Made by a program: the position numbers and the translations under genes
The notes under the pieces: generated by a model
The model's input: only the letters and a program-made list of their open reading frames with translations
Database searches by the model: none
Told to the model about the DNA's origin: nothing
Shown here: in pieces, positions 1-45,712 of the stretch
Position numbering within the stretch: position 1 is the first letter of the stretch
Layout of the letters: the number at the start of each line of letters is the position of its first letter
NCBI GenBank assembly: GCA_031266805.1
Contig: JAISAH010000020.1
Location: 1 to 45,712, forward strand
Origin: Gracilibacteraceae bacterium
GTDB lineage: Bacteria; Bacillota; Desulfitobacteriia; Desulfitobacteriales; Syntrophobotulaceae
Direction: 5' to 3'
DNA: 45,712 nucleotides

Positions 1-893
<893 letters not shown>

Positions 894-896
894 AGT

Positions 897-1643
897 ATGA
901 TTGAACTGAAAAACAAAGAGCAAATTCAAATTATGCGCAGAGCCGGCGCTATCGTGGCTGAAACCCTCCAGCTGACGCGGGAGATGGTTCGCGCGGGCGT
1001 GACGACCGGCGAGCTTGACCGCGCCGCGGAAGAGTATATCATCAAACAGGGGGCGGTACCGGCTTTTAAGGGATATGACGGTTTTCCCGCCACGCTTTGC
1101 ACTTCGGTCAATGAAGAAGTGGTGCACGGAATTCCTGGGTCCCGCAAACTGTGTGAAGGCGATATCATCAGTATTGATTGCGGGGCGATTTATAAAGGTT
1201 ATTGCGGAGACGCGGCCATAACGGCGCCGGTGGGGGAAATCGACGCCGAGCGGCAGCGGTTGCTTGATGTTTGCGCGGAGGCTCTGGCGCGCGGTATAGC
1301 GCAGGCGCGGCCGGACAAACGCCTTTTTGACGTTTCCAGCGCCGTGCAAGTTTATGTGGAAGAAAATGGAATGTCCGTGGTGCGGGATTATGTGGGGCAC
1401 GGCATAGGCCGCAATATGCATGAGGATCCTCAAGTGCCCAACTTTGGCAGACCCGGCAGGGGACCGAGGCTGACGCGGGGTATGGTTATCGCGATTGAAC
1501 CGATGGTGAATCTGGGCGGTTATCAGGTGGAGACGCTCGGCAACAACTGGACGGTGGCAACGGCGGACCGGCGCCCGTCGGCGCATTTCGAGCACACAGT
1601 GGCCATCACTGAGGATGGCCCTGAGATATTGACGAAAGTATAG
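897..1643 (+). CDS. map: Methionine aminopeptidase, type I
   Basis: A 248-residue type Ia methionine aminopeptidase, which removes N-terminal Met from new proteins. The five metal ligands of the pita-bread fold are visible: D94, D105, H168, E201 and E232, with the conserved H77 as substrate contact. There is no N-terminal zinc or SH3 extension. The ATG is 3 bp after the adk stop with no clear Shine-Dalgarno site, so translation is likely coupled to adk. The adk-map-infA order is the classic Bacillota arrangement. Confidence 0.98.
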
Positions 1644-1675
1644 GGAACTACCGGCTGCGCAAAGGGGGGAAATAT

Positions 1676-1894
1676 ATGGCCAAAGAGGACGTCATCGAGG
1701 TGGAGGGCAAAGTGCTGGAACCGCTGCCTAACGCGATGTTTACCGTAGAACTGCCGAACGGGCACAGAGTGCTCGCGCATGTGTCAGGAAAGATAAGGAT
1801 GCATTTTATCAAAATCCTGCCGGGCGATCGGGTCACGGTGGAACTGTCGCCCTACGATCTGACGCGCGGACGTATTGTATACAGATTTAAGTAG
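1676..1894 (+). CDS. infA: Translation initiation factor IF-1
   Basis: A 72-residue single S1/OB-fold domain. It starts [11 protein letters not shown] and contains the family signature [17 protein letters not shown], then ends [10 protein letters not shown]-1 binds the ribosomal A site during initiation. An AAAGGGGGG Shine-Dalgarno site lies just upstream of the ATG. It is followed at 79 bp by rpmJ, as in most Bacillota. Confidence 0.98.
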
Positions 1895-1972
1895 GCGGAA
1901 TGGCGGTCAGGCCAGCAGGCCTGACAGAGGAATTTGACAGGAAGAATCAGGAAGGATTACGAGGTGAAGGTG

Positions 1973-2086
1973 ATGAAAGTTCGGCCTTCGGTCAAACCGA
2001 TTTGTGAGAAATGCAAAATAATCAAACGCCATGGCAAAGTCATGGTGATCTGCGAAAATCCCAAGCATAAACAGCGGCAGGGATAG
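1973..2086 (+). CDS. rpmJ: 50S ribosomal protein L36
   Basis: A 37-residue protein starting [14 protein letters not shown] and ending NPKHKQRQG. It has the L36 zinc ligands C11, C14, C27 and H32. Two starts are possible: the ATG at 1973, which gives the family-standard N-terminus, and an in-frame GTG at 1964 with a better spaced AGGAAGG. I chose 1973 because the usual L36 begins MKVRPSVK. The gene sits between infA and rpsM, its normal place. Confidence 0.96.
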
Positions 2087-2140
2087 GCGGTCAGCCAGCG
2101 ATGAAGCGGGGCGCCGCTGACAAAAAGGAGGGTTTATAGT

Positions 2141-2509
2141 ATGGCTCGTATCGCCGGTGTGGACATACCGCGAGATAAAAGAGTGGAAGTATCTTTGACT
2201 TATATCTATGGGATAGGCCGGGCGCAGTCTAATAAGATCCTGACTAAGGCTCAGGTGAATCCGGACACGCGGGTGAAGGATCTGACGGACGACGAGGTAG
2301 CCCGCATCAGGGAAACTATCGACAAGGGTCACAAGGTGGAGGGAGATCTGCGCCGCGAGGTGTCGCTCAATATTAAAAGGTTGATGGAGATTGGCTGTTA
2401 TCGCGGTCTGCGTCATAGGCGCGGTCTCCCGGTGCGGGGACAGAATACCAAAAACAACGCCCGCACCCGGAAAGGTCCGTCACGGACGGCCGGCGGCAAG
2501 AAGAAGTAA
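2141..2509 (+). CDS. rpsM: 30S ribosomal protein S13
   Basis: A 122-residue S13, starting [20 protein letters not shown]. The helix-two-turns-helix [13 protein letters not shown] and the basic tail [19 protein letters not shown] are visible; the tail contacts tRNA in the P site. An AAAAAGGAGGG Shine-Dalgarno site precedes the ATG. Part of the rpmJ-rpsM-rpsK-rpsD-rpoA-rplQ run. Confidence 0.98.
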
Positions 2510-2531
2510 ATCAGGGAGGTAAGCATAAAAC

Positions 2532-2921
2532 ATGGCGCGCAGAGTTGTTCGTACCAGAAGGAGAGAGAGAAAAAACATTGAGAGCGGCGTCGCTCATATC
2601 AAATCGACATTTAATAATACGATCGTTACCATAACGGATACCGGCGGCAACACGCTGTCTTGGTCCAGCGCCGGCGCTCTCAATTTCAAGGGCTCGCGCA
2701 AGAGTACGCCTTTTGCCGCCCAGATGGCGGCGGAAACGGCGGCTAAGGCGGCGATGGAGCACGGATTAAGGATCGTGGAATGTTACGTCAAAGGCCCCGG
2801 CGCCGGACGGGAAGCCGCTATCCGCGCTTTGCAGGCAGCCGGTTTGGAAGTGAGCCTGATTCGCGACGTGACTCCCGTCCCGCATAACGGCTGCCGGCCG
2901 CCTAAACGGAGAAGGGTATAA
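2532..2921 (+). CDS. rpsK: 30S ribosomal protein S11
   Basis: A 129-residue S11 of the small-subunit platform. Signatures include [15 protein letters not shown], the [10 protein letters not shown]-like segment (here [14 protein letters not shown]) and the C-terminal [20 protein letters not shown]-type end (here [18 protein letters not shown]). It lies 22 bp after rpsM, with an AGGGAGG site ahead of the ATG. Confidence 0.98.
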
Positions 2922-2967
2922 AGGGTGGCGCCGGAATCTGTGACATATTCTGATAAAGGAGGAAAAA

Positions 2968-3603
2968 ATGGCTAAATATACGGAGGCTGTTTGCCGGCAG
3001 TGCCGGCGGGAGAGCCAGAAGCTGTTTCTGAAAGGCGAGCGGTGTTATTCGGGTAAATGCGCGATGGAACGGAAGCGCGGGCAGTTCCCGCCCGGAGCGC
3101 ACGGACAGAGCCGGGGACGCAAGCCGTCGGAATACAGTTTGCAGCTCAGGGAAAAACAGAAAGTGCGCCGTATGTACGGCGTTTTGGAAAAACAATTCCG
3201 TAATTATTTCACATTGGCCAGCCGCCAAAGGGGCATGACGGGTGAAAATCTGCTGCGCCTTTTGGAGCGCCGTCTGGATAATGTGGTTTTTCGCATCGGT
3301 TTTGCCGCTTCCAGAGCGGAAGCGCGCCAAATGGTGACGCACGGGCATATCGTCATAAACAGCAAACGGGTCGATATTCCGTCTTATCTGGTGGAGGTCG
3401 GCGAGGTCATCGCCTTCAAGGAATCGAGCCGAAGCAATAACCGCGTTAAGGAATTGACTGACGCGCTCCAGGAACGGCAGACGCCGGTCTGGCTCAGCTT
3501 GGACTCCGCCAAAGCCACCGGCGCGGTTCTGGCGCTTCCCAACCGCGAGGATATTCAGGCGCCGATCGAGGAACACCTCATCGTTGAAAAATACTCGCGC
3601 TAA
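2968..3603 (+). CDS. rpsD: 30S ribosomal protein S4, cysteine-containing form
   Basis: A 211-residue S4 that nucleates assembly of the 30S body. The N-terminus has four cysteines (C9, C12, C26 and C31 in VCRQCRRE...RCYSGKCAM), so it is the zinc-binding C+ form. The S4 RNA-binding domain starts around [20 protein letters not shown]. An AAAGGAGG site precedes the start. Many Clostridia also have a C- paralogue; none is seen here. Confidence 0.98.
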
Positions 3604-3632
3604 TTAATATCCCGGAAAGTAGGTGCAATCGC

Positions 3633-4598
3633 TTGTTGGAACTCAATAACCCCAATAAATTCAGCAACCCGGCTATCGAGGTCGTTGAACGGGCGGACGA
3701 CAACACTTACGCCCGGTTCGTGATTGAGCCGCTGGAGCGTGGTTATGGCATCACTCTGGGCAATTCTTTGCGGCGGATACTTTTATCATCGTTACCCGGT
3801 TCGGCGGTGACGTCCATAAAAATCGAAGGCGTTCTGCATGAGTTTTCCACGCTTCCCGGCGTGCTGGAAGATGTGACGGAGATCATCCTGAATATAAAAT
3901 CGCTGGCTCTCAAAGGGCATACGGATGAAACGCGGTTTCTCCACTTGGAGTGCGAGGGCGAAGGAGTCGTGACGGCGGGGGATATCATAGCCGGATCTGA
4001 TTTGGAAATATTAAACCCCGATCTGAAAATAGCGACTTTGGACAAAGAGGGACGTTTATTCGTGGAGATGACTGTGGAACGTTCGCGGGGATATTTGCCG
4101 GCGGAAAAAAATAAAAAACCGGAATACGGCATAGGGGTGATCCCGGTGGACGCGATTTTTACGCCGATATATAAAGTCAACTATCAGGTGGAAGACACCC
4201 GGGTCGGTATGGTGACGGATTTTGACAAACTGACGCTGGAAGTTTGGTCAAATGGTAGCATTACCCCGGAGGAAGCCACCGGTCTCGCCGCTAAAATTTT
4301 AACTGACCGGCTGCGCATGTTTTTGAATCTGTCGGATAATCTTCCCGGCGTTGAAATCATAGACGAAGACATTGAGGAAGAAAAGGACAAGATTTTGGAA
4401 ATGACGATTGAGGAGCTGGACTTGTCCGTGCGTTCATATAATTGCCTCAAGAGGGCGGCTATCAACACCGTGGAGGAGTTGACGCACCGTACCCAGGAGG
4501 ATATGATAAAAGTTCGCAATCTTGGAAAAAAATCCCTGGAAGAAGTGGAACACAAGTTGCAAGATCTGGGACTGGGTTTTCGCGCGTCGGAAGATTAA
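3633..4598 (+). CDS. rpoA: DNA-directed RNA polymerase subunit alpha
   Basis: A 321-residue alpha subunit. The N-terminal dimerisation/assembly domain contains the signature [20 protein letters not shown]. After a linker rich in acidic residues, the C-terminal domain (about 250-311) has the helix-hairpin-helix region [14 protein letters not shown]...[12 protein letters not shown] that contacts UP elements and activators. The start is a TTG at 3633 with a GTAGGTG Shine-Dalgarno site; it yields the usual N-terminus. Confidence 0.97.
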
Positions 4599-4620
4599 AT
4601 TCGGAAAGGAGGGGCAGACA

Positions 4621-4965
4621 TTGCCGTATCGTAAACTTGGCGCGAATATGGGCAGACGCAAGGCGCTTTTGAGAAATATTGTCACATCTCTGCTGAAACA
4701 TGGGCGAATTGAGACGACGGAAGCCCGGGCCAAAGAGCTCAACGCGTTCGCGGAAAAAATGATAACGCTTGGAAAAAGAGGCGACCTCGCGGCCAGGAGA
4801 CAGGCGCTCAGTTTTCTGTTGGAAGAAGATGTGGTAAAATACCTGTTTGACGATCTGGCGCCGAAATTCAGCCGGCGGCAGGGCGGTTACACGCGCATCA
4901 TCCGCAAGGGATTCCGGCGCGGAGACGCCGCGCAGATGGTTTTGGTGGAGATGGTGGCGGAGTGA
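4621..4965 (+). CDS. rplQ: 50S ribosomal protein L17
   Basis: A 114-residue L17. I place the start at the TTG at 4621, since AAAGGAGG lies 8 bp upstream and the resulting [18 protein letters not shown] is the normal L17 N-terminus. A longer frame open from 4522 would overlap rpoA and is not supported. It ends [10 protein letters not shown]. The gene is 22 bp after rpoA and only 3 bp before truA. Confidence 0.97.
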
Positions 4966-4968
4966 CCG

Positions 4969-5826
4969 ATGGTTAGGATGGCGCTCGTTTTGGCTTATGA
5001 CGGAACAAACTACCATGGGTTTCAGTTTCAGCCCCCGGAGCGGGGGCGGACAATACAGGGCGAAGTAGAACGCGTTTGGCAAAATTTGTTTCACGAAACG
5101 ATCAGGCTTATTCCCGCCGGACGCACCGACGCCGGCGTTCACGCCGCCGGGCAGGTTGTAAGTTTTACCACGGCGGCGGCTATCCCGGCGGTCAACGTGC
5201 CCAAAGCGCTGAACAGTTTGCTGCCGCGGGACATTCGCGTGCTGAGGGCGGAGCGGGCAGCGGATGGGTTTAACGCTAGGCGTGACGCCCGCTGGAAACG
5301 CTATGATTATTTTATTGATAACGCGCGTATCCCGGATGTATTCACCAGACTTTACCGCCTGCATGAACCCGTGCCGCTGGCGACGGAGGACATGCGACGC
5401 GCGGCCCTCTCGTTTCAAGGAAGGCGTGATTTTCACGCTTTTGCCGCGGCCGGCGGCGCGGCCCGCTGTTTTGTCCGCACGCTGTATCATTGCCGGGTGC
5501 TGGTCTCTGGCGGTCTGATTCAAATAATTTGCGTCGGCGACGGGTTTTTGTACAATATGGTGCGTATTATCGCGGGTACGCTCATATCGGTCGGCAAAGG
5601 CAAAATGACGCCGGCGGCGGCGGCAGCGGCCCTTGAGGCCGGGCGCCGGGCCGGAGCGGGGATGACGGCGCTGGCGCGCGGACTCACGCTCACTCACGTT
5701 GAATATGGTTTGAGAATCCCGAGCGCTCTTTTTGCTGATTTGGAGCCGAATAACTGGGAAAAAGCGAGTTTATCCAAAGAGACTTATCGGATTCGGCAAG
5801 AATTTGGATTAGTCACTGGTTTGTAA
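4969..5826 (+). CDS. truA: tRNA pseudouridine(38-40) synthase TruA
   Basis: A 285-residue TruA that converts uridines 38-40 of the tRNA anticodon arm to pseudouridine. The catalytic aspartate is D54 in [30 protein letters not shown] is the conserved C-terminal core motif. The protein runs about 35 residues past the usual end (from about [17 protein letters not shown]), with no recognised motif in the tail. It follows rplQ after 3 bp; the ecfA1-ecfA2-ecfT genes that often sit here in Bacillota are absent. Confidence 0.95.
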
Positions 5827-5839
5827 GGAGGAATCGAAA

Positions 5840-6277
5840 ATGACCACGCAATTTGCTAAAGCCGGCGAAACAGAGCGTAAGTGGTATGTCATCGACGCCG
5901 AAGGCATCGCGCTCGGCCGTGTGGCGACGGAAGCCGCCCGATTGCTGCGCGGCAAGCATAAACCTATTTATACGCCTAATGTGGACGCGGGTGATTTTGT
6001 TATCGTCGTCAACGCGGCAAAAGTGATCCTGACGGGGCACAAAGCGGAACAAAAGCTGTATCGCTGGCATTCCGGCTATCCGGGCGGTCTGAAGTCAATG
6101 ACATATAAAAAGCTGATGGCCCAGCGGCCTCAGAGGGCGATGGAACACGCCGTCAAGGGCATGCTGCCGCGCAATAAACTAGGCGCGGCCCTGTACAGGA
6201 AACTGAAAGTCTACTCCGGGGAGACGCATCCGCATCAGGCGCAGAAACCGGAAACTTGGGTGATGAAATTGAAATAG
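5840..6277 (+). CDS. rplM: 50S ribosomal protein L13
   Basis: A 145-residue L13, among the first proteins to assemble on 23S rRNA. It shows [19 protein letters not shown], the central [17 protein letters not shown] and the signature [27 protein letters not shown] precedes the ATG at 5840. It is paired with rpsI, as in nearly all bacteria. Confidence 0.98.
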
Positions 6278-6309
6278 CGATCATAAGTTTTACGTCTTGG
6301 GAGGGAAAA

Positions 6310-6705
6310 ATGGCAATACAATTGCAGTATTACGGTACCGGCCGGCGTAAGAACGCCGTGGCCCGCGTCCGGCTTTTGGCGGGCGAAGGCAGATACACGA
6401 TCAACGAGCGCGATATGGCCGAATATTTCGGCAAGAAAACTTTGGAAATGATAGTGCGGCAGCCGATGGAAGTCACGGAAACCTTAGGCAAATATGATGT
6501 CGTCGCCCGCGTACACGGCGGCGGCGCCACCGGTCAGGCCGGCGCTCTGCGCATGGGCATCGCCCGCGCGCTGATCAAACTGGACGACGGGATGCGACCG
6601 GCGCTGAAACGGGCGGGATTTCTCACCCGTGACTCGCGCATGAAAGAGCGCCGCAAGTACGGCTTGAAAAAAGCCCGTAAAGCGCCGCAATTCTCGAAAC
6701 GTTAA
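6310..6705 (+). CDS. rpsI: 30S ribosomal protein S9
   Basis: A 131-residue S9, starting [20 protein letters not shown] and ending in the basic tail [12 protein letters not shown], whose last arginine reaches the P-site tRNA. The start at 6310 has GGGAGGG just upstream; an upstream in-frame ATG at 6256 would overlap rplM and is rejected. It is the last ribosomal gene of this cluster. Confidence 0.98.
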
Positions 6706-6711
6706 TTTATT

Positions 6712-6727
6712 TTCAGAGCAGTCTGAA
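6712..6727 (+). terminator. Small hairpin after rpsI (possible attenuator)
   Basis: A perfect 6-bp inverted repeat, TTCAGA-GCAG-TCTGAA, lies 6 bp after the rpsI stop. There is no T-run after it, so it is not a full intrinsic terminator. It could reduce read-through into the next gene or stabilise the 3' end of the ribosomal mRNA. Confidence 0.3.
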
Positions 6728-6746
6728 GAGAAAGGAACTTGGGCGC

Positions 6747-7766
6747 ATGAAAAAACAAAAAAAAGGGATGGTTTTTATTGCGTTTACGCTTTTTTGCGCG
6801 CTGGCGCTGGCGGCGCCCGCGTTCGCTTCCGCTTCCGCTTATGAAACCATCGTATACAGACCGATGCGGATCGAAGGTTCTGACCGGATCGCCACGGCTA
6901 TTGAAGTCGCGAAATACGGCTGGGAAAGAGAAGGAGTGTTCCGGGCGGTCGTCGTCCCGGCCAATCAGGAAAACCTCATCGACTCGGTGGCGGTGGCGCC
7001 TTTGGCGACTCAGTTTGACGCTCCCGTACTCCTGACATATAAAGATAAACTTGATCCCCGCCTGAAGAAAGAACTTCAGGAATGGGGCACCCACACGGTA
7101 TACGCGGTCGGCGGGCTCTCAGATCAGGTGATCGCCGAATTGCGCGGTATGCAGGGCGTTTATGTGGAAGTCATCAGAGGGCAGGATCGGTGGGAAACAT
7201 CGCGATTGCTCAACGCGAGAATGTCTAATCCGGAGGGTTCGTTTGTCGTCGGTTATAATTCCGTGGCGGAAGCGTTGATGATATCTTCTTTTGCCGGCAA
7301 GAACTCTCATCGCGTGATTTTAGCGGACAGGAACGGTTCCGTTGACTTGTCGCAGCTCGTAGGCTCGCGTATTTACCTGATTGGCGACGAGAGGACTGTA
7401 GCCGACGTTGACGCCTCGAAGATACCGGGGTCGGTAGTCGTGCGCATCGCTGAATACGAAAACAATATTTATGACCGTAACTGGGAAGTCCTGCGGATTT
7501 TTAATTTTGATTATGATTATGTGTTCGTGGCGAACGGCGATTCGCTGGTGGACGCCTTATCGGTCTCGTCGCTCGCGGGCCGGACGGGCGCGCCTATCGC
7601 TTTTGCCAATAAATACCATGTACCGGCGATGGAGTTCGGCATGTTTGAGGGTAATTTGCGGATCCACCTGAGCAAATGCATCATGCTCGGCGGACCGAGT
7701 GTGCTTGACGATCAGGTTATGCAAGATTTGACTTTTGTGCGTAATGTTCCTCGGGACAGGAACTGA
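6747..7766 (+). CDS. Secreted protein composed of three CWB2-type cell-wall-binding repeats
   Basis: A 339-residue exported protein. Residues 1-29 form a signal peptide: KKQKKG, a hydrophobic core, then APAFASA as the cleavage region. The rest reads as three repeats of about 100 residues, each like CW_binding_2 (PF04122): the first begins RIEGSDRIATAIEVAKYGW and has AVGGLSDQVIAEL; the second begins RGQDRWETSRLL with LIGDERTVADV; the third has VANGDSLVDALSVSSLAGR and MLGGPSVLDDQV. In clostridial surface proteins such a triplet binds anionic cell-wall polymer. Here no enzymatic, LysM or other effector domain is attached. It starts 41 bp after rpsI with an AAAGGA site. Confidence 0.85.
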   Translation: MKKQKKGMVFIAFTLFCALALAAPAFASASAYETIVYRPMRIEGSDRIATAIEVAKYGWEREGVFRAVVVPANQENLIDSVAVAPLATQFDAPVLLTYKDKLDPRLKKELQEWGTHTVYAVGGLSDQVIAELRGMQGVYVEVIRGQDRWETSRLLNARMSNPEGSFVVGYNSVAEALMISSFAGKNSHRVILADRNGSVDLSQLVGSRIYLIGDERTVADVDASKIPGSVVVRIAEYENNIYDRNWEVLRIFNFDYDYVFVANGDSLVDALSVSSLAGRTGAPIAFANKYHVPAMEFGMFEGNLRIHLSKCIMLGGPSVLDDQVMQDLTFVRNVPRDRN

Positions 7767-7768
7767 AT

Positions 7769-7798
7769 TTTACGCGTGAATATTCAGATAATTATAAT
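7769..7798 (+). promoter_or_regulatory. Predicted promoter of the arginine operon with an operator-like palindrome
   Basis: -35 TTTACG at 7769-7774 and a perfect -10 TATAAT at 7793-7798, 18 bp apart. The 10-bp palindrome TGAATATTCA at 7777-7786 sits between them. TGAAT and ATTCA are the half-sites of the ArgR/AhrC box, but here they abut without the usual 4-bp A/T spacer. The position fits a repressor site. The promoter call is firm on sequence; the link to ArgR is inference. Confidence 0.6.
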
Positions 7799-7826
7799 TC
7801 CTCCCTCGGCGGATTGCGGGGGAGGA
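7799..7826 (+). terminator. Hairpin between the CWB2 gene and argC
   Basis: A 7-bp stem, TCCTCCC (7799-7805) with GGGAGGA (7820-7826), around a 14-base loop, followed by TTTAATC. It overlaps the expected start of the arg transcript, so it may end the upstream transcript or form the first hairpin of the arg leader. The T-tract is weak. Confidence 0.35.
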
Positions 7827-7850
7827 TTTAATCATCAAAGGTAAGTCTGT

Positions 7851-7867
7851 TGCGGTTCTCGACCGCA
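7851..7867 (+). promoter_or_regulatory. Hairpin in the argC leader
   Basis: A perfect stem-loop, TGCGGT-TCTCG-ACCGCA, ends 25 bp before the argC GTG and 13 bp before its GGAGG site at 7881-7885. It might affect ribosome access or RNA stability. There is no known riboswitch or T-box match. Confidence 0.3.
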
Positions 7868-7892
7868 GTGACCGTTGGGCGGAGGTGAAGAT

Positions 7893-8915
7893 GTGAAGGT
7901 CGGAGTAATAGGCGCTACGGGTTATACGGGGCATGAGCTTTTGCGTCTGCTGCGCGGGCATCCGGAAGCGGAAGTGGTCTTTCTTGGTTCTTCCGGCAGC
8001 GCGGGCCGCGATCTGCGGGAGATATATCCGGGGCTTCCGGGGGAATGGCCGGAACTGACGGCGGCGGAACCGCCGCCGGTAGATATTTTGTTTTGCGCCT
8101 TGCCGTCCGGCGCCGCGGCCGGACGCGCGGCTCGTTTTCTGGCCGCCGGCGGCAAGGTCATCGATCTCAGCGCAGATTTTCGTTTGCGCGATCCGGCGGA
8201 TTATGAAGTGTGGTATAAGTGGCGGCATCCGGCGCCGGAGTTTTTGCCGGAGGCTGTCTACGGTTTGCCGGAGTTTTACCGGGCGGAGATCGCCGGGGCG
8301 CGTCTGGTCGCCAATCCCGGCTGCTACCCGACGGCGGCGCTGCTGGCCTTGCGCCCGCTCTTGCTGGCCGGCCTGCTGGAGCCGGCCTCCATCATCATTG
8401 ACGCCGCTTCCGGTGTTTCCGGGGCGGGCCGCGCCTTGGAGCCTGATTACCTTTTCACGGAAATAAATGAGAATTTTAAGCCGTACGGTGTGGCATCCCA
8501 CCGGCATACGCCGGAAATAGAACAGGAATTGAGCGCCGCGGCGGGAGAAAAGCTCCGGGTCAGCTTTACCCCGCATTTGCTGCCGGTGACGCGCGGGATA
8601 TTGGCGACGGTTTACGCCAGACCGCGGCCGGGCGTCAGCGAGACGGATCTGCGGCAATGCTGGGAGCAGGCGTATGAGGGCGAACATTTTGTCGTCCTGC
8701 TGCCGGCGGGGGTATGGCCGCAGACTAAATTCGCCTTCGCCAGTAATTTTGTCTTTTTGCAGTTAAAGCTGGACGAGCGCACGGGACGCGTCGTCGCCGC
8801 CGCCGCCATCGATAATCTGGTGCGCGGAGCGGCCGGGCAGGCGGTGCAGAACATGAACATCATGTACGGCCGGCCGGAAGAAAAAGGACTGGAGCAATTG
8901 GGACTATGGCCTTAG
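7893..8915 (+). CDS. argC: N-acetyl-gamma-glutamyl-phosphate reductase
   Basis: A 340-residue NADPH-dependent reductase that converts N-acetylglutamyl-5-phosphate to the semialdehyde (arginine pathway, third step). The Rossmann motif VGVIGATGYTGHELLRLL starts at residue 3. The catalytic cysteine is C144 in NPGCYPTA, and the C-terminal catalytic histidine lies in HRHTPEIEQEL. I chose the GTG at 7893 because GGAGG lies 7 bp upstream and the Rossmann motif follows at once. The stop overlaps argJ by 10 bp. Confidence 0.97.
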   Translation: MKVGVIGATGYTGHELLRLLRGHPEAEVVFLGSSGSAGRDLREIYPGLPGEWPELTAAEPPPVDILFCALPSGAAAGRAARFLAAGGKVIDLSADFRLRDPADYEVWYKWRHPAPEFLPEAVYGLPEFYRAEIAGARLVANPGCYPTAALLALRPLLLAGLLEPASIIIDAASGVSGAGRALEPDYLFTEINENFKPYGVASHRHTPEIEQELSAAAGEKLRVSFTPHLLPVTRGILATVYARPRPGVSETDLRQCWEQAYEGEHFVVLLPAGVWPQTKFAFASNFVFLQLKLDERTGRVVAAAAIDNLVRGAAGQAVQNMNIMYGRPEEKGLEQLGLWP

Positions 8916-10159
8916 AAGTAGTTATACGCCCGATAGGCGGCGGCGTCGCCGCGCCGGCCGGTTTTTTCGCCGCCGGGGTCCGGGCCGGGATCAAGCGTGA
9001 AGATAAATACGATACCGCCCTCCTGTATTCCGTTCGGCCGGCCGCGGGCGCGGCGGTCTATACGCGTAGCGCGGTATGGGCGCACCCGCTGACTTTGACG
9101 CGCGCTCATCTCGCGGATGGCGTCGCCCGGGCTGTAGCGGTGAATAGCGGCAACGCCAACGCCTGCATGGGAAATTACGGAGAGCAGGCGGCTCTGGGGA
9201 TGGCGCAGGCTGCGGCGGAAAGTTTAGGGCTGCGGACGACAGACGTGCTGGTAGCTTCCACGGGCGTGATCGGTCAGCCGCTGCCGCTGGAAAAAGTTTG
9301 CGCCGGCCTTGCCGCCGCCGCGGCGGAGATCGGCGGCTTGCGCGGGGCGGAAGAAACCGAAGCGGTTTCGCGCCGGGAAGAATCGGCTCGCCGGGCGGCG
9401 CTGGCGATCATGACGACGGATTTGGCGGTCAAAGAACGGGCCTGGGAACTGACCTGCGCGACCGGGCCGGTCAGACTGGGCGTCATGGCTAAAGGCTCGG
9501 GGATGATCCACCCGAACATGGGAACGATGCTTTGTTTTATCACTACCGACGCGGCGCTGCCGCAGCCGCTTATGCAGGATATGCTGCGGGCGGCGGTTGA
9601 CGAGAGTTTTAACATGGTAACGGTGGACGGCGATACCAGTACGAACGACATGGTGATAATGCTGGCGAACGGCGCCTCCGGGGTCACGCCGGTTGGGGAA
9701 GATCTGGAGAAGTTTCGCCTGCTGCTGAATGCCGCCGCTGTTTCCATGGCGCGGGCCATCGCCCGGGACGGCGAGGGCGCGAGCAAATTGATCGAGACCT
9801 GTGTGCGCGGCGCGGCTACCCAAGAGGACGCGCGGCAAATCGCCCGCGCCGTTTGCGGCTCTAATCTGGTGAAAACAGCTATGCATGGGGAAGACGCCAA
9901 CTGGGGCCGGATCATCGCCGCAGCCGGGTATTCCGGGGCTCGCTTTGACCCGCGGCGCCTAGGCGTGAGCCTGAACGGGTTTGCGGTGGCGGCGGCGGGA
10001 GAGGGACTGCCTTTCTCGGAGGAAGAAGCGAAAAAACGTTTGCAGGCGGCGGAAATACTGATCGAGATCTCTCTCGCGGACGGGAACGCGGAAGCCGTGG
10101 CCTGGGGCTGTGATCTGAGTCATGCTTATGTGGATATAAACGCCGGTTACAGATCGTGA
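8906..10159 (+). CDS. argJ: Bifunctional ornithine acetyltransferase / N-acetylglutamate synthase
   Basis: A 417-residue ArgJ. It moves the acetyl group from N-acetylornithine to glutamate, closing the acetyl cycle, and in bifunctional forms also makes N-acetylglutamate from acetyl-CoA. The self-cleavage motif reads [14 protein letters not shown], so cleavage would fall between G206 and T207. The usual residue before the threonine is alanine; glycine is a mild variant. The ATG overlaps argC. Whether it is mono- or bifunctional cannot be read from sequence; no argA or argE gene is seen here. Confidence 0.96.
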
Positions 10160-10185
10160 AAACAAACACGGAAAGGGAATGTTAT

Positions 10186-11049
10186 ATGCCAGCGGTCAGC
10201 GACAGGGAACGGGCGAATATTCTCGCGGAAGCGCTGCCCTATATCCAAAAATTTGCCGGCGCCGTGATCGTCGTCAAATATGGCGGCCATGCTATGATCG
10301 ATCCGGAATTGAAAGAAAAAGTCATCCTGGACATTTTGCTGCTCAGTTCCGTCGGGCTGAAACCGGTGGTCGTGCATGGCGGCGGCCCGGAGATCAGCGC
10401 CATGCTGAAACGGGTCGGCAAAGAAAGCGCTTTTGCGCACGGGCTGCGCGTGACGGACGCCGAAACCGTGGAAATAGCCTCTATGGTGCTTGTGGGCAAA
10501 CTGAACACGGAAATAGTCTCTCTTTTGAATGCGCACGGCGGCCGGGCGGTCGGCCTTTCCGGTCATGACGCCCGTTTGCTGGTCGCGGAGAAAATTCAAA
10601 TGGAAGACGTCGACCTGGGTTTTGTCGGCGAGGTCAAAAAAGTTAACCCCGCCATAATCAACTGCCTGCTCGCGGAGGGCTATATCCCGGTCATATCGCC
10701 TTTGGCCGGCGGCGAAGGGCATGAGGCGTATAATGTCAACGCCGATACGGCGGCCGGTTGCATAGCCGGCGCCCTGAAAGCTGATAAACTGCTTCTGCTG
10801 ACCGATGTGCGCGGTATAATGCGCGACGTAAACGACGCGAGTACGCTTCTGCCGTTTATCGATCGCGATGAAATACCGGCGCTGATCGCGGACGGAACAT
10901 TGCGGGGCGGCATGATCCCTAAGGCGGAATGCGCCCTGAGCGCCTTGGATCTGGGTGTGCGCGGCGTACAGATCATAGACGGCAGGGAACCGCACGCCAT
11001 ATTACTGGAACTTTTTACAGCCGGCGGCGTCGGCACTATGATCGGCTGA
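10186..11049 (+). CDS. argB: Acetylglutamate kinase
   Basis: A 287-residue amino-acid kinase that phosphorylates N-acetylglutamate, the usual control point of the pathway. It shows VVKYGGHAM near the N-terminus, [10 protein letters not shown], and late motifs [21 protein letters not shown] and [14 protein letters not shown]. The ATG at 10186 has AAAGGGA upstream; a GTG at 10156 would overlap the argJ stop and adds an unconserved N-terminus. The N-terminal helix associated with the arginine-sensitive hexameric form is present (about residues 1-18). Confidence 0.96.
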
Positions 11050-11060
11050 GGTGGAAAAAT

Positions 11061-12251
11061 ATGGATATAACGAAATTGACGGAGACAGGCGAACAATGCC
11101 TGATGCGCACTTACGCCCGTTTACCGCTGGCGCTTTGCCGCGGTGAAGGTTCCTGGGTCTGGGATACCGAGGGTAAACGCTACCTTGATTTTGTCACGGG
11201 ACTCGCCGTCACCTCGCTCGGGCACTCCCATCCGGAGATCGTCCGGGTCATAAGGGAACAGGCGGGCCTGATGCTCCATTCGTCCAATTTGTATTGGAAT
11301 GAGCCGCAAGTGCGGCTGGCGCGGACACTGACCGAACATTCCTTCGCCGACAGGGCGTTTTTCTGCAACAGCGGAGCGGAAGCAAACGAGGGAGCGATAA
11401 AGCTGGCCCGAAAGTACGCCAAAAAACACTATGGTGAACATAAAACGAAGATCATCAGCCTGCGCGGATCGTTTCACGGTCGGACGCTGGCCACGGTGAC
11501 CGCCACCGGGCAGGAGCGGTACCATAAAGGTTATGAACCTCTGCCCGCTGATTTTGGCTACGCGGAACGCGACGACGCCGCCGCGCTGGAGGAAGTATTG
11601 GATGAACGCACAGCGGCGTTTTTTCTGGAGCCGGTGCTGGGCGAGGGCGGCGTGTTTCCGCTGAGCAAGGAATTCATGCTGGCCGCGAGAAATATTTGCG
11701 CGAAAAAAGGAATTTTGCTTGTCTTTGACGAAGTACAGGTTGGTATGGGCAGAAGCGGATACTTGTTTGCCCATGAAGCCTATGGCGTTACACCGGACGT
11801 TATGACGCTGGCTAAAGCTTTAGGCAATGGTATCCCTATCGGCGCCGTGCTGGCCGGCGGTCAGGCGGCGGAAACCTTCGCGCCGGGCGATCACGCCTCC
11901 ACATTTGGCGGTAATCTTCTGGCGGCGGCCGTGGCAACCCGGGTGACGGAGATCATGACTGAGGAAGGATTTTTGCCGGACGTGCGGGAGAAAAGCGCTT
12001 GGTTTGCCGCCGAGCTGGGAAAACTGGCCCGAAAGGCCGCTATCCCAGGACAGGTGCGGGGCATGGGCTTTATGCTTGGTTTGCCTGTCGGCGAGGCCGG
12101 GCCGCGTATTGTGGAGAGCTGCCGCCGGGAGGGATTGCTCGTGAATTGTGTCGGCGGCGACACATTGCGGTTTTTGCCGCCGCTGACTGTGTCCCGCGCG
12201 GAAATGGAAGAGGCGCTGGATATTTTAGATAAAGTTTTGGGGAACACCTGA
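11061..12251 (+). CDS. argD: Acetylornithine aminotransferase
   Basis: A 396-residue class III PLP aminotransferase that makes N-acetylornithine from the semialdehyde and glutamate. The PLP lysine is K252 in LAKALGNGIPIGAV. Other family motifs are FCNSGAEANEGAIKLARKY, GSFHGRT and VFDEVQVGMGR. I chose the ATG at 11061 for its GAGGTGG site and because the frame open to 10929 overlaps argB. It completes the argC-J-B-D set; argF, argG and argH are not in the window. Confidence 0.95.
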   Translation: MDITKLTETGEQCLMRTYARLPLALCRGEGSWVWDTEGKRYLDFVTGLAVTSLGHSHPEIVRVIREQAGLMLHSSNLYWNEPQVRLARTLTEHSFADRAFFCNSGAEANEGAIKLARKYAKKHYGEHKTKIISLRGSFHGRTLATVTATGQERYHKGYEPLPADFGYAERDDAAALEEVLDERTAAFFLEPVLGEGGVFPLSKEFMLAARNICAKKGILLVFDEVQVGMGRSGYLFAHEAYGVTPDVMTLAKALGNGIPIGAVLAGGQAAETFAPGDHASTFGGNLLAAAVATRVTEIMTEEGFLPDVREKSAWFAAELGKLARKAAIPGQVRGMGFMLGLPVGEAGPRIVESCRREGLLVNCVGGDTLRFLPPLTVSRAEMEEALDILDKVLGNT

Positions 12252-12281
12252 AAACAAGATACCAGAAAAAGGGGATCAAAT

Positions 12282-13472
12282 ATGAAACTTTCTCAACGCA
12301 TAATGGCGATAAAACCGTCCGCCACGCTGGCGGTTGACGCTAAAGCCACGGAACTCAAGGCGCAGGGTAAAAATGTCATTTCTTTTGGCGCCGGCGAACC
12401 GGATTTCATCTCGCCGGAGGCGGCTTTTGCCTACGCGCGCCGGGCTATGGACGAAGGACGGACCCATTATCCGCCTACCCCGGGCATACCGGATCTGCGC
12501 CGGGAGATAAGCGATTATTATAAGCGGCGCTTTGGTTTGCCGGTCGAACCGGCGCAGATCGTCGTGGGCTGCGGCGCGAAACCGATGATTTATGAAGCGC
12601 TGGCCGCCATTGTTGACGCGGGGGACGAAGTTATCCTTCTGGCGCCGACTTGGGTGAGCTATATAGAACAGATACGGCTGGTGGACGGCAAAGTGGTCGT
12701 CGTCGATACGGAGAAAACGAATTTTATCCCGGATTTACAGATAACGGAACAGGCGATTACGCCGCGCACGACGGCGATTTTACTCAACTCTCCTTCCAAT
12801 CCGACCGGGATCATGTATGGCGAGGATATTTTGCGGGGACTGGGCGCCTTGGCGGTCAAACACGATTTATGGCTTATTTGGGATGAAATATATGAACAGT
12901 TGGTGTACGGGGAAAACCGGCATTTTCATCCGCAGCAGCTCATGCCGGAGCTCGCGGAGCGCATTATTACTATAAACGGGGTGAGCAAGACCTACGCCAT
13001 GACCGGCTGGCGCATAGGATACGCTTTGGGACCGCGGAAAGTTATGGATAAAATAAACGCTTTTCAAAGCCATCTCACTTCCGGAGCGACCTCAATCGCG
13101 CAATGGGCGGCGCTGGGTGTTATGCGGGAGAGCGAGGCGGATATGCGTAAAATGAGGGAGGCGTTTCAGGCCCGGCGTTCTTTGATTTGCGGCTTGCTGG
13201 CCGCGATGCCGCTTATCAGCTTTCCGGAGCCGCAGGGCGCTTTTTATGTCTTTATTAATATAAAAAATTGCTTAAACAAATCATATAAAGGGCAATTATT
13301 GAAAGATGACATCGAATTTTGCGCGGCGCTGCTTGAAGCCGAATTGGTGGCCGTCGTGCCGGGCAGCGCGTTTTTCGCTCCCGGTTATTTGAGAGTTTCC
13401 TACGCGACCGGGGAAGACGCCATCAGGGAGGGGATGTCCAGGTTGCGAAGATTTTTGGCGGAAATCAAATAA
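12282..13472 (+). CDS. Aspartate/aromatic-type PLP aminotransferase (class I)
   Basis: A 396-residue fold-type I aminotransferase of the Ib (AspB/PatA) subgroup. Visible motifs are SFGAGEPDF, the PLP-contacting LNSPSNPTG, DEIYEQLVYG and the Schiff-base lysine K236 in NGVSKTYAMTGWRIGY. The likely reaction is aspartate + 2-oxoglutarate = oxaloacetate + glutamate; other substrates such as prephenate are possible in this subgroup. It lies 30 bp after argD and is probably in the same transcript, which would link aspartate and glutamate supply to arginine synthesis. Confidence 0.9.
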   Translation: MKLSQRIMAIKPSATLAVDAKATELKAQGKNVISFGAGEPDFISPEAAFAYARRAMDEGRTHYPPTPGIPDLRREISDYYKRRFGLPVEPAQIVVGCGAKPMIYEALAAIVDAGDEVILLAPTWVSYIEQIRLVDGKVVVVDTEKTNFIPDLQITEQAITPRTTAILLNSPSNPTGIMYGEDILRGLGALAVKHDLWLIWDEIYEQLVYGENRHFHPQQLMPELAERIITINGVSKTYAMTGWRIGYALGPRKVMDKINAFQSHLTSGATSIAQWAALGVMRESEADMRKMREAFQARRSLICGLLAAMPLISFPEPQGAFYVFINIKNCLNKSYKGQLLKDDIEFCAALLEAELVAVVPGSAFFAPGYLRVSYATGEDAIREGMSRLRRFLAEIK

Positions 13473-13507
13473 ATACACAAAAAAAGACATTTTTTATAAA
13501 AAAACTA

Positions 13508-13537
13508 TAGACAAATGAAATAGATTAATGTTAAAAT
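13508..13537 (+). promoter_or_regulatory. Predicted promoter of the pilus assembly operon
   Basis: -35 TAGACA (13508-13513), 18-bp spacer, -10 TAAAAT (13532-13537), set in an AT-rich stretch that contrasts with its surroundings. The only good promoter before the eight-gene pil operon. Confidence 0.6.
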
Positions 13538-13543
13538 CATGAT

Positions 13544-13652
13544 GCGGCATGGTGGTATCGGACGGACGCGGCTTTGCCGCCGTAAAGAATAGTAAAGATA
13601 ATAAAGCGCTGTCCGCTTATTTCAGGCGGCGCATGATAAGGGAGGGATGTGT
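13544..13652 (+). promoter_or_regulatory. Structured 5' leader of the pilus operon, class unknown
   Basis: About 110 bases separate the predicted transcription start from the first start codon. The region holds a perfect hairpin GCGGC-TTT-GCCGC (13568-13580), flanked by a longer-range match of CGGAC (13559-13563) with GTCCG near 13611-13618, and near-complementary ends, ATGCGGC at the 5' side and GGCGCAT close to the start codon. A closed multibranch fold is therefore possible. It does not show the conserved bases of the c-di-GMP-I or -II riboswitches as I know them. A regulatory role is inference. Confidence 0.35.
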
Positions 13653-14240
13653 GTGGCTCTCGGTCAACCCAAGCGGCGAGGAAGGCTGAACTCGCTGATG
13701 GCTCTTGTTCGCCGGCACGGAATGTGGCGGGTCATATTGCCGTTGGCGCTGATTCCTATTTTGGCGGTTATTTTGTTTTTGAATCTGTCACAACAGGCGC
13801 CGGGAGGGGAAAAAGAGAATATTCCTGTTTTGGCGGCGGCGTCCGGCAATGAAAATGTGGTGGAAATTCTGCCTCAGACGGAAAGGGACGGTGAAACGCC
13901 TTTGCCCGGCGAGGAAGGCGAGGCGGCGCCGACCGGAGAAGCGGAGGGAGAAAGCGCCCTGATTAATACGGGCGACCGGCTTTATCCGACTAAAGATCCT
14001 TTTGCCGACGCGGAATTGACGAATGTTACTTTTGTCGGAGCGCTTTTAAGCGGAGACGGATCCGGTGTGGCTATGCTGAGGGCGGACAGTACCTCCTACA
14101 TAGTGAGGACTAGTGACTTCGTCGGCAAGTCAGCCTGGCAGGTGGTGGCGCTGGCGGCGGATTCCGTGACGCTGAAGAACGGAGCTATGACGAGGGTGCT
14201 TTATATGGCAAAGCCGGATCTAACGGATATCATCAAATAA
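13653..14240 (+). CDS. PilP-like pilus assembly membrane protein (tentative)
   Basis: A 195-residue protein with a short basic cytoplasmic end, one membrane segment around residues 27-45 (ILPLALIPILAVILFLNL), an acidic, low-complexity linker (EGEAAPTGEAEGE) and a C-terminal beta-rich domain. That domain starts TKDPFADAELTNVTFVGALL and ends with a threaded G-x-V pattern; the DPF opening and layout recall PilP, which joins PilN/PilO to the secretin. The GTG at 13653 is preferred over the ATG at 13647, since GGGAGG is 7 bp from the former and only 1 bp from the latter. Identity rests on layout and position as first gene of the operon, so it is moderate. Confidence 0.6.
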   Translation: MALGQPKRRGRLNSLMALVRRHGMWRVILPLALIPILAVILFLNLSQQAPGGEKENIPVLAAASGNENVVEILPQTERDGETPLPGEEGEAAPTGEAEGESALINTGDRLYPTKDPFADAELTNVTFVGALLSGDGSGVAMLRADSTSYIVRTSDFVGKSAWQVVALAADSVTLKNGAMTRVLYMAKPDLTDIIK

Positions 14241-14255
14241 CGAAAGGAGCTGAGA

Positions 14256-15461
14256 GTGTTGTTTGGCACCGAATCGCGAAAGGGCGTTTCAAGAGGAATA
14301 ATCGTTTTAATTTTTTTGAGTTTGGTGTTTTGCGCGTTTCCGGCGTTTGCCGCCGAAGTGTCCGAGGTCGGAGAAGCGGAATATGTAGTTCGGGCGGGAG
14401 ACACTTTGGAAGGCATCGCCCGCCAATACGGGGTTGATGTGAACGAGCTGGCTGCTCTGAACGGCATCACGAACAAAAGTTTGATCAACACAGGTCAGAC
14501 GCTTAAAATCCCGGGGATCGAACCGGCGCCCGCCGCAGAGACGACGCCGGGGGCGCCTAACGCTTCTTGGGATTCGTCCTATATTTCCATTGACGTGCGG
14601 GAAGTCGATATCAGGGATGTGCTTTCCGCTTTGGCGGTCAGCACTGGCACCAATATCGTCTATAAAGGCGGCGCCACGGATATCACTTTGCGGCTGGAAA
14701 ACATCACGCCGCTCGCCGCGCTGGACTATGTGACGCGGATCGCCAACCTGATATACCAGCGCGAGGGCGGGATGATCATAGTCGCTTCGCGCAGCGATAT
14801 GAGAAGTTATTTTTATGAGGAAGAAGCTATCGCTCTCTTTAAGTTTCATTATCTGACTGGGAATCAGGTGGCGGAGAAATTTACAGGATTCATGCCGGCT
14901 TCGATCAATTTTGTGTATCATGAAGGCGGAAGGCGCTATCTATGGGCGAAGGGCCTGCCGGGAGAACTGGCGCGGATACGAGAGGTGCTGGAAGTGATGG
15001 ATACTCCGGATAACATCATGAGCGGCAGCGACGCTATACCTGATCATTTGCGATACATCCAGCTTTCTTATCTGAACGCGACGGATTTCGGCACGATACT
15101 GACAGGTCTCGGTTTTGCGAGCGGTTGGGCTTTGCAGAACGATTCCATGAATTTGCTCTATTTGGGTAATGAGGATGATTTCGCCGTCATAGCTAAAATC
15201 CAGGAGATTGTCGATGTTAAACAATCGTCGACAACGGTCAAGCGGGTGATAGATTTCACGACTGATCCGGATGAAGGCTACGAACGTTTGCAGATCCGCC
15301 GGGATTTGATCTGTGAGATGACCGGCATTTCCCCGTCGCGCTTCTATATATCCAGCAATATCGCTAAATCCAGCGGCAGCACCAGGTATATCATGTATCT
15401 GCGCGGCACGCCGGAAGAAGCGGCGGAAGTCGAGCGAGTCGTCACGCAAATCGGCGAGTGA
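14256..15461 (+). CDS. Secretin-like protein with LysM and N-domains but no pore domain
   Basis: A 401-residue exported protein. A signal peptide (about 1-29, ending FPAFAAE) is followed by a LysM domain at about 42-87 (YVVRAGDTLEGIARQYGVDV to GQTLKIPG), then a secretin/TonB short N-domain (SIDVREVDIRDVLSALAVST) and one or two further secretin N-domains (around YFYEEEAIALFKFHYLTG and LRYIQLSYLNATDFGTIL). It stops at about residue 400 without the C-terminal secretin beta-barrel and without its VPxLGDIPxLG-type motif. In PilQ the N-domains bind PilP and the barrel crosses the outer membrane; this protein could dock to PilP and to peptidoglycan but cannot itself be a secretin pore. The GTG start has AAAGGAG upstream. 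Confidence 0.75.
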   Translation: MLFGTESRKGVSRGIIVLIFLSLVFCAFPAFAAEVSEVGEAEYVVRAGDTLEGIARQYGVDVNELAALNGITNKSLINTGQTLKIPGIEPAPAAETTPGAPNASWDSSYISIDVREVDIRDVLSALAVSTGTNIVYKGGATDITLRLENITPLAALDYVTRIANLIYQREGGMIIVASRSDMRSYFYEEEAIALFKFHYLTGNQVAEKFTGFMPASINFVYHEGGRRYLWAKGLPGELARIREVLEVMDTPDNIMSGSDAIPDHLRYIQLSYLNATDFGTILTGLGFASGWALQNDSMNLLYLGNEDDFAVIAKIQEIVDVKQSSTTVKRVIDFTTDPDEGYERLQIRRDLICEMTGISPSRFYISSNIAKSSGSTRYIMYLRGTPEEAAEVERVVTQIGE

Positions 15462-15468
15462 CGGTGGC

Positions 15469-16545
15469 GTGATGGAGAACGGTATTGATGAACTTTTGCG
15501 GCGGACGGTGCGGAAAAAAGGTTCCGATCTGCATATCGCCGTGGCTAAAAAGCCGTGTATCCGCATCAACGGCGCCCTGACTGAAGAAGACGATTGGCCG
15601 CCGCTGAGACCGCAGGAAGTGGAAGATTTGCTGCTGCCCATACTGAAAGAGGAGCAAATCTCCCATCTGCGGGAAGTATGGGAGTTAGATTTCTCTTACG
15701 CCATTCAGGATTGCGGCCGGTTTCGCGGCAATATCATCTGGCAGCGCGGTACTTTGGCGGCGGTTTTTCGGGCCGTACCCTTTATAATTCCCAAGTTTGA
15801 CGATCTCGGTCTGCCGGAAGACGCGCGGCGGCTCTGCTCGCTGACGCGGGGGCTGGTACTCGTGACCGGGCCGACCGGCAGCGGCAAATCCACGACGCTG
15901 GCGGCCATGATAAACCTAATCAATGAGACCCACGCCCATAATATCGTGACGGTCGAAGATCCGATAGAGTTTTTGCACAGCCATAAGGCTTCCATCGTCC
16001 GCCAGCGGGAGATAGGCACGGACACGCATAGTTTTGCCAACGCGCTCCGGCAGGTGTTAAGGCATGATCCGGACGTCATCATGATCGGGGAAATGCGGGA
16101 CATTGAGAGCATCGGCATTGCCGTGACCGCGGCGGAAACCGGTCATTTGGTTTTTTCCACCTTGCATACGCAGACGGCGCCGCTGACTATTTCCCGCATC
16201 ATCGATTCCTTTCCAGAAGGACAGCGGCAGCAGATAAGACAACAGTTAGCCAATTCTCTGCGAGCGGTCATTTCGCAAAAACTCATGCCTACGGCGGACG
16301 GGCGGGGGCGGGTGGCGGCTGTTGAATATATGATCGATACGCCGGCAGTGCGCAGTATTATCCGGGAAGGCAAGGAACATCAGTTGTACAGCAGTATTCA
16401 GACAGGGCAGCACGTGGGGATGCAAACCCTTGATCAGGCGCTCTTGCGGCTCATGCAGCAGGGAAAAGTGAACCGCAAGGACGCGCTGGAGAACGCGGTG
16501 GACAGAAGCGAGCTGGAACGGTTGATACAGCAGGCTGTATTTTAA
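15469..16545 (+). CDS. pilT: Type IV pilus retraction ATPase PilT
   Basis: A 358-residue secretion ATPase. It has Walker A GPTGSGKST, the Asp box, Walker B-type DPDVIMIGEMRD and the His box TGHLVFSTLHT. The C-terminal segment AVRSIIREGKEHQLYSS corresponds to the AIRNLIRE helix that marks PilT rather than PilB. In type IV pili PilT powers pilus retraction. The GTG at 15469 is followed at once by an in-frame ATG at 15472; either may be used, and the Shine-Dalgarno site is weak, so translation may be coupled to the previous gene. Confidence 0.92.
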   Translation: MMENGIDELLRRTVRKKGSDLHIAVAKKPCIRINGALTEEDDWPPLRPQEVEDLLLPILKEEQISHLREVWELDFSYAIQDCGRFRGNIIWQRGTLAAVFRAVPFIIPKFDDLGLPEDARRLCSLTRGLVLVTGPTGSGKSTTLAAMINLINETHAHNIVTVEDPIEFLHSHKASIVRQREIGTDTHSFANALRQVLRHDPDVIMIGEMRDIESIGIAVTAAETGHLVFSTLHTQTAPLTISRIIDSFPEGQRQQIRQQLANSLRAVISQKLMPTADGRGRVAAVEYMIDTPAVRSIIREGKEHQLYSSIQTGQHVGMQTLDQALLRLMQQGKVNRKDALENAVDRSELERLIQQAVF

Positions 16546-16556
16546 CGGAGGTTGGC

Positions 16557-17780
16557 ATGGCGTTATTCCGATATGAAGCTTTTAATATACAGGGACAGGT
16601 CGTTTCTGGCGAAATAAGCGCGGACACGCAGACGGCGGCCATAAACCGTTTGCATGAAGGCGGGCTTACGGCTTATGATTTGCAGGAAACGAAGGATAAA
16701 GCGAAGAAGAAAAGCAAGGCGCTTTTCAGCGCCCAAAAAGTTACTTTAGGCGATCTTTCCGTGTTCAGCCGCCAACTGGGCGTGATGATCAACGCCGGTA
16801 TTCCGGTGACACGGGCGATTTCCACTTTGAGCAAGCAAACGTCGAACCAGACGATGGCTGGAGCGCTGGAAGCGATAGCCCGGGATGTGGAAGGCGGTTC
16901 CGGTCTCGGCGACGCCTTTGAGCGCCATCCTAAAATTTTTAACGAACTATATGTGTCGATGCTCCGGGCCGGCGAACTGGGCGGAATTTTGGAAACCACG
17001 CTCATGCGTCTGGCCGAGCAGCTGCGCCGCGATAAACAGTTGAGCGACAGCGTAAACAGCGCGATGAATTATCCCCGCATAATCATGATTTTTGCCGGCG
17101 TGGTATTTTTGGTCATGTTGATAGTTATGGTGCCGATTTTTGAGAACATGATCGTAGAAGGGGCGGAAATACCGGCTATTTCCCAATTCATTTTTGCTTG
17201 GTCAAGCAGTATCCGTAAGTTTTGGTACTTCTGGATTTTGGGAACGGCCGTGCTTATTATTTTGGTCATGGCATTTGTAAAAAGCCCGACCGGACACCGG
17301 TTATATGAAAACAACAAACTGCATATGCCGGTTTTTGGCGAAATAAACCTCAAATCTGTTATCGCCCGTTTTTGCCGCACTCTGGCCACGCTGCTTGAAG
17401 GCGGCATCCCGATCGTGCAGGCTTTGCAAAGCGCGGGTCCGACCGCCGGCAGCGACGTGCTGGCCGCGGTCGTGGCGACGGCGGCCCATCAAATTGAGGA
17501 AGGGCGCAGCATAGCGGCGCCCCTTGAGCAAAGCGGCGTATTTCCGCCGATGGTCACGCATATGATAGCCGTCGGTGAGGAATCGGGAACTTTGCCGGAA
17601 CTGTTAGACCGGGTCGCTGATTTTTATGAGGAAGACGTGGCGCTGCTTTCGCGTCAGCTGGCCCAACTGCTTGAGCCGTTCATGCTTATCGGCATCGGCG
17701 TGCTGGTCGGTGGCATGATTATCGCCATGTATATTCCCATGTTTTCCTCGTTGGTCAATAGCGCCAATACTGGCGGCTGA
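16557..17780 (+). CDS. pilC: Type IV pilus / type II secretion inner-membrane platform protein PilC
   Basis: A 407-residue polytopic protein of the GspF/PilC family with two repeated T2SSF domains (about 70-195 and 272-395) that share the pattern FSRQLGVMINAGIPVTRA / FCRTLATLLEGGIPIVQA. Three membrane segments are visible: IFAGVVFLVMLIVMVPIF, FWYFWILGTAVLIILVM and one near the C-terminus (IGIGVLVGGMIIAMYIPM). It is the platform for the PilB and PilT motors. Located 11 bp after pilT with a GGAGG site. Confidence 0.94.
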   Translation: MALFRYEAFNIQGQVVSGEISADTQTAAINRLHEGGLTAYDLQETKDKAKKKSKALFSAQKVTLGDLSVFSRQLGVMINAGIPVTRAISTLSKQTSNQTMAGALEAIARDVEGGSGLGDAFERHPKIFNELYVSMLRAGELGGILETTLMRLAEQLRRDKQLSDSVNSAMNYPRIIMIFAGVVFLVMLIVMVPIFENMIVEGAEIPAISQFIFAWSSSIRKFWYFWILGTAVLIILVMAFVKSPTGHRLYENNKLHMPVFGEINLKSVIARFCRTLATLLEGGIPIVQALQSAGPTAGSDVLAAVVATAAHQIEEGRSIAAPLEQSGVFPPMVTHMIAVGEESGTLPELLDRVADFYEEDVALLSRQLAQLLEPFMLIGIGVLVGGMIIAMYIPMFSSLVNSANTGG

Positions 17781-17825
17781 ATTGAGGAACCTTTAATAGA
17801 GTAGTTTTTACAAAGGTGGTGTGAT

Positions 17826-18758
17826 ATGGCAAAAAAGATGATAGGTCTTGAGTTTGACGTACATGAGCTGAGAGCGGTGGAGATGAACGGCGACCGGGTG
17901 GACGCGTATGGCAAGGCGCCTATGCCGCCGGGAGTCATTGAGGAAGGATTTATCGCCCGGCCGGACGAAGCCAGCCGAGCTTTGAAAGCACTGCTGAAAC
18001 AGAACTCATTCAAGTCTACCGATGTTTGTATCGGAGTCAATAATCAGAACGTCATCGTACGCATGGCTTCGTTTCGCAAGATGACGCCGGAAAAACAGCG
18101 TAATCTCATCATGCTTCAGGCGCAGGAATTCATACCGCTGCCGCTGGCGGAGCTGCAGCTGGATTATGTGCCGTGCCAGACGCGCATGAACGGGCAGGAA
18201 GAGTTTTTGAATGTTCTGCTGGTGGGGGCGCGCAAGAAAATGCTGCAAGAGATCATGCATGTCGCCTCCAGTGCCAAGTTGGTGATCCATGATATTGACG
18301 CCGGTCTCTTGGCGGCGGGGCGCGCCGCTTTGTCCGCCAGCCGCTCGGAAGTTTTTGGCGTGATGCAGTTCGAGAGCGGCACCTTGAATATTCTGATCTT
18401 TAGCGGTGATACGATAGCCTTTGCTCGTTCGGTGCAGATGGCGCCGGGTATCCGGCAGGAAATAATCCGCGGCGGCGCCTTGACGGAAATGTGCATCACT
18501 TCGCTGAAAGAGGTCCTGGCGGCGGAAATGACCTCGTCCGTCAATTATTACCGGATGCAGAATGATCAACCATTAGAGGTGGTTTATTTATACGGAATGG
18601 CGGCTGAGGACGAGCTGCAGCGTATCGCGACCCATGTGGGCGGACAGATAGGCATCAATGTCAGCGTGCCCAAACTGTATCAGTCGATCGCCAGCTTGCT
18701 GCCTGTACAGATATACGCCGGATGCATCAGTTTGGCAAAAAAAGGGATGGAGGTGTGA
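17826..18758 (+). CDS. pilM: Type IV pilus assembly ATPase-fold protein PilM
   Basis: A 310-residue actin-like (FtsA/PilM) protein, starting KKMIGLEFDVHELRAVEM. It has a phosphate-binding-like start, VGVNNQNVIVR-type strands and MLQAQEFIPLPLAELQLDY, a PilM-family motif. It is cytoplasmic and binds the N-terminus of PilN. AAAGGTGG precedes the ATG. The next gene starts 1 bp after the stop, so the two are translated together. Confidence 0.88.
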   Translation: MAKKMIGLEFDVHELRAVEMNGDRVDAYGKAPMPPGVIEEGFIARPDEASRALKALLKQNSFKSTDVCIGVNNQNVIVRMASFRKMTPEKQRNLIMLQAQEFIPLPLAELQLDYVPCQTRMNGQEEFLNVLLVGARKKMLQEIMHVASSAKLVIHDIDAGLLAAGRAALSASRSEVFGVMQFESGTLNILIFSGDTIAFARSVQMAPGIRQEIIRGGALTEMCITSLKEVLAAEMTSSVNYYRMQNDQPLEVVYLYGMAAEDELQRIATHVGGQIGINVSVPKLYQSIASLLPVQIYAGCISLAKKGMEV

Positions 18759-18759
18759 T

Positions 18760-19317
18760 ATGTACGGTGTAAGCTTACTGCCGCCTGAATATAAGACGCA
18801 GCTACAGGAGGGAAAACGCTCCCGGCTGGTCGTACTCATCGCGGTTATCGTGGCCGCCGTCATGCTGGTGCTTTTTATGCTCACGATGGTGTTTAAGTGG
18901 AGTTTTTTGAGTAATATAAGCGCGCTGGAAGCGGAACAGGAACAGTTGCAGACCCAGATCAATGAATTGAAAGACGAAGAAATCATCGTAAATGAAATAA
19001 TGAACACTACGCTGAATATCAGCGAACTCCTCGTCTCCGCCAGCAAGCTGAGTACAAATATCATCAGGATAGGCGACGCGTTGCCGGAGAGAGTGGCGGT
19101 TACGGAGATAACGCTGGAGTACGATTTAGAGACTATTACCGGTACATTGCAGTTGCAGGCGCCAGACGAACTGACTCTCCAGCAATGCGAGGCGCAGCTG
19201 CGCCTGCTGAGCGGGGTGACAAGTGTGACTTGGAGCGAAATGACGACTACGGGCACCGGTCTTATGCCAGCGAGTTGCAAGATGACATTGAAAGTGCAGC
19301 GCGTCGCGCTGATTTAG
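18760..19317 (+). CDS. pilN: Type IV pilus assembly protein PilN
   Basis: A 185-residue bitopic protein. The N-terminal MYGVSLLPPEYK matches the conserved INLLP-type PilM-binding motif. One membrane segment (LVVLIAVIVAAVMLVLFML) is followed by a coiled coil (ALEAEQEQLQTQINELKDEE) and a ferredoxin-like domain. The ATG at 18760 has GGAGG 6 bp upstream. It pairs with PilO. Confidence 0.88.
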   Translation: MYGVSLLPPEYKTQLQEGKRSRLVVLIAVIVAAVMLVLFMLTMVFKWSFLSNISALEAEQEQLQTQINELKDEEIIVNEIMNTTLNISELLVSASKLSTNIIRIGDALPERVAVTEITLEYDLETITGTLQLQAPDELTLQQCEAQLRLLSGVTSVTWSEMTTTGTGLMPASCKMTLKVQRVALI

Positions 19318-19329
19318 GAGGGAATGAGC

Positions 19330-19920
19330 ATGGGCGCTAATTGGCCAAAATCGACGGTGATAGCCTTGTTTTTGCTTTTCCTGGCGATAATAGCGATGAT
19401 CGCTTTGTCGGTTTTGAACTATCTTTCACTGGCTGATTTGCAGGCGAGCATAGACGAGTTGGAAGAAAGCACGGCTACCGCTCGCAATCGCGTAGTGGAA
19501 CTACGCAGCGCGGCCGCGAAAAAAGAGCAGTTGCAGCAGGAGCTGGCGGTTTTGAAACGGCGGGTGCCGGACGAACCGTCCACGATGGATCTGGCCTATG
19601 TGATGAAAGAACTGGGCTGGAAGAATCAGGGCGAAGTGACTGAAGTGCAGTTTAGCGACGCCGTGCTGGACGGCGCGTTGATGAAACACACTTTCACGAT
19701 GAAATATGACGGTAAATATTATCCGTTTGTCAATTTGCTGGAGGATATAGAGAGACTGGAACGTTTTGTCCGTGTCGGCAAAGTTACGCTGAAAAACGGT
19801 CCGACTTCCGCCGCCATCGAAGTGGAAATAACCGCGGATGTATTCAGTCAGCCGCCCCCAGGCGCGGCGGCGGAGGAACCGGCGGCGCCCGCGGAGGGGG
19901 AGGCGCCTGCCACTGAATAG
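19330..19920 (+). CDS. pilO: Type IV pilus assembly protein PilO
   Basis: A 196-residue protein with one N-terminal membrane segment (VIALFLLFLAIIAMIALSVL), a coiled coil (ASIDELEESTATARNRVVEL) and a C-terminal domain, then an Ala/Pro/Glu-rich tail of about 20 residues. I chose the ATG at 19330 because AGGAGG is 8 bp upstream; an ATG at 19324 is only 2 bp from it. PilN and PilO form the heterodimer linking the cytoplasmic machinery to the periplasmic or wall side. Confidence 0.85.
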   Translation: MGANWPKSTVIALFLLFLAIIAMIALSVLNYLSLADLQASIDELEESTATARNRVVELRSAAAKKEQLQQELAVLKRRVPDEPSTMDLAYVMKELGWKNQGEVTEVQFSDAVLDGALMKHTFTMKYDGKYYPFVNLLEDIERLERFVRVGKVTLKNGPTSAAIEVEITADVFSQPPPGAAAEEPAAPAEGEAPATE

Positions 19921-19934
19921 ACATGGAGTGATCA

Positions 19935-21611
19935 ATGACTGAAAGAGTGAATCTGGGACAAAGACTTCTTGAATTGGGAATTGTGACTGAAGACCAGATT
20001 CAGGACGCTTTGCGGGAGCAGACGAAAACAAGAGAAAAGCTCGGCACGATTCTGACCAGGCTCGGGTATTGCTCGGAGGAAGACGTAGGCCGGGCTATGG
20101 CCACTAATCTGGGGCTGGGCTTTATTTCCCTGAATAACCAAGGCGTAAACATGAATGTGGCTAATATGGTGACGCCTGATTTCGCGCAAAAAAACAAATT
20201 GTTGCCTGTATCCATAGAAGACGGCTGGCTGTCGGTCGCGATGCAGAATCCCAATGATATCGTATCCATAGATAATCTGGCGCTGATGACGGGTTATTCC
20301 GTGCGGCCCATCGTGGTTTCCGACGTGGAACTCCGGGCCGCGATCGAACAATTCGTCAATATGAGTTCTAATGTGGTGGAAAAAGAGGAAGAGCCGGATA
20401 ATTCGGTGGTGGAGGCGGAGTCTTTTACTTCCGGCGGCGATGAAGAATCGCCGGCGGTGCGTTTTGTCAATCAGATAATCGCTAACGCCGTGCGCACCGG
20501 CTCCAGTGATATTCATTTCGAGCCGCAGGAGAAAACTCTGCGCGTGCGGTTTCGTATAGACGGCGTTCTGCACGAAGTAGCCCAGCAATCCGTGCGTATT
20601 CACCCTTCTGTCACTTCGCGCGTAAAAGTCATGGGCGGCATGGATATCGCGGAAAAAAGAGTGCCGCAGGACGGACGCGCCACTGTGCGCCTGTCGGATA
20701 AGACATATGATATCCGCATCGCCAGTCTGCCGTCTGTTTATGGCGAAAAACTGACGCTCAGGATGCTGGAGCGTTCCAACAGAGTAATAACCATGCCGCA
20801 GCTTGGCTTTCCGACTGACCAGTACGAGCGTTTCACGAAAGCGATCCGCATGCCGTATGGATTTATCTTGGTCACCGGGCCGACAGGCAGCGGCAAATCG
20901 ACGACGCTTTATGCTTCTTTGGCCGAAGTCAATTCGGAAGACCGCAATATCATCACGCTGGAAGACCCGGTGGAACGGCGTATGGCCGGCGTGAACCAGA
21001 TCCAGATGAACGCGAGAGCCGGTATGACATTTGCGTCCGGTCTGCGTTCTATTTTACGCAGTGACCCTGATATAGTCATGGTCGGAGAGATCCGGGATGA
21101 AGAAACGGCGAAAATAGCTATCGAAGCGGCTTTGACCGGCCATCTTGTTTTTTCTACCTTGCACACCAACGACGCGCCGAGTTCGGTGACCCGTTTAGGC
21201 GATATGGGCGTGGAGCCTTTTCTGACATCGTCGTCACTGCTGGCGGTCGTGGCCCAGCGCCTGATGCGCATGCTTTGCCCGCGATGTAAGGAAGCCTATG
21301 TTATGAGCCGTGAACAGCTGATGGAGAGTATGCCCGATTTCCCGCTGGAACCCGAACAGCAGGAAGCGACGCTTTATAAGGCCAAAGGCTGCCTTACCTG
21401 CAATAACACTGGCTATACCGGCCGGCGCGGCGCCTACGAATTCCTTGTCGTGTCCGACCAAATCAGGCGGATGATCCTAGAGAGAGCCTCCACGCATGAG
21501 ATCCGGGATGTGGCCATCAGACAGGGCATGCGCACTCTGCGCATGGAAGGATTACGCAAGGTTCAAAGCGGGGAAACCTCTTTGGAAGAACTGTTCAGGA
21601 CGATTGTATGA
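19935..21611 (+). CDS. pilB: Type IV pilus extension ATPase PilB / GspE family
   Basis: A 558-residue assembly ATPase. The N-terminal MshEN-type domain (GQRLLELGIVTEDQIQDALR) is followed by the motor: SSDIHFEP, Walker A GPTGSGKSTT, the Asp box, SDPDIVMVGEIRDEET and His box TGHLVFSTLHTNDA. A four-cysteine zinc motif, CPRC...CLTCNNTGYTGR, lies near the C-terminus, as in PilB/GspE but not in PilT. It powers pilin addition. Last gene of the operon; unusually, it lies after pilMNO rather than before pilT. It converges on the gene at 21658. Confidence 0.94.
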   Translation: MTERVNLGQRLLELGIVTEDQIQDALREQTKTREKLGTILTRLGYCSEEDVGRAMATNLGLGFISLNNQGVNMNVANMVTPDFAQKNKLLPVSIEDGWLSVAMQNPNDIVSIDNLALMTGYSVRPIVVSDVELRAAIEQFVNMSSNVVEKEEEPDNSVVEAESFTSGGDEESPAVRFVNQIIANAVRTGSSDIHFEPQEKTLRVRFRIDGVLHEVAQQSVRIHPSVTSRVKVMGGMDIAEKRVPQDGRATVRLSDKTYDIRIASLPSVYGEKLTLRMLERSNRVITMPQLGFPTDQYERFTKAIRMPYGFILVTGPTGSGKSTTLYASLAEVNSEDRNIITLEDPVERRMAGVNQIQMNARAGMTFASGLRSILRSDPDIVMVGEIRDEETAKIAIEAALTGHLVFSTLHTNDAPSSVTRLGDMGVEPFLTSSSLLAVVAQRLMRMLCPRCKEAYVMSREQLMESMPDFPLEPEQQEATLYKAKGCLTCNNTGYTGRRGAYEFLVVSDQIRRMILERASTHEIRDVAIRQGMRTLRMEGLRKVQSGETSLEELFRTIV

Positions 21612-21657
21612 CGGCGGAAGGAATCGGCGGGCAAGGCCGGCGATTCTAATGTCCGAA

Positions 21658-22926
21658 TTACCGCAGCAGCCCGTCCTCCTGCATTTGCCGCGCGGCTAGG
21701 ATATTGGCCTCCCGGACGTAATGGACGGAAATCCCGCCCTGCATATAAACCGTGTAAGGCGGGCGCAGCGGCCCGTCCGCGGAAAACTCCGCCGTGGCCC
21801 CTTGGACAAAGACGCCGCCGGCCATGAAGATCTCATCCGCGTAACCGGGCATCGGCGCCGGTTCGGGCCGTATATGCGCGTCCAGCGCCGAGCCTTTTTG
21901 CACCCCCCGGCAAAAAGCCGCCAGCCGCTTTGCGCTGCCGAGTTCGACGGCCTGAATGATATCCGCGCGCGGGGCCGAAGCTTCCGGCCGCGCGGTAAAT
22001 CCCAGTTCCGTCCAAAAAGCGGCGGTGAAGATCATGCTTTTTACCGCTTCCGCCACCGTCAGCGGACTGAAAAAAAGGCCTTGCAGCAGGAGTTTCTGCA
22101 CATCCAGCGAAGCGCCGACTTCCATACCGATACCGGGCGCGGCAAAGCGATCCGCCGCCAGTTCCACCAAATCTCTGCGCCCGGCGATATAGCCGCCTGT
22201 GGGCGCCAGCGTGCCCCCCAGGTTTTTGATTAAAGATCCCGCCGTCAAATCGGCGCCGGCGTCGCCCGGTTCGGTTTTTTCCACGAGTTCGCCGTAGCAG
22301 TTATCCACGAATACATAGATGTTGGGAAAATTTTCCTTAGACCAGGCGATAAACCGGGCTATTTCCGCCATGGGCAGTGATTGCCGCCCGGCGTAACCGG
22401 CGGAACGCTGCAAAAGAAAGATCCGCGTATCCGGCCGCGCCGCCGCCCGCACCGCCGCCAGATCCACTTTGCTCCGCCCGGTCAGGGGCACGGCGTCAAA
22501 ACTGATGCCCCATTCCCGTAAACTGCCGCGCTCACCCGCCGTGCCGATCACCGGCAGCAAAGTGTCATAGGGCAGGCCGCTCACCGAAAGGGCGTGGTCG
22601 CCGGGGCGCAGTACGCCAAACAGGGCGGCGGCGATGGCGTGCGTACCGGAAACGAACTGGTGGCGCACCAGAGCGCTTTCCGTCCCCAGCACCGCCGCCA
22701 CCGCCCTGTCCAGCGCCTCGCGCCCCGCGTCGCCCAAGCCATAGCCCGTGGAACCATGCAAATGATAAGAAGAGATCCGCGCCGCCTGGAAGGCCCGCAG
22801 CATTTTGCGATGGTTGTGGGCGGCAATATCTTCCAGACGCGGCGCCTGCGCTCGCAGCGCTTCATCCCCTTGGGCCGCGGCGGCCGCTATTTTGGGCGTT
22901 AAAACCCCGGCGTTTTTTTCCGCCAT
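21658..22926 (-). CDS. PLP enzyme of the methionine gamma-lyase / aluminium-resistance family
   Basis: A 422-residue fold-type I PLP protein (PF06838 family). It has SYHLHGSTGYGLGDAGRE near the N-terminus, HQFVSGTHAIAAALFGVLRP, DNCYGELVE and the likely PLP lysine in GSLIKNLGGTLAPTGGY. Members are annotated as putative Cys/Met lyases or aluminium-resistance proteins; the true substrate is not known to me. The ATG at 22926 is favoured: it overlaps the previous stop in TGATG, and GGAG is 5 bp upstream. It is the last gene of a three-gene minus-strand operon. Confidence 0.85.
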   Translation of the reverse strand: MAEKNAGVLTPKIAAAAAQGDEALRAQAPRLEDIAAHNHRKMLRAFQAARISSYHLHGSTGYGLGDAGREALDRAVAAVLGTESALVRHQFVSGTHAIAAALFGVLRPGDHALSVSGLPYDTLLPVIGTAGERGSLREWGISFDAVPLTGRSKVDLAAVRAAARPDTRIFLLQRSAGYAGRQSLPMAEIARFIAWSKENFPNIYVFVDNCYGELVEKTEPGDAGADLTAGSLIKNLGGTLAPTGGYIAGRRDLVELAADRFAAPGIGMEVGASLDVQKLLLQGLFFSPLTVAEAVKSMIFTAAFWTELGFTARPEASAPRADIIQAVELGSAKRLAAFCRGVQKGSALDAHIRPEPAPMPGYADEIFMAGGVFVQGATAEFSADGPLRPPYTVYMQGGISVHYVREANILAARQMQEDGLLR

Positions 22927-23663
22927 CACAGCTCCAAAGGCGAGCGTCTTTTCTCGCCCCGCGTAAACAAAGCGGTGCGCGTTATGGCCACGCCGCGTTT
23001 ATCCCAGGGCAGAGCCAGAAACTCACAGACCGAGTCTATCACATCCGCCGCCTTGGCGGAGCCGGCGTTACTCATGCCTATTTCCAATTCCAAAACAAAT
23101 CCCGGCGCGGCGGGCGCCGGAAACGCGGCGTCCCCGGCATCCGTCGTCCGGCCCAGCGCCAAACGGCGAACAAACGGCCGTATGTTTTTTTTCATCGCTA
23201 TGCCCTCGCCCTTGCTCCTCATGATAACGACTTCCGGCTGCCGCAGCCACTCATCCAGACCCGCGCGCAGATCCGCCTCCGCCACCGGCGCGCGGAGCGG
23301 CGCCCAAACCAGATAACAGGCGAGGTCGATTACCGCCGTCAGAGCCGGAGCGCCGGGCGGCAGCGTTTTGTAGTCCAGGATGGGGATATTGCGCGGCATC
23401 TCGCTTCGCAGCGCCCGCATGGCTGCTTCAAGCTCCGCCGGTCGCGGCTCGCCGTTTATTTCCACGTCCGCGTACTCAGCCAGCCCCTCCGCTCCCACCG
23501 CCAGCGGCGGCCCGAAGGATATCCGCGGCCGGGGATTGAATCCCTGCGAACGCGCCACGTCTATCCCCGCGCGGCGCAAAGCCCGCGTGAAAAATCTGGT
23601 CAAATCAAGATGGGCGACATATTTAGCCTCGGCTAATTTGCTGTAAACAAGTCTGATTTTCAT
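22926..23663 (-). CDS. Radical SAM-linked protein, DUF2344 (TIGR03936)
   Basis: A 245-residue protein starting MKIRLVYSKLAEAKYVAHLD and containing SQGFNPRPRISFGPPLAVG, both hallmarks of the DUF2344 family. These proteins are almost always encoded directly after, or fused to, the TIGR03960 radical SAM protein, as here. The start ATG overlaps the radical SAM stop by 4 bp (ATGA). The biochemical role is unknown. The usual third neighbour, ribonuclease G, is absent; a PLP enzyme follows. Confidence 0.88.
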   Translation of the reverse strand: MKIRLVYSKLAEAKYVAHLDLTRFFTRALRRAGIDVARSQGFNPRPRISFGPPLAVGAEGLAEYADVEINGEPRPAELEAAMRALRSEMPRNIPILDYKTLPPGAPALTAVIDLACYLVWAPLRAPVAEADLRAGLDEWLRQPEVVIMRSKGEGIAMKKNIRPFVRRLALGRTTDAGDAAFPAPAAPGFVLELEIGMSNAGSAKAADVIDSVCEFLALPWDKRGVAITRTALFTRGEKRRSPLEL

Positions 23664-25492
23664 ACCGGATCTCCGCAGACGCCGCATAAACCGCAAAGCA
23701 GACGGCAGTCCTCCGTCCGTTCGCCGCTTTCGGCTTTGAGGGCCTCGGCGCGCAAAAACTCTTTGTCGACGCCCGTACTCAAGTGATCCCACGGCAAAGG
23801 CGCCGCCAAATCTTTGGCGCTGGTAAAATCTTCCGCCCGGAGACCCGTCGCGCCGAACGCTTTCCGCCAGATGTCAGGCCGGAACCACTCGCTCCAGCTG
23901 TCAAACATGGCGCCCTCGTCGGCCAAAACCTCCAGCAGAGTGGCCACGCGCCTGTCTCCGCGCGCGAGCACCGCTTCCGCCGCGCTCATATCCGCGTCAT
24001 GGCAGTTGAGTTTCACCGGTGTGCGCCGCAGCTTTTCCCGCAGATAGGCCTGTTTGGCTAAAAATGTGTCCCGGCTGTCCTGCGCCGCCCACTGAAAAGG
24101 CGTATGCGGTTTAGGGACAAAATTACTCACAGCAGCCGTAACCTTTATTTTACCGCCGCGGCGACGGCGACCGGCCGCCAGCACCGCTTCCGCCTGCGCG
24201 GCTATCCCGTCCAAATCTTCTTCGGTCTCCGTCGGCAGCCCTATCATGTAATACAGTTTGATACTGCTCCAGCCCGCCGCGAAAGCGTCCGCCGCCGCGC
24301 GGAGCAGATCTTCGTCTTTGACGCCCTTGTTGATCACGTCGCGCAGGCGCTGGGTTCCGGCCTCCGGCGCGAAAGTCAGCCCGGATTTGCGGTTTTTTCC
24401 CACTTCCGCCGCCAGAGCGACGTCGAAAGAATCCAGCCGCAGCGACGGCAGAGACACGTTCACGCCCAGTCCGGCCATATCGGAAGTCAGATCGCGCAAG
24501 AGACCGCTTATCCCGGAGTAATCGCCGGTGGAAAGCGAAACGAGGGATATTTCCTCATATCCCGTAGCCCGCACGCTTTCCTGGGCCTGGCGGCGCAAAA
24601 CCGCCGGCGTCCGCTCCCTGAGCGGCCGCCCCGTCATCCCGGCCTGGCAAAAACGGCAGCCTCGCGTACAGCCGCGCATGACTTCGAGCGCGACCCGGTC
24701 GTGTACGGTTTCATTATAAGGCACTATGCAGCGGACGGGAAAATAAGCGGCGTCCAAATCGGCGACAACGGCTTTGCGCACCGGCGCGGGCGCTTCCGCC
24801 TTTACGCCCTGAAAAACGCCGCTCCCGCTTATAAGCGGCGTGTAAAAAGCCGGCGCGTACACGCCACGGCGGCCGGCGAGCCGCCGCAAAGTCTCCGCGC
24901 GCGGGACTCCGCGCTTCATATCCGCCCCGATCAGGGCCAGCGTGTCGGGCAGCAGTTCTTCCCCGTCGCCCAGCAGAAAGATATCAAAAAACGGGGCCAG
25001 CGGCTCCGGATTAAACGCGCCGGGACCGCCGGCTATGAGCCACGGCCACGCGCCCTGAAGCCGCCGTCCGCTTTGCCGGGGGATGCCGGCCAGATCCAGC
25101 ATGTGTAATATATTGGTATAGGAAAGTTCATACTGGAGCGTAACGCCCAGCGCGTCAAAAACGCGGAGCGGCCGGAAAGACTCCAGTCCGTAAAGCGGGA
25201 TCTTTTCCGCCCGCATTTTCGCCGCCATGTCCGGCCAAGGAGCGAAAGCGCGCTCGCACAGAAAACGCGGGTCGTCGTTTATCCGTCCGTAAAGTATGCG
25301 CAGCGCCAAATTGGACATCGCCACTTCGTAGACATCAGGAAAAAGGAACGCCATACGCGCTTCCGCCGCCGCCCAGTCCTTGCGCGCCATATTCCATTCG
25401 CCGCCGACATAGCGGCCCGGTTTGGCCACCGCCGGTAAAATGCGGTCCAGCGCTCGCCGCAGCCGCGCGGGTTCGTCATAATTGTTCATCAT
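23660..25492 (-). CDS. B12-binding-type radical SAM protein, TIGR03960 family
   Basis: A 610-residue protein. The N-terminal half has a cobalamin-binding-like Rossmann region (MAFLFPDVYEVAMSNLALRI, LIAGGPGAFNPEPLAPFFD, FLLGDGEE). The radical SAM domain carries the 4Fe-4S motif CTRGCRFCQ, followed by SLSTGDYSG and GLTFAPEAGTQRLRD. The end is cysteine-rich (CRLLCGLCGVCGDPV). The DxHxxG cobalamin motif is not evident, so B12 binding is uncertain. The substrate is unknown. Two adjacent ATGs occur (25492 and 25489); the promoter position suggests translation begins at or near the mRNA 5' end. Confidence 0.88.
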   Translation of the reverse strand: MMNNYDEPARLRRALDRILPAVAKPGRYVGGEWNMARKDWAAAEARMAFLFPDVYEVAMSNLALRILYGRINDDPRFLCERAFAPWPDMAAKMRAEKIPLYGLESFRPLRVFDALGVTLQYELSYTNILHMLDLAGIPRQSGRRLQGAWPWLIAGGPGAFNPEPLAPFFDIFLLGDGEELLPDTLALIGADMKRGVPRAETLRRLAGRRGVYAPAFYTPLISGSGVFQGVKAEAPAPVRKAVVADLDAAYFPVRCIVPYNETVHDRVALEVMRGCTRGCRFCQAGMTGRPLRERTPAVLRRQAQESVRATGYEEISLVSLSTGDYSGISGLLRDLTSDMAGLGVNVSLPSLRLDSFDVALAAEVGKNRKSGLTFAPEAGTQRLRDVINKGVKDEDLLRAAADAFAAGWSSIKLYYMIGLPTETEEDLDGIAAQAEAVLAAGRRRRGGKIKVTAAVSNFVPKPHTPFQWAAQDSRDTFLAKQAYLREKLRRTPVKLNCHDADMSAAEAVLARGDRRVATLLEVLADEGAMFDSWSEWFRPDIWRKAFGATGLRAEDFTSAKDLAAPLPWDHLSTGVDKEFLRAEALKAESGERTEDCRLLCGLCGVCGDPV

Positions 25493-25499
25493 AGCCTCA

Positions 25500-25528
25500 A
25501 TTTTACATGACGCGGCTCCGCTTGTCAA
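25500..25528 (-). promoter_or_regulatory. Promoter of the radical SAM operon (probably leaderless)
   Basis: On the minus strand: perfect -35 TTGACA (25528-25523), 17-bp spacer, -10 TAAAAT (25505-25500). Seven bases later comes ATG at 25492. Transcription would start at about 25493-25492, that is at the start codon itself. Confidence 0.75.
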
Positions 25529-25540
25529 TTTGCGCGGGAC

Positions 25541-25569
25541 TTGCGGGAGACGGCAAAAAGCTGTATAAT
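25541..25569 (+). promoter_or_regulatory. Promoter of the EamA transporter gene (probably leaderless)
   Basis: -35 TTGCGG (25541-25546), 17-bp spacer, perfect -10 TATAAT (25564-25569). The ATG at 25577 follows after exactly 7 bases, GCGATAT, and there is no Shine-Dalgarno site. The predicted transcript starts at the A of the ATG or one base before. Confidence 0.7.
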
Positions 25570-25576
25570 GCGATAT

Positions 25577-26491
25577 ATGTCCAAACAATTGCTCATAGCC
25601 GTGTTGGTGCTGTTCGGCCTGATTTTTGGCTATAGTTTTATCGTGTTGAAAGATTTGCTCTCCGGCGGCTTCCCTATCTGGCTGCTGCTCGCTTTCCGCT
25701 TCGGGTTTGGCGCCCTGTTGCTGCTCGCCCTGCGCCGCGCCGCGCCGGTCCGCTCTTTTGACCGGGCGACTGTCCGGGGCGGTATGCTCGTGGGCGCGGT
25801 CATTTTTCTCGCCTACGCCTTCCAGACTTTTGGCCTTGAATTGACCACCCCGGCGAAAAACGGCTTGCTGACCGGATTATATGTGATCATAGTCCCGGTT
25901 TTCATGATGGTCTTGAAGAAAAAAGCGACTTGGCGACCGCTGCTGACGGCGCCTTTGAGTTTTGCCGGCATAGCGCTCATATCGGACATATTCGCCGCGG
26001 ATCTGAGTTTCAACGGCGGCGACCTCCTCACTGTTTGCTGCGCGCTGTTTTTCGCGCTCCACCTGATTTTGCTGGAGCGATTCGCCCCCGTTCTGCCGAT
26101 TTTGAATTTCAGCGTCGTTCAACTGGGGACGGTGGCTCTGCTGGCCGCCGCGTTCTCTTTGGCTACGGAAAAAGACGGGTACGGCGCCGTCGTTTGGGGA
26201 CCGGCGCTGCCGGGGCTTCTTTTCCTCACGGTGTTCGCCACGGGGTTGGCTTTCTTTTTTCAAACGCTCGTCCAATCCCGTGTTTCCGCCAACACAACGG
26301 CTGTCGCCCTGTGCCTTGAATCGGTTTTCGCCGTGATTTTTTCCGTACTCCACGGCTACGACCGTTTTACGCTTTCGTTTGCTACCGGCGCCGTCCTCAT
26401 CATCGTCGCCATGCTGCTCGCTTCTTTGGGTCGTCAGGATCCCCTGCTGGGGGAGACGGCTAAACTAAACCCCGAAACGCCGCGCCCGTGA
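25577..26491 (+). CDS. EamA/DMT-family permease
   Basis: A 304-residue membrane protein with about ten hydrophobic segments in two EamA halves. Visible features are LLLAFRFGFGALLLLAL in the first half, the family-typical TTPAKNGLLTGLYVIIVPVF, and VALCLESVFAVIFSVL in the second. Such proteins export or exchange metabolites; the substrate cannot be told from sequence. I chose ATG 25577 over an upstream ATG at 25568 that lies inside the -10 region. Its last 32 bases overlap the convergent ybaK-like gene. Confidence 0.85.
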   Translation: MSKQLLIAVLVLFGLIFGYSFIVLKDLLSGGFPIWLLLAFRFGFGALLLLALRRAAPVRSFDRATVRGGMLVGAVIFLAYAFQTFGLELTTPAKNGLLTGLYVIIVPVFMMVLKKKATWRPLLTAPLSFAGIALISDIFAADLSFNGGDLLTVCCALFFALHLILLERFAPVLPILNFSVVQLGTVALLAAAFSLATEKDGYGAVVWGPALPGLLFLTVFATGLAFFFQTLVQSRVSANTTAVALCLESVFAVIFSVLHGYDRFTLSFATGAVLIIVAMLLASLGRQDPLLGETAKLNPETPRP

Positions 26492-26927
26492 TCCGCGCCA
26501 GGTCTTCCGGCGCCAGTTCCGCTTGCAGACCGATCCGCCCCGCGCTGACGATCATTGTGTCGAGTAATTGGGCGGTTTCCTCGATGAACGTCGGGAGGGG
26601 CTTCTTCATGCCGACAGGCGAGCAGCCGCCGTGAATATAGCCGGTCCGCGGTTCCAAGTCGCGGGATTTTATCATCTCGACGTACTTGTCGCCCGCCGCT
26701 GCCGCCGCTTTTTTCAAATCAAGCTCGCAGGCCGCGGGAATGACAAAGACGTTCAGCCCTGTCGTTTTGCCCGACGTGACCAGCGTTTTGAACACGGTTT
26801 CCGGCGCGCGCCCTATTTTCGCCGCTGCGCTGAGAGCGTCGATCTTGCCGTCCGACGGGTCGTATGCATGGACGGAAAACGGCGTACCGGCGGCCTCCAG
26901 TATGCGCAGCGCGTTTGTTTTACTCAC
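26460..26927 (-). CDS. ybaK: YbaK/EbsC-family Cys-tRNA(Pro) deacylase
   Basis: A 155-residue member of the YbaK/ProX editing family, which clears mischarged aminoacyl-tRNA in trans. It shows KTNALRILEAAGTPFSVH, the conserved lysine K47 in VFKTLVTSG and the signature GYIHGGCSPVGMKKPLPTFI, typical of YbaK. The GTG start overlaps the stop of the upstream hydrolase gene by 3 bp (GTGA), so the two are translationally coupled. Confidence 0.92.
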   Translation of the reverse strand: MSKTNALRILEAAGTPFSVHAYDPSDGKIDALSAAAKIGRAPETVFKTLVTSGKTTGLNVFVIPAACELDLKKAAAAAGDKYVEMIKSRDLEPRTGYIHGGCSPVGMKKPLPTFIEETAQLLDTMIVSAGRIGLQAELAPEDLARITGAAFRGLV

Positions 26928-27619
26928 GCCGGTTCCAGGTTCAGCGCCCCGCCGTGGTAGCAGAGGACATGTTTACAGGGATAGCTCCGCAACCGGGCTT
27001 CCGAGCGCCGCGCCAGTTCCGCGTCCAGCGTGTGGACCGGGTTCGCGCCTGTCAGCCGCCCGCCGTTTATGTTCAGAGCGTCGCCGGCTATCAGCGCGCC
27101 GTCGCCTTGGACAAAGAGACAGATATGCCCCGGCGTGTGGCCCGGCGCGTGGATGATCTCTATGCCGCCGCACCAGGGTAAAACGTCGCCATCACGCAGC
27201 TGGCGGTCTACCTTGACGCGGGAGCTGGCGAAACCGCGCCTCATATTACCAAGGACCTCTTTCATCGGCTCATCCAGTTCGCCGCGGCGGTCTTCCAGCG
27301 CCGCCAGCTTGACGGGGGTCCTGCTTCCATCGATGTACGGCGCTTCCTCGACGTGCGCCATGATTTCGGCGTCCGGCGCGATTTTTGCCAGTTCCGCGGC
27401 GCAGCCGATATGGTCGATATCCTGATGGGTGATGATAATGGCCGTCAGGCGCTCCGGCACAAAGCCCGTTTCCGTTATCGCTTTTTTGAGCTGTTCCGTT
27501 TGCCCCGGAAACCCTGTGTCCGTCAGGATCAGGTGGCTGCCGTCGTGCAGCAGCACTGGGTAAATTGCCCCGCCGTCCGTCTTCAGTTTGAGCATTTCGA
27601 TATGGTCGGTGATTTTCAT
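26924..27619 (-). CDS. Metallo-beta-lactamase-fold hydrolase
   Basis: A 231-residue MBL-fold protein of the YflN/glyoxalase-II-like type. The metal-binding motif is THQDIDH, with later ligands in HAPGHTPGHICLF, the aspartate in LIAGDALN and a late histidine in YHGG. The third position of the usual HxHxDH is glutamine, so metal site 1 is HxxxDH. The substrate is unknown. The start at 27619 has AAGGCGG upstream and gives the N-terminus KITDHIEML; longer starts add an unconserved basic stretch. Confidence 0.85.
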   Translation of the reverse strand: MKITDHIEMLKLKTDGGAIYPVLLHDGSHLILTDTGFPGQTEQLKKAITETGFVPERLTAIIITHQDIDHIGCAAELAKIAPDAEIMAHVEEAPYIDGSRTPVKLAALEDRRGELDEPMKEVLGNMRRGFASSRVKVDRQLRDGDVLPWCGGIEIIHAPGHTPGHICLFVQGDGALIAGDALNINGGRLTGANPVHTLDAELARRSEARLRSYPCKHVLCYHGGALNLEPA

Positions 27620-27687
27620 TCCGTCTTGCCGCCTTTCTCTTAGTAGGGGTGTTTTAGGGCGCAAAAAAGAAGTCGTCATCTTTCTAC

Positions 27688-27716
27688 AGCATATCACATT
27701 AACGTTAATTTGTGAA
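27688..27716 (-). promoter_or_regulatory. Predicted promoter and palindromic operator of the MBL-ybaK operon
   Basis: On the minus strand: -35 TTCACA (27716-27711), 17-bp spacer, -10 TATGCT (27693-27688). The spacer holds a perfect 12-bp palindrome, ATTAACGTTAAT (27698-27709), inside a wider imperfect dyad, CACA...TGTG. This looks like a repressor site. Confidence 0.5.
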
Positions 27717-27738
27717 TCGGGGCGCCTGCGAGAAAATA

Positions 27739-27767
27739 TTGCGTTTTGAGTTATAAAGGGGTATAAT
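27739..27767 (+). promoter_or_regulatory. Promoter of the phosphohexomutase gene
   Basis: -35 TTGCGT (27739-27744), 17-bp spacer, perfect -10 TATAAT (27762-27767). It leaves a leader of about 57 bases before the TTG at 27831. Confidence 0.7.
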
Positions 27768-27830
27768 TCAAGTGGAAATCAACGGGCGGCTTATTTACGG
27801 ATAACGCCTGACAGCGGGAGGAGATAAAGC

Positions 27831-29576
27831 TTGGCATATACGGAACGAACGCGGGAAAACCTGCGCCTGTGGACGGAGGACGATTATTTCAGTTCGGAGA
27901 CGCGATCCGAACTTTTGAACATAACCGATCCGCGGGAGATCGAGGATCGCCTGGCCCGCGACCTGGAATTCGGCACAGGCGGTATGCGCGGCAAATTGGG
28001 CGCCGGCACGAACCGCATGAATATTTACGTCGTACGCAAATTGACGCAGGGTCTGGCCGACGCCATCAAGGCTGAAGGGGGTGACGGCGCGCGGCGCGGG
28101 GTGGTGATCGCCTGTGATTCGCGGCGTTTTTCCCCGGAATTCGCGCGGGAAACGGCGCTTGTGCTGGGGACGAACGGTATTCGCGCCTTTTGGTTTGACG
28201 CGCTGCGCCCGACGCCGGAACTCTCTTTCGCCGTGCGCTATCTGGGCGCGGCGGCCGGCGTCATGGTGACGGCCAGCCATAATCCGAAAAATTATAACGG
28301 TTATAAAGTATATTGGGCTGACGGCGCCCAACTGGCGCCGGATAAAGCCGAGGCCATCGCGGCCGCGATCACGAAGCGTGAGGATTGGCGCGTCCCGGTG
28401 CGGCCGGAAGCGGAACTGCGGGCGGACGGTCTTTTGACCACGGTGGGAGCGGAGATCGACGCCGCTTATTTGGCGGCTGTTCAGGCGCAGATGCTCCAGC
28501 CGGAGCTGACGACGGCGCGCGGCGGGGAACTGCGCGTGGTCTATACTCCGCTGCACGGCGCCGGCGCCGTGCCTGTACAGCGGATATTGGCCCAAATCGG
28601 TTTTACCCATGTGTTCACGGTGCCGGAACAGGAACAGCCGGACGGTGATTTTCCCACCGTTTCCGTACCGAATCCGGAGGAAAAGGAAGCCTTTGCTCTG
28701 GCCCGCCGCTACGGAGACGCGCAGGGCGCGGAACTGCTGCTGGCCACCGATCCCGATTCCGACCGGCTCGGCGTCTGCGGGCGGGAACCGGACGGCGCTT
28801 GGCGCCATTTTACCGGCAATCAGGCGGGCGTGCTGTTGGAATATTATATCCTGAACAGCCGGGACGCCCTGCCGCCGGACAGCCGCGTGGTCAAAAGCGT
28901 CGTCTCCACCGCGCTGGCCGGCAAGATCGCGGAGTCGTTCGGCGTGACCTGCACGGAAGTCCCAGTCGGGTTCAAATTTATCGGCGAGCAGATCCACGCT
29001 ATGGAACAATCGGGGCAGGGGACGTTCATCTTCGGTTTTGAGGAAAGCCTCGGCTATCTCACCGGCACGTACGCCCGCGATAAAGACGCGGTGCTGGCGG
29101 CGGCTCTGATGGCGGAAGCGGCGCTGTTTTTCCGGCGTCGGGCCGGCAAATCGCTCGTGGACGTGCTGGAGGAAATATATGTAAAATGGGGATATTTCCT
29201 GGATGATCAGGTCGCCTACAGTTTCACGGATTTTGACGGCGCGGCCCAAATGGACGCGATCATGCAAGCCTTGCGCGGCGACGCCCGTCCGCTCTTAGGC
29301 GGGGCGCTTGTGTCCAGCCGCGAGGATTTTGCCGTAGGTGAAAGCCGCGCCGCGGACGGGAAAGTGAGCCGCCTTGATTTTCCCCGCATGAATCTGCTGC
29401 GCTTTTCCCTGGCCGGCGGCGGGTTTGTCATGGCGCGCCCGTCGGGCACCGAGCCCAAGATCCGCTTTTATTTTTGCGTGTCCGGGGCGAACAGGGCTGA
29501 AGCCGAAAGCAGTCTGGCCGCCGTCCGGGAAGATTTTTTCCGGCCTTACGCCGAAATGCTTAGTTCGTCAAAATAG
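27831..29576 (+). CDS. pgcA: Phospho-sugar mutase (PgcA-type alpha-phosphoglucomutase)
   Basis: A 581-residue alpha-D-phosphohexomutase, likely converting glucose-6-phosphate and glucose-1-phosphate. Family motifs are LEFGTGGMRGKLGAGTNRMN, the phosphoserine loop MVTASHNPKNYNGYKVY, the metal-binding DPDSDRLGV, sugar-binding GFEESLGYL and phosphate-binding RPSGTEPKIRFY. Length and N-terminus match the long Bacillota form rather than GlmM. The start is a TTG with GGGAGGAG upstream. Confidence 0.93.
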   Translation: MAYTERTRENLRLWTEDDYFSSETRSELLNITDPREIEDRLARDLEFGTGGMRGKLGAGTNRMNIYVVRKLTQGLADAIKAEGGDGARRGVVIACDSRRFSPEFARETALVLGTNGIRAFWFDALRPTPELSFAVRYLGAAAGVMVTASHNPKNYNGYKVYWADGAQLAPDKAEAIAAAITKREDWRVPVRPEAELRADGLLTTVGAEIDAAYLAAVQAQMLQPELTTARGGELRVVYTPLHGAGAVPVQRILAQIGFTHVFTVPEQEQPDGDFPTVSVPNPEEKEAFALARRYGDAQGAELLLATDPDSDRLGVCGREPDGAWRHFTGNQAGVLLEYYILNSRDALPPDSRVVKSVVSTALAGKIAESFGVTCTEVPVGFKFIGEQIHAMEQSGQGTFIFGFEESLGYLTGTYARDKDAVLAAALMAEAALFFRRRAGKSLVDVLEEIYVKWGYFLDDQVAYSFTDFDGAAQMDAIMQALRGDARPLLGGALVSSREDFAVGESRAADGKVSRLDFPRMNLLRFSLAGGGFVMARPSGTEPKIRFYFCVSGANRAEAESSLAAVREDFFRPYAEMLSSSK

Positions 29577-29620
29577 CTCGAATAGCTCAAATATTTATGG
29601 TTATTTATTTCATTTTGCTC

Positions 29621-29649
29621 TTGCCTTTTAATTCCTTCTCTGATATAGT
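29621..29649 (+). promoter_or_regulatory. Promoter of the ferredoxin gene
   Basis: -35 TTGCCT (29621-29626), 17-bp spacer, -10 TATAGT (29644-29649), leaving about 27 bases to the start codon. With the terminator downstream, the gene is probably a single-gene transcript. Confidence 0.65.
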
Positions 29650-29682
29650 GTTTCTGAATTTGATCAAAGGAGGTTTTCAGCC

Positions 29683-29850
29683 ATGTATGTGATTACCGAC
29701 GACTGCATCAGCTGCGGCTCTTGCATGGATGAGTGCGCTACTGGCGCCATCAGTGAAGGCGACGGCAAATACGTTATCGATCAGGACGCATGTTCTGAAT
29801 GCGGCGCCTGTTGCGAAGTCTGCGCCGCCGAAGCCATAATCGAAAAATAG
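29683..29850 (+). CDS. 2[4Fe-4S] ferredoxin, clostridial type
   Basis: A 55-residue ferredoxin, starting MYVITDDCISCGSC. Two CxxCxxCxxxC motifs bind the clusters: C8, C11, C14, C18 and C37, C40, C43, C47, with one extra cysteine at C44. The proline that normally follows the fourth cysteine of each motif is alanine here (CATGAI, CAAEAI). It is a small cytosolic electron carrier suited to the radical SAM enzymes nearby, though no partner can be assigned. AAAGGAGG lies 9 bp before the ATG. Confidence 0.95.
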   Translation: MYVITDDCISCGSCMDECATGAISEGDGKYVIDQDACSECGACCEVCAAEAIIEK

Positions 29851-29872
29851 CCTTCTTTTTTCACCTCCGACA

Positions 29873-29901
29873 GGAACTCTGCAAAGAGTTTCTGTTTTTT
29901 T
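29873..29901 (+). terminator. Intrinsic terminator of the ferredoxin gene
   Basis: Stem GGAACTCT (29873-29880) with AGAGTTTC (29885-29892), a GCAA loop, then TGTTTTTTT. This is a classic Rho-independent terminator 22 bp after the stop codon. Confidence 0.9.
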
Positions 29902-29948
29902 GGACTGTAACGACTGTTTGGAGAGTCCCGTAATTTTTGCCGAAAAAC

Positions 29949-29977
29949 TTGATTATTCGCATAAAAGGTGGCATAAT
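29949..29977 (+). promoter_or_regulatory. Promoter of the tetrapyrrole operon
   Basis: -35 TTGATT (29949-29954), 17-bp spacer, -10 CATAAT (29972-29977), 94 bp upstream of hemA. No other candidate was found between the ferredoxin terminator and hemA. Confidence 0.55.
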
Positions 29978-29984
29978 TAAAAAA

Positions 29985-30020
29985 GACCCGCTCTTCGGGC
30001 CTGTGTTGTTTTGCGGGTTT
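29985..30020 (+). promoter_or_regulatory. hemA leader with two competing hairpins
   Basis: The start of the predicted leader can pair two ways: CCCG (29987-29990) with CGGG (29996-29999), followed by a GTGTTGTTTT tract; or ACCCGC (29986-29991) with GCGGGT (30013-30018). The two exclude each other because they share CCCG. This is the layout of an attenuator, but no known heme- or tRNA-sensing element was recognised. Confidence 0.35.
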
Positions 30021-30070
30021 CAGCCGCCGCGGGATCAACTATTTACCTATTGACAAAGGGAGTTGACAAA

Positions 30071-31348
30071 ATGTTTGTCGCCGTAGCCGGCGTGAGTTAT
30101 CACAATACCCCGATCGAACTGCGTGAGCGACTGTCGCTGTCCGGGGAGAAAATTAGGCTGTTGCTGCCGGAATTGCGCCGATGCGAGGGCATAAAAGAAT
30201 GTTGCGTATTATCCACCTGTAACCGCACGGAATTTTATCTGGCCACCGAAAGCTGGGAAAAAAGCAAAGAGGCCGTGTTGAGTTTTATCGGCGATAAAGC
30301 CGGACTGCCGGCGGGAGAGCTGCTCGAACATATTTACATCCACGTCCTGCGAGACGCCGTGCGCCGTATTTTTCGCGTTACCGCCGGACTGGACTCGATG
30401 GCGCTCGGAGAAACGCAGATCGCCGGTCAGGTGAAAAACGCTTATGAGACGGCGCGGGAGGCGGGGACGACCGGTCCGGTGCTGAATACGCTGTTTCAGC
30501 AGGCGCTGGCCGCTGGTAAGCGCGTGCGGACCGAGACTGGTATCGACCGATGTCCGGTCTCCATACCCTATATCGCGACTGTATTGATGAAACGCGCGCT
30601 CGGTTCGTTGGAAGGGCGCTCGGTTCTCGTTCTCGGGGCCGGCAAGATGAGCGCGACGGCAATGGCGCATCTGCGGGAAAACGGCGTGACCGGCGCGATC
30701 GTCGCCAACCGTTCACCGGACCGGGCGCGGGAACTGGCGGAGGCTTATAACGGGCGGGCGGTTCCTCTGGCACTGGCGGCGGATTGTCTCACCGAGGTGG
30801 ATATCGTCATTTCCGGTACAGCGGCCCCGTCCTGCCTGATCACGGCGGAAATGACGGCGCGGGCGATGGCGGCCCGGCGCGGGCGACCGCTGCTCTTGGT
30901 CGACATGGCGGCGCCCAGGGATATAGATCCTTTGGCCAGAGAGATCCCAGGCGTGACGTTGTTCGATCTGGACGATTTCCAGTGCGTGGAGGACGCGAGC
31001 TGGGAGCGGCGCCGGTTGGCGGCGGAAGAAGGGGAAAAGATCGTGCTGGAAGAATGTGATAATTTCATGGCCCGGCTGGCCATGAATTCCGTCACACCGA
31101 CTATCCGCGCTCTGACCGAGCATTTTCGCGCCGTGCAGGCAGCGGAAGTCGATCTGGCTTTGCGGCGGCTCGGCTCCTATGATGAAAATCTGGCCGAAGC
31201 CATGAACCAAATGGCGGCTTCGCTGACGGCCAAACTGCTGCATCAGCCGATCAGCGCCCTCCGCGCTCTTGCTTTGAAACCGGAAGGTCATGTATACGCC
31301 AAAATGGCGGAAGGCCTGTTCGGGCTGGGTAAGGAAAACGCCTGTTGA
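30071..31348 (+). CDS. hemA: Glutamyl-tRNA reductase
   Basis: A 425-residue GluTR, which reduces Glu-tRNA(Glu) to glutamate-1-semialdehyde, the first step of C5-pathway tetrapyrrole synthesis. The nucleophile is C50 in LSTCNRTE. Also visible are LGETQIAGQVKNAY, the NADPH-binding VLVLGAGKMSATAM and a C-terminal dimerisation helix. I chose the ATG at 30071, with AAAGGGAG 8 bp upstream; this gives the conserved N-terminus FVAVAGVSYHNTP. The HemL partner is not in the window. Confidence 0.96.
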   Translation: MFVAVAGVSYHNTPIELRERLSLSGEKIRLLLPELRRCEGIKECCVLSTCNRTEFYLATESWEKSKEAVLSFIGDKAGLPAGELLEHIYIHVLRDAVRRIFRVTAGLDSMALGETQIAGQVKNAYETAREAGTTGPVLNTLFQQALAAGKRVRTETGIDRCPVSIPYIATVLMKRALGSLEGRSVLVLGAGKMSATAMAHLRENGVTGAIVANRSPDRARELAEAYNGRAVPLALAADCLTEVDIVISGTAAPSCLITAEMTARAMAARRGRPLLLVDMAAPRDIDPLAREIPGVTLFDLDDFQCVEDASWERRRLAAEEGEKIVLEECDNFMARLAMNSVTPTIRALTEHFRAVQAAEVDLALRRLGSYDENLAEAMNQMAASLTAKLLHQPISALRALALKPEGHVYAKMAEGLFGLGKENAC

Positions 31349-31386
31349 AAAAACTGCCATTGTTTCCAAAAGGTGGTGAAAAACGA

Positions 31387-32334
31387 ATGGACCCGCGCGT
31401 TCTGGTTGGGACCAGAGAAAGCCCGCTGGCCCTGCGGCAGACGGAATGGGTGCTGGATCGCCTGAGAAAGGCTTGGCCGGGTATTGATTTTGCAGTCCGC
31501 GCCATCAAAACCAAAGGGGACAGATTGCTTTCCCTGCCGCTGCCGGAAATAGGCGGCAAGGGACTTTTTACCCAAGAATTGGAAAATTCGCTGCTTGGCC
31601 ATGAAATAGATTTTGCCGTACACAGTATGAAAGACGTGCCGGAGGAACTGGCGCCCGGTCTGGCCCTCCGCGCCGTCGGCCCGCGGGAAGATCCGCGCGA
31701 CGCGCTGGTCAGCAGCTTCGGCCGCCCGCTGGCGGAATTGCCGCCGGGCGCTGTAATCGGCACCTCGTCTTTGCGGCGGGCGGCTCAGCTGCGGCATTGG
31801 CGCTCCGACCTGTGCGTAACGCCTTTGCGCGGAAATCTGGCCACCCGTCTCCACAAATTGGATACGGAAAACTTAGACGGAATAATACTTGCCGCCGCCG
31901 GGCTTTTGCGGCTCGGTCTGGCGGAACGGGCGACGGAATATCTGCCCCTTTCCGTTTGTCTGCCCGCGGCCGGCCAGGGAGCGCTGGGCGTGGAGTACCG
32001 GGAGGACGACGCCGAGACCGGCGCTTTGCTGGAGGCGGCCGGCCACAGGCCGACCGAGTTGGCCGTGACGGCGGAGCGAACTTTGCTCAGCCGCTTGGGC
32101 GGCGGCTGCCGGCGGCCGATCGCCGCTTTGGCGGTCTGGGAAGGAGAAACGCTGCGGCTGCGGGCGCTGGCGGCCACGGAGGACGGACGGCGTCTGACTC
32201 GGGCGGAAGAAGCGGCGGCGGCGCCCGGGACGGCGGAAGCCGCGGCTCTGGGTGAGAGAGTCGCCGCCAGTATCATTGAGCGCGGCGGCGTGGAACTGCT
32301 TCTTTTGCCGGGAAGCGGGAAGGAGCCGGTATGA
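31387..32334 (+). CDS. hemC: Hydroxymethylbilane synthase (porphobilinogen deaminase)
   Basis: A 315-residue enzyme that joins four porphobilinogens. The cofactor cysteine is C241 in LGGGCRRPIA. Other motifs are VGTRESPLALRQTEWV, the catalytic aspartate in HSMKDVPEE and GTSSLRRAAQL. The start at 31387 gives the usual N-terminus; a TTG at 31345 overlapping the hemA stop is a possible alternative. Its stop overlaps the next start by 4 bp (ATGA). Confidence 0.95.
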   Translation: MDPRVLVGTRESPLALRQTEWVLDRLRKAWPGIDFAVRAIKTKGDRLLSLPLPEIGGKGLFTQELENSLLGHEIDFAVHSMKDVPEELAPGLALRAVGPREDPRDALVSSFGRPLAELPPGAVIGTSSLRRAAQLRHWRSDLCVTPLRGNLATRLHKLDTENLDGIILAAAGLLRLGLAERATEYLPLSVCLPAAGQGALGVEYREDDAETGALLEAAGHRPTELAVTAERTLLSRLGGGCRRPIAALAVWEGETLRLRALAATEDGRRLTRAEEAAAAPGTAEAAALGERVAASIIERGGVELLLLPGSGKEPV

Positions 32335-33884
32335 GCGAGGGACATGTATTTTTGGTCGGCGCCGGACCCGGCGATCCGGGACTGATCACCGTCAAAGGCC
32401 TGGAATGTCTGCGGCGGTGCGAGGTGCTGGTTTACGACCGGCTGGCGGGGAAGGAGCTGCCGGAATACGCGCCGGCGGCGGCTCGCCGCGTCTATGTGGG
32501 CAAATCGCCCTCCCGGCACGCCATGCCCCAGGCGGACATCAATGAGTTGTTGGCGCGGGAAGCCGAGGCCGGCCGCGTGGTGACGCGTCTCAAGGGCGGG
32601 GATCCGTTCGTCTTCGGGCGCGGAAGCGAAGAAGCGGAGTATCTCGCGCGGCGCGGCGTCTCTTATACGGTGGTGCCCGGCGTCACTTCGGCTGTGGCGG
32701 TCCCGGCCTGCGCCGGCATTCCCGTTACCCATCGCGGGGTGGCTTCCGCCTTTTCCGTTATCACGGGAAACGAGGACCCGCTGAAACCGGATACAGCCTT
32801 GGATTGGGAGCATATCGCCGCCGGGCGGGAAACGCTGGTTTTCCTCATGGGCATGAAAAACCTGGCCGCCCTCTGCGCGAAGTTGGTGGAAGGGGGCCGC
32901 GACCCGGAAACGCCGGCCGCCGTCGTCAGCCACGGCGCCGGACCGGGCCAGCGGACGCTGACAGGCACGCTGGCCGATATCACGGCGCAGGCGCAGACGC
33001 AGGGTTTTACCAATCCGGCGGTGATCGTCGTGGGAGAAGTGGTGCGTCTCCGGGAGCAGCTGGCCTGGTGGGAAAAGAGGCCGCTTTTTGGCCGGCATAT
33101 CTTGGTGACGCGGGCCAAGGAGCAGGCCGGCCCCCTGTGCGCCGCCCTGAGAGAGCTGGGGGCCGAAGTGACCGAGTTCCCGGTGATTAGGCGGGAGCCG
33201 CCTGATCATCCGGAACTCTTGGCGGAGGCCGTCCGCCGGGCGGGGAGTTTTGCCTGGATCGTGTTTACCAGCGCGAACGGGGTGCGGGCGTTTATGGAAA
33301 CGCTGACGGAACTGGATATGGATATCCGGGAACTCCGCGGGCCGCGGCTGGCGGCCATCGGGCCGCGCACGGCGCGGGAACTCAGGGAACATGGGTTCCG
33401 GCCGGAGGATCTGCCGGAGAAATATCAGGCGGAAGACCTGGCCCGCGCCCTGACCGGCAAGGTCAGGGCGGGCGACCGCGTCCTCCTGCCGCGCGCCGAC
33501 TTGGCGCGCCCTTATCTCGCGGACGCGCTGCGGGAGATGGGCGCCCGGGTTGAGGAGGTGACGGCCTACCGGACCGGGCGCCCGCAGGAGGACGCAGCCG
33601 CCGCCGTGCGCCGCGCGCTCGGCGCGGGCCGGATTGACGCGGTGACTTTTACCAGCGCCTCGACGGCGCGCAATTTTGCGGCGCTGATCGACGGCGCGGA
33701 GATCGGGATCTGGGATAAGGCCGCCGCCGTGAGCATCGGCCCCGTCACCACCGCCGCCGCTAAAACATTGGGGATCCCCGTCGCGGCGGAAGCGGCGGAA
33801 TATACGGCGGAGGGATTGGTGGCGGCGATACGCGCTTATTTTGCCGAAACGAAACGAGGAGATATTCATGATCAGCGTCAGTAA
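32331..33884 (+). CDS. cobA-hemD: Fused uroporphyrinogen-III C-methyltransferase / uroporphyrinogen-III synthase
   Basis: A 517-residue fusion. Residues 1 to about 240 are SUMT/CobA: VGAGPGDPGLITVKG, LKGGDPFVFGRGSEEA and GVTSAVAVPACAGIPVTHRG. Residues from about 255 (GRHILVTRAKEQAG) to the end are HemD, with FTSANGVRAF and FTSASTARNF. The protein makes uroporphyrinogen III and methylates it to precorrin-2, the entry to siroheme and cobalamin. This fusion is common in Bacillota. Its 3' end overlaps the next gene by 17 bp. Confidence 0.95.
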   Translation: MSEGHVFLVGAGPGDPGLITVKGLECLRRCEVLVYDRLAGKELPEYAPAAARRVYVGKSPSRHAMPQADINELLAREAEAGRVVTRLKGGDPFVFGRGSEEAEYLARRGVSYTVVPGVTSAVAVPACAGIPVTHRGVASAFSVITGNEDPLKPDTALDWEHIAAGRETLVFLMGMKNLAALCAKLVEGGRDPETPAAVVSHGAGPGQRTLTGTLADITAQAQTQGFTNPAVIVVGEVVRLREQLAWWEKRPLFGRHILVTRAKEQAGPLCAALRELGAEVTEFPVIRREPPDHPELLAEAVRRAGSFAWIVFTSANGVRAFMETLTELDMDIRELRGPRLAAIGPRTARELREHGFRPEDLPEKYQAEDLARALTGKVRAGDRVLLPRADLARPYLADALREMGARVEEVTAYRTGRPQEDAAAAVRRALGAGRIDAVTFTSASTARNFAALIDGAEIGIWDKAAAVSIGPVTTAAAKTLGIPVAAEAAEYTAEGLVAAIRAYFAETKRGDIHDQRQ

Positions 33885-35028
33885 AATGCTGGAAGATACG
33901 GAGCATTACGGAGACGCGCTCCGTTACGCGCCGGGGGCGCGGGAGCAGAGTCACGGCGCGGCGCGGGGCGGCGGGCCGGTCGTCGTCTGGAACTGCACCA
34001 AAACGTGTAATCTGCGCTGCCGGCACTGCTATACCGGTTCGGACGGACGAAAATACGACCAGATGAGAGCGGCGGCCGCCCGCGCTTTTATTGACGATTT
34101 AGCGGAATTCCGGACGCCGGTACTGCTGATTTCCGGAGGCGAACCGCTGACGCGCGGGGATCTGCCGGAAATCATCACCTATGCCCGCGCCGCCGGCATC
34201 CGGGTGACGCTTTCCACCAACGGCACTCTCATCACCGCGACCGAAGCGGCCGCCTTCAGGCAGGCAGGCGTGAGTTACGTCGGGATCAGTCTGGACGGGA
34301 CGGAAGAAGTGAACGACGTTTTCCGCGGGAAAAAAGGCGCCTTTGCCGCCGCTCTCGCCGGCGCGCGCCATTGTCTGGCCGCCGGGCAGAAAGTGGGGCT
34401 GCGTTTTACGATAAACCGGCATAACTATCATTGTCTGGACGATATTTTCAATCTGGCGGAACAGGAAAATATCCCGCGCATATGTTTTTATCATCTCGTC
34501 TACTCAGGCCGGGGTTCGGCGGAGGAAGACGTCAGTCCGGCGGAAAGCCGGGCGGCGCTGGATACGATCATCAGGCGCACGGAAGACCTGCAGCGGCGCG
34601 GGCTGGCGAAAGAGGTGCTGACGGTCGATAATCACGCTGACGCGGCCTATATTTATCTGAGTCTGCGCCGGCGAGATGAAAGCAGGGCGGCCAGAGCGCT
34701 GGCCCTCCTAAAGGCTAACGGCGGCAACCGCTCCGGTATCGCGATCGCGCAGGTGGACTGGGAGGGGAACGTTCATCCCGACCAGTTTACCTCTCACTGT
34801 CTGGGTAACGTGAACGAGCGCAAGTTCAGCGAGATTTGGACGGATCCGGATAGCGCCGTTCTAGCGGGGCTGAGAGACCGCCGGCCCTTGCTCCGCGGGC
34901 GCTGCGCCGTTTGCCGCTGGCTGGACATTTGCAACGGCAATTTTCGCGCGCGGGCGGAGGCGGTCCACGGGGATTTTTGGGCCAGCGACCCCGCCTGTTA
35001 TCTGACGGATGAGGAGATCGGCGCATGA
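33868..35028 (+). CDS. ahbC: Radical SAM heme-pathway enzyme, NirJ1/AhbC type
   Basis: A 386-residue radical SAM protein. The 4Fe-4S motif CxxxCxxC uses C47, C51 and C54 (TCNLRCRHCYT). It starts MISVSKMLEDTEHYGDALRY, like NirJ1 and AhbC proteins, and has PVVVWNCTKTCNL, SGGEPLTRGDLPE and STNGTLI. The C-terminus has auxiliary cysteines in RCAVCRWLDICNGNFRARAE and DPACY, as in SPASM-like proteins. AhbC removes the two acetate side chains of 12,18-didecarboxysiroheme, giving Fe-coproporphyrin III. The assignment to that step rests on family likeness and on the neighbours. GAGGAG precedes the ATG. Confidence 0.85.
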   Translation: MISVSKMLEDTEHYGDALRYAPGAREQSHGAARGGGPVVVWNCTKTCNLRCRHCYTGSDGRKYDQMRAAAARAFIDDLAEFRTPVLLISGGEPLTRGDLPEIITYARAAGIRVTLSTNGTLITATEAAAFRQAGVSYVGISLDGTEEVNDVFRGKKGAFAAALAGARHCLAAGQKVGLRFTINRHNYHCLDDIFNLAEQENIPRICFYHLVYSGRGSAEEDVSPAESRAALDTIIRRTEDLQRRGLAKEVLTVDNHADAAYIYLSLRRRDESRAARALALLKANGGNRSGIAIAQVDWEGNVHPDQFTSHCLGNVNERKFSEIWTDPDSAVLAGLRDRRPLLRGRCAVCRWLDICNGNFRARAEAVHGDFWASDPACYLTDEEIGA

Positions 35029-36017
35029 TAATTTCCTGGAATACGACTAACGCCTGCAATTTATATTGCGCGCATTGCTACCGCGACGCGGGCCTTAAAG
35101 CCGCGGATGAGCTTTCGACCGCGGAAGGGAAAAAACTCCTCACGGAAATAGCGGCGGCCGGGTTTAAGATCATGATATTCAGCGGCGGCGAGCCGTTGAC
35201 GCGTCCGGATATATACGAACTCGTTCGCCATGCCGCTCAGTGCGGACTGCGGCCGGTGTTCGGCAGCAACGGCACGCTCTTGACCGCGGAATCCGCCGCC
35301 CGCCTGAAAGAAGCGGGCGCGGTCTGCATCGGCATAAGCCTAGACAGCCTCGACGAGGACAAACATGATCAGCTGCGCGGGCAAAAAGGTAGTCACGCGG
35401 CCGCCGTGCGCGGCATGCGCCATTGCCGCGCCACCGGTCTGGCTTTTCAGGTGCATACGACCGTCATGGGCTGGAATGACCATGAAGTGGAAAAAATTAC
35501 TGATTTTGCCATAGAAGAAGGGGCGGCGGCCCATCATATATTTTTCCTCGTGCCGACCGGACGCGCCGCGGATATCGAGCAGGAAACGCTGCGGGCCGAG
35601 CAGTACGAGAACCTTTTGACGCGGATCCTGCGCAAACAGCAGCAGGTGAAAATCGAGCTGAAACCCACTTGCGCCCCTCAGTTTACGCGCATCGCCGAAC
35701 AACTGGGCATAAAAACCCGGTTCACCCGCGGCTGTCTGGCCGGCGTGGCTTATTGCATCATCGGCCCGCGCGGGGACGTGCAGCCCTGCGCTTATCTGGA
35801 CATAAAACTCGGCAACGTGCGGGAACAGCCGTTTACGGATATCTGGCGCCAAAGCCCTGTGCTGGCGGAGCTGCGCACGCAGGAATTCGAGGGCGGCTGC
35901 GGCGTCTGCTCTTACAAAAAGATTTGCGGCGGCTGCCGGGCCAGAGCGTGGTATTATCATGGGAGTTATATGGCCGAGGAACCGTGGTGTTTGTACCACG
36001 GGCGCAAGGGGTATTAG
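35025..36017 (+). CDS. ahbD: Radical SAM heme-pathway enzyme, NirJ2/AhbD type
   Basis: A 330-residue radical SAM protein with the cluster cysteines C11, C15 and C18 in TTNACNLYCAHCYRDAG almost at the N-terminus, as in NirJ2. SGGEPLTRPDIYELV and GSNGTLL follow. The C-terminus has auxiliary-cluster cysteines (GCLAGVAYC, VQPCAYLD, GGCGVCSYKKICGGCRA). The expected role is oxidative decarboxylation of two propionates of Fe-coproporphyrin III to heme b (AhbD); the NirJ1/NirJ2 division of labour is not fully settled, so this is inference. It overlaps the previous gene by 4 bp. Confidence 0.82.
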   Translation: MIISWNTTNACNLYCAHCYRDAGLKAADELSTAEGKKLLTEIAAAGFKIMIFSGGEPLTRPDIYELVRHAAQCGLRPVFGSNGTLLTAESAARLKEAGAVCIGISLDSLDEDKHDQLRGQKGSHAAAVRGMRHCRATGLAFQVHTTVMGWNDHEVEKITDFAIEEGAAAHHIFFLVPTGRAADIEQETLRAEQYENLLTRILRKQQQVKIELKPTCAPQFTRIAEQLGIKTRFTRGCLAGVAYCIIGPRGDVQPCAYLDIKLGNVREQPFTDIWRQSPVLAELRTQEFEGGCGVCSYKKICGGCRARAWYYHGSYMAEEPWCLYHGRKGY

Positions 36018-36018
36018 G

Positions 36019-37047
36019 ATGGCGGCGGCTTTTGACGCGGCGGACAGTCGCCTGCTCAATTTGATTCAGACGGAGATCCCGCTCACGGCGGCGCCATGGG
36101 CCGCTCTGGCCGCCCGGGCCGCGCTGGCGCCGGGGGAAGCCTTGACGCGCGTCGTCCGTCTCAAGGCGAAGGGCTTGATCCGCCGCCTAGGGGGGATCTT
36201 TGACTCGCGCCGTCTGGGCTACCGGGGCACGCTTTGCGCTTTTCGGGCGCCGGCCGGGCGCGTGCAGGCGATGGCGGCCGTTATCAACGCCTATGCCGGA
36301 GTCACCCATAATTACACGCGGCGGCATGAATACAATATGTGGTGTACCTTGCTCGCGCCGGGACAGGCGGAACTGGAGCGCCTGACGGAGGAAATGCGTT
36401 CGCGCGTCGGCGCGGATAAGTGGCTGAATCTTCCGGCGCGGCGCTATTTTAAGGTGCGGGTCAATTTTCCTGTATATTCGCCAGGAGACCCGGCGCCGGA
36501 GACGTGGGAAGCGGACCGGGACGCGAGAGAGCGCGCGGGCGGGGCGGCGGTTTTGAGCGGTGGCGGCGGGAGCGAACCGGTGTTTACCGACGCGGAAAAA
36601 CGTCTGATTGCCGCTTTGCAGGACGGCCTGCCCCTCACGGAGCGGCCTTACGCCGCTTTGGCCGCCGGGCTGGGACAGCGGGAGGAAGACGTTCTGGCGG
36701 CTTTGATATTATGGCGGGAGCAGGGTGTGCTAAAACGGGTGGCGGCCGTCCCGCGTCACAGGCTTATCGGCTACAGCGCCAACGCCTTGGTGGTTTGGCG
36801 GGTACCGGCCGCGCAGGTGGAGGTGGCCGGCCGGCGGCTGGCGGCCAGGCCGGAAGTGACGCATTGCTACGAGCGGGAAAGCCCGCCGGGGTGGCCGTAT
36901 AATGTTTACGCCATGATACACGCCCGCAGTGAGGATGATTGCCGCGCTTTGGCCGGCGACTCGGCGGAGATGATCGGCATAAAAGAATACGAACTCCTGT
37001 TCAGCGAAGCGGAACTGAAGAAAAGCAGCATAAAATATTTCGCCTGA
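36019..37047 (+). CDS. ahbAB: Siroheme decarboxylase, AhbA-AhbB fusion (NirDL type)
   Basis: A 342-residue protein formed of two Lrp/AsnC-like siroheme decarboxylase halves. The N-terminal half has the winged-helix segment and IRRLGGIFDSRRLGYRGTL, then VTHNYTRRHEYNMWCTL (AhbA-like). The C-terminal half has PRHRLIGYSANALVVWRVPA and VTHCYERESPPGWPYNVYAM (AhbB-like). The halves are joined by a flexible linker that includes SGGGGSEP. It removes the C12 and C18 acetate carboxyls of siroheme. The ATG at 36019 lies 1 bp after the ahbD stop. Last gene of the operon. Confidence 0.9.
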   Translation: MAAAFDAADSRLLNLIQTEIPLTAAPWAALAARAALAPGEALTRVVRLKAKGLIRRLGGIFDSRRLGYRGTLCAFRAPAGRVQAMAAVINAYAGVTHNYTRRHEYNMWCTLLAPGQAELERLTEEMRSRVGADKWLNLPARRYFKVRVNFPVYSPGDPAPETWEADRDARERAGGAAVLSGGGGSEPVFTDAEKRLIAALQDGLPLTERPYAALAAGLGQREEDVLAALILWREQGVLKRVAAVPRHRLIGYSANALVVWRVPAAQVEVAGRRLAARPEVTHCYERESPPGWPYNVYAMIHARSEDDCRALAGDSAEMIGIKEYELLFSEAELKKSSIKYFA

Positions 37048-37068
37048 TTCATGAAACTGTAATTGGTG

Positions 37069-37097
37069 TTGACAGAGCAGGCGGGCCGCGATAGAAT
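37069..37097 (+). promoter_or_regulatory. Promoter of the receiver-GGDEF gene
   Basis: Perfect -35 TTGACA (37069-37074), 17-bp spacer, -10 TAGAAT (37092-37097). A second -10-like TATAAT at 37097-37102 is too far from the -35. The SPFH module downstream may share this transcript. Confidence 0.7.
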
Positions 37098-37126
37098 ATA
37101 ATAAGCTGACAGGGGGTGGCTGGCCA

Positions 37127-38050
37127 TTGAAAAAAAAGATATTGGTGATCGACGACAGCGTTTTTTTTCGCTCACAATTGTGCCGCATCATGAAAGAAGC
37201 GGAGTATGACGTGCTGGAAGCCGGCGGCGGGCGGGACGGTCTGGAGCAGACTGACCGGGAACGCCCCGATCTCGTGCTTCTGGATATTGTCATGCCTCCG
37301 CCGGACGGGTTTGAGGTCTGCCGTATTTTGCGCGACCGGGAGAGGCATAATCTGATGCCTATTATTTTGGTTACCTCCAGCGCCAATCTGGAAGAAAAAC
37401 TGACCGGTCTGGAGTTGGGCGCGGACGACTACATAACGAAACCTTTTAACGAGCGGGAGCTCCTGAGCCGCGTGCGCAACACTCTGCGGCGCGTGGCCCG
37501 CAACCGGTCGGCCAATCCGCTGACGGGACTGTCCGGCAACGTGGAGATCAAGGATGAGATAAACCGCCGCATCGCGCTGGAAAGCAAGTTCGCGGTCATA
37601 TATATCGACATCGATAATTTCAAGCCTTTCAACGATATCTACGGGTTTATGCGGGGCGACATGGCCATCAAGCTCATGGCGGATATCCTGAGAATTCTGG
37701 CGGGGTCGGACGATTTCATCGGCCATATCGGCGGCGACGATTTTGTGATTATCACCGGGCCAGACGACGCGAGCGCGCTGTGTGAAGAATGTATCCGCCG
37801 TTTTGATGAAAAAATCGCGTCACTGTATGATCAGGCGCATCTGGCGCAGGGGTTTATCTCCACGACCAACCGCAAGGGCCAACCGGAAATATTCCCTATT
37901 TCCACTTTGTCCCTCAGCGTTGTTACCAATATGTACCGCAGTTTTTCCAATGAATTGGAAATCGCCGACGTCGCTTCGGAGTTGAAGCATAAACTGAAGC
38001 AAATGCCCGGCAGTAACTATTTAATAGACAAGCGAAAATCGTTTTCTTAA
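37127..38050 (+). CDS. Response regulator with GGDEF-like output domain
   Basis: A 307-residue protein. Residues 1-125 are a receiver: acidic pair D9/D10, phosphoacceptor D53 in LLDIVMPPPDG, and the conserved lysine in ITKPF. The output domain (about 130-300) resembles GGDEF: IYIDIDNFKPFNDIYGFMRGD holds the metal-binding aspartates, but the signature reads GGDDF, not GGDEF or GGEEF. It may be a weak diguanylate cyclase, or a receptor or binding-only domain. The start is a TTG with an AGGGGGTGG site. No histidine kinase is nearby. Confidence 0.85.
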   Translation: MKKKILVIDDSVFFRSQLCRIMKEAEYDVLEAGGGRDGLEQTDRERPDLVLLDIVMPPPDGFEVCRILRDRERHNLMPIILVTSSANLEEKLTGLELGADDYITKPFNERELLSRVRNTLRRVARNRSANPLTGLSGNVEIKDEINRRIALESKFAVIYIDIDNFKPFNDIYGFMRGDMAIKLMADILRILAGSDDFIGHIGGDDFVIITGPDDASALCEECIRRFDEKIASLYDQAHLAQGFISTTNRKGQPEIFPISTLSLSVVTNMYRSFSNELEIADVASELKHKLKQMPGSNYLIDKRKSFS

Positions 38051-38068
38051 ACAAAGGGGTGGAAAATA

Positions 38069-39316
38069 ATGGGTATTATTAAAGCGGCAATCGGTTCCGT
38101 GGGCGGAGTTCTGGCTGATCAGTGGAAGGATTTCTTCAGCTGCGACGCTTTGAGCGCCGACGTGCTGGCGGCGAAGGGGCAAAAACGCGTCTCGAGGCGT
38201 TCTTCCAACACTCGGGGCGAGGACAATATCATCACCGCCGGCTCCGGTATCGCCGTCGCGGACGGGCAGTGCATGATCATAGTCGATCAGGGCAAAGTGG
38301 CCGACGTCTGCGCCGAACCGGGAGAATACATTTATGACGCCTCGTCAGAACCGGCTCTTTTCTGCGGTGATTTGCGGGCGGGGATTGACGCTTCCCTGAA
38401 AAACATCAAGGCCCGTTTCGCTATGGGCGGCAGTCCGGGTAAGGACCAGCGCGTTTATTATTTCAACATGAAGGAAATCATCGGCAATAAATACGGCACG
38501 CCGAATCCTCTGCCTTTTCGCGTGGTGGACGCGAACATCGGCCTGGACATAGATATCGCTATCCGGCTGCATGGGGAATATTCTTACAAACTCGTCGATC
38601 CGATCCTTTTTTACACCAACGTCTGCGGCAACGTGGAACACACCTATCATCGCGGTCAGCTGGACAGCATGCTGAAAACGGAATTGCTCACCGCGCTCCA
38701 GCCGGCTTTCGCCAAGGTTTCCGAATTGGGGATCCGTTACAGCGCGCTGCCGGGGCATACGGCGGAATTCGCTCAGGCGCTGAACGAGGTCCTCTCGCCC
38801 AAATGGACGCAGCTGCGCGGGATCGCCATCGCTTCCATCGGCGTCAACTCGGTTTCGGCTTCCGAAGAAGACGAGAACATGATCAAACAACTGCAAAAGA
38901 GCGCGGTGATGCGCGACCCGGGTATGGCGGCCGCGGCGCTGGTCGGGGCGCAGGCGGACGCGATGCGGGCGGCGGCGGCCAATAAACAGGGAGCGATGAC
39001 CGGTTTTATGGGGCTCGGCCTGGCACAGCAGGCCGGCGGCGCGAACGCGGGGGAGATGTTCGCTCTCCAGCAAAAGCAGCAGCAGCGGCAACAACAGCAG
39101 CAACAACAGCAGCAATCCCGTCAGGCGGCCGGGCCGGGGACCGCGGAAGCCCGGAGTTGGACATGCGCCTGTGGTGTGTCAAATAGTGGTAATTTTTGCG
39201 CCGATTGCGGCAAGCCCCGGCCGGCGGCGAATGTCCGCTGCGACAAATGCGGCTGGACGCCGGAACCCGGCGGTAAGCCCCCGAAATTTTGCCCTGAGTG
39301 CGGCGACCCTTTTTAA
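38069..39316 (+). CDS. SPFH-domain protein with C-terminal zinc ribbon (YdjI-like)
   Basis: A 415-residue protein of the SPFH/virion-core-like family. Residues 1 to about 290 hold the SPFH region (WKDFFSCDALSADVLAAKG, SGIAVADGQCMIIVDQGKV, PLPFRV). An alanine-rich helix (MAAAALVGAQADAMRAAAA) leads to a glutamine tract of 16 codons, then a double zinc ribbon: CACGVSNSGNFCADCGKP and CDKCGWTPEPGG...FCPECG. SPFH proteins form membrane-associated cages or microdomains. It sits 18 bp after the regulator gene and 9 bp before a zinc-ribbon membrane protein, an arrangement like ydjI-ydjG of Bacillus. Confidence 0.85.
   Translation: MGIIKAAIGSVGGVLADQWKDFFSCDALSADVLAAKGQKRVSRRSSNTRGEDNIITAGSGIAVADGQCMIIVDQGKVADVCAEPGEYIYDASSEPALFCGDLRAGIDASLKNIKARFAMGGSPGKDQRVYYFNMKEIIGNKYGTPNPLPFRVVDANIGLDIDIAIRLHGEYSYKLVDPILFYTNVCGNVEHTYHRGQLDSMLKTELLTALQPAFAKVSELGIRYSALPGHTAEFAQALNEVLSPKWTQLRGIAIASIGVNSVSASEEDENMIKQLQKSAVMRDPGMAAAALVGAQADAMRAAAANKQGAMTGFMGLGLAQQAGGANAGEMFALQQKQQQRQQQQQQQQQSRQAAGPGTAEARSWTCACGVSNSGNFCADCGKPRPAANVRCDKCGWTPEPGGKPPKFCPECGDPF
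39068..39115 (+). repeat. CAG/CAA trinucleotide tract (polyglutamine)
   Basis: Sixteen consecutive codons, fourteen for Gln with one Lys and one Arg, mixing CAG and CAA. It encodes a flexible link between the SPFH part and the zinc ribbons. Length changes would keep the frame. Confidence 0.95.
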
Positions 39317-39325
39317 GGAACGAAT

Positions 39326-40423
39326 ATGCCTGACGTTTTAGAGTATAAATGCCCCAGCTGCGGCGCGCCGCTCGTTTTTGACAGCGACAGCCAGTATATG
39401 CGCTGCGGCCATTGTGACAGCCGTTTTGAGACGGCTGCCCTGCAGGAATATGAACAGGCCAGATTCGGCGACGCGGACTGCGAATGGGAGAGTTATGGCC
39501 GTGATTCCGGCGGCGATTGGCAGGCCGGGGAACGGGAAAATTTGCGGCTGGCCGTATGCCCTTCCTGCGGCGGGGAACTGATCGGGGACGCCGTCACCAT
39601 CGCCGCCGAGTGCCCGTATTGCGACAATGTGATGATCTTGCGCGAATCGGTGGAGGGGCGGCTGCGCCCGGATCTGGTCGTCCCTTTTCAATTGGACAAA
39701 GAGACGGCCATGGCGGCGCTGAAAAAATTTTATCAGCGAAAACCGTTGCTGCCGCGTTCATTCAAAGAACAAAACCACATAGAGCGCGTTCGAGGCGTTT
39801 ATGTTCCCTTCTGGCTTTTTGACTGCGACACGGACGCGCGGATATCCTATAAGGCGACGCGCGTGTCCTCGCGCAGCGATTCCCGGTATAATTACACCAC
39901 GACGAGGCATTATCACGTCCTGCGCGCCGGAGACGTCGGGTTCGCCCGGGTGCCGGTCGACGGCTCCGCCAAGATGGATGACGCTTTGATGGAAGCGCTG
40001 GAACCGTATGATTACCGGCAAAGCCAGCCTTTTTCCACTACATACCTGTCCGGATTTCTCGCCGACCGCTATGACGTGGATGCGGCCGCCGGCAAAAAAC
40101 GCGCGAACGAACGCATCCGCGCCAGCGTCCGCTCGCTGTTTGATGATACCGTGCGCAGCCGCGGCTACAGCTCTTACCATGTTGAATCCGTCAATATCCG
40201 GCTGAAAAAAGGCGCCATCCGCTACGCCCTGCTGCCGGTCTGGCTGCTGAACACCAAATACCGGGGCAACGATTATTTGTTCGCGATGAACGGGCAGACA
40301 GGCAAATTCGTCGGCCGGCTGCCTGTGGCCTGGGGGAAGTTCTGGGGCTGGTTTTTCGGTATTTTTCTCGGCCTGAGCGGCGTAGGCGCGGCTGTCGCCT
40401 GGCTGGCCGCCGGAGGTGTGTAA
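39326..40423 (+). CDS. Zinc-ribbon membrane protein, YdjG-like
   Basis: A 365-residue protein. Two zinc ribbons occur at the N-terminus, KCPSCGAPLVFD...RCGHCDSRFE and VCPSCGGEL...ECPYCDNVMILRE. A conserved segment, VVPFQLDKETAMAALKKFY, precedes a long middle domain with FWLFDCDTDARISYKATR. One hydrophobic segment is at the C-terminus (FFGIFLGLSGVGAAVAWLA). It matches TFIIB-like zinc-ribbon proteins of the YdjG type, associated with SPFH and PspA partners in Bacillus. The role is probably membrane-linked and has not been shown here. Confidence 0.8.
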   Translation: MPDVLEYKCPSCGAPLVFDSDSQYMRCGHCDSRFETAALQEYEQARFGDADCEWESYGRDSGGDWQAGERENLRLAVCPSCGGELIGDAVTIAAECPYCDNVMILRESVEGRLRPDLVVPFQLDKETAMAALKKFYQRKPLLPRSFKEQNHIERVRGVYVPFWLFDCDTDARISYKATRVSSRSDSRYNYTTTRHYHVLRAGDVGFARVPVDGSAKMDDALMEALEPYDYRQSQPFSTTYLSGFLADRYDVDAAAGKKRANERIRASVRSLFDDTVRSRGYSSYHVESVNIRLKKGAIRYALLPVWLLNTKYRGNDYLFAMNGQTGKFVGRLPVAWGKFWGWFFGIFLGLSGVGAAVAWLAAGGV

Positions 40424-40789
40424 ATGCGGGGTTTGGGTGATTTCGCTTTAACCGAGGATTTTGTTTTGCTCTTGGCCGTCATAGTCGCCGGCGCTTTCGC
40501 GGTCGCCCTGACGGCGGTGCTCGTCATGAAAGCGGGCATGAACCGGGCGCGCCCGCAAAATTTGGCGCATGAATATGTGAAATCCGGCAGTTTTATCATC
40601 AGAGAAACGAAAGATATCTACCTCTACGAAACCACCACGAAAACGCCCCGCCCGCGTTCGTCTTCCGGCTCGGGCGGCGGGCGCGCAGGCGGCGGCGGGC
40701 GCGCGGGAGGCGGTCGGCCCGCCGGCGGAGTTCGGACGGGCGGAGTTCGCGCAGGCGGCTCGCGAGGGCACGGTAAGCGGGGACGTTAA
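40424..40789 (+). CDS. Small membrane protein with Gly/Arg-rich tail; C-terminal half of a YdjH-like protein
   Basis: A 121-residue protein: one membrane segment (FVLLLAVIVAGAFAVALTAVLV), a basic stretch RARPQNLAHEYVKSGSF, then IRETKDIYLYETTTKTPRPR and a Gly/Arg/Ala-rich tail (GGGRAGGGGRAGGGRPAGG). The order membrane helix, QN-A-YV--GSF, D-YLY, TPRP, Gly/Ser tail is what follows the TPM domain in YdjH-type proteins, but the signal peptide and TPM domain are missing. GGAGG lies 7 bp before the ATG, so the short form looks like a true gene. It overlaps the next start by 1 bp. Confidence 0.65.
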   Translation: MRGLGDFALTEDFVLLLAVIVAGAFAVALTAVLVMKAGMNRARPQNLAHEYVKSGSFIIRETKDIYLYETTTKTPRPRSSSGSGGGRAGGGGRAGGGRPAGGVRTGGVRAGGSRGHGKRGR

Positions 40790-41185
40790 TGTATATCACC
40801 CGAAAAATCGAAGATACTGTGCGGCGTATCAGCCGGACTTTTCCTGTATTGATGGTAACAGGCCCGCGTCAGTCCGGTAAAACGACATTGCTGAACCGTT
40901 TAAGCGAGAGCGGACGCAGGTACGTTTCTTTGGATGATCCCGGCGACCGTCTATTCGCTAAAACGGAACCATCCGCCTTCTTGGAACGGTATTCCCCGCC
41001 CGTTATGATAGACGAGATCCAATATGCTCCTGAAATCCGGAGCGACGAAGCATTTTGGCGTGTTGGACCCTGTGGCGGACGACAGCAACTTTGACGATAT
41101 GACAAGGCAGCTGAAAATGGAAATCGGCCCGGGCTGCGTCGTATGTCTCGCGGGCGACCTGCGCCCCATCGATAAGAAAAATTAA
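40789..41185 (+). pseudogene. AAA_14/DUF4143-type ATPase, internally deleted
   Basis: The first 84 or so codons encode the N-terminal part of an AAA_14 ATPase: MYITRKIEDTVRRISRTFPV, Walker A TGPRQSGKTTLL, SLDDPGDRLFA and MIDEIQYAPE (Walker B). Then the frame breaks, and another frame, from about 41030 to the TAA at 41183-41185, gives the C-terminal end of the same family: LKSGATKHFGVLDPVADD...MEIGPGCVVCLAG...PIDKKN. Normal members are about 400 residues, so roughly 270-300 residues have been lost with a frame change at about 41030-41040. The ATP site remains, but the product cannot be complete. Confidence 0.8.
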
Positions 41186-41218
41186 TGCGTTCCCGTTTGG
41201 CTGATTTGATGGGCTCTG

Positions 41219-42583
41219 TTAGTTGTTGTAGCCGAATATCCTGATCAGTTGTTTCCGTGAATAATGGTAGGCGCTGATGGGCATATTGCGCAAATCCATG
41301 GTGTTGGAGCAGATAAGATAATCGACGGTCCTGCCGTCAGCGTCTTTGACCACCTCGGATATGAGGACGATATGCCGCCAAGCGCCTTCCTCGCTGCCCA
41401 GCAGGATCAGATCACCCAGCTGACCGGTCAAAAACGGCGCTTTGGCGTCGGCGACCAGGCCATGTCCGGTGTTGCTCAGCGCGTAGCCCAAAAAACCCTC
41501 AACGCCCGCCCAGGAGACAGAACGACCGCTGGCGGACTGCGCGCTGTTGGGTGTGGCGCCGTACCATTTCCACTGGCTGGTCCCGGTATGATCCATGGGG
41601 ATGCCGCCGGCTAATAGGCTTTGCGAGGTATAATTGGCGCAGTTGCCGCCGTAGCGGCTGTAGTCCGGCCAATCAACGTTGCGGCTCCCGGCCCATTTCT
41701 TGGCGTACGCTACCGCCGCTTCCCGGTTATAATCGTGTTCCCAGCGGAAAGAGCCGGCGGGCGCCGTCTGTTCACGCAGCGCGGCGGCGCTCAGGACGTG
41801 AGCGTTGACAATCAGGTCGCGCTGCGCGTCAAGCGCCGCTTCTATGTCGCCGCTGACGTCGCTGCCGCCGCCGCGCAGTAAGGAAGCCAGCGGGCCCAGG
41901 GCTACCCAGTTAGACGTGTCTATTTGCATATGGGAGTTTAATTTCCAGCCGCTGACCGTCTGTGTCAAGGTGAAGCGGTGGCGTATGTTAAAAGATTCGG
42001 AATCCACGCCGGGGAACGCCCGGAAGCGCTGAACCGAGTCCTCTAGGGCGGAAAGCGACAAGTCCCCGTTTTCCTCGGCGGTCACATCGGTAACAGTCAG
42101 TTTGTAGGTATAAGAGTCCAGTGACAGATCGCTCGCCTGCGCCATCCGCAGCCCCACGGCGATCTGCCAGACGGTTCGCCGGGCCAGAGCCTGATCCCGC
42201 GCTCCGGCCGCGAACAAGGGCGAGGGGTCGGCGGCGTTCAGCGCCGCGAGGGATTCGTAATACAGATACAGATAATCCAGCAGCAGCTGCTCTTGCTCGG
42301 GACTCAAGCGCCGCGCCGCGTCGCTCCCATAGGCGATAAGGCCCGTTCCTTTAGGCGCCGGTTTCACCGCGGGCGGGGCGGGGTTTTCCGTTTCTTCGGC
42401 AAAACTCAGGGGCGGAGCGGCGCAGATCTCCAGTGCAGACTGTTTTTCAGCGGCGGCGATGGCGTCGTCCTGGATCCCCCGCGCGTAGACGGCGGCGGCA
42501 AAAAGCAATATCAGGCAAACACCCAAGGCGGAGATTTTTATCAGCGTTCTTGCCGGTCTTTTCTGTTTTCCATCCATGTTCAT
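41219..42583 (-). CDS. Exported amidase-domain protein (Amidase_6)
   Basis: A 454-residue protein with an N-terminal membrane anchor or signal (RTLIKISALGVCLILLFAAAVYA), a proline-rich linker (PAPPAVKPAPKGTG), a middle domain of about 180 residues with no recognised motif, and a C-terminal putative amidase domain (PF12671). The latter starts DYNREAAVAYAKKWAG and has the catalytic-cysteine motif YGGNCANYTSQSLLAGGIPM, then a histidine in WRHIVLISEV. It probably acts on the cell wall or an extracellular amide; the substrate is unknown. Three Met codons are clustered at the start; I chose 42583 from its spacing to AAAGAGG. A TTGACA at 42669-42664 (minus) may be its -35, but no matching -10 was clear. 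Confidence 0.82.
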   Translation of the reverse strand: MNMDGKQKRPARTLIKISALGVCLILLFAAAVYARGIQDDAIAAAEKQSALEICAAPPLSFAEETENPAPPAVKPAPKGTGLIAYGSDAARRLSPEQEQLLLDYLYLYYESLAALNAADPSPLFAAGARDQALARRTVWQIAVGLRMAQASDLSLDSYTYKLTVTDVTAEENGDLSLSALEDSVQRFRAFPGVDSESFNIRHRFTLTQTVSGWKLNSHMQIDTSNWVALGPLASLLRGGGSDVSGDIEAALDAQRDLIVNAHVLSAAALREQTAPAGSFRWEHDYNREAAVAYAKKWAGSRNVDWPDYSRYGGNCANYTSQSLLAGGIPMDHTGTSQWKWYGATPNSAQSASGRSVSWAGVEGFLGYALSNTGHGLVADAKAPFLTGQLGDLILLGSEEGAWRHIVLISEVVKDADGRTVDYLICSNTMDLRNMPISAYHYSRKQLIRIFGYNN

Positions 42584-42769
42584 GATCCGCATCCTCTTTC
42601 TTTTATTTTCACACAGTCCCTTAATTTATCACCCCCTATATTTTTTCAGATTGCACGCCTGTTTGTCAAGAGGGTTGGAAGGATGCAGCGTGAATTTTTT
42701 GTGAATCTTGCGGCAACTCAAATAGATGGATGATAGAAGGTTATTTGCTGGCGGTTCCCAATACACCAA
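42584..42769. other. Intergenic region between the divergent amidase and glnA genes
   Basis: About 190 bases with AT-rich stretches and no supported coding frame. It holds the probable minus-strand -35 TTGACA (42669-42664) and a short direct repeat, GTGAATTTTTTGTGAATC (from about 42691). Nothing else was recognised. Confidence 0.5.
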
Positions 42770-42798
42770 TTGACAAATCGAAGTGTTCAAGAGATAAT
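42770..42798 (+). promoter_or_regulatory. Promoter of the glnA-ANTAR operon
   Basis: Perfect -35 TTGACA (42770-42775), 17-bp spacer, -10 GATAAT (42793-42798). The predicted start, about 42805, lies at the first of two adjacent hairpins. Confidence 0.7.
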
Positions 42799-42805
42799 TT
42801 ATGCT

Positions 42806-42834
42806 AGGAAAAATCCTCTGTTCACGGGGAACAG
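42806..42834 (+). promoter_or_regulatory. Tandem hairpins at the 5' end of the glnA leader
   Basis: AGGA-AAAA-TCCT (42806-42817) is followed without a gap by CTGTTC-ACGGG-GAACAG (42818-42834). Two adjoining hairpins upstream of a gene linked to an ANTAR regulator suggest an ANTAR target, but the loops do not fit the usual hexaloop with A at position 1 and G at position 4. A further GC-rich dyad, CGCGC...GCGCG around GCCGATCGGC, lies at about 42854-42877. No intrinsic terminator with a T-run is visible. Confidence 0.4.
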
Positions 42835-42899
42835 GGGGATGAGAAAGGTCACGCGCGAACTGCCGATCGGCGCGCAGAACCTTGAAGGGGTGGTAAAAA

Positions 42900-44192
42900 A
42901 TGGCATTAGCTTTGCGGGATATTTTTGATTTCGCGCGGGAGCATGACGTAAAATTCATTCGTTTGGCTTTTTGCGACATGTTTGGCGCCTTGAAAAACAT
43001 TTCTGTGATGACGGAGGAACTGCCGCGAGTGATTGAAAACGGCGTATCGTTTGACCCGGCCCTGATTCGCGGATTTTCGCCCGCGCGCGAGGATCTTTAT
43101 CTGCATCCGGATCTGGACACGCTGAGCGTTTTGCCCTGGCGCCCGAGTCAGGGGCGCGTTATTCGCATGTACTGCCATATCAGGCACGCGGACGGGCGCG
43201 GCTTTGCCGGCGACGGGCGCGCTTTGCTGCGGCGCGTGACTGAGGAACTGAAAGAGCGGGGTTGCCTGTGCAAGATCGGCCCGGAATGTGAGTTTTATCT
43301 GTTTGAGCTTGACGGAGACGGGAACCCGACTCGGAAACCGCAGGATCAGGCCGGTTATTTTGACGTCTCCCCGCTGGACCGCGGGGAAAACGTGCGGCGC
43401 GACATCTGCCTTACGCTGGAGGAAATGGGCATCCAGCCGGAAAGCTCTCATCACGAGCAAGGTCCGGGACAAAACGAGATATGTTTCCGCCATGGCGACG
43501 CGCTGACGGCGGCCGACCAGTTCGTGAGTTTTCGCAGCGTAGTCAAAAGCATCGCGGCCCGCAACGGGCTCTATGCCTCCTTTATGCCCAACCCGTTGCC
43601 TGACGCTAACAGCAGCGGTTTGCACGTCAATATTTCTCTTTTCAAAAGCGGCTATAATATTTTCAGCGGCGGCATAACCAGCCAAGAAGGAGAAGCGAGA
43701 AGTTTCGTCGCCGGGATCCTGAACCGCGCGGCGGAAATAACGGCGGCGCTGAACCCGCTGACGAATTCCTACCGGCGTGGAGCCGAGCCGACCCGCGTCG
43801 GCTGGCGGTTGGGGAGCCGTTCTCAGCTTGTGCGCATACCGGCGGCCACGGGCGAGTACGCGCGCATGGAGATCCGTTCTCCCGACCCGGCCTGTAATCC
43901 CTATCTGGCTTTTGCGCTGTTGATCAAGGCCGGACTGGAAGGGCTGGAGCAAAAACTGCCGCTCACAAAGCCGCTGGATTTCGATGAATCGGGCGGCGCG
44001 ACAGTCCCCGCTTTGCCGGCCACATTGGGCGAAGCGCTGGCTCTGGCGGAAAAAAGCCGGTTCTGGCGGGACTGCCTGACGCCGGCGCTGGCGGATGGTT
44101 ACGTCGCGGCCAAAAAAGACGAATGGCAGGCATATCTGGCGGCGGACGACAAAGACCTTTTTGAGCGGGAAACTTATTTTGCGGTCGTCTAG
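42900..44192 (+). CDS. glnA: Type I glutamine synthetase
   Basis: A 430-residue enzyme that makes glutamine from glutamate, ammonia and ATP. Visible are the beta-grasp N-domain (FIRLAFCDMFGALKNI), the metal-binding GPECEFYLF, HHEQGPGQNEICF, the active-site SGLHVNISLF and RMEIRSPDPACNPYLAFA. The usual NRS before the ATP-contacting arginine reads SRS (GSRSQLVRIPA). There is no adenylylation-site insertion, so control is more likely at the RNA or feedback level. AAGGGGTGG precedes the ATG. Confidence 0.93.
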   Translation: MALALRDIFDFAREHDVKFIRLAFCDMFGALKNISVMTEELPRVIENGVSFDPALIRGFSPAREDLYLHPDLDTLSVLPWRPSQGRVIRMYCHIRHADGRGFAGDGRALLRRVTEELKERGCLCKIGPECEFYLFELDGDGNPTRKPQDQAGYFDVSPLDRGENVRRDICLTLEEMGIQPESSHHEQGPGQNEICFRHGDALTAADQFVSFRSVVKSIAARNGLYASFMPNPLPDANSSGLHVNISLFKSGYNIFSGGITSQEGEARSFVAGILNRAAEITAALNPLTNSYRRGAEPTRVGWRLGSRSQLVRIPAATGEYARMEIRSPDPACNPYLAFALLIKAGLEGLEQKLPLTKPLDFDESGGATVPALPATLGEALALAEKSRFWRDCLTPALADGYVAAKKDEWQAYLAADDKDLFERETYFAVV

Positions 44193-44255
44193 TAGGAACG
44201 GTACGCTTTATTTATTGCCAGTTCCTGACGGTCGCGGCGCGCGAAAAGAGAGGTG

Positions 44256-44834
44256 ATGGCTGCGGTGGACTACGCGCTCGTGGTGAGCGGCTCAGAAAAA
44301 TCGCGGGATTTTTTTCTGCAGGTGCTGAAAGAAACGGTTTACACCCAGATCACATTTGTCCGCTCCGGCAATGAGGCTCGCCGGTTGCTGCGCGCCAACG
44401 ACTACGACCTCGTCGTCATCAATACGCCGCTTACGGATGAATTCGGCCACGACTTGGCTTTTGCCGCGCTGGAAAACACCTCTGCCGGCATAATCCTGAT
44501 CGTAAAAAACGAGATCGCCGACGAGGTGGAAGCCCGCGTCGCGGATCATGGGGTTTTTGTTTTGGCTAAGCCGCTGAACCGGCAAATATTTCACCAGTCC
44601 CTGAAGCTGATGGCCGCCTCCCGCCGGCGCATCGTCGGCCTGAAACTGCAAAACTCGAAGCTGCAAAACAAGATCGAGGAGCTGCGGCTCGTCGACCGGG
44701 CCAAATGCGCGTTGATCCAGTATTTGAACATGACGGAGGCGCAGGCGCACCGCTATATAGAAAAACAGGCGATGGATCTGCGGACGGCAAAACGCGAGAT
44801 CGCCCAAAATATACTGCGCAACTACGAGGCGTAA
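44256..44834 (+). CDS. ANTAR-domain antitermination regulator with degenerate receiver
   Basis: A 192-residue protein. The first 120 residues resemble a receiver domain, but the phosphoacceptor position reads VVINTPL rather than VVxDxxMP, so the aspartate is replaced by asparagine; the later lysine is kept (LAKPLN). A coiled coil (LKLQNSKLQNKIEELRL) leads into the ANTAR domain: DRAKCALIQYLNMTEAQAHRYIEKQAMDLRTAKREIAQNIL. ANTAR proteins bind paired RNA hairpins to block termination. Its place 60 bp after glnA suggests that it controls glnA or other nitrogen genes. A GTG at 44253 and a GTG at 44265 are alternative starts. Confidence 0.88.
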   Translation: MAAVDYALVVSGSEKSRDFFLQVLKETVYTQITFVRSGNEARRLLRANDYDLVVINTPLTDEFGHDLAFAALENTSAGIILIVKNEIADEVEARVADHGVFVLAKPLNRQIFHQSLKLMAASRRRIVGLKLQNSKLQNKIEELRLVDRAKCALIQYLNMTEAQAHRYIEKQAMDLRTAKREIAQNILRNYEA

Positions 44835-44916
44835 GGATCATGAAAGAGAAGAATTTACCTGTGAACTTATTGGATAAAAATGGCAAAAAATATCTGCGCC
44901 GTTTTCTTCCGCGGCG

Positions 44917-44945
44917 TTGCATTTACGGCCGTTTTCTGGTAAAAT
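44917..44945 (+). promoter_or_regulatory. Promoter of rpmB
   Basis: -35 TTGCAT (44917-44922), 17-bp spacer, -10 TAAAAT (44940-44945), 39 bp before the start codon. It separates rpmB from the glnA-ANTAR transcript. Confidence 0.7.
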
Positions 44946-44984
44946 ATTATTTTGTTACAACGCCACAGAAAGGAATGAGTCTTT

Positions 44985-45176
44985 ATGTCCAGAGTTTGCG
45001 CCATTTGCGGCAAGGGAGTCACCGCCGGGATGAATGTCAGCCATTCACATATCCGCACTAAACGCGTCTGGAGACCAAATCTGCAGCGGGTGCGCGCGGT
45101 CGTCAACGGCGCGCCCGTACACATCAGAGTCTGCACCAGATGCTTGCGCTCCGGTCATATCCAGCGCGCGGTCTAA
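44985..45176 (+). CDS. rpmB: 50S ribosomal protein L28
   Basis: A 63-residue L28. It shows the N-terminal zinc-type pair CAICGKG, VSHSHIRTKRVWRPNLQRVR and the second pair VCTRCLRSGHIQRAV. AAAGGA lies upstream of the ATG. It is a single gene with its own promoter and a terminator downstream. Confidence 0.97.
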   Translation: MSRVCAICGKGVTAGMNVSHSHIRTKRVWRPNLQRVRAVVNGAPVHIRVCTRCLRSGHIQRAV

Positions 45177-45186
45177 GGTCTTTTGG

Positions 45187-45207
45187 ATTCCGGCATGAAG
45201 CCGGAAT
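45187..45207. repeat. Inverted repeat resembling a dispersed intergenic element
   Basis: A perfect 8-bp stem, ATTCCGGC-ATGAA-GCCGGAAT, framed by TTGG and GACGGG. There is no T-run, so it is not a terminator by itself. The pattern GGATTCC...GGAATGACGGG resembles widespread palindromic intergenic repeats. Only one copy lies in this window. Confidence 0.45.
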
Positions 45208-45242
45208 GACGGGAGGAGGGGAACGCCGGGAGAGGGAACGAA

Positions 45243-45271
45243 AAAAGACGACGCGAACCGCGCCGTCTTTT
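45243..45271. terminator. Bidirectional terminator between rpmB and gltA
   Basis: AAAAGACG (45243-45250) pairs with CGTCTTTT (45264-45271); inside, CGCG-AAC-CGCG forms the tip, with one A-C mismatch. A-rich and T-rich flanks serve both convergent genes. Confidence 0.85.
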
Positions 45272-45283
45272 CGCTTATCCAAG

Positions 45284-45712
45284 TCAATTTTTATTTTGAA
45301 TGTACTCGTCGATGGACCGCGCCGCCGTCTTGCCCGCGCCCATAGCCAAAATGACCGTGGCCGCGCCTGTCACCGCGTCGCCGCCCGCGTATACCCCCTG
45401 CCGCGTGGTCAGCATGGCGTCCTCGTCCGCCAGCACCAGACAACCGTGCCGGTTCACTTCCAGTCCTTCCGTCGTCCGGCTGATCAAAGGATTGGGGGAG
45501 TTGCCGATGGCCATGACCACACATTCGGTCTCGATATCAAACTCGCTGCCCTCGACGGGGATTGGCCGCGCCCGCCCGGAGGCGTCCGGCTCGCCCAGCT
45601 TCATCTCCTGACAGCGCAGACTCTTGACCCAGCCGCTCTCGCCCGGGTCGATGCGCAGCGGGTTGGTCAGCAGTTTGAAAACAATCCCTTCTTCCTTGGC
45701 GTGATGGATCTC
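45284..45712 (-). CDS. gltA: Glutamate synthase small subunit-type FAD/NAD(P) oxidoreductase, C-terminal fragment
   Basis: The last 142 residues of a gene running off the right edge; the frame is open to base 45712. It begins EIHHAKEEGIVFKLLTNP, then has CVVMAIGNSPNPLI, the second nucleotide-binding end GVYAGGDAVTGAATVILAMG and AARSIDEYI. These match the C-terminal domain of the GltD-like small subunit (NADPH-dependent, often named GltA in Bacillota and archaea). It passes electrons from NAD(P)H for glutamate formation, or serves other redox roles as a homologue. Nearness to glnA fits nitrogen assimilation. Confidence 0.9.
   Translation of the reverse strand, partial: EIHHAKEEGIVFKLLTNPLRIDPGESGWVKSLRCQEMKLGEPDASGRARPIPVEGSEFDIETECVVMAIGNSPNPLISRTTEGLEVNRHGCLVLADEDAMLTTRQGVYAGGDAVTGAATVILAMGAGKTAARSIDEYIQNKN

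Follow-up and report, generated by a model that had tools for sequence, protein, structure and literature searches.

A putative NitR-type ANTAR regulator encoded beside glnA in a Gracilibacteraceae bacterium, and a hexaloop at glutamate synthase as its probable target

The stretch of Gracilibacteraceae DNA analysed here (45,712 nucleotides, termed 'the window') encodes a glutamine synthetase and, just downstream, a regulator with an ANTAR domain. We think it probable that this regulator is a NitR-type pseudo-receiver ANTAR antiterminator, and that its target is the standard A1/G4 hexaloop ahead of the glutamate synthase gene gltA and not the leader of glnA. This explanation is supported directly by the linkage of the regulator gene to glnA, by the loss of the phosphorylation pocket, by the retention of RNA contact residues, by a covarying hexaloop that overlaps a terminator, and by the co-occurrence of element and regulator among related genomes.

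The features of the locus are collected in Table 1. The glnA product matched the Pfam domains Gln-synt_C (1.3e-90) and Gln-synt_N (9.6e-18), and its match to TIGR00653 (3.7e-103, 345.7 bits) lies under the cut-off of 429. The regulator gene, in which a GTG at 44253 stands ahead of the ATG, is located 63 nt 3' of glnA and encodes a product of ∼193 residues. Its ANTAR domain (residues 136–188; PF03861, 4.3e-15) scored 55.7 bits, above the curated cut-off of 27.3, and is the sole ANTAR match in the 3.38 Mb assembly; the N-terminus is receiver-like, at 27.6 bits and thus under the Pfam cut-off of 30.2. The closest named relative comes from a Gracilibacteraceae MAG (L011, 81% identity), and two Clostridium loci (L062 and L063) share 50–52% identity with the window regulator.

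Table 1. Features of the glnA leader, of glnA and of the regulator gene (positions in the window)
Feature	Position	Strand	Basis
−35 box TTGACA, predicted glnA promoter	42770..42775	+	read directly; spacing 17 to GATAAT
−10 box GATAAT, predicted glnA promoter	42793..42798	+	read directly; putative RNA start near 42805
Hairpin 1, 9 bp, pentaloop ACGGG, no ANTAR hexaloop, lineage-specific	42815..42837	+	folding, shuffles; missing in congeners
Hairpin 2, weak fold	42845..42883	+	72/200 shuffles fold equally well
Ribosome-binding region, sole leader part common to congener glnA	42885..42899	+	89–94% identity over 42885–42920 in 2/4 congeners
glnA, type I glutamine synthetase, 430 aa	42900..44192	+	Pfam PF00120/PF03951
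Putative NitR-type ANTAR antiterminator gene: pseudo-receiver, coiled coil, ANTAR domain	44256..44834	+	PF03861; fold closest to Rv1626 and EutV
Asn57 codon, phospho-acceptor position	44421..44423	+	N in 75, S in 4, D in 4, F in 1 of 84 loci; end of strand 53–57 in model
ANTAR domain, EutV RNA-contact positions kept (R145, R149, K151, E162, H166, M174)	44658..44816	+	

Past the regulator lie a small gene that by eye resembles that of ribosomal protein L28 (rpmB; 44985–45176, +) and an open reading frame truncated at the window end (45284–45712, −), which by eye resembles an NADPH-dependent glutamate synthase small subunit or an NfnB-like oxidoreductase and would be another nitrogen-related gene close to the regulator. 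A predicted protein at 38069–39316 (+) displays a glutamine run and a zinc-ribbon-like end, and its neighbour is also zinc-ribbon-like.

The glnA leader contains one hairpin that stands out from chance. Hairpin 1 folds at −13.8 kcal/mol, a value reached by none of 200 shuffles; a stem of this length arose in 2 of 500 shuffles when only the 97-nt leader was shuffled, versus 40 of 500 for the whole 307-nt intergenic region. The leader as an entire unit (42803–42900) was matched in folding by 26 of 200 shuffles, and hairpin 2 is at chance level, so that the side-by-side pair described in an earlier note on this DNA is reduced to one real hairpin and a weak fold. That note was correct in stating that the leader loops differ from the known ANTAR target: in the 147 nt upstream of glnA the best loop is the pentaloop, with no A1/G4 hexaloop hairpin (stem of at least 3) and consequently none of the paired hexaloops that define a dual-hexaloop target. 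A covariance model of the hexaloop (described below) found no match in the leader, no Rfam family matched the window, and the 90 nt after hairpin 1 contain no T-rich octamer.

A search with positions 42593–42920 against five genomes of the genus matched, outside the genome of origin, only 42885–42920 in two congeners (G016 and G018); a third (G017) returned just an unrelated-looking 24-nt piece (42602–42625) and the fourth (G019) nothing. By eye, a coding gene apparently ends a little upstream of glnA in G016, G018 and G019, and the similarity is confined to the ribosome-binding region. The leader is therefore missing from all four congeners and does not represent a conserved target. We give about even odds to hairpin 1 having one of two roles, that of a common stabiliser of the mRNA 5' end or that of the palindromic DNA operator (CTGTTC-N5-GAACAG) of an unrelated repressor. 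Its position as a perfect inverted repeat directly 3' of a good promoter would suit either role, and the palindrome pattern occurs at 12 places in this genome versus 6 in the reversed control (with up to 1 mismatch); against an operator, the sole other exact copy in the genome (contig C117) lies inside long open frames, and no convincing regulon was found for the palindrome in the genome. Such a role concerns the glnA leader only and is compatible with a regulator that acts at gltA, in which case the leader hairpin would be an unrelated, lineage-specific feature.

The regulator was modelled with 38 relatives in the alignment (mean pLDDT 92.7). The model comprises a receiver fold, a single long helix (residues 110–158) and an ANTAR bundle, and its top Foldseek matches were Rv1626, EutV and AmiR, with TM values of 0.80 against the RNA-bound EutV chain (188 columns, 19% identity) and 0.64 against AmiR. 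Asn57 is positioned at the end of strand beta-3, where EutV has Asp. Alignment with EutV by eye indicated that further receiver residues are gone, the acid pair being replaced by S12/G13 and the T/S switch by V84, with K106 retained. Across 84 loci (80 from the relatives search plus L092–L095, with L011 and L091 representing one place), position 106 carries K (72 loci) or R (12), and position 57 is N in 75, which indicates that the loss of the phospho-acceptor is old and general and no oddity of this protein. The regulator thus does not have the Asp and acid pair of a two-component response regulator, and corresponds instead to an AmiR-like pseudo-receiver protein (a receiver fold without the Asp, followed by a coiled coil and an ANTAR domain). 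AmiR is described as a case of a non-phosphorylated pseudo-receiver (PMC3369936, PMC8934654).

The RNA-binding surface, by comparison, is largely preserved. In a mapping made by eye, with residue numbers shifted by 2, the EutV contacts K143, K147, K149, E160, Y164 and M172 correspond to R145, R149, K151, E162, H166 and M174 of the regulator, and two others are changed (R142 to L144, and R168 to E170). R149 and K151 are kept in all 84 loci, and E162, H166 and M174 each in 83; the H166 position is occupied by Tyr in EutV and by His in AmiR. The retention of most EutV contacts speaks against altered RNA recognition by the regulator.

Linkage of the regulator to glnA is widespread. Of 81 testable loci (3 further ones of the 84 could not be scored), 77 have glnA upstream of the regulator, in the same orientation and no more than 400 nt away, and four (L054, L078, L083 and L087) have no glnA adjoining the regulator. 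The window has the common arrangement, in which the ANTAR gene belongs to the glnA cluster, as expected of the NitR type. Directly upstream of glnA, 24 of 73 testable relatives have gltA3, an arrangement suggestive of a single operon for glutamate synthase, glnA and the regulator; the glutamate synthase operon of the window's genome lies apart from glnA and the regulator. NitR of Clostridium saccharobutylicum, studied by Stutz et al. 2007 and known to us through a review (PMC6316151), is named there as an ANTAR protein whose antitermination activity induces GS/GOGAT genes. Judged by position and domain content, and not by comparison with NitR itself, the window regulator looks like a NitR-type protein. 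The earlier note's gene calls (glnA, then a regulator with a full ANTAR domain) hold on their Pfam matches, its observation of a receiver without the phospho-acceptor Asp is borne out and extends to most of the phosphorylation pocket, and its assignment of the regulator to nitrogen control is supported.

The constant linkage makes glutamine synthetase itself an attractive sensor, by analogy with AmiC–AmiR and with Bacillus GS–TnrA as described in the literature: the feedback-inhibited enzyme might hold the pseudo-receiver, the phosphorylation pocket of which has been lost. We regard this as possible, at somewhat better than one chance in three, since the proposal relies on a linkage that plain co-expression would fit too, and since in the four loci named above glnA is not beside the regulator.

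A scan of relatives' glnA leaders for A1/G4 hexaloop hairpins led to the element GAAC[AAAGGC]GTTC (loop in brackets). A covariance model was built from 13 copies and used in further searches, from which 27 elements were kept; their loops are AAAGGC (21), AATGGC (3), AAGGGC (2) and AACGGC (1). Among 19 distinct rows, three of the four stem pairs change on both sides and 98.7% of cells are paired. The covariation score (0.427) exceeds the shuffled mean of 0.221, was reached by none of 500 shuffles, and is far above every slid version of the alignment; the model was built partly from the rows tested, so that the presence of the stem itself was selected for. An overlapping terminator, with a stem running from the loop to a T-rich tail, was equalled in no more than 5 of 100 shuffles for 24 of the 27 elements, the exceptions being L133 (9), L047 (6) and L062 (54). 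Downstream lie glnA, gltA (the GATase subunit), glnN, asnB, purA and gdhA, identified through NCBIfam or Pfam where a scan was made and from their initial residues in the other cases. The purA site, in G002 (L179 1501–1518, −), precedes adenylosuccinate synthase, an unexpected gene for a nitrogen regulon.

Model matches apparently within coding sequence (L131, L132, L134, L135 and others) were dropped. Also left out were L212 (apparently coding), L218 (at gdhA, with no terminator seen), L219 (a duplicate of L095) and two L035 sites (near-copies of L034). Rfam searches of 12 element loci returned no family for the element leader and only a c-di-GMP riboswitch, a c-di-GMP-I-GGC example located just 3' of the ANTAR gene of Sedimentibacter saalensis (L034 6759–6834, +).

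The genome of the window contains a single convincing element, GGAC[AAAGGC]GTCC (G000:C20:16253–16270), on another contig than glnA. It is followed by gltA1–gltA2, an oxidoreductase gene and gltA3 (GXGXG), a split glutamate synthase operon. A pattern combining promoter and hexaloop matched the genome once, upstream of gltA, and its reversed control not at all. The overlap of this hexaloop (P2) with a terminator was reached by none of 100 shuffles, with a tail poor in T, and no upstream hexaloop (P1) was present within 45 nt, the predicted start being the first base of the stem. By itself the element scores only E 0.04 in the model search. Allowing two mismatches to the pattern GAACAAAGGCGTTC gave 39 genome matches versus 30 in the reversed control, which makes it useless alone; pattern matches at three places in L120 and one in L125 fell in long open frames and were rejected. 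Another, hexaloop-like hairpin, GAAC[AAGGGC]GTTT (L124, G000:C96:5732–5749, −), is found ahead of a gene that resembles, by eye, that of a DNA-binding regulator; it scores weakly and is probably due to chance.

We found gltA in four genomes of the genus. Of these, G016 and G018 have the regulator and a similar gltA promoter and no recognisable hexaloop hairpin at gltA, and G017 (88% complete) has the element and no ANTAR gene that we could find. The first two genomes raise the question of whether the regulator has left the standard hexaloop in this genus, such that the gltA element is a remnant or a chance hairpin and the real target lies elsewhere. We consider this unlikely, at perhaps one chance in four: the hexaloop is exact, its stem change relative to GAAC/GTTC is compensated, a TATAAT box adjoins it (six bases before the stem), the terminator overlap exceeds chance, and the same site is present ahead of gltA1 in G017.

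We then consider how element and regulator are distributed among 62 members of the class (at least 90% complete; hexaloop at E ≤0.005, regulator relative at E ≤1e-25). A strong hexaloop match was found in 13 genomes, a regulator relative in 21 and both in 11, such that the regulator accompanies 11 of 13 genomes with the hexaloop versus 10 of 49 without (Fisher p 3.6e-5, uncorrected for relatedness); the window's genome itself falls among those without a match at E 0.005. In 9 of the 11 genomes element and regulator share one contig and one strand, and are ∼1.6–1.7 or 6.5–6.9 kb apart. The other two of the 13 have no regulator, and in one of them the match is apparently inside a gene. In one genus (g11) no ANTAR gene was found, yet two genomes carry hexaloop-terminator elements (L163 1501–1518, with gdhA downstream, and L164 1501–1518); this may reflect an incomplete genome, a missed gene, or recognition of this RNA by a different protein.

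The earlier note's own proposal, that the regulator controls its own operon through the glnA leader hairpins as a variant ANTAR target, now appears very improbable: hairpin 1 is strong, lies ∼10 nt from the predicted start and bears A and G at loop positions 1 and 4, and the standard hexaloop is present in some glnA leaders of other Clostridia, but that loop has five bases where the ANTAR targets described in the published work have six, the leader is missing in congeners and has neither a hexaloop-model match nor a T-rich tail, the second hairpin is at chance level, the ANTAR contact residues are mostly the usual ones, and a standard A1/G4 hexaloop exists at glutamate synthase.

The published ANTAR target is a pair of hexaloops, both of which are described as needed in vivo for EutV (PMC3369931, PMC8934654, PMC8164766). 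A second A1/G4 hexaloop hairpin within 45 nt upstream was found for 5 of the 27 elements and was absent in 22. The five compare with a shuffled mean of 1.3, a number as high being reached in 1.5% of 1000 shuffles, and the excess comes partly from related sites of genus g15/g13, which have upstream an AT-only stem with an A1/G4 loop, perhaps transcribed (the stem is full in 3 of 7). For 18 of the 27 we found a −10-like box; in 11 of those the RNA ahead of the stem, measured from predicted rather than mapped starts, is shorter than 14 nt, and therefore too short for another hexaloop hairpin (the box is doubtful for L215, one of the 11, and for L208). L047 is a clear pair. A tandem-hexaloop scan of seven ANTAR loci of other types, intended as a positive control, gave one doubtful pair only, so that L047 is the only positive control of the second-hexaloop scan.

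The glutamate synthase leader and its relatives most likely represent a single-hexaloop variant of the ANTAR target. For a broader proposition we put the odds just short of even: NitR-type nitrogen regulons of Clostridia would use one hexaloop, located at the extreme 5' end of the transcript and unaccompanied by a recruitment hairpin, together with a pseudo-receiver switched without phosphorylation at the usual site.

For the mechanism that we consider most likely, RNA binding, the direction of control, the dimeric state and the signal are what we infer. When nitrogen is short, the regulator, probably acting as a dimer via its long helix, would bind the hexaloop hairpin and thereby keep its loop and 3' arm from pairing downstream into the terminator, so that RNA polymerase would read into the glutamate synthase operon. 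In relatives, glnA, glnN, asnB, purA and gdhA would likewise be raised under nitrogen shortage.

As described in the published accounts, the ANTAR model rests on EutV, which requires both hexaloops in vivo and is driven to dimerise by phosphorylation. A widespread Clostridia regulon with one hexaloop and a protein that is not phosphorylatable at the usual site would prove both features dispensable. If true, single-hexaloop antitermination would break the published two-hexaloop rule and bear on the question, left open in PMC8934654, of how far single hexaloops are used. Our literature search returned no description of single-hexaloop attenuators in Clostridia; Stutz et al. 2007, outside its results, may hold part of one. 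Such a system would serve as a simple test case for a minimal antiterminator, and such a regulon would add a layer of nitrogen control after initiation in many uncultured Clostridia.

Of the known systems, NitR of C. saccharobutylicum is described as a Clostridia ANTAR regulator that acts by antitermination, under nitrogen limitation, on the genes for glutamine synthetase and glutamate synthase (PMC6316151), as proposed here; compared by description only, it differs from the present case in that the window's genome has glnA and glutamate synthase apart and the element only at the latter. EutV of Enterococcus faecalis shares with the regulator its fold, its coiled coil, most ANTAR contacts, and an A1/G4 hexaloop that overlaps a terminator (PMC3369931, PMC8934654). 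Unlike the regulator and its candidate targets, which have Asn at the phospho-acceptor position and mostly one hexaloop, EutV is described as having the Asp and a kinase and as needing two hexaloops. AmiR of Pseudomonas aeruginosa (1qo0) also combines a pseudo-receiver, a coiled coil and an ANTAR domain, and has His at the position that stacks on G4. It differs in being held by an amide sensor, AmiC; no such partner gene is seen here, and glnA occupies that place.
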